A stretch of DNA of 26,706 bases from a virus: positions 1 through 26,706 of the IMG/VR virus record IMGVR_UViG_3300025012_000262; one strand, written 5' to 3'. Below, one piece after another: positions 1 to 26,706 of the stretch. The notes below the pieces were generated by a model. It was given only the letters and a program-made list of their open reading frames with translations. It did no database searches and was not told the DNA's origin. Within the stretch, counting starts at the first letter, position 1. Every line of letters starts with the position of its first letter. The position numbers and the translations under genes are program-made.

Positions 1-1
1 C

Positions 2-103
2 CATAACCGTTATGGCCTGGAGACCCCGTGTTCTATTTGCTTGATCTTCACGGATTGGGTGGATAACTTATCCGGTGAAGATGAGTCGGTCACGGTGTTC
101 TAA
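2..103 (+). CDS. C-terminal end of an upstream gene (partial)
   Basis: Frame 2 is open from the left edge to a TAA at 101-103, giving about 33 residues. The other two plus frames stop early. The fragment reads HNRYGLETPCSIC and ends in an acidic tail, GEDESVTVF. The next gene starts 22 nt later with its own ribosome binding site, so this would be the 3' end of a co-directional gene. There is too little sequence for a functional call, and a PCSIC pair alone does not show zinc binding. Chance openness over 100 nt is possible. Confidence 0.45.
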   Translation, partial: HNRYGLETPCSICLIFTDWVDNLSGEDESVTVF

Positions 104-124
104 CCAGGGAAAGGACAGAGAGCC

Positions 125-310
125 ATGTTGAACCTGATACCTACGGTCTACGGTCGGTTTGCTTTCGGAATTGGGGCGGGCATCCTGATGCTGTTCGCGT
201 TCATGTTCGTGTTCGAGCACTGGGTGCAAGCTCTTCGCAGGATCTCCAAAGAACCTGACACAAACACGGTCACTTTCTTTCCCGTAAGAGCCCCTTACCT
301 GTTTTCCTGA
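125..310 (+). CDS. Small single-TM membrane protein, paralogue of the next gene
   Basis: This 61-residue protein has a hydrophobic segment at about residues 12-34 (FGIGAGILMLFAFMFVF). A short basic/polar tail follows. The ATG is preceded by GGGAAAGGA at about 10 nt. Its core resembles the start of the next gene: LMLFAFMFVFEHWVQALRR here against LMLFAAIFVLEQWEKALLK there, followed in both by a TNT/FF stretch. This suggests a tandem duplication. Its TGA overlaps the next ATG (TGATG), so the two are probably translationally coupled. Function is unknown. A holin-like or membrane-adaptor role is possible from size and topology only. Confidence 0.65.
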   Translation: MLNLIPTVYGRFAFGIGAGILMLFAFMFVFEHWVQALRRISKEPDTNTVTFFPVRAPYLFS

Positions 311-747
311 TGCTGTTCGCCGCCATCTTTGTCCTGGAACAGTGGGAGAAGGCACTCTTGAAAGTGAGACGGTCGAGTGATCCCGATTCCGGGACAAACA
401 CCACTTTCTTTCTCAAAAAGACTGTTCGTGTCTTTTTCCGGCCTTGTGTCCTCACACTGTTGTGGTTCACGGCACCCCTCCTGTTGATGCTTGGTCCCAC
501 CCTTGGGGCACCTGGACCGGATCTTCATGCTGCTCAGCCCGTCCGACAGGACTTCGTGGATGCCCTCCACAAGGCTGAGGAGGCCGTCAAGCCACAGACC
601 CCACAGGAACGACTAGAGGAACGGGAAACCAAACAGGAAGAGAAACGAGCGGCTGAAACCGAAGCCGTTGAGGATCGGGATCAGAAGGTACTTGAGGGTG
701 TGGAAAGTTTCCGCACCCGTATGCTCAATCCGGACATCCAAGACTGA
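310..747 (+). CDS. Membrane protein with coiled-coil tail, tandem paralogue
   Basis: The 145-residue product begins with a short hydrophobic stretch homologous to the preceding protein. A second hydrophobic segment lies at about residues 45-68 (VLTLLWFTAPLLLMLGPTLG), and the rest is a highly charged helical region rich in Glu, Arg and Lys (residues 85-130). The ATG sits in a TGATG overlap with no strong ribosome binding site, so expression probably depends on re-initiation. The frame is open upstream of the ATG back to 259 without another good start. The next gene follows 11 nt later. Function is unknown. Two membrane passes with a coiled coil would fit an envelope-associated scaffold, but this is inference. 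Confidence 0.7.
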   Translation: MLFAAIFVLEQWEKALLKVRRSSDPDSGTNTTFFLKKTVRVFFRPCVLTLLWFTAPLLLMLGPTLGAPGPDLHAAQPVRQDFVDALHKAEEAVKPQTPQERLEERETKQEEKRAAETEAVEDRDQKVLEGVESFRTRMLNPDIQD

Positions 748-758
748 AGGAGATCCTC

Positions 759-1718
759 ATGCGCCGGTTCTTGTTGGTGCTTCTTGTTCTGTCTGCTTGT
801 ACTGAAGCCGTACCCGCAGGGCACATCGGTAGAACGTGGGAGGCTAGTGGATTTACGGAAGACCTGCTCCAGCCGGGACGGCACGATTGCTGGGGCCGAT
901 GCCGCCTCTACTTGTTCGAAGCCACGGACCAGGCTTTCGAGATCCCACAGCAAGAAATCCTGTGTGCCGACAACCTGAACTTCAAGTTCTCGGTCAACAT
1001 CTTAGTTGGTCCCGCTGTCGGGAACAAGGCGGCGATCAAGGAGGTTTTCGTCAAGTTGTCACCCGCTGACATACCAGGCAAACGGTTCACAGTCAAGCAA
1101 CTGTTCGAGATGTACGTCCAGCCAGTGGCGGTTGAGAAGGAACATTCCGTTGTCTCAGCCTACAAGACTTCGGAGATTGTTGAGAAGCGGGCAAAGATCA
1201 TTCAAGAGTATGTGGCCGCCGTGAGGGATGCTACGAAGGATTCCGTGCTGGAGGTCAAGAGAATCTCCATTGGCAACTTTGACTTCCCCGATATCGTAAC
1301 TCAGGCACAGGAAGCCAAGGCCAAAGCAGCCGTCGAAATCGAAACCGCCCGCAACGAGGCTCAGAAGAGAGTGGAAATGGCACAGGCAGATGTCGAACTT
1401 GCGGGGATTCACTACAAGAAGGAGATGATCGAAGCCCAGATGGTCGCGGATTACAACAAGCTCATCGGGGCTTCAATCAGCCCTCAATATCTTGCCTACA
1501 AGCAACTGGAGACCATGTCCCATGCGGCAGATGGGGACAACAACATGATTTTCATCCCCTACACGGAGACCGCAAACGGGCAGTTGCAGTTCAATCAGTG
1601 GACGAAACCCGAAGCTTTGTTGGACGCCGCACTTCTCGCCAAGGTGAACCAACTCAAGCACGAGGCCGAGTCAAAAGGTGGACTCCCGTTCGGAATCAAG
1701 GTGCCTGAGTCAAAGTAG
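759..1718 (+). CDS. SPFH/band-7 (prohibitin-like) lipoprotein
   Basis: The 319-residue protein starts with a lipoprotein signal, MRRFLLVLLVLSAC, with lipobox L11-S12-A13-C14 and Thr at +2. This predicts a lipidated, surface-anchored protein rather than the usual N-terminal transmembrane anchor. Residues 17-190 follow the band-7 pattern: VPAGHIG, a DNLNFKFSV strand, and ISIGNFDFPDIV. From there to about 260 is an Ala/Glu-rich helical region (AQEAKAKAAVEIETARNEA), as in stomatin/prohibitin tails, followed by a YLAYKQLE segment. SPFH proteins form membrane-bound rings or cages, and large phages sometimes carry them. The start is set by AAGGAGA 6 nt upstream. It follows the small membrane proteins and is followed by a promoter, so it probably ends this unit. 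The SPFH call is by pattern, not search. Confidence 0.8.
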   Translation: MRRFLLVLLVLSACTEAVPAGHIGRTWEASGFTEDLLQPGRHDCWGRCRLYLFEATDQAFEIPQQEILCADNLNFKFSVNILVGPAVGNKAAIKEVFVKLSPADIPGKRFTVKQLFEMYVQPVAVEKEHSVVSAYKTSEIVEKRAKIIQEYVAAVRDATKDSVLEVKRISIGNFDFPDIVTQAQEAKAKAAVEIETARNEAQKRVEMAQADVELAGIHYKKEMIEAQMVADYNKLIGASISPQYLAYKQLETMSHAADGDNNMIFIPYTETANGQLQFNQWTKPEALLDAALLAKVNQLKHEAESKGGLPFGIKVPESK

Positions 1719-1736
1719 TCTCCTGCCCAGCCAGTC

Positions 1737-1774
1737 CCGACCCCTTCGCTGAATTCGTCTATAATCCTTGAAGG
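1737..1774 (+). promoter_or_regulatory. Sigma70-like promoter, copy A of a repeated phage promoter
   Basis: A consensus -10, TATAAT, lies at 1760-1765. A weak -35 (CCGACC, 1737-1742) lies 17 nt upstream. The block TCTATAATCCTTGAAGG recurs exactly near 22812, and the upstream CGACCCC plus TCGCT is also shared. CCTTGAAGG just after the -10 has inverted CCTT/AAGG arms spanning the predicted start site, and may be an operator or initial-transcription signal. It precedes the gene at 1790 by about 25 nt, and that leader carries a purine-rich ribosome binding site. Confidence 0.8.
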
Positions 1775-1789
1775 GGGGAGGGGTCGGTC

Positions 1790-2041
1790 ATGAAACTCAT
1801 GGACATGTTATTCAAGATTCTGTCCGTGTTGGTCATCCCCTTGCTTCTATGGGGGATCAGCTTAGAAGTTCGGTTGGCTGTTCAGAAAACCGAGATGGCT
1901 CAGATGAAACAGGACTTGGCTGCTACTGAAAATGTCAAGGCGGCAGTTCAAGCGGGTGCCTTGGCCCTTGTTCGACTGGAGGAACAGATACATGCCATCA
2001 ACACCAACCTCACCGAAATCAAGGGGCTTCTGCCTCGATAG
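1790..2041 (+). CDS. Small TM plus coiled-coil protein
   Basis: This 83-residue protein has one transmembrane segment (residues 7-25, LFKILSVLVIPLLLWGIS) and then a helical, heptad-like region to the end (MAQMKQDLAATENVKAAV). It is the first gene after the promoter at 1760 and has a GGGGGGAGGGG ribosome binding tract. The downstream gene starts inside it, in another frame, with a 50-nt overlap. The topology (short cytoplasmic end, TM, coiled coil) is like that of inner-membrane spanins, but no partner lipoprotein is embedded here, so I do not name it as a spanin. Function unknown. Confidence 0.75.
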   Translation: MKLMDMLFKILSVLVIPLLLWGISLEVRLAVQKTEMAQMKQDLAATENVKAAVQAGALALVRLEEQIHAINTNLTEIKGLLPR

Positions 2042-2582
2042 GCTGCTCTTGATCCTTGGTTTGGGGCTGCTTGGGGGGATAACCTGGTTTGTCCGATTCT
2101 CTCTGTCTGAATACCCGTCCAAGTCCTCGAAACCCCTCCCAATGATTGATGCAACTCCAGGATCAGTGACTGTTTCGGATGTACCGGTGATTACTGAGGT
2201 TGATGCACAGGATTCGGTCCAGTTGGTTGTGAATCAGGCAGCCCAACAGGTTCAGCAGATCCAACAAGAGGCGGTCCAAAAAGAGCCAGAAGTTCAGGCT
2301 ATTGCTCAGGAGGTGCGAGCCATACGCACTTCTCTGATCGAGAGTCGTTTTCAAGAGTTGGACAACCAGGCCAAAAAATATCTGTGGGCAGCGCAGCCCC
2401 CAGATGAACAGGATCCAGTCTATGAGACCTACCAGGAATGGTTGTATCTCAAGGCCCGTCGAGAGAAACGACACCATCTCCTCGGATGGGGTAAGGGGGG
2501 TGGCCTGAAGGTCTCTCCGCCGGAAGCAGAGGCACCCCCTGCTCCGGATCCTGGTTATCAACCCGATTGGGTAGCTGAATGA
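1992..2582 (+). CDS. Single-TM protein with coiled coil and Pro-rich C-terminus
   Basis: The 196-residue product has a basic N-terminus and a TM segment at about residues 17-36 (LLLILGLGLLGGITWFV). A Gln/Glu-rich helical region follows (VVNQAAQQVQQIQQEAVQ), and the C-terminus is Pro-rich (PEAEAPPAPDPGYQP). The start is chosen because GGAGGAA lies 7 nt upstream. An earlier in-frame ATG at 1932 has no such site. The gene therefore begins inside the preceding gene, and translation of the two is probably linked. Membrane orientation and function are unknown. A cell-envelope or lysis accessory role is possible from the neighbourhood. Confidence 0.75.
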   Translation: MPSTPTSPKSRGFCLDRLLLILGLGLLGGITWFVRFSLSEYPSKSSKPLPMIDATPGSVTVSDVPVITEVDAQDSVQLVVNQAAQQVQQIQQEAVQKEPEVQAIAQEVRAIRTSLIESRFQELDNQAKKYLWAAQPPDEQDPVYETYQEWLYLKARREKRHHLLGWGKGGGLKVSPPEAEAPPAPDPGYQPDWVAE

Positions 2583-2587
2583 TGCCC

Positions 2588-2640
2588 CAGTCAGAAAGAC
2601 CCGAAGAAGGGTAGAATGAGGCACCCCTACGTCAGGGGAG
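2588..2640 (+). promoter_or_regulatory. Candidate promoter with 5' leader hairpin
   Basis: A TAGAAT -10-like hexamer lies at 2612-2617, with a weak CAGTCA -35 candidate 18 nt upstream. A perfect 5-bp hairpin, CCCCT-acgtc-AGGGG (2624-2638), would sit at the very 5' end of the transcript. A GGAGGAGAAAAA ribosome binding tract follows. The arrangement resembles the leader hairpin at 22836-22860. The -35 is poor, so this is tentative. If correct, it could start the main structural operon. Confidence 0.35.
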
Positions 2641-2654
2641 GAGAAAAAACGAAG

Positions 2655-3092
2655 ATGGACGACACGACCAAGACACTTGGCAATGAAGATGCGGCTCCTG
2701 AAACGCTTCCCACGGGCGAGCCTGAAGTGGCTGGGGAAGCACCTCCCGAGGATCCCAATGTCATCGGGAACCTGGAAATCAATGAGATTCAACAACTCAA
2801 CTTCTTGCGGCAACAGAGCACCCAGGTCACGCTTCAGATTGGCCAACTGGAAATCCAGAAGGCAGGTTTGATTGGACGCCTGGGAGAGTTCGAGCGACAG
2901 GCCCATGAGGCCATGCAGGTGGTCGGGAAACGTCTGGGTATCTCAGACGGGGCACAATGGCAGGTGGGGATTGATGGCAAGATCCGTCTCCTGGCATCCC
3001 CGGAACAGAAGGGTGCCCCTGTTCAGGGAGTCAAGAAGCCTGCTCGTCTGGGTCTCGTAGGACCGGACGGCAAAGAGCTTCCGGTTTCCTAG
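2655..3092 (+). CDS. Probable coiled-coil structural or scaffold-like protein
   Basis: The 145-residue product starts with an acidic, Pro/Glu-rich tail (residues 1-40). A helical region at about 45-90 with regular hydrophobic spacing follows (LRQQSTQVTLQIGQLEIQKA). A short globular C-terminus contains GISDGAQWQVGIDGKIRLL. An in-frame ATG at 2616 exists, but it would lie at or before the predicted transcript start, and the GGAGGAG tract lies between the two, so 2655 is preferred. It immediately precedes the intein-bearing structural gene (11-nt gap). No family recognised. The position suggests a virion assembly role. Confidence 0.7.
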   Translation: MDDTTKTLGNEDAAPETLPTGEPEVAGEAPPEDPNVIGNLEINEIQQLNFLRQQSTQVTLQIGQLEIQKAGLIGRLGEFERQAHEAMQVVGKRLGISDGAQWQVGIDGKIRLLASPEQKGAPVQGVKKPARLGLVGPDGKELPVS

Positions 3093-3103
3093 AGGAGCCT
3101 TTT

Positions 3104-5767
3104 ATGGCCGCCGGATGGGATTCAGGACCAACCGATCAACCGATATCTCCTTCCAATGGGACGGTCATCAATCCGTTTATGATCGGGGTGTTGGACCTAC
3201 ATTGGGACAATCCTGCTGTCCTTGCTCGAAATGCCGGGTTCGTAGTTGTTGGGGTGAACGTCTATCGGTCCGATGTGAGCGACCGTGGACCCTATTTCCG
3301 ACTCAACGACTTCCCCATTGGGGGAACCTACTGGCGAGATCGTACAGACAACGTACTCGTTCAGGAAACAATAGATTGGAACACAGCCTGGCTTTCCAAG
3401 GGAGATGGGGTCAACACCCGTCGTTGGGTGTTTCGGACACAACACCCCATCGTGAAAGCCCGTCCCCAGGGGCCGTATGGACAACCCACGGTTGCAAACT
3501 CCCCTGTTGATGTGGAAGTCTATATCAACGGGATCATGGTTCAGGTTTCGGAGGTTTTCGGGTCTGGGGGTGAGGTGACTCTCATCAATTTGCCTACCTT
3601 CGACCAGGCCACAGAGAAATCCGAACCAGCCCTGCTCCCGACAGCAACCGCGTCTGTGATCATCAACTACTATGCAAACCGAAACCATGTCCGGTCTGGG
3701 CTGGATGCGACCATCCACTACCGACTGGCCACGGTGGTCATAGATGCCACAACCCCCAGTGGCTATCGTGAAACCGATCTAGCCTATTGTGAACCTCTGT
3801 CTTCGGCTTCGGTAGAGCGACTTGACTACATCTGGCGGGAGGCAGTTCGGCGGAACCAATGGATCCTTCAACAGGGTGGGGAACGGGTCAAGAACTTCAT
3901 CCGAAAGTTGGCAGGGGTTCCTTGCACTTGCGGGATGGATGCCAGAATCAAAGAGTTTGGGGGGCAGCCCTCGAACCGTTGTTTGACATGTTTTGTTCCT
4001 GGGACCCTTGTTCGGACAGAATCCGGGTATCAACCCATTGAGTCAGTACGGGTTGGTGAACGGGTCTTGACTCAGGACGGTACTTTCCGGGAGGTGACCA
4101 AGACTTTTGCATCAGATTTCAGGGGGGACCTGGTTTCTATACTGCCCTCTGTGGCAACCCGACCCATTTTGGCGACTTCGGAGCACCCGTTCTTGGTGTT
4201 GAAAGGGGCACATCAGAAGCAAATTCGGCGGCCTTGTGGTCCGAAGTGCAATACCTACATCTCTGATGGGGATGGGTTGTATACAGCGGGTAGTGTCCGG
4301 TTGCTCCCTAGCGGTCGGTGGGGGGCACGGGTTCAAGTGAATGGGGGCCGGGGTCAAGGTAGAAAGGCGCTTGGGACTTATGATTCGGAGGCGACAGCCC
4401 AGCAGGCTATCCAGACTTACCTAAAAGGTGAGGCGGAATCAGGGCATGTCCTCCAATGGGATGGTGCTGAGGGTCTTTCTTCAGGGAACTGGCTTGTGGC
4501 ACAATGGGATCAGCAGATCCAAAACCTTACGGAAGTACGAATCCCCCCCGAGTTTCTCAAAGCCGCTCATCCCGGAATGCCCCGGCTTGGTCCTGACCGT
4601 TTCGAGGTTGATGAAGATTTCCTTTGGATGGTGGGTTTATATCTGGCGGATGGCAGTAAAGGGAGCCGCGATCTCCGATTTTCCCTCCACCGTGAAGAAA
4701 AAACCATTCAGGATCGACTAATGGATCTGTTCCAGCGATGGGGTTACCATCCTGTGATTGGAACCAGGCCCGGCAACGGAGTCGATGTCAGGGTGTCGAG
4801 CACCACATTGGCTGAATGGTTTCCCCATTGGTTGGGTTCCAGGTGCTTCAATAAGCGTATCCCTGAAGACTTGATGCACTTGCCCCCAGAGAAAGCATGG
4901 GCGCTTTTGCGAGGTGTTTGGGATGGAGATGGCTCCAAAACAGACAACGAGATCACGCAGACTTCCGAAGTGTTGGCCCTTCAGATTGCGGAGTTGCTGC
5001 ATCGGGTTGGGGAACAACCGCTGATCCGCAGGCAACAGGCTGAAAGCCTGACCCCCAAAGGGAATAAACGACGATTGGCTTTCTGTGTGAGTTGGGCGGA
5101 GCCTGCGTCAAAGCATGTCAATCGGAAGGGTCGTTGGGTGTTTGGGGACGTTCTCCTAACTCAGATTCGGAAGACTTATCGTGTCCCCTATATAGGTAAG
5201 GTTCATAACTTAAAGGTCGAAGGGAACCACACCTATGTTGTCCAGGGGGTGATTACACACAACTGCTACGGTACCGGATACGTTGGGGGGTTCGAAGGCC
5301 CTTACGATATCACCATTGCTCCCGACGATGCTGAGCGCCGAATCTCCCAGTCTCCTTTTGGGCGACGAAAAGAACACACCTATGAGGTGTGGACCGGGCC
5401 AAGCCCGCTAGTCACCCAACGGGATTTCATCGTCAAACAGACCAATGAGAGATACTCCATCGGTCCCGTTCGTCGCCCGAGTAACCGAGGGAACATTCTG
5501 CAACAGCATTTCACCATTGCCTACTTTGATGAGCAGGACATTCGTTATCAGGTGCCCATCGAGGGAGTTGATTCCTTGGTTATCCCACAAACACGCTATG
5601 GCTTCCGACACGCACCGTCCATACCCGTAGATGGTGGCACTCCTGGTTATGCTCCGTACCCGCTGGGTCCAGAGAATCAGATGCCCATGCAAACCGAGAA
5701 AGCCGGATGGCCAGATGAGGTTCAGCAAAGAGGACGAACCCCGGTTTGGGAGAATCAAAACGAATAG
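3104..5767 (+). CDS. Virion structural (neck-like) protein interrupted by an intein
   Basis: The precursor is 887 residues. Residues 1-295 and 721-887 are the exteins (462 residues after splicing) and 296-720 are an intein. The N-extein is beta-rich. It carries VEVYINGIMVQVSEV ... VIINYYANRN, a module that recurs in the sheath. Near the splice site is a cysteine cluster: PCTCGMDAR in the N-extein, then CLT at its end, joined after splicing to CYGTGYVGGFEGPYD. The mature protein would therefore have CxC ... CLTCYGTG, a zinc-knuckle pattern. The C-extein ends in a Pro-rich tail. The start has GAGGAG 7 nt upstream. Its place at the head of the connector-like genes suggests a neck or head-tail joining protein. 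That role is inference from position and the shared module. Confidence 0.85.
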   Translation: MAAGWDSGPTDQPISPSNGTVINPFMIGVLDLHWDNPAVLARNAGFVVVGVNVYRSDVSDRGPYFRLNDFPIGGTYWRDRTDNVLVQETIDWNTAWLSKGDGVNTRRWVFRTQHPIVKARPQGPYGQPTVANSPVDVEVYINGIMVQVSEVFGSGGEVTLINLPTFDQATEKSEPALLPTATASVIINYYANRNHVRSGLDATIHYRLATVVIDATTPSGYRETDLAYCEPLSSASVERLDYIWREAVRRNQWILQQGGERVKNFIRKLAGVPCTCGMDARIKEFGGQPSNRCLTCFVPGTLVRTESGYQPIESVRVGERVLTQDGTFREVTKTFASDFRGDLVSILPSVATRPILATSEHPFLVLKGAHQKQIRRPCGPKCNTYISDGDGLYTAGSVRLLPSGRWGARVQVNGGRGQGRKALGTYDSEATAQQAIQTYLKGEAESGHVLQWDGAEGLSSGNWLVAQWDQQIQNLTEVRIPPEFLKAAHPGMPRLGPDRFEVDEDFLWMVGLYLADGSKGSRDLRFSLHREEKTIQDRLMDLFQRWGYHPVIGTRPGNGVDVRVSSTTLAEWFPHWLGSRCFNKRIPEDLMHLPPEKAWALLRGVWDGDGSKTDNEITQTSEVLALQIAELLHRVGEQPLIRRQQAESLTPKGNKRRLAFCVSWAEPASKHVNRKGRWVFGDVLLTQIRKTYRVPYIGKVHNLKVEGNHTYVVQGVITHNCYGTGYVGGFEGPYDITIAPDDAERRISQSPFGRRKEHTYEVWTGPSPLVTQRDFIVKQTNERYSIGPVRRPSNRGNILQQHFTIAYFDEQDIRYQVPIEGVDSLVIPQTRYGFRHAPSIPVDGGTPGYAPYPLGPENQMPMQTEKAGWPDEVQQRGRTPVWENQNE
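3989..5263 (+). mobile_element. Intein with LAGLIDADG homing endonuclease and AP2-like domain
   Basis: The intein is 425 residues, in frame within the structural gene. Block A is CFVPGTLVRTESGYQPIE (Cys1 at precursor residue 296). Block B is LATSEHPFLV, with T358 and H361. Block F/G is VHNLKVEGNHTYVVQGVITHN-C, with the terminal His-Asn and Cys+1 at 721. The endonuclease motifs are FLWMVGLYLADGS (506-518, acid D516) and LLRGVWDGDGS (601-611, acid D609). Between block B and the endonuclease, residues 397-440 (LPSGRWGARVQVNG, then LGTYDSEATAQQAI) resemble an AP2-type DNA-binding domain. All splicing residues are present, so it should splice autocatalytically. Both endonuclease acids are intact, so homing may still be active. 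Confidence 0.92.
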
Positions 5768-5779
5768 TCAGGGTTCAGA

Positions 5780-6391
5780 ATGTCTAGTGTCAAGGTTAGG
5801 GTCAGGGGCAGTTATGGTGGGCCTTGGGGCAAGAAAACCGGGTCCGAGGTCTCTCCCAAGTTTCTTCAGAAGATGGCCCGGTGTATTGTTCGCATCATGT
5901 CCAGGGAGGCCCGTAAGGATTTTGCCAGACGGGGTTGGTCTGGCCGGGATCCAAAGGGTGGGCCTGACATTGGGAAGTCTTTCGGGTACAAGCTCTTGGG
6001 CAAGAGTACCATTGAGGTCACCTGTTCCTTCTGGGGGATTGCCGAGATGGTCAGTGGCGACATCCCCGAACGGCGAATGGTGTGGCTGACACAGGAAGCC
6101 AAGGATAAGAGTCCCTCTCAGTACACCCTGACCGATGAAGAACGAAAGCGGGGCATGAAGGCAACCGGTCGGATGTCTGAAGGAAAAAGGCTCCCTTTGG
6201 TGGTCCCTCTGAAGGGAGATGGTGGCCAGGTGATTTTTCGTGTGGCCCCACTGACAACTCAAGAGGCTTGGATTCATCCGGGGATTGCCAAACACACGTT
6301 CATTGAGCGAGCGATGAGACAAGCCCGAGAGGAATGTGTCCAGATGATGACCCAGGAAGTGTTGGGTCAAATGTCAGGAGCAGAGACGTGA
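5780..6391 (+). CDS. Probable tail-completion or neck protein
   Basis: The 203-residue protein is basic, with an N-terminal helix (KFLQKMARCIVRIMSREARK). The C-terminal motif APLTTQEAWIHPGIAKHTF leads into a last helix. A W-x-HPG-x-x-x-x-x-F signature before a terminal helix occurs in head-tail joining and tail-completion proteins of many tailed phages (gp10/virion-morphogenesis type). This is a pattern match from memory, not a search. A CAGGG ribosome binding site lies upstream, and the gap to the previous gene is 12 nt. The last codons overlap the next gene as GTGA. Confidence 0.6.
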   Translation: MSSVKVRVRGSYGGPWGKKTGSEVSPKFLQKMARCIVRIMSREARKDFARRGWSGRDPKGGPDIGKSFGYKLLGKSTIEVTCSFWGIAEMVSGDIPERRMVWLTQEAKDKSPSQYTLTDEERKRGMKATGRMSEGKRLPLVVPLKGDGGQVIFRVAPLTTQEAWIHPGIAKHTFIERAMRQAREECVQMMTQEVLGQMSGAET

Positions 6392-6915
6392 TTGAGGGTG
6401 AGATCCGGTGTGTCTGCCTACGAGTTCAGATCAACGATCTGAATCTGGTCATGGAAAAAGGAGATGTGGTGTATCTCCCGGCTACAAGGGTCATGGCTTC
6501 CCAAGATCTCATGCGTTTACGAGCCGGAGTCGATGTTCGGTTTGTTAGACGGTGCCGGGAAGAACGTGCTCCTGGTCCCCCGGTGGATGTGATCCGGCCC
6601 GAGCCAACTCCGATCTTTTGGCAACCCCCATTACCACCACCAGTGGAAGCCAAGATCGATTTGGATGTTTTAGCTGAGAAAGTGGCTGCCCGAATGCCTC
6701 GGGTGGACACAGGTACTCTCCAACAACTGATTCAGATGATCACTGGGGGTTCTTCATTGAGGGTCTCCTCCGAACCCCAGTTCATCCCTGAGATGGGAGC
6801 CTTACCTGCGGCGGACGTGGTCGTCTCGGAACAGAAGGCAGAGGGTGGTACAGTAGAGATCGCCGTGAAGGCCCTCAAGAAGGCCCGAAAGACCGGCAAA
6901 AAGACGGAGGGGTGA
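6388..6915 (+). CDS. Unknown structural-operon protein with Lys-rich C-terminus
   Basis: The start is taken as GTG at 6388, which overlaps the previous stop (GTGA) and has AGGAG 7 nt upstream. An earlier in-frame ATG at 6334 would add 18 residues deep inside the previous gene. The product is 175 residues: a compact beta-type N-terminus (VYLPATRVMASQDLMRL), a Pro-rich linker (about 70-90), a helical segment and a basic tail (KALKKARKTGKKTEG). No family recognised. The stop overlaps the next gene (TGATG), so the three genes are probably coupled. Confidence 0.7.
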   Translation: MIEGEIRCVCLRVQINDLNLVMEKGDVVYLPATRVMASQDLMRLRAGVDVRFVRRCREERAPGPPVDVIRPEPTPIFWQPPLPPPVEAKIDLDVLAEKVAARMPRVDTGTLQQLIQMITGGSSLRVSSEPQFIPEMGALPAADVVVSEQKAEGGTVEIAVKALKKARKTGKKTEG

Positions 6916-7916
6916 TGGCCAAGGAGAAAAATGTGGCAGGGGTTGGGCTAGATATTGGCACTATGAATGTGGTTGCAGCCCGACGTTCTGATAAAGGTGT
7001 TGAAACCAAACGGATGCGTGACCTGTTTCTGGATCTGCCCGTCTCAGCCAAGAAGATGCTCAAGATTTCGGACACCTCTTTCGTGGAACGTGCTCGGGAT
7101 GTCTTGATCTTGGGGGATGCGGCCCTGGAGGTAGCTAATGTGTTTGGGCGGGAGCCACGCCGACCTTTGGCTGCGGGTTTGATCTCCTCGAAAGAGACCG
7201 ACAGTCTGGAGGTTCTAGGTTTGCTGATCCGGGCTGTTCTGGGAGAGCCCGTGGTAGAAAACGAGCCCTGTGTCTTCTCAGTACCTGCTCAACCCATAGA
7301 TGCTGACCGGGATGTTATCTATCACCAGAAGACCTTCGAGGGGATCCTACGAAAGTTGGGATATGTCCCTGAAGCCAGCACTGAGGGGATGGGTATAGTG
7401 TTCTCCGAGTGTGCCGAGGACAAGTTCTCGGGGCTGTGCTTGTCTATGGGATCTGGCATGGTGAATGTGGCTTTGGGGATCAACACCCTGCCAGGCATCG
7501 TATTTTCGATTTCCCGTGGCGGGGACTGGATCGATCAACGAGCGGCTGAGTCCGTGGGTTCTACAAAAGCTCGGATGTGTGCTCTCAAGGAAGCGGGTAT
7601 TGATCTGACCCAACCCAAAGACCGAAACGAACAGGCCATTGTGTTCTACTACGAAGCTCTCATTGACTATGCCCTAGAACAGGTGGCCACTCGGTTTCGG
7701 GCCGCCGGGAACCAGTTTGCTTTGACCCGACCCATCCCCTTGGTTGTGGCTGGGGGGACGGCTTTGGCTGGTGGGTTCATGGGGGTCTTCGAGCGGGTGT
7801 TGGCCAAGCATCGAGAGGCCGGGTTCCCCATCGAGATTTCCGGCATTCGGCTGGCCAAAGATCCTCTCAATGCCATCGCTTACGGCATGTTGGTTCAGGC
7901 ACAGGCCCAAGGTTGA
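6915..7916 (+). CDS. Actin-like ATPase (MreB/ParM/Hsp70 fold)
   Basis: The 333-residue protein has the actin-superfamily ATP-binding signatures in order. Phosphate 1 is VGLDIGTMNVVAAR (D13). The phosphate-2-like loop is LSMGSGMVNVALG (residues 176-188), followed by FSISRGGDWIDQRAAE, as in MreB/ParM-type proteins. The adenosine motif is VVAGGTALAGGF (G280-G281). The phosphate-2 position that is usually Asp is Ser (S177). ATG 6915 overlaps the previous stop, with GGAGG 4 nt upstream; GTG 6912 is an alternative but too close to that site. The family forms ATP-dependent filaments or acts as a chaperone-like ATPase. Its location among neck genes suggests virion assembly or positioning rather than plasmid-type partition, since no ParR-like partner is seen. 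Confidence 0.85.
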   Translation: MAKEKNVAGVGLDIGTMNVVAARRSDKGVETKRMRDLFLDLPVSAKKMLKISDTSFVERARDVLILGDAALEVANVFGREPRRPLAAGLISSKETDSLEVLGLLIRAVLGEPVVENEPCVFSVPAQPIDADRDVIYHQKTFEGILRKLGYVPEASTEGMGIVFSECAEDKFSGLCLSMGSGMVNVALGINTLPGIVFSISRGGDWIDQRAAESVGSTKARMCALKEAGIDLTQPKDRNEQAIVFYYEALIDYALEQVATRFRAAGNQFALTRPIPLVVAGGTALAGGFMGVFERVLAKHREAGFPIEISGIRLAKDPLNAIAYGMLVQAQAQG

Positions 7917-7931
7917 TTCAGGGGGCACCCG

Positions 7932-8432
7932 ATGGAAACCCGGACCGTTACTCTCACTGTTCAAGTGGAAACCGATGCCCGAGTCGAAACCACAGTGTTT
8001 CGGATGGTGCCCGTTAGTTTCCAGATGTCCCACTATCATCCGGCAGTACAAGTTGGGTCCAAATGGGTACCTGCAAAGGCCGCCTATCTGGTTCTACATG
8101 GGGAGGTGTTTCCCCCAGAGGAGAAAGCCCCTGCCCTGCAAAACACTCCTCCGGTGGAAGGAAACACCTTGGAGGCATTCCTTCTGAAAATCCTGGAAGC
8201 TCAGAAACAGGGTCATGATGTTCATCTTGGGGATGACCCGTTGCGAAGGGCTATCTTTTTTGTGGACCAGACGACCGGGGAAAGTGATTCTCTTTCCATC
8301 ACCCGCATCAAAGGGACCATAACTGGGGCGTTGCATCTGGCTTCGGCCTTTGCTGTTACAGAGGACCAACTTAGGGAGTGGATACGGTCCCCAGAAGGTC
8401 GGGCCAAACTCCTGAACCCTCAGATAAGATAG
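7932..8432 (+). CDS. Unknown protein of the structural operon
   Basis: The 166-residue product begins after a good ribosome binding site (AGGGGG, 6 nt). The N-terminal half looks beta-rich (TRTVTLTVQVETDARVETTV). The C-terminal half is mixed, ending LREWIRSPEGRAKLLNPQIR. No signal peptide, TM segment or recognised motif is visible. It sits 15 nt after the ATPase gene and 34 nt before the neck-type gene, so it is probably co-transcribed and part of virion assembly. Function unknown. Confidence 0.7.
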   Translation: METRTVTLTVQVETDARVETTVFRMVPVSFQMSHYHPAVQVGSKWVPAKAAYLVLHGEVFPPEEKAPALQNTPPVEGNTLEAFLLKILEAQKQGHDVHLGDDPLRRAIFFVDQTTGESDSLSITRIKGTITGALHLASAFAVTEDQLREWIRSPEGRAKLLNPQIR

Positions 8433-8466
8433 GGGTAGAACCATTTATTTCCAGCTTACACAGAGC

Positions 8467-9642
8467 ATGAAACGAAGGTTCGTGGGAGAGCTTCGCCGTT
8501 ATTGGAGCCAACATCCGAAGTATCGGGACATCGTCGATCACATCCAGGGCAAGTACAGTTTCCGAGAACGCCCTTCCTACGGCATCATCGTCAAGACCGG
8601 TTCAGGCACCAGAGTGGACTTGTCGGCAGACAACTATGTTGGGATTGTGAACAGCTACGTGTTCTTGACTCGGTACAAGGAATACCCTGGCATCGCCCTG
8701 GAATGGATACGGGAAGATTCTGTGGCCATTCAAGCCAACGGGGGGTCTTTCCCCTCTCCTCCAGGCATCTATTACATCGAGATCACGGCTGATGACGAGT
8801 TCTACGTAGACCCCTTGCTCGACGTGTATCATGAACAAGTGACCGTGGTGGATTCTTTCACCGTTCGACTTCAGAATGCTCCTTTGGCAGGCACGGTGCG
8901 GTTGTACGAAATGCCTGCCGGATACATGCTTCAAGAGGGGGTCAACTACTCTCTGGAAATCGGTCCCGATGGGAAACCCACTGGGGAGATCAATCTGGCA
9001 ACGGCTCTGACTGGGGGCCGAACTCTGCAAGCAGATTATCGACACCCCTCGGCTTCGACTGGTCCTCATAAGTTCTTTCGGGGACGCGGAGACAACCGAG
9101 CCATTCCAGGGTGTGTGTTAGCCTTTGGTCAACGGGCAGCGACGGGAGACCGTTTAGCTGTGGTGGTTCAGGAGATCCGTCGTCCGGCTGCTTTGGAATT
9201 TGGGGGCAAATGGGAGTTGACCCTGGATTTCGATGTGGTGGCCCGTGATCCCGATGCACAGCAGGAAATAGCTGATCAGACGGTCATGTATCTTTGGGCA
9301 GTGTTGAGGTCTCAGTTATCCACTGAGGGTATCGAGATGACGGACCTCTCGCTCGGGGGAGAGTCCGAAGAAGTCTTTGATGAGACTGGCGATGACTACT
9401 TCTATAACTCAGCCTTCTCCTTGACTGTTCAAACGGATTGGTCACTTCATGTTCCGTTGCCCATTCTGTTGCGAAGTGTGTCTCCTGTGACCTTGGTCCA
9501 GTCCAGGGTCATTGCTGGACTCACAGATGAGCAAGTGGGGGACGTTACAACGAATCTTCAGGTCATGGAGACTCTCGGGTTGGAATGGGTGTCTGATCCG
9601 TTCTATGCCGGTCGGGACTTCGCTTTTGAGATCATTCGTTAG
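8467..9642 (+). CDS. Probable neck / sheath-proximal virion structural protein
   Basis: The 391-residue product has an N-terminal basic helix (RRYWSQHPKYRDIVDHIQGK). Beta-rich domains follow, including a strand-rich insert (ITADDEFYVDPLLDVYHEQV) and a later domain with WELTLDFDVVARDPDAQQEI. It has no recognisable enzyme motif. The start ATG has only a weak ribosome binding site (CACAGAGC). A TTTATT-rich stretch precedes it, so some separate control is possible. Two genes before the sheath is the usual place for neck or tail-terminator proteins. I infer that role from position only. Confidence 0.65.
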   Translation: MKRRFVGELRRYWSQHPKYRDIVDHIQGKYSFRERPSYGIIVKTGSGTRVDLSADNYVGIVNSYVFLTRYKEYPGIALEWIREDSVAIQANGGSFPSPPGIYYIEITADDEFYVDPLLDVYHEQVTVVDSFTVRLQNAPLAGTVRLYEMPAGYMLQEGVNYSLEIGPDGKPTGEINLATALTGGRTLQADYRHPSASTGPHKFFRGRGDNRAIPGCVLAFGQRAATGDRLAVVVQEIRRPAALEFGGKWELTLDFDVVARDPDAQQEIADQTVMYLWAVLRSQLSTEGIEMTDLSLGGESEEVFDETGDDYFYNSAFSLTVQTDWSLHVPLPILLRSVSPVTLVQSRVIAGLTDEQVGDVTTNLQVMETLGLEWVSDPFYAGRDFAFEIIR

Positions 9643-9652
9643 GGGACACCAA

Positions 9653-10105
9653 ATGCCGGTTTACGAATTTCAGTGTTATGTGTGCGGGTTGAGGTTCGAG
9701 CAAGCCGTGAAAGTTGCCAACCGGGAAAAGCCCTCCCCATGCCCGAACTGTCAGCAGGCAGCCCCCCGGTCTATGCCTTCTCAGGTGAGTGGGGTGTTTC
9801 ATCAAACGGCGACTGGTCCCGGACCCCAGAATACCGGGGTCTCCGAGTTCGACGCCCATGTGGACCGAGTCATTGGGGACCATGCCCAACAAGGATGGAA
9901 AGTCGCCGAGCAACGTGTTGGCGTGAAACGAAAGGTTTTGGCCAGGCATCCTGGAGCTAAGGGTTTGGATCTATCCCGACAACTCGATGGTTCCTATCAG
10001 CTTCTATCTCCAGAAGCCCGGGGGGTCATGGAGCGTTCCCTCGAAATCACCCATCTGGCAATGGAAGCCCGAAAGAAAAAGCCCCCCGAAGACTCCGCTA
10101 GTTAG
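9653..10105 (+). CDS. FmdB-like zinc-ribbon protein
   Basis: The start is ATG 9653, 10 nt after the previous stop, with AGGGGA 6 nt upstream. The open frame extends further up, but only inside the preceding gene. The 150-residue protein begins MPVYEFQCYVCGLRFEQAV and continues to PCPNCQQ. This is a four-cysteine ribbon (CxxC, about 20 residues, CxxC) with the MPxYExxC opening of FmdB-type putative regulators. The C-terminal part is helical and basic, with DAHVDRVIGDHAQQGWKV. Similar small zinc-ribbon genes occur next to neck/tail genes of large phages, so a structural or assembly role is as likely as DNA binding. Confidence 0.75.
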   Translation: MPVYEFQCYVCGLRFEQAVKVANREKPSPCPNCQQAAPRSMPSQVSGVFHQTATGPGPQNTGVSEFDAHVDRVIGDHAQQGWKVAEQRVGVKRKVLARHPGAKGLDLSRQLDGSYQLLSPEARGVMERSLEITHLAMEARKKKPPEDSAS

Positions 10106-10335
10106 TCAATATCCCAGACACCTAAGAGAGGGAGAGGACTGCTCCCTTGTCTCGAAGGCCATCCATGGTGGCCGCAAAACGCCTGGGTCTACCAGGTTGG
10201 TTTGATGTAACCGTTCGGGATAAACAAAATGTAAGAATTTCGAGCTATTCCACGCCTCTACCGGGAGGTTGGCCCCTATCGGGGGAAATGCACGGATGAC
10301 TGGGCTGGCTGGTTTTTTGGGCTTGAGGTGTCTTA
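10106..10335 (+). other. Structured 230-nt intergenic region before the homing endonuclease
   Basis: No credible gene is seen. Four local hairpins lie in series: GGGAG/CTCCC (about 10130-10146, extendable), GGCCATC-cat-GGTGGCC (10157-10173, one G-T pair), CCTGG-gtcta-CCAGG (10182-10196) and CCCC-tatc-GGGG (10273-10284). A weak promoter candidate follows the third: TTGATG (10202-10207), 17 nt, CAAAAT (10225-10230). The region could be the old sheath leader, displaced when the endonuclease gene inserted, or an RNA element brought with it. Group I intron core signatures were not found. Confidence 0.5.
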
Positions 10336-11157
10336 GTGTCCACGTATCTTGTTTACAAGGCTATTTCGCCATCCGGGAAGGTCTACATCGGACTCACCTC
10401 GAAGTCCTTGAAAGAACGGATACGTGCTCATCTCTCTAACGCCAAGTGGGTGACACATCGGGCCAATCGTTTTCGCCATGCCGTGCGGAAGTATGGACAA
10501 GCCTTAGTGTGGGAAATTCTGGGAGAGGGGTTGTCTTCGGAGCAGGCTTGTGAACAGGAGCGTTTCTGGATTGCATCCCTGCAAGCAACCAATCCCGAAT
10601 TTGGTTACAACGGTTATGCTGGGGGCCAGTGTCCGGTTGGTCCACATCTGGAAGCTCTGCGGTGGGTGAATGCCCATCCCCTTCTACGATCTGACGGGCG
10701 TCCTTTTATCTCTGCACGCTCTGCCGCCCGTTTCATGGGCTTTACCGGCAATATGGATGCGGTGTCCAAAGCCATACGACGGGGAGGTGTATGTTGTGGT
10801 TTTGTCTTTCAGCGGATTTCCGTGGAGGACTATCTTCGGGTCCATGCCAAATTCCTGACCTTGCCGACGTACCAGGACAGTGAACCAACCCCCACACGAC
10901 AAAAGGGATATCACCTGACTGCTGAAACCAGGGGGAAACTGTCTCGGTTACATCGAGATCAACCCCATTCTGAGACCCATCGGCGGAACAGGCTGATCGC
11001 CATTAGCAAACCGATCCGGCGGTCAGACGGACAAGTTTTTCCGTCGCTTTTTGAAGCCGGGAAAGCACTGGGGTTAAGCCAGGGTTCCATCTATCAGGCT
11101 ATTAGAAAAGGGACACCCCGTAAAGGATTTACTTTTGTAAAGGAGGTGCTGCTATGA
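10336..11157 (+). CDS. GIY-YIG homing endonuclease with NUMOD/IENR DNA-binding repeats
   Basis: The 273-residue product starts at GTG 10336 (GAGGTG 5 nt upstream). Residues 4-90 form the GIY-YIG nuclease: YLVYKAISPSGKVYIGLT, then KSLKERIRAHL, with the catalytic Glu in CEQERFWIASL. Two IENR1/NUMOD1-like modules follow: RSDGRPFISARSAARFMGF and RSDGQVFPSLFEAGKALGL. Between them lies a NUMOD3-like segment (TAETRGKLSRLHRDQPHSET). It is a phage-type free-standing homing endonuclease that would cleave an allele lacking it and spread by recombination. Its stop overlaps the sheath start (ATGA), and its last codons carry the sheath's ribosome binding site. Confidence 0.9.
   Translation: MSTYLVYKAISPSGKVYIGLTSKSLKERIRAHLSNAKWVTHRANRFRHAVRKYGQALVWEILGEGLSSEQACEQERFWIASLQATNPEFGYNGYAGGQCPVGPHLEALRWVNAHPLLRSDGRPFISARSAARFMGFTGNMDAVSKAIRRGGVCCGFVFQRISVEDYLRVHAKFLTLPTYQDSEPTPTRQKGYHLTAETRGKLSRLHRDQPHSETHRRNRLIAISKPIRRSDGQVFPSLFEAGKALGLSQGSIYQAIRKGTPRKGFTFVKEVLL
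11139..11153 (+). promoter_or_regulatory. Consensus ribosome binding site of the sheath gene, inside the endonuclease gene
   Basis: AAAGGAGGTG (11139-11148) is a full Shine-Dalgarno match. Its AGGAGG core is 7 nt before the sheath ATG. The same bases encode KEV near the end of the homing endonuclease (FVKEVLL). It is the strongest ribosome binding site seen in this window, as expected for an abundant virion protein. Confidence 0.85.
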
Positions 11158-14100
11158 GTTTTCCTGGATCAGCATACAGTCCCCCAGGCGTCTACACCAA
11201 GACTTTGTTTGATAGCCCGCTCGCGGCGGCTCTCGATGCCCTGAAACTCCCGGTTTTCATCGGGGAGGGCAACGAGGCTCTGGTTCAGACCAATTTGGAG
11301 ATCGTCCGTGGATCTTCAGCCACCGTGGACCAGAGGGTTGTTAGTGAGGATGAAACGGGTCGTGCCGTGGCATCCATCTCGGCTCTCGGGGCCGTGACCC
11401 TTGGTAACTGGGATGGCATTCTGGATCGTTTCAAGATCCGTAACCTTCCCATCACCACTGGGGACGGTACGGGTACCACGTCCAACAATCGTCAGGATGT
11501 GGCAGTCACAATCAACGGCAGCCCCGTGGTTGTGGTTTCGGTAAGTGGTGCTACGGGCTTGGTGAAGATTGCCCAGGCTCCACAGCCCGATGACGTGGTT
11601 CGTTGCACCTACTATTTTCATCGTGGCGATACCCTGTTCGTGGACAATGTGAGTGATCAGGTGGACCCAGAAACGGCCATCGTTCGGGCTGCTAGGGGCA
11701 TCGTAGACATCAATGCCCCGACCCCCGGCACGGCAACTCTCGACCTGCATGGGGACATTCTGAGTCCAGGTGGTGGGGTTACTATCCCGGCCAACAACGT
11801 CCTTTTGCTCATGGTGGACGGAACTGAATATCAGATCACCATCCCGGCCAACGCGGCTTACACCATGCGGCAGGTGGCTGCGGCCATCACGGCAGCAGTT
11901 CGGGGAACCCTGACGGCTTCGACCTATGTGAATCCGTATGGGGAAACCACGCTGCTTCTGACCTCAACCTACAGTTTGTCGGTCAAGGAGGCGTCTGCAA
12001 ACGCCATCCTTGGACTCACAACGGGTCAGGCAGACAACCGAGTTTCGACATTCTACGTGTTCAATGGTCCCATCGTAGACGGCACTGGCGGTGGTGTTAC
12101 TACCACTGACACCTCAAAGGTCACGGTTCGGGTAGACGGGGTTCAGGTCATCCCGAAAACCGTGGACGGTTCTACACGAGCGGTCACGCTGACCCAGGCT
12201 CCCAAGGCTGGGGCGGTCGTGACTATGACCTACTATGCCAATACATGGCAGGACACGTTTGATTACCTGGCTCACCTGAACGTCACATCGATCACATCCT
12301 GTGGTGAAGTGCCCAGTGGCAACACCTTCATTCAGGGGTCAGATTTTGTGCTTCAGAGTGATCGGGTCGTTTGGGGAACGGCAGCCCTGGTTTCCTCAGG
12401 TGTTCACACAACGGGCATGGACTATTTTGATGACACTCAGGTCATCCCAACTCTGATTGACAACCGCACGTATCTCTCGGCCTGCACGGGCGTGGTCACG
12501 ACCAGTGGTGGTGTGTCTACCACGTCCCGTCAACAGTTCACGTTGCCCATGTATCCAACCTTGGGCAATGGGCGTGACACATCCCTCGGGCAGTCTTTGT
12601 TCCAGAGTGTCACCAACAGCCGGATCGATGTTCCGGCTAATCGGCCGGATGTGGTTCGGGCCTACTGGGGCTATGACCCCCAGGATGCACTACTCCGGGG
12701 GCCAGTGACTGTCACTCAGGTCAATGGTTTGGTCATCACCCTGGCTTTGCCGGTTCCGGTTGGGGCTACTGTGTATGCAAGTTTCTACCACAACATGTTG
12801 GTGGACGAGGAATACACTCTGATTGCCACAATCATCGGACAATCCGGGGTTGGGCAGTATCAGATCACGAACGTGCTTGGAAGCAACGTCCTCAACCCCA
12901 CTTTCGTGCAGGGGTCTAAGGGGGCTGGGCTTCTGGGCATTACCTTGGAGTTCCCAAGTGGTTCTGAGCTTTCCTCGGACGTTCATTTTGAATCCGTTTC
13001 CGGTACGGATTTCCTCGGTCCGGTTGAGGAGATTGTTACCGCCCAGTTCGCTTCTCGGGTGGCAACCCCGGCTCGGTTTGCCTTCCCTGGCTATGGGCCA
13101 TACACCTTGGTTCCAAGTGCATCGGACTTCCTGCGCCTTATCATTCACGGCACCGAAATGCCGTCCTCAGCGGGCATCAATCTGAACATTCCCGCCACGG
13201 GCCATGTTGGAGGATTCTTTGCCCATCTTCTGAGTAACGAGATTGCCTACACGGGTGGAGCCGTGGGGGTCGTGGGCCAGAACTATGATGTGACCACCTC
13301 ACAGGAGTTCAGTCTCTACATTGACAACGCCGAGGTGTTCGTTCAGACCGGGACAGATACTGCTCAGGACATCAGTTTCTTTGCACGGGCTATCAATGAT
13401 GCGGCTTCGGGACATCAGGGGATGCCAGCGGCAGGCGGTCTGACCACTATCACATTGAATGCGGGCCTTCGCATCAACGTGAACGACCATTACAACGGTT
13501 GGACCATTGTCATTGGCCAACATGTTGTTGTGGGTGGACCTACCCCAGGCACGGTTCGCACGATCACGGACTACGACGGAGCCACTGGAGTAGCCACGGT
13601 TGCTGCTTGGGGACCGGGTCTGGCCCCCACGGTTGCGACCCCCTACTACACTTTCAACCCGGCGGCTCGGTCGGCTCTGGCTGGGGCCACGAACTTCAAC
13701 GGTCCAATCACAATTACGGCTACGGTCAATGACCAGATCCGCTTCTACTACAACGGGGCTGCTTCTGGGGCGCTCACTGTAGACATCCTCATTGATCCGG
13801 GCACCTATGCCACTCCGGCAGCTTTGGCAACCCACATCAACGGCAAAGTCGTAGCCGCCATTCTGGCTTTGATGGGCGGATCGCCAAACCATCAGGGACT
13901 CGACATCGTGTGCGCGGCTAATGCCGGGAATCAGTTGGAATTCCGACTTCAGCTTCCGGGTCTGGATGGTTCGGGCTTCTTGCAGCTTTTGACTGCGCTG
14001 GGTGGTGCGGCCCGGACTTTTGCCACCCTGGCAGGGTTCGACACGGCAGCGGCAACCGCAAACGGTCAGGCAATTCTTCTTCAAGGGCCAGTGGCCACCA

Positions 14101-16466
14101 CTTACGAGGTTCCGGCAGCCGGGTCGGCCAAGCTCTATGATCGCCTGATCTTGCGTAACCGGCTCGTGCCTGGTGGTGGGGCAGGTACCCTGGCATCACA
14201 CCATGAGGTCACCAGTCAGTGTCGGTTGGGGGTCAAGACCGGTAACGACATGGCCGGGTTGGCCACGGGGGCCATGGGCTTGACCGGACCTGCGGTCGTG
14301 GGTGCAGCTTCTTTGGCGGCCCAATTCGGTTTCGGTGGGGGTATGAATGCCCTTTCCATGGTGGTCACCACCTTCTTTGATGGCACCGGAGCCACTGCTG
14401 CCAACAACGTGTTCTCATTCAACGTGGACGGTACCCCGGTCAGTGTGACTTTCCAGGCAAGTGCAGGAGGCACCGTAGCCGCTCTTGGCCCAGTGGATCC
14501 GGCCTGGAACGGAGTGGATGCCGGGGCTTCTGTCATCACTCAGATTGCCTGGGCCTTGTCTATCGTGCCCGGCACTCCGTTCGGGAACACCATTGCACTC
14601 GTCATGGCAACCGGAATGCTCCGACTCGAAGGAGCCGGGTTGCGAATCACGAGCCGCATCTTTACGGAAGCCTCACAGGTTTCCATTGGGGCTGGCTCGG
14701 CAAATGTGCCCCTTGGTTTCTCTTCCGGTCAGATTGCCTTGCGAACCCTGCCTGAAGCCGAAGTAGTAGCTTCTGCTCTGATGAACAACAGGACAGACAC
14801 CTTTGTTTCTTGGGTTCAGAACATGACCACTTCGGATGCCAGCCGTTTTGCCAATCTGGGGTTGGCCGGAGTGGTGGCAGATGCGTCTGGGGAAACATAT
14901 CTCTACATCCAAGACGCCCCAACGGCTGCCGGAAATCTGGGAACCGCCAGTACGGTTCTGGTGCGGGATACTCTGAACAGTGTTCGGAACGCCTTGTTCC
15001 CCGGAACGGGTCTCAATGCTGTGAACATGGATGGGGATACCGGAGAAGCCGCCATTGATGGCTTCTTCGTAGTCTCGAACGTGGTCAACGGATCTGGTTC
15101 TGCCCACGATTCCATTCTCAACAATGGTGTGGGCCAGGACGGAATCGTGGGGCAGACCTATCGAGATCTGGTCACGGGTCTGACCTTCACGATTCTGCCT
15201 CGGGGTTGGAGCACGGATCAGACTGGTCCGTGGGTGGCCTATCCGACGGGTGGAACGGCGACGTTCCGGTTCCAGGTGAGCAAGACCGTCACCTGCAATG
15301 CCAACACACCGATCAATGCCCTTCCAGGTGTCGAACTTCGGGTGAACAACACCCTGAACCTGGCCGTGAATGACACGGCCATTGTGAAAACCTACGAACG
15401 TGGTGGCGAAGAACCGGCTATCGGGGATCTCTACTACGTCACCTATGTTTACACGAAGGAAGATTTCACAACGGCCTTTTTCACCAAGATGTCGTCCATC
15501 GAGAAGGCATACGGAGCAGTAGACCCTGAGAACCCGTTGACCCTGGCAGCCTACATGGCCATCACGAACGGTGCAGTCATTGTGGGTTTGAAACAGGTTC
15601 TGAAGGCGACAGATTCTGGCCAGGCTTCTCTGGCTTCTTATCGGACGGCCATTGACGAACTGGAAGGAGTGCTTCCGGGTCAGGCTCTGCCAGACATCAT
15701 CACTCCGCTCCGGGGTGATTCGACCGACCTCTATCAGGTTCTGAAACGGTCGAACAACAAGATGTCCAGCATCCGGTATCGGTCGGAGAGAACCAGTATC
15801 GTCGGTGTCATGGGTGGAATGTCTCCGGTTCAGGCTCAGACGATGGCCAAGGCTCTCAAGGACACCCGTATGCGGATGGTTTATCCGGATACGGCCCTTA
15901 TCAGTCTGACCGACTATCTGGACGTGACCAAGGAATACTTGATTGATGGTCCGTTCCTGGCCGCCGCTCTTGTAGGTTCTGTGGTCAGTCCGAATGTGGA
16001 TGTGGCAACACCTTGGACCGGCCGAATGCTGGTTGGTTTCACCCAGTTGGGTCGGGGAATGGATGCGGTTGAACAGAATCAGACGGCCCAGGCAGGCATT
16101 ACGGTTTTGGAAGACCGGCCTCCATTCTTACGAGTTCGCCACGAACTCACAACCGACATGACCAATGTGTTGACCAAGCTCCCGACGGTGATCATGATTG
16201 CCGATGAGGTGCAACAGCAGGCACGGGGTACTCTGGAGAACTTCATTGGTATCAAGTTCCTGCCGGGCGTGCTCTCACAGATTGAGGGTCGTCTGTCCAT
16301 GATGTTCAAGGCACTGGTACAGGCCCAAATCGTCGGAGCCTACCAGGGTATCAAGGCCACCGTGGCAGCTGATGATCCGACTGGGGCCGAGGTTGAGGCG
16401 TACTACACCCCGATCTTCCCGTTGCTCTATATCGTGTTGACTTTCCACCTTCGGTCCTCATCATAA
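11154..16466 (+). CDS. Tail sheath protein, exceptionally large
   Basis: The 1770-residue protein has the sheath N-terminal pattern YSPPGVYTKTLFDSP and a conserved-looking C-terminal domain (about 1440-1770). That domain contains YMAITNGAVIVGLKQV, RMRMVYPDTALISLTDYLD and FIGIKFLPGVLSQIEGRLS, typical of contractile-tail sheaths. The usual sheath length is about 400-700 residues. The extra length, about residues 110-1400, is beta-rich and repetitive. One repeat type, VTVRVDGVQVIP ... APKAGAVVTMTYYAN, appears near 115, 322 and 518. A second type, LLLMVDGTEYQITIPANAAY, recurs in divergent form near 217, 656, 717, 859 and 1084. The protein should assemble around the tail tube and contract. The inserted domains probably project outward and could decorate the tail. 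Confidence 0.9.
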   Translation: MSFPGSAYSPPGVYTKTLFDSPLAAALDALKLPVFIGEGNEALVQTNLEIVRGSSATVDQRVVSEDETGRAVASISALGAVTLGNWDGILDRFKIRNLPITTGDGTGTTSNNRQDVAVTINGSPVVVVSVSGATGLVKIAQAPQPDDVVRCTYYFHRGDTLFVDNVSDQVDPETAIVRAARGIVDINAPTPGTATLDLHGDILSPGGGVTIPANNVLLLMVDGTEYQITIPANAAYTMRQVAAAITAAVRGTLTASTYVNPYGETTLLLTSTYSLSVKEASANAILGLTTGQADNRVSTFYVFNGPIVDGTGGGVTTTDTSKVTVRVDGVQVIPKTVDGSTRAVTLTQAPKAGAVVTMTYYANTWQDTFDYLAHLNVTSITSCGEVPSGNTFIQGSDFVLQSDRVVWGTAALVSSGVHTTGMDYFDDTQVIPTLIDNRTYLSACTGVVTTSGGVSTTSRQQFTLPMYPTLGNGRDTSLGQSLFQSVTNSRIDVPANRPDVVRAYWGYDPQDALLRGPVTVTQVNGLVITLALPVPVGATVYASFYHNMLVDEEYTLIATIIGQSGVGQYQITNVLGSNVLNPTFVQGSKGAGLLGITLEFPSGSELSSDVHFESVSGTDFLGPVEEIVTAQFASRVATPARFAFPGYGPYTLVPSASDFLRLIIHGTEMPSSAGINLNIPATGHVGGFFAHLLSNEIAYTGGAVGVVGQNYDVTTSQEFSLYIDNAEVFVQTGTDTAQDISFFARAINDAASGHQGMPAAGGLTTITLNAGLRINVNDHYNGWTIVIGQHVVVGGPTPGTVRTITDYDGATGVATVAAWGPGLAPTVATPYYTFNPAARSALAGATNFNGPITITATVNDQIRFYYNGAASGALTVDILIDPGTYATPAALATHINGKVVAAILALMGGSPNHQGLDIVCAANAGNQLEFRLQLPGLDGSGFLQLLTALGGAARTFATLAGFDTAAATANGQAILLQGPVATTYEVPAAGSAKLYDRLILRNRLVPGGGAGTLASHHEVTSQCRLGVKTGNDMAGLATGAMGLTGPAVVGAASLAAQFGFGGGMNALSMVVTTFFDGTGATAANNVFSFNVDGTPVSVTFQASAGGTVAALGPVDPAWNGVDAGASVITQIAWALSIVPGTPFGNTIALVMATGMLRLEGAGLRITSRIFTEASQVSIGAGSANVPLGFSSGQIALRTLPEAEVVASALMNNRTDTFVSWVQNMTTSDASRFANLGLAGVVADASGETYLYIQDAPTAAGNLGTASTVLVRDTLNSVRNALFPGTGLNAVNMDGDTGEAAIDGFFVVSNVVNGSGSAHDSILNNGVGQDGIVGQTYRDLVTGLTFTILPRGWSTDQTGPWVAYPTGGTATFRFQVSKTVTCNANTPINALPGVELRVNNTLNLAVNDTAIVKTYERGGEEPAIGDLYYVTYVYTKEDFTTAFFTKMSSIEKAYGAVDPENPLTLAAYMAITNGAVIVGLKQVLKATDSGQASLASYRTAIDELEGVLPGQALPDIITPLRGDSTDLYQVLKRSNNKMSSIRYRSERTSIVGVMGGMSPVQAQTMAKALKDTRMRMVYPDTALISLTDYLDVTKEYLIDGPFLAAALVGSVVSPNVDVATPWTGRMLVGFTQLGRGMDAVEQNQTAQAGITVLEDRPPFLRVRHELTTDMTNVLTKLPTVIMIADEVQQQARGTLENFIGIKFLPGVLSQIEGRLSMMFKALVQAQIVGAYQGIKATVAADDPTGAEVEAYYTPIFPLLYIVLTFHLRSSS

Positions 16467-16483
16467 GTACCGGAAAATAATCC

Positions 16484-16714
16484 TTGACTACTGTGCTGGT
16501 AACGGTACAGTACCGCATCAAGCGTGAACTCATCAATGCAGCCCCCGACCTGATCTATTTCGAGGTCACAGAGGACGAGCCTTACATGGACGTGTCCTAT
16601 TTGCGGGGACGGTTAGTGGAACTGGGTGTTCTTCGGGTCGGTGATTTGCCTATGCTGTGCCAAACAGTAGATGGCAAAGGCCATTCAGGAGTGATCCATG
16701 CCCCACGCTCTTAG
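16484..16714 (+). CDS. Small protein with TTG or GTG start, unknown
   Basis: The frame is 76 residues from TTG 16484; GTG 16493 is an alternative. It begins TVLVTVQYRIKRELINAAP, then ITYFEV-type acidic/beta sequence, ending HAPRS. No strong ribosome binding site precedes either start. The stop lies 17 nt inside the next gene. The upstream AATAATCCTTGA matches part of the repeated promoter block (TAATCCTTGA), but no proper -35 is in place. It could be a small tail accessory protein made at low level after the sheath. Function unknown. Confidence 0.5.
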   Translation: MTTVLVTVQYRIKRELINAAPDLIYFEVTEDEPYMDVSYLRGRLVELGVLRVGDLPMLCQTVDGKGHSGVIHAPRS

Positions 16715-17357
16715 TCGAGGCTCCCGTGTCCGGACTCTCAAACCGTTCAAGGCGGAGTCCGGACACGGAGGTGGTGTTTCGGTTCCTGTCGGGGTACCGG
16801 GTACCGTTACTTTGGTGGATGAGTCACGACCGTCTGCTCAACTCATTGACCAGATGGGACCGGGGGCTTATTCCCCGTCTCGGTATCTTGTAAGATTCGA
16901 AGGGGTTCGTGGACAGGTTTGGATTGAGGATTCGGATCTCCAGTTCAAGTACGTGATGAAGGAGGGTGCCTTGTCGGAAGCCACAATGTCTTTAGTTCAA
17001 CGGGTTGCTGCTCGACATTCACTTCACAAACGAGCGGCCGTCGCCAAGATTCCTCTCTATGGGCGGATGTTCGAGACCCACCTTACACCAAAGACCATCA
17101 TCAAGGCGGTCTTGGCTCATTACCCGAACGCAGACCCTGCGACATTCAAGTGGGACAAGAAGCTGGCATCCTATCCGAACTATGGCACGATGTTCTACAA
17201 CTGGACCATGAACTCCAAACCGGGGTCAGGTTTGTCTGAGGAGGCTCCCGCAGGGGGTGGCCTTCCAGATAGTGTTGTCTCAGGATCAGTTATAGTCGCT
17301 TTGGAACTGAACGGGGAAGCCATTCGGTCCTACGCCTACTTGAGAATCGACAATTAG
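16698..17357 (+). CDS. Unknown protein after the sheath gene
   Basis: The 219-residue product starts at ATG 16698 with AGGAG 7 nt upstream. The N-terminal half is beta-rich with Gly/Val (GVSVPVGVPGTVTLVDES ... RYLVRFEGVRGQVWIED), which looks like a small barrel domain. The C-terminal half is mixed, with Lys/Tyr-rich KWDKKLASYPNYGTMFYNW. A Gly/Pro linker and a terminal beta hairpin follow. No family recognised. It is the last plus-strand gene before the minus-strand island, and its stop codon overlaps the stop of the convergent gene. Confidence 0.65.
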   Translation: MPHALSRGSRVRTLKPFKAESGHGGGVSVPVGVPGTVTLVDESRPSAQLIDQMGPGAYSPSRYLVRFEGVRGQVWIEDSDLQFKYVMKEGALSEATMSLVQRVAARHSLHKRAAVAKIPLYGRMFETHLTPKTIIKAVLAHYPNADPATFKWDKKLASYPNYGTMFYNWTMNSKPGSGLSEEAPAGGGLPDSVVSGSVIVALELNGEAIRSYAYLRIDN

Positions 17358-17539
17358 TCCAGAGTCCCGGTACGAAGGGTGTGGCGAGTGGTACGACGGA
17401 CGGCACGGGCGTAACGGATAGAGAGTGCCCGGGCACGACGACGGCCACCACGACCAGCACGGGTGCCACCACCGCAGCAAGGGCAGGAATGGCCACCGGG
17501 ACCGTAATGGGCATCGAAGGCACGGCGAGTGGCATCCAT
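17354..17539 (-). CDS. Arg-rich small protein with CPCC motif
   Basis: The 61-residue product begins MDATRRAFDAHYGPGGHSC, has a PCCGGG turn, then a strongly basic stretch (RAGRGGRRRARALSIRYARA). Arg makes up roughly a quarter of the residues. GAGGAA lies 6 nt before the ATG, which favours a real gene over a chance frame. The composition suggests nucleic-acid binding, with His/Cys (HSCPCC) as a possible partial metal site. It is the last gene of the minus-strand RNA-repair operon, 63 nt after the kinase. Its TAA overlaps the TAG of the plus-strand gene at 17355-17357. Function unknown. Confidence 0.65.
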   Translation of the reverse strand: MDATRRAFDAHYGPGGHSCPCCGGGTRAGRGGRRRARALSIRYARAVRRTTRHTLRTGTLD

Positions 17540-17554
17540 CTTGAGTTCCTCTAG

Positions 17555-17569
17555 GCCACACTAAGTGGC
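17555..17569 (-). promoter_or_regulatory. Small hairpin upstream of the Arg-rich gene's ribosome binding site
   Basis: GCCAC-ttagt-GTGGC on the minus strand forms a perfect 5-bp stem in the 63-nt gap between the kinase and the Arg-rich gene, just before GAGGAA. No T-run follows, so a terminator is unlikely. It may mark an mRNA processing or translation-control point. Chance cannot be excluded for so short a stem. Confidence 0.3.
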
Positions 17570-17602
17570 ATTTGCTTCCCTACTATGCGAGTCTGTCCTG
17601 AA

Positions 17603-18049
17603 CTAAGCCGTCCACCACCTCAATCGCATCCCCGCGATAATTTCGACTGGAACCCTGTGAGTGTTCCGAGCCGCCAAGGCTTCGTTTGAAAGACCCCCAT
17701 CGAACAGGTCCACGACATCCACGGTGTAGCCAAAGAGGTTTGCTAACTTTGCAGCCACCTGCCAGTCCCATGCCTGGACATGGGTGTTGTCCACGATGAT
17801 GTGTTCTCTGCCATCTTCCAAGGCAAGCAGCAGTTTCATCTGAGCCTGTGCGTGAGCCTCTCCTATACGGGCAGAGTCGAAATTGTACTCCCCTGTGGAG
17901 AAATTCGTGAAGAAGTGGTCCGCTGAAACGATAACTGGGGACCATTCGGCTGGTGCCATGTGGTACGGAGTGGCTCCAGGGAAGGTCTTCGAGATATAGG
18001 TGCTCTTCCCGCTACCAGGAAGACCGCGTAGGATGGTCAGGCGTTTCAT
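17603..18049 (-). CDS. P-loop polynucleotide-kinase-like protein (AAA_33 / Pnkp-kinase type)
   Basis: The 148-residue protein has a Walker A motif, RGLPGSGKST (K15-S16), right at the N-terminus. VSADHFF carries the Asp expected as base or metal contact. HIIVDNTHVQAWDWQ is followed by the lid-like AARNTHRVP. This is the layout of the small P-loop kinases related to the T4 polynucleotide kinase domain and NEDD4BP2-type proteins. No phosphatase domain is attached. Its ATG overlaps the stop of the RNA ligase gene (TAATG). Gene pairing with a ligase strongly suggests 5'-end phosphorylation of RNA before sealing. The substrate is inferred; a zeta-toxin-like kinase is the main alternative. Confidence 0.82.
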   Translation of the reverse strand: MKRLTILRGLPGSGKSTYISKTFPGATPYHMAPAEWSPVIVSADHFFTNFSTGEYNFDSARIGEAHAQAQMKLLLALEDGREHIIVDNTHVQAWDWQVAAKLANLFGYTVDVVDLFDGGLSNEALAARNTHRVPVEIIAGMRLRWWTA

Positions 18050-19152
18050 TAGTTCTCGCTCCCCGCCAGGTATTCGGGGCTCCGCATTTTGATCAAGAGC
18101 CTGCCCCTGAACCCGGGCACCTCGTCAATGACCTGTTGTTCGACCAAGGGGCGAATGACGATCCCCTCTCGCTTTTGCCCCGGACTGAACACGCTGGGAC
18201 CATTTGAGGTTTCCTGAATGGTTCGACTCCCGAGCCATTCGCGGAGGGAACCTGCGAACAATACGGGCACGCGATGCTCTGGTGGGATCAGAGCAACAAA
18301 CGCCTCAAACGAAAGGTACTGTCCGTCAACCTGCACATCGAAGAAGCGGATTACGTTCCGCTTCATGCCCTTGTAGTAACCCTGGATAGATTGACCCAGA
18401 AGCTCCCCCCGGAACGCCACGGTTTGTCCGGGGAACTTGGCAGCCGCCTCCTCCAGTATGGGAAGAACCCCGTCGGTTCGCACGGTTTCCCAATACATGT
18501 TGGCTTTGCCCTCGGCGGGTACTTCCTCAATCAGATAGTTCCGTTGTCCCACCTGAATGGTGCCGTCGGGAAGTCTACGAACCCAAAGGTTCGTACCTTC
18601 CAGCTTCTCCGTGATGCAGACGGGTTGATCCATCAAGAGTTCCACGACCCCGGGATAACGGTCCGCACCTTCGATGTCGTACACACCGACCCCGTCCGGC
18701 ATGAGGAGCAGGTTTCCCACTCCCGTCAGCTTGATTGGGGGCTCGTACTTGGTGACCCCTAAGTGGTCCATGAGCGACTTGAAACCATCAAAGTGCGGCG
18801 ACCTAACCTGATGTGTACAGGAATCTGAATCCCATATCATCCAGGCATCATCCAGGAGAGAACTGGGATCCGCCACCAAACCCTGAGACACCTCCCCACG
18901 GAGCTTGATGGTCTTGATCCGGTTCTTGTCCGAACCTGCCAACCTACCTACCAGTCCTAGCTTTTCAACGATCCCTGCGGGCAGAAGGGAGTCCACGGGG
19001 AAGTAAAGAACCGAGTCCCCCACTTTCCACTGATCCCGACCGACCACGAACTGGAAAGTCATTCTTTTCATTGTAGCCAGATCAAGCCGGTCGGCATTGG
19101 GGTGGTGTCGTACCGTGTCGATGATTTCAAGAGTCACGCCGAAGAAAGCCAT
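18049..19152 (-). CDS. RNA ligase, DRB0094-like
   Basis: The chosen start (ATG 19152, AAAGGAA about 7 nt upstream) gives 367 residues. Residues 1-95 form an N-terminal OB-like domain (TVRHHPNADRLDLATMKR, then GDSVLYFPVDSLLP). The ligase core has nucleotidyltransferase motif I ITEKLEGTNLW (K183 the adenylated Lys), motif III-like AFRGELLGQ, IIIa IRFFDVQ, motif IV EGIVIRP, and motif V LLIKMRSPEYL. N-terminal OB plus ligase core is the arrangement of the Deinococcus DRB0094 family, which seals 3'-OH/5'-phosphate nicks in RNA-containing duplexes. Longer starts add a low-quality N-terminus over the upstream mini-gene. It lies between a 39-residue zinc protein and the kinase. Confidence 0.9.
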   Translation of the reverse strand: MAFFGVTLEIIDTVRHHPNADRLDLATMKRMTFQFVVGRDQWKVGDSVLYFPVDSLLPAGIVEKLGLVGRLAGSDKNRIKTIKLRGEVSQGLVADPSSLLDDAWMIWDSDSCTHQVRSPHFDGFKSLMDHLGVTKYEPPIKLTGVGNLLLMPDGVGVYDIEGADRYPGVVELLMDQPVCITEKLEGTNLWVRRLPDGTIQVGQRNYLIEEVPAEGKANMYWETVRTDGVLPILEEAAAKFPGQTVAFRGELLGQSIQGYYKGMKRNVIRFFDVQVDGQYLSFEAFVALIPPEHRVPVLFAGSLREWLGSRTIQETSNGPSVFSPGQKREGIVIRPLVEQQVIDEVPGFRGRLLIKMRSPEYLAGSEN

Positions 19153-19153
19153 T

Positions 19154-19273
19154 TTAGTTTTCCTTTGGGTTGTAGGGGCACTCTTCGTAGGTCCACGTAC
19201 AGTTGAGGCAAACCACGTAGGCCACCTGCTCATTCTTGCTATCGGTTGCTGGGCACGTTTTTTCCGAGTCCAT
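19154..19273 (-). CDS. 39-residue Cys-rich mini-protein
   Basis: This very short gene starts MDSEKTCPATDSKNEQ, continues through VVCLNCTWTYEECPYN and ends PKEN. Its four cysteines include a CLNC knuckle and a later EEC. AGGAGGTG lies about 6 nt upstream of the ATG, close to a perfect ribosome binding site. The stop is one nucleotide from the RNA ligase ATG. Strong signal, tight spacing and CxxC make a real protein likely. It may bind zinc and act with the ligase, or may mainly couple translation. Function is inferred from context only. Confidence 0.7.
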   Translation of the reverse strand: MDSEKTCPATDSKNEQVAYVVCLNCTWTYEECPYNPKEN

Positions 19274-19314
19274 TTTCAGCACCTCCTGCCCATACTACTC
19301 TGGCTGTTGTCGGG

Positions 19315-19671
19315 CTAAGCCGTTGGGGGAGGATCCCCGAGATGTCCATGTAGGGGCCATGGTGGGGCTAACTGTTTCAAACGGGTGGTACACTCGCTAC
19401 AACAGCCAACTTCTTGGAACTCCCGACCGCACTCGGTACAGCGAACAGTTATGACCGCAGGGAGAATGACGGTTGAGGCTGCGATCATGGCCGTCTGCAA
19501 CTCCGGGGTAGAGACGGGAAGGGTTTCCACCTTCAGGGGGGCTGCTGTCAGAAGGGTTTCAACCTTCTGAATCAGGTAGATCACGTCAGGAACGGCTCCA
19601 CGTCTTGGAGAGGACATGGACACACTGGACCAACGAGCCTTGATGGCTTCAAACTCAGGGTCCAATAACAT
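19315..19671 (-). CDS. Small zinc-ribbon protein, first gene of the minus-strand operon
   Basis: The 118-residue product has a helical N-terminal two-thirds (PEFEAIKARW ... VIYLIQKVETLLTAAP). A Cys4 cluster follows, VRCTECGREF then VGCCSECTTRL, and the tail is Pro-rich. The ribosome binding site AAGGGGAAG precedes the ATG. It lies 41 nt upstream of the 39-residue Cys-rich gene. It is the promoter-proximal gene and divergent from the MerR gene. The zinc ribbon suggests nucleic-acid or protein binding. No family recognised. Confidence 0.7.
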   Translation of the reverse strand: MLLDPEFEAIKARWSSVSMSSPRRGAVPDVIYLIQKVETLLTAAPLKVETLPVSTPELQTAMIAASTVILPAVITVRCTECGREFQEVGCCSECTTRLKQLAPPWPLHGHLGDPPPTA

Positions 19672-19690
19672 GGGCTTCCCCTTTCAAGAT

Positions 19691-19721
19691 ATTCTACCCG
19701 TCCCCGCTTTTTGACCAGCAA
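19691..19721 (-). promoter_or_regulatory. Candidate promoter of the minus-strand RNA-repair operon
   Basis: Reading the minus strand, TAGAAT (19696-19691) is followed by atCTTGAAAGG. This resembles the CCTTGAAGG that follows TATAAT in the two plus-strand promoters. A TTGCTG hexamer lies 19 nt upstream (19721-19716). A 19-bp spacing is longer than optimal and is the spacing used by MerR-activated promoters. The match is modest, so this is a candidate only. Confidence 0.4.
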
Positions 19722-19730
19722 TCTTTCTTC

Positions 19731-19759
19731 TTGACAGTGGCGAGAACTGGCAATATACT
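19731..19759 (+). promoter_or_regulatory. MerR-gene promoter with operator-like inverted repeat; predicted leaderless start
   Basis: A full consensus -35, TTGACA (19731-19736), 17 nt and TATACT (19754-19759) form the best promoter in the window. An imperfect inverted repeat, TTGACAGT-7nt-ACTGGCAA (7 of 8 pairs), fills exactly 19731-19753, the space between and including the -35. MerR-family operators lie in this position. The -10 ends 6 nt before the ATG at 19766, so the expected start site is the A of the ATG. That would make a leaderless transcript. Confidence 0.8.
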
Positions 19760-19765
19760 GGGGTT

Positions 19766-20257
19766 ATGGATGTGGCTCCCGAGCTTACCCTGATCGAGTT
19801 GGCCCAACAAACAGGCTACAGTGCTCGAACAATCCGATGGTATATCGCCGAAGGGCTGTTGCCGGGTCCGACCCAACAAGGCCCACATGCCCACTACACC
19901 CAAGAGCATTGTCAGAGGCTTCAGCAGATTCGGAGGTTGCAGTCTGAGGGTTTTTCCTTGGGGGCCCTCAAGACACGCTTGCTAGGACGCACCTTTGATG
20001 TTCAAACGTCGGGGGCAGCCTGGTTGGTCTTTAGTCCGCATCCAGCGGTACGGGTTGAGGTACAGCCCCGCACATGGTCTGTGGTTCAAGAGCGCCAGAT
20101 CGGCTTGGCCCTGAAGGCTTTCCTTCAGACTGTCACAAAAAGTCTTGCCGGGAGCCAATCCGAAAACGACGTGCCAGCCGTCGGCATGGGTAACCTTGAG
20201 AGCATCAAGAAACTTTCCCTTGACCCGACACCATCAGAAACAGGAGAAACAGAATGA
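19766..20257 (+). CDS. MerR-family transcriptional regulator
   Basis: The 163-residue protein has a winged-helix MerR domain at about residues 7-75: LTLIELAQQTGYSARTIRWY, IAEGLLPGP, then HYTQEHCQRLQQIRRLQSEG. The dimer-helix and metal-binding Cys array of classic MerR are absent. The C-terminal part (78-163) holds WLVFSPHPAVRVEVQP and polar sequence, so the effector is not evident. Its promoter contains a dyad in the MerR-operator position, suggesting autoregulation. Its stop overlaps the ATG of the VIT-VWA gene (ATGA), so the two are coupled. It may also control the divergent RNA-repair operon, which is inference. Confidence 0.88.
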   Translation: MDVAPELTLIELAQQTGYSARTIRWYIAEGLLPGPTQQGPHAHYTQEHCQRLQQIRRLQSEGFSLGALKTRLLGRTFDVQTSGAAWLVFSPHPAVRVEVQPRTWSVVQERQIGLALKAFLQTVTKSLAGSQSENDVPAVGMGNLESIKKLSLDPTPSETGETE

Positions 20258-22785
20258 GTCTCGCCCATCTCGTCCAGGAACATCAGTTCGGGTCTATCGT
20301 CAATGCCCAGACTCATCAGGCTGTGCAATTGGCCATGCAACGGCTCCATCTGGCCGGAAAGGCAACCCCTGCCGGAGCTTTGCTTCAGGTGACCCATGCC
20401 TTTCAGTGCGCCGGGGATGCCACCCAGCCCTTGGAGACTCTCTATGTCTTCATGCTTCCACGGGACGGGGCACTCCGGCGTTTCAAGATCAAGGGTGAGG
20501 GGTTCGAGGTCGAGTCCTCCTTGAAACCCCGTGAGGAAGCTCGCAAGGAATACGAAGAGAACACTCAGAAGGGGCACCTGTCCTCGCTTGCCGAGGTTTG
20601 CCCTGACGGCATGGTCACCCTCACCATTGGCCAGATCCGACCCGGTGAAGAGATCCAGATTATCCTGGAAGTTGTGGCTGCCGTGGACACTCGGGATTCT
20701 GATTTCCGGTTCCGGTTTCCATTCACGCTGGCCCCGAATTACCATCCTCAAGCCAAGATGACGGCGACCCCAGAGGGAGGCAAGATCGAACTTCCGGCTT
20801 CTCTGTTTGGGGATCTTATCCTTCCCGAGTGGAAGTCAGACCCCTCCGGACTCGGGCTGCACCAGGTCAGTTTCAACCTCACGTTGGAGGGCATGGGCAA
20901 GATTGACACTGTGGGTTCCCCGTCTCATCAGATTACCACCCGTATTCGGGATGATGGGGTTGCCGAGGTCTCCCTGGCTGGTCTCGGTAGCAAGCCCAAC
21001 TGTGATTTGGTCATCGATCTCCGTTCCCGTGAAACAGTGTCGGGGGTGTTCGCAGACGAGGCTCTGACTTCCAAGATCACAACCCCTGACGATCCCAAGA
21101 CTCCAAAGGATGCCCCTTGTTGGACGGTTTCCGTACCGTCTAACGTGTTTCCCAAGGCTGTTGGTGTTGCTCGCAAGGTGGTCTTCGTTCTTGACCGTTC
21201 GTTGTCAATGCAGAACCTTCGCATTGAACGGGCGAAGGTGGCCCTGAAAGCTGCCCTTTCGGCTCTGGCTCCGACAGATGAGTTCGGGCTGGTTTCCTTC
21301 AATTACACACCCACTCTGTTCCATGAAACCTTGGTTCAAGCCACGGATGCCAACCGGGTCACGGCCCTTCAGTTCATCGACCGGATCCAGGCAGACGGGG
21401 GCACTGAATTGGAGGGGGCATTGGCCCAAGCAGTTCAGCTCCTCAATAACCAGTCAGGGGACATCTTCCTGCTTACAGATGGAGAAGTTGCAGGAACTGG
21501 TTTCGCTATCGAGTCTATGGCTGTTTCCAAGCCCAGGGTCCATGTTTTGGGCATTGGCGATGCCAGTCAGGATCGTTTTCTGGCTTCTCTGGCCCGGCGA
21601 ACCGGGGGGCTTCAACGTATGGTTGGGGCCAATGAGGATGTCATAGCCGCCGGAATGGAACTGTTCAATGCAGTTCGGCAACCTCGACAGGAACTCGTGA
21701 GGGCTGCGGTCCTGTTTGGCAAGGGGAAGAAGGCACAGATTCAGGACCACCATGTCCCGGTTGTATGGGAGGGACGCCCTGTCCTAATCACGGATAATGG
21801 TCAGACGGGGGAGACGATACCTATCGGAATCGAGTTTACCCTAGCTGATGGAAGCACCGTGGAGGCTCTAGGTTTGGTGCCTCAACCTACGGCAAATGGT
21901 CTGATGGCCTTGCTTTGGGCAGGTCGGAAGGTGGCGGATCTGGACTCGGCACTGGACATGTCTCAGGGATCGGAAGCCTCTCGCAAGCTGTTTGAGACGG
22001 AACTCAAGGAGATATCCACTCTCTATGGGATCGCCAGTCGGGTGATGAGTCTGAGTGCTGTGGTCAAGCGGGTTGGGGATCAGGCAGATCTAACCATGCA
22101 GCAGCAGGTGGTTCCGGTTGGAATGCCTGGTGAGATGGTGGGGCAAGATTTCTGGGGCATGAACAATGGTGTGCTGCGTTCGTGTGGTTCGGTCCCAAGG
22201 CTGAGTGCTTCAATGGATTTCGCCCCGGACCCGACCCAGTATTCCTGCAACCTGTCGTACAGTGCCTTGCCAACCCGTAGCCCTTGGAGGTCCAGTCAGT
22301 CTACGACAAAAGGACTCACGGGACAAAGTCTGGGCATGGGTTTCGATTCAGATGTGGACTATGAATCTCTTACAGGTAACCTGAACATCCAGACTGTCCA
22401 TGCAAAAGTGTCTTTTGGAACCCTGGGTGTGGCTCCTAGTACCGAAGCCGTTTTCTCCATCCTGGGCACCCTTCAGGCAGACGGGGGGCTTCCCGGTTCG
22501 GATGTTGATACCCGGCTGGTCAAGACGGCGGTCTTCGCCCTGGCGGTACTCTGGATTGAGGTCAACGGAGCTGTTCGGCTCTATGCCAACCACTTGCGGC
22601 GGATGGCTGATTTCCTGGAGAGCTTTGCCAACACCAAGGACCATGCTCTGATACAGCGGTTGGCTCCTCGGTTGCGGGCTGCTTCCTATGGGATTGCTGG
22701 GAATTGGTCCTGTCTTTATGACCAATTGGTTACCTCTGCCACTACCCCCAAGGTCGCCCGAGAGCAGCTTTGGGCCGCTCTATAG
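20254..22785 (+). CDS. VIT and von Willebrand A (VWA) domain protein
   Basis: The 843-residue protein has an N-terminal VIT domain (about 1-150: LETLYVFMLPRDGALRRFKI, EEARKEYEENTQ, VTLTIGQIRPGE). A beta linker follows, then a VWA domain (about 305-475). The MIDAS metal site is complete: DRSLS (D314, S316, S318), T384 in GGTELEGAL, and D409 in LLTDGEV. The C-terminal 250 residues are a separate region, ending in a helical segment (ANHLRRMADFLESFANTKDH). There is no signal peptide, so it is probably cytoplasmic. VIT-VWA proteins bind partner proteins through the metal site. In bacteria such domains often work with ATPases or other effectors, none of which is in this operon. The ribosome binding site CAGGAG overlaps the MerR gene's end. 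Confidence 0.9.
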   Translation: MSLAHLVQEHQFGSIVNAQTHQAVQLAMQRLHLAGKATPAGALLQVTHAFQCAGDATQPLETLYVFMLPRDGALRRFKIKGEGFEVESSLKPREEARKEYEENTQKGHLSSLAEVCPDGMVTLTIGQIRPGEEIQIILEVVAAVDTRDSDFRFRFPFTLAPNYHPQAKMTATPEGGKIELPASLFGDLILPEWKSDPSGLGLHQVSFNLTLEGMGKIDTVGSPSHQITTRIRDDGVAEVSLAGLGSKPNCDLVIDLRSRETVSGVFADEALTSKITTPDDPKTPKDAPCWTVSVPSNVFPKAVGVARKVVFVLDRSLSMQNLRIERAKVALKAALSALAPTDEFGLVSFNYTPTLFHETLVQATDANRVTALQFIDRIQADGGTELEGALAQAVQLLNNQSGDIFLLTDGEVAGTGFAIESMAVSKPRVHVLGIGDASQDRFLASLARRTGGLQRMVGANEDVIAAGMELFNAVRQPRQELVRAAVLFGKGKKAQIQDHHVPVVWEGRPVLITDNGQTGETIPIGIEFTLADGSTVEALGLVPQPTANGLMALLWAGRKVADLDSALDMSQGSEASRKLFETELKEISTLYGIASRVMSLSAVVKRVGDQADLTMQQQVVPVGMPGEMVGQDFWGMNNGVLRSCGSVPRLSASMDFAPDPTQYSCNLSYSALPTRSPWRSSQSTTKGLTGQSLGMGFDSDVDYESLTGNLNIQTVHAKVSFGTLGVAPSTEAVFSILGTLQADGGLPGSDVDTRLVKTAVFALAVLWIEVNGAVRLYANHLRRMADFLESFANTKDHALIQRLAPRLRAASYGIAGNWSCLYDQLVTSATTPKVAREQLWAAL

Positions 22786-22791
22786 CCTTCT

Positions 22792-22829
22792 TCGACCCCA
22801 TCGCTATCCAGTCTATAATCCTTGAAGGA
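22792..22829 (+). promoter_or_regulatory. Sigma70-like promoter, copy B of the repeated phage promoter
   Basis: TATAAT at 22814-22819 with TCGACC (22792-22797) 16 nt upstream. The stretch TCTATAATCCTTGAAGG is identical to the site at 1758-1774, and CGACCCC with a following TCGCT is also conserved. The spacers differ by one base. It lies immediately after the VIT-VWA stop and 60 nt before the tail tube gene, so it restarts tail-gene transcription downstream of the island. Confidence 0.85.
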
Positions 22830-22835
22830 TGCAGG

Positions 22836-22860
22836 GCTTGATGAGATAGTCTCGTCAGGC
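22836..22860 (+). promoter_or_regulatory. Leader hairpin upstream of the tail tube gene
   Basis: GCTTGATGAGA-tag-TCTCGTCAGGC forms an 11-bp stem with two G-T pairs and a 3-nt loop. It would begin about 10 nt from the predicted transcript start. A 5'-terminal hairpin of this kind can protect abundant mRNAs. A six-codon mini-frame (ATG at 22829, TAG at 22847-22849) ends in its loop. The ribosome binding site GAGAGG follows at 22870. Confidence 0.6.
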
Positions 22861-22880
22861 GGCCAACAGAGAGGTATACA

Positions 22881-23735
22881 ATGCCGAATCTCGACAAAAA
22901 CCCCCAGAGTGGTGTCGGTGGTACGTCCTACATGTACGATTTTGGGACAACCCCCAACACCCGCACGGCGGTCAGTCAGAAGGTCCGGATTCTGACCCCT
23001 CATTATGGGGACACGAAGGCTTTGCATCAGATGGGGGTGGCCAGTAGTTTCAATCCCACGATGGGCCGGGCCAATGAGCCTATCCGTGGGATCGGCTTTG
23101 GTGATCAAATTGCCGAGCTTGTCCCGTCCATTTCTGATGTGGTTTCAGTCACCATGGAGCGGGCACTCCTCTATCTTTGCAATCTCTGGCAGGCAGCGGG
23201 CTATGCTGGTGGAATTGACGGGCCGGTTCGTAGTCTTGCCCATCATCGTTGGCCTTTTGATGCCGAGATGCAACTGGTTTTCTCGACTCTGGCTGATGCG
23301 GATCTCGGAGTGCCCAATCAAGGCTATTCGGGAACCAGTGGCCAGTTTGATGGCGGAGTCAAGGCAATCAGCTATCCCGAGGTCACGAAGGACAATCGGA
23401 AGGGCAACTATGCTGGCGGAATGCCTGGGGATAACCGGGGTCATTCGGCCATCATCACGATTTTCGAGGCATGTTGGTTCAAGTCTTGGTCTACAACCAT
23501 CTCCAAAGACGCGGGTCTTCTCATGGAATCGGGAGACATCGACGTGAGCGATGTCCATGATTTTGCAAGTGTCTATGGTGAGTTCCTTGCCACGGGTAAC
23601 GATCCGACCATTGGCCAGTTGGGATCTATTCGGTTTGCTGAACAGGGCTATAAGATCTCACAGGCCGGTCGTGGAGTTGGGGGTGGCAGTAGTCAGAGTC
23701 TCTTTGCGGCCAATGCCGTCAACGTAGCAGTCTAA
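22881..23735 (+). CDS. Probable tail tube protein
   Basis: The 284-residue protein is rich in Gly, Ala and Ser with no cleavage signal. It contains VTMERALLYLCNLWQAAGYA, LAHHRWPFDAEMQLVF and a C-terminal GSIRFAEQGYKISQAGRG segment. It has its own strong promoter, leader hairpin and ribosome binding site (GAGAGG), as expected for an abundant virion protein. It follows the sheath in plus-strand gene order, although 6.4 kb separate them, and precedes the probable chaperones and tape measure. That is the usual tube position. The call rests on order and size. A second major tail or decoration protein is the alternative. Confidence 0.65.
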   Translation: MPNLDKNPQSGVGGTSYMYDFGTTPNTRTAVSQKVRILTPHYGDTKALHQMGVASSFNPTMGRANEPIRGIGFGDQIAELVPSISDVVSVTMERALLYLCNLWQAAGYAGGIDGPVRSLAHHRWPFDAEMQLVFSTLADADLGVPNQGYSGTSGQFDGGVKAISYPEVTKDNRKGNYAGGMPGDNRGHSAIITIFEACWFKSWSTTISKDAGLLMESGDIDVSDVHDFASVYGEFLATGNDPTIGQLGSIRFAEQGYKISQAGRGVGGGSSQSLFAANAVNVAV

Positions 23736-23971
23736 TCCCAGGCGGTATAGTGAACCTGGGTAGCAGATAAACCCGGTCATGGGGACCGTGGATAGACAGA
23801 TGAACGGATGCCCGACCCTGATTCGTTGTGCTGACCTGGTTCTAACACCTGCCCCGTCCCCATGGGGACGGGGCCGGTTGGCAAGACGGATGTAGCCAAA
23901 CTGGCCGGATCACTCTAGTTGGGCTGTCCTAAACTGTCTGCTGCCCCTGAGAAGATGAAAGAGGGACGTGC
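23736..23971 (+). other. 236-nt intergenic region with several inverted repeats
   Basis: No convincing gene is seen; a 38-codon frame (23779-23895) has no ribosome binding site. Structures visible are CCCAGG (23737-23742) with CCTGGG (23755-23760), the hairpin CGGTC-atggg-GACCG (23774-23788), and a 24-nt perfect palindrome (listed separately). CATGGGGAC occurs twice. The leader ends in AGAGGGA, 5-6 nt before the ATG at 23972. It may be a processing or attenuation zone that lets the tube gene be made in excess over the next genes. Confidence 0.55.
23851..23874. repeat. 24-nt perfect palindrome
   Basis: Arm GCCCCGTCCCCA with its exact complement TGGGGACGGGGC has no central spacer. In RNA this gives a very stable GC hairpin of about 10-11 bp. 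It lacks a following T-run, so it is not a standard intrinsic terminator. It could be an RNA stability or partial-termination element, or a protein-binding site in DNA. Confidence 0.75.
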
Positions 23972-25132
23972 ATGATAAGTTTGGAAGCCCTTGAAGCCGC
24001 TCTAGCCCCCCTGACAGCCCTTTCCGGTGGCGAAGCATCCTTTGATGTGGGGGGTACTCCCATCACTCTTCGGGTGTTGAACACCGACGAAGAGATTGAT
24101 GTCCAGAAATACGCCTCTTTGCCGGTCACTTTGGTTGAGGATTCCGAGGAGAAAACTCAGACGGTTGCCCTGGAATACCTCGAACGCTTCAAGATCGGAA
24201 TTCTGGCCCATTCCATCGTGCGGATTGGGTTGACCGACCTGCACGATGTCAAGTTCGTGGAGACCACTGAGAAACTGGGCAATGGCACCTCGGTCAAGAT
24301 CCCCAAACCCAAGGTGGTTCGGGATTTCCTGACACGACTCCCTGGTGGTTCCCAGATCGTCGGACGCCTCTACCGGAAATACCATGAGCTTCTGTCGAGG
24401 GTTGAGAAGGATGCCGAGAAAGCGATAGTGTTCGAGCCAACTGACACGGATGCCGAGATCGAGCGTCTTGAGACTCGGTTGTTGGCCCTCAAGAGTGAGA
24501 AGGAGCGTACAGCCAGTCCCCCGAGTGGTGGCTTGACCGAGCAAATCAAGAGGGTGGCTGCTTTGGAGGAACCCTCGACAGAGGAGGCTTCTGTACCACC
24601 TCCATCCCCTGTAGTTCCACAACAACCACAGAAGAGACAGTCCATCATCCCTGGTCAGGGGGCCGCCCCGGTTTCGGGACCAGCACCTACTCCGCAACCG
24701 CCTCCCGCTCAGTCTGTCGAGGATGAAATCGAGGATTCGTTTGTAGACACAGGGGATTCTGATGCGATGGCTGATGCCATCGCACGGGAGAATGCACGGA
24801 TTCGAGCCAGAAGGGCGGGTATGCCCTCACCTACCCCGGAACCCGAATCAGCCCTTTCAGCGGTTCATGAGACAATTCGGCGACCCCCCCAGGGGTTTGT
24901 CAACCCGGCTCTTTCTGGGGTCAAGCAAGCTGCTATTGCGGCGGCCCAGCAGTCCGAAACGGAACAGGCAACTTTAGTGGGCAAGAATGAACAGGGAGTC
25001 GAAACCTATCGGATGCCTGTTCAGGAGTTGGCTACGGTGCCAACCCCCAACCCGGATGCTCGACCGGCCCCATTGAACCGAACAGGGGAGGGACTGGGGA
25101 GGAATCCTCGATTCCGACCTGCGAGCAGGTAA
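23972..25132 (+). CDS. Probable tail-assembly chaperone (first of pair)
   Basis: The 386-residue protein has a globular N-terminal part (about 1-150: GGTPITLRVLNTDEEIDVQK, then FKIGILAHSIVRIGLTDLHD). A coiled-coil stretch follows (AEIERLETRLLALKSEKER), then a long Pro/Ser/Gln-rich disordered C-terminus. A short acidic beta front with an EEIDVQKY helix is typical of tail-assembly chaperones, and its place between tube and tape measure fits. The RBS AGAGGGA is 5-6 nt upstream. Its TAA is in the same frame as the next gene, with only one Trp codon between stop and ATG. Family not confirmed. Confidence 0.6.
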   Translation: MISLEALEAALAPLTALSGGEASFDVGGTPITLRVLNTDEEIDVQKYASLPVTLVEDSEEKTQTVALEYLERFKIGILAHSIVRIGLTDLHDVKFVETTEKLGNGTSVKIPKPKVVRDFLTRLPGGSQIVGRLYRKYHELLSRVEKDAEKAIVFEPTDTDAEIERLETRLLALKSEKERTASPPSGGLTEQIKRVAALEEPSTEEASVPPPSPVVPQQPQKRQSIIPGQGAAPVSGPAPTPQPPPAQSVEDEIEDSFVDTGDSDAMADAIARENARIRARRAGMPSPTPEPESALSAVHETIRRPPQGFVNPALSGVKQAAIAAAQQSETEQATLVGKNEQGVETYRMPVQELATVPTPNPDARPAPLNRTGEGLGRNPRFRPASR

Positions 25133-25135
25133 TGG

Positions 25136-26332
25136 ATGCCACTCCCACGCACAACACCTGAACAACGTGGGCATTTCTATGATGACACTGAGTCCCTGAT
25201 TTCACCTGGCTTCCTCACTCATCCGGTCACTATTGCGGGCACACAGTTCTCTATCCGTTCCCTTTCCTCTGGTGATCTGTTTCTACTTCGAGCCAGGGTT
25301 GGACTTGGGACGGACGCTCAATGGAAAGATTGGGCTATCGCCACCTCCATTTGGATCCTTGACGGCTATGTTTTGTTGGGAGAGGCCCACGCGGTTCCTC
25401 GGGTTTATCAAATAGTTCGAGAGCTTCCCCGGCCTGTCAAGGACGTATTGTTCTCCCTTGTCTTGGGTTTGTTCAATCGGCAAGGGAAAGCCATCAGGGC
25501 GGCCGAGGCATATTGCTATGAGGCAGTGGCTAGATACAAATGGAAAGCCTGTGGGGGGCGTTTGCGACCTCCGGGTCTGCCTGGGGCCAAAACTCTAGGG
25601 GTCACTCCTGTTCAGGAGATGTGGACGGCTTTCAATGTTGCCGAGGATCTACATCAACAAGATGAGGCCATGTGGGGAGGTTTCAAGCTGGTCACGTCGG
25701 CTTCTTCTCCCAAAGGAATCAAGAAGATAGATGCGGCGGACCAACAAAGGCATCGGTCTGAGGAAGAACGACGCCATGCGATAATGGACCGTTTCTATTA
25801 CACCCGGATGGGTGTCTTGTTGGATGACGGGAAGCCTAAAGCCAACTCTCAGGAGGCACAGGTTCTGGGGCCGAAGTCTCCAGATGACTTGGCCGAGGAG
25901 ATGCGAAAATGGGTTACTGGTGAAGAGGATTGGCACGACCGGGTGGTGACTGAATACAAGACACGGGTGTCTAATGCCTATGCTCAGTCAAAGGTTGAGC
26001 AAGAGGAGCGTCAACGGGTTCTGGAACGGATACGTCAGGAACAACAGGGGGATCAGCAAACCTTGACCCCCATGATAGCCTATACGCCCGAACAGCTTCA
26101 GGCTCTGCTCCGTGACCGTGATCCCGGACGTGCTGCGGGTGTGAGATGGGTTGCAGGGGGACAGCATCCCCGCGATCATATCTATGAGAAGTTCCTAGAG
26201 AGGGCACCTGATGCAGGGAATCTCCAGGTGCAGGACGGGAAGCTGGTGGTAGCTGAGAATCGAGATTTGACCGAACAGGTTGATGACCGGCAGGTGGTAT
26301 TCCATCCTGGTCCTGTTTCGGAGCAAGGATAA
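25136..26332 (+). CDS. Probable tail-assembly chaperone (second of pair)
   Basis: The 398-residue protein begins MPLPRTTPEQRGHFYDD. A domain follows with VTIAGTQFSIRSLSSGDLFL and WAIATSIWILDGYVLLGE, resembling the first gene's fold (ITLRVLNTDEE ... IGILAHSIVRI). It then becomes helical and highly charged (SKVEQEERQRVLERIRQEQQ). It directly precedes the tape-measure-like gene, where the chaperone pair normally sits. It lies in the same frame as the preceding gene, separated by TAA-TGG. Another ATG at 25132 in a different frame stops after nine codons. Role inferred from position and weak similarity. Confidence 0.6.
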   Translation: MPLPRTTPEQRGHFYDDTESLISPGFLTHPVTIAGTQFSIRSLSSGDLFLLRARVGLGTDAQWKDWAIATSIWILDGYVLLGEAHAVPRVYQIVRELPRPVKDVLFSLVLGLFNRQGKAIRAAEAYCYEAVARYKWKACGGRLRPPGLPGAKTLGVTPVQEMWTAFNVAEDLHQQDEAMWGGFKLVTSASSPKGIKKIDAADQQRHRSEEERRHAIMDRFYYTRMGVLLDDGKPKANSQEAQVLGPKSPDDLAEEMRKWVTGEEDWHDRVVTEYKTRVSNAYAQSKVEQEERQRVLERIRQEQQGDQQTLTPMIAYTPEQLQALLRDRDPGRAAGVRWVAGGQHPRDHIYEKFLERAPDAGNLQVQDGKLVVAENRDLTEQVDDRQVVFHPGPVSEQG

Positions 26333-26335
26333 CCA

Positions 26336-26706
26336 ATGGCTCGGAAGAACACGAATGCCACGGTTTTGGAGATGGGGGTCAAACTTGAGACCCGTTTCTT
26401 CAAGCAGCTTGAGAGTCAGGTCTCAAAAGCATTGGCACCCGGTATAGACAAAGCCTTTGGTCCCGATCTGCAACGTAAGATCACCAAGACCCTATACAAA
26501 TCTTCGGCGGAGATGAAACTACTTGGAACGGAGATCTTGGCGATCCAGGGCAAGATGCGGCGGAAGGGTATAACAGACGAGGCAAAGCAACAGCTCAGGA
26601 ACGATCTCAAACGTACAGGAATACAGTATAAAGCACAGGAAAAGCGATTCAAGACAGAGGCGGCCCATATTGCAAAGCTCGGTCCCATGCTCAAGAAGGC
26701 TCATGC
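26336..26706 (+). CDS. Probable tape-measure protein, N-terminal part (truncated by window edge)
   Basis: The frame starts at ATG 26336 (AAGGAT upstream, 3 nt after the preceding stop) and stays open for 123 codons to the right edge. The start MARKNTNATVLEMGVKLETR, then QLESQVSKALAPGIDKAF, and a long Lys/Gln-rich helix (LRNDLKRTGIQYKAQEKRF) are typical of tape-measure N-termini. Tape measures are long helical proteins that set tail length, and this is the expected position, right after the chaperones. The identification depends on the unseen remainder. Confidence 0.7.
   Translation, partial: MARKNTNATVLEMGVKLETRFFKQLESQVSKALAPGIDKAFGPDLQRKITKTLYKSSAEMKLLGTEILAIQGKMRRKGITDEAKQQLRNDLKRTGIQYKAQEKRFKTEAAHIAKLGPMLKKAH

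Follow-up and report, generated by a model that had tools for sequence, protein, structure and literature searches.

The reading frame at positions 3104-5767 of the viral DNA analysed here raises the question of why an intein should sit directly before a cysteine that acts as its nucleophile and that, after splicing, would become a metal ligand of the mature protein. We call the window the whole stretch that was analysed, 26,706 nucleotides of the IMG/VR record IMGVR_UViG_3300025012_000262. From the letters alone, the first-pass annotation had proposed an intein that splits a zinc knuckle, a site that the unspliced protein could not form, and a modulation of splicing by zinc or oxidation to which virion assembly might be tied.

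Results

A class 1 intein in the 887-residue ORF

The forward-strand ORF 3104-5767 encodes 887 residues, distributed into a 295-residue N-extein, a 425-residue intein and a 167-residue C-extein (Table 1). CLT precedes the intein and CYGTG succeeds it; this placement, as proposed in the first-pass annotation, and that of the cysteines C274, C276, C293 and C721 (codons starting at nt 3923, 3929, 3980 and 5264; that of C296, the intein Cys1, starts at 3989) were confirmed by the ORF, the motifs, Pfam and the fold. Pfam returned Hint, LAGLIDADG and intein-splicing matches on this ORF, all class 1 splicing residues are intact, and two LAGLIDADG-type motifs with acidic residues, GLYLADGS and GVWDGDGS, were located at residues 511-518 and 604-611. 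Residues 294-720 of the AlphaFold precursor model showed the Hint fold of solved inteins by VIA (Z 24-27), the intein model being aligned end-to-end with 7qsu (Z 26.9) and also matching 2lwy (Z 19.2), and its core matched I-DmoI with a Z of about 13. The precursor probably splices in vivo; the endonuclease motifs are kept, and the intein is probably active in homing. Its GC content equals that of the exteins, such that a recent arrival is not visible.

Downstream of block B, at residues 358-382 (4175-4250) in the window, the window-type inteins (also those of L065 and L070) share the motif C-G-P-K-x-C (C378, C382) with a His before it; in the divergent L041 intein, four cysteines occupy the place of C378/C382. 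This cluster may be a zinc finger belonging to the endonuclease portion.

Table 1. Positions of the intein, of its host protein and of neighbouring tail genes in the window.
Feature	Position	Strand	Basis
N-extein, residues 1-295 of the probable FnIII-stopper protein	3104..3988	+	ORF, junction, homologues
Fibronectin type III-like domain, about residues 10-235	3131..3808	+	titin FnIII, Z up to 10.5
Probable stopper (head-tail connector) domain, first part up to the intein	3818..3988	+	phage 812 stopper match
C274-T-C276, predicted zinc ligands 1 and 2	3923..3931	+	gp97 C66/C68 by hhalign
C293, predicted zinc ligand 3, position -3 of the splice junction	3980..3982	+	homologues; hhalign
Class 1 LAGLIDADG intein, residues 296-720	3989..5263	+	motifs, Pfam, fold
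C296, intein Cys1, first nucleophile	3989..3991	+	Cys at position 1 (class 1: Cys/Ser)
Block B, T358-S-E-H361	4175..4186	+	TxxH of class 1
AP2-like DNA-binding insert	4295..4429	+	weak, under Pfam cut-off
LAGLIDADG homing endonuclease domain	4598..5110	+	Pfam; I-DmoI Z about 13; motifs
Intein end H719-N720	5258..5263	+	His-Asn end of class 1, before C721
C721, Cys+1 nucleophile, very probable zinc ligand 4	5264..5266	+	invariant in homologues; gp97 C83
C-extein, residues 721-887 with stop	5264..5767	+	ORF, junction, homologues
Probable stopper domain, remainder after the intein, about residues 721-820	5264..5563	+	VIA alignment
Tunturi_5 gp324 homologue, annotated tail terminator	8467..9642	+	downstream of stopper
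Tail sheath homologue (Tunturi_5 gp326, phage G gp178)	11154..16466	+	downstream of stopper

The four-cysteine site in intein-less homologues

Excision of the intein joins ...CTC(x16)CLT to CYGTG exactly as in intein-less homologues, so the earlier proposal that splicing restores a conserved four-cysteine site was borne out. Scores of intein-less sequences from viral-contig searches carry an uninterrupted C-x-C-x12-18-C-x2-C-[YFW]-G, and in intein-less relatives we found the gapless form C-x-C-x16-C-x2-C-[YF]-G-[TS]-G, with an identical CLT/C (the slash marking the junction) in some of them (L003, L004, L012); the closest ones read CLT/C[FY]GTG, the same as the window. Loss of the cluster in such homologues would have spoken against the first-pass reading, and they keep C-x2-C-[YF]-G. 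Ligands 1 and 4 are Cys in all 132 distinct homologues, ligand 2 is Cys in 129 and His in 3, and ligand 3 is Cys in 127, His in 1 and Asp in 4, Cys1 being scored as position 4 in the intein-bearing rows of this count, where Cys+1 is also Cys. The Cys+1 position is moreover invariant in 36 aligned homologues. This conservation is far beyond chance, and the replacement of Cys by His or Asp follows the pattern of a metal site, not of a disulfide.

Many of the intein-less homologues lie on contigs of 200-620 kb, that is, in jumbo phages. The site is also kept at greater distance: Tunturi_5 gp322 has CGC...CPIC (E 3e-30 against the window extein) and phage G gp175 has CDKC...CLEC (E 5e-16). Only one relative came from a scan of genome contigs, where it lies on a MAG contig. 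Four of ten junction-pattern matches (L157, L160, L163, L165) were discarded as fortuitous hits within other short ORFs. The long ORFs L147 and L149, considered as candidates for further inteins, were rejected because the cysteine motif is uninterrupted and the length comes from beta-repeat inserts; these stopper homologues hold about 250 extra beta-repeat residues inside the FnIII domain.

The host protein as a putative FnIII-stopper

The host fold was read from a model of the intein-less homologue L016, built on 36 sequences with a mean pLDDT of 71, i.e., of middling confidence. By VIA, its residues 11-236 matched fibronectin type III domains (Z up to 10.5), and residues 240-396 matched gp97 of phage 812 at moderate Z (8q01_S, 9.0; 8qgr, 8.5; 8qkh_A, 8.1), along with neck proteins of Pam3, T1, T4 and phiKZ. 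Foldseek gave a stopper match with a probability of 1.00, and phage G gp175 was the top match of L016 among predicted viral structures (E 4.5e-14). Searching the PDB by sequence, with the profile of the extein as query, returned nothing relevant, gp97 being reached only via the fold search and via a bridge through the Semele homologue, which matched the gp97 PDB chains at E 2e-24. The order stopper, tail terminator, sheath is that of Tunturi_5. Together, the stopper fold and this gene order point to an FnIII-stopper as the most likely identity of the host protein, which would serve head completion at the virion neck; this makes the link to virion assembly drawn in the first-pass annotation a sensible one. 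The phage itself is contractile-tailed and probably of jumbo type.

Stoppers are ring proteins that keep the exit channel of the head shut until tail docking, and in gp97 of Staphylococcus phage 812 (8QGR, 2.2 Å crystal) four cysteines hold zinc in a loop that works as a lever, pushed by the tail terminator to open the channel (PMC12886913, Commun Biol 2026). With hhalign, a profile of nine Herelleviridae stoppers aligned with the jumbo-phage family at E 1.5e-4, and at E 7e-6 with a set headed by phage G and Tunturi_5, in both cases exactly on the four cysteines; C274/C276/C293/C721 of the window correspond to C66/C68/C80/C83 of gp97, the direct profile match to gp97 being short (40-47 columns, probability 52-84). 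The two proteins share the stopper fold and the Cys-x-Cys...Cys-x2-Cys loop at a homologous place, but gp97 has neither intein nor FnIII domain, and its cysteine pairs are 11 residues apart as compared with 16 in the window protein. By analogy with the zinc-bearing gp97 site, this particular protein is expected to bind zinc and C721 is very probably a ligand, in agreement with what had been predicted for Cys+1. The tetra-cysteine motif was stated to be absent outside Herelleviridae (PMC12886913), but we found tetra-cysteine stoppers outside this family in phage G, Tunturi_5, Aeromonas phage ST4 (phrog_1004 at E 1.5e-38) and Rctr197k_061. In Bacillus phage phiNIT1 (L250, 1402-2195), the annotation splits the stopper gene into two overlapping ORFs (orf117, orf147a), possibly owing to a frameshift or sequencing error.

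Distribution and probable mobility of the intein

Inteins at this cysteine are sporadic, being present in 4 of 122 exteins. The near-identical record L002 keeps the intein in frame, and it was the only record returned when viral sequences were scanned with the window intein. Same-position inteins were identified in L065 and L070 (47-52% identical to that of the window), L041 (24%) and L164, the last an interrupted relative of Rctr197k_061, in which the similarity of the intein to the others is confined to the C-terminal part and the N-extein could be aligned no further upstream than the first cysteine; L161 adds a truncated example, its intein being of window type and its C-extein divergent. 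Intein-bearing exteins are close to intein-less kin (window and L003, 69% identity; L041 and L058, 80%; L065 and L170, 67%). The extein tree needs four changes for the four intein-bearing exteins, and starred branches make three or more of these unavoidable; intein identity and extein identity do not agree. Such scattering, and such disagreement of intein and extein kinship, is the pattern of a mobile element. As the three intein lineages share a distant similarity, they may stem either from repeated independent invasions or from one old invasion.

Known phage inteins similar to that of the window are in other genes, where annotated. Homing inteins of phages occupy conserved functional motifs in terminase, portal, RNR and polymerase genes (PMC5050341), and the RNR intein of L260 sits before a Cys. 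The window intein is alike in this choice of place; unlike it, none of the others was found in a stopper or at a zinc ligand, either here or in the literature examined.

Other genes of the window

Between the stopper and tail terminator genes, 6912-7916 encodes a Volactin-family actin homologue (PF25216, E 1e-71); by tblastn, 142 of 163 related phage loci have this actin beside the stopper, so that it seems part of the head-tail connector operon in these phages. An FmdB-type zinc ribbon protein (9650-10105) lies between the tail terminator gene and a free-standing GIY-YIG endonuclease gene with a NUMOD-like end (10336-11157), the latter directly ahead of the sheath gene. Elsewhere, we noted an SPFH/Band 7 protein at 759-1718, whose matching PHROG family is named lipoprotein, a protein with VIT and von Willebrand A domains at 20254-22785, unusual for a phage, and, on the reverse strand, a polynucleotide-kinase-like ATPase (17603-19233) that adjoins an RNA ligase, possibly as an RNA repair pair.

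Discussion

Native inteins favour sites close to active-site residues (PMC3359363), and the composition of the host protein leaves little choice for one with a Cys+1. Cys, Ser and Thr together number 61 in the mature extein; of the 74 in the aligned homologue, 12 are conserved to at least 90%, four of these being the zinc ligands and the rest Ser or Thr. No cysteine of the family apart from the ligands is highly conserved, which leaves an intein with Cys+1 only a ligand to take if it settles at a conserved position. To judge from these residue counts, the double use of C721 is nearly forced, and a regulatory reason is not needed.

The statement that the unspliced protein cannot form the site, made in the first-pass annotation, does not follow, because the precursor also has four cysteines, C-T-C...C-L-T-C, in which Cys1 is the fourth one with the same C-x2-C spacing as after splicing. 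With Cys1 in that position, a surrogate zinc site or a disulfide between Cys-3 (C293) and Cys1 (C296) is sterically plausible and, by analogy with other inteins, either could block splicing. In the MoaA intein of Pyrococcus abyssi, a disulfide that joins Cys-3 to Cys1 acts as a trap, and in the Pab PolII intein one between Cys1 and Cys+1 does so (PMC3922620, PMC10663303); zinc inhibits several inteins (PMC7360933, PMC7765530), in one case reversibly and by binding to the nucleophile (PMC7360933). The MoaA intein is the closest in having C-x2-C across the N-terminal junction, as the window does, but its host is an archaeal oxidoreductase and not a virion protein, whereas the window extein cysteines match a stopper zinc loop, here by sequence-based comparison. 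In DnaB-i1 of Mycobacterium smegmatis, a nucleophilic Cys likewise binds zinc or forms a disulfide and splicing stops (PMC7360933, PMC6195587); however, this intein is of class 3, with the internal nucleophile C118 and Ser+1, and the zinc is on its own residues instead of on an extein zinc site.

On these precedents, zinc held by C274/C276/C293/Cys1 or a C293-Cys1 disulfide might time stopper maturation, its release allowing splicing and coupling assembly to metal or redox state. We regard such conditional splicing as unlikely, even with Cys-3, Cys1 and Cys+1 all present, the disulfide traps and reversible zinc inhibition known elsewhere, and a pLDDT of about 38 for the knuckle in the precursor model as against 66-84 in an intein-less homologue, a difference that is weak evidence because each model rests on an alignment of its own. 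Cys inteins are commonly inhibited by metals, for which no special site is required, such that an effect in the test tube is no proof of purpose; the great majority of phages with the same stopper are intein-less; and the intein-bearing L070 has His at -3, where the disulfide is impossible, so that this bond is not constant among the inteins. Most relatives lack the intein and its bearers are spread across the extein tree, a distribution that shows no conserved regulatory role. The most specific form of conditional splicing, in which a surrogate zinc tetrathiolate of three extein ligands and Cys1 holds splicing until zinc loss or a redox change releases it, and in which several intein lineages have come to occupy this zinc cysteine, is decidedly doubtful; if true, head completion would be timed by metal-gated splicing, with the zinc site of the host protein borrowed as the switch. 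It is very improbable that the four cysteines form another metal site or disulfides: Asp as ligand 3 in 4 of the 132 homologues would suit a site without zinc, but the homologous gp97 loop holds zinc in a 2.2 Å crystal structure, Cys to His swaps and the CxxCxGxG form suit zinc, and the protein matures in a reducing cytoplasm. Least credible of all is an intein dead for splicing, with a dead or cleaved gene product, as every splicing residue is intact, the near-identical record keeps the intein in frame and there is no second copy of the host protein within the 26.7 kb window.

We therefore favour, with good confidence, a mobile homing intein placed before the fourth zinc-loop Cys of a probable FnIII-stopper and kept there by homing and by the indispensability of the site. 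The computed intein anatomy, conserved ligands, stopper-fold and zinc-loop match, gene order and scattered inteins find in a homing parasite at a site that the protein cannot lose their simplest and best-supported reading. After translation, the intein would fold between the halves of the loop; an N-S shift at Cys1 and attack by C721 would then release it, and C274, C276, C293 and C721 would take up zinc before ring assembly, C721 thus first resolving splicing as a nucleophile and afterwards serving as a ligand. The intein would be maintained by homing into empty alleles, and would persist because its imprecise loss would destroy an essential zinc ligand. As the gp97 loop is the lever that opens the channel, the unspliced precursor should not work as a stopper, and the plug of the head-tail junction can probably be built only after removal of the intein.

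The tetra-cysteine stopper, thought to be specific to Herelleviridae, is widespread in jumbo phages. In the window, the intein nucleophile coincides with a very probable zinc ligand that has a counterpart at atomic resolution, in a likely virion protein whose gating mechanism is known, and the often-raised question of whether inteins regulate their hosts would thereby become testable on one cysteine.
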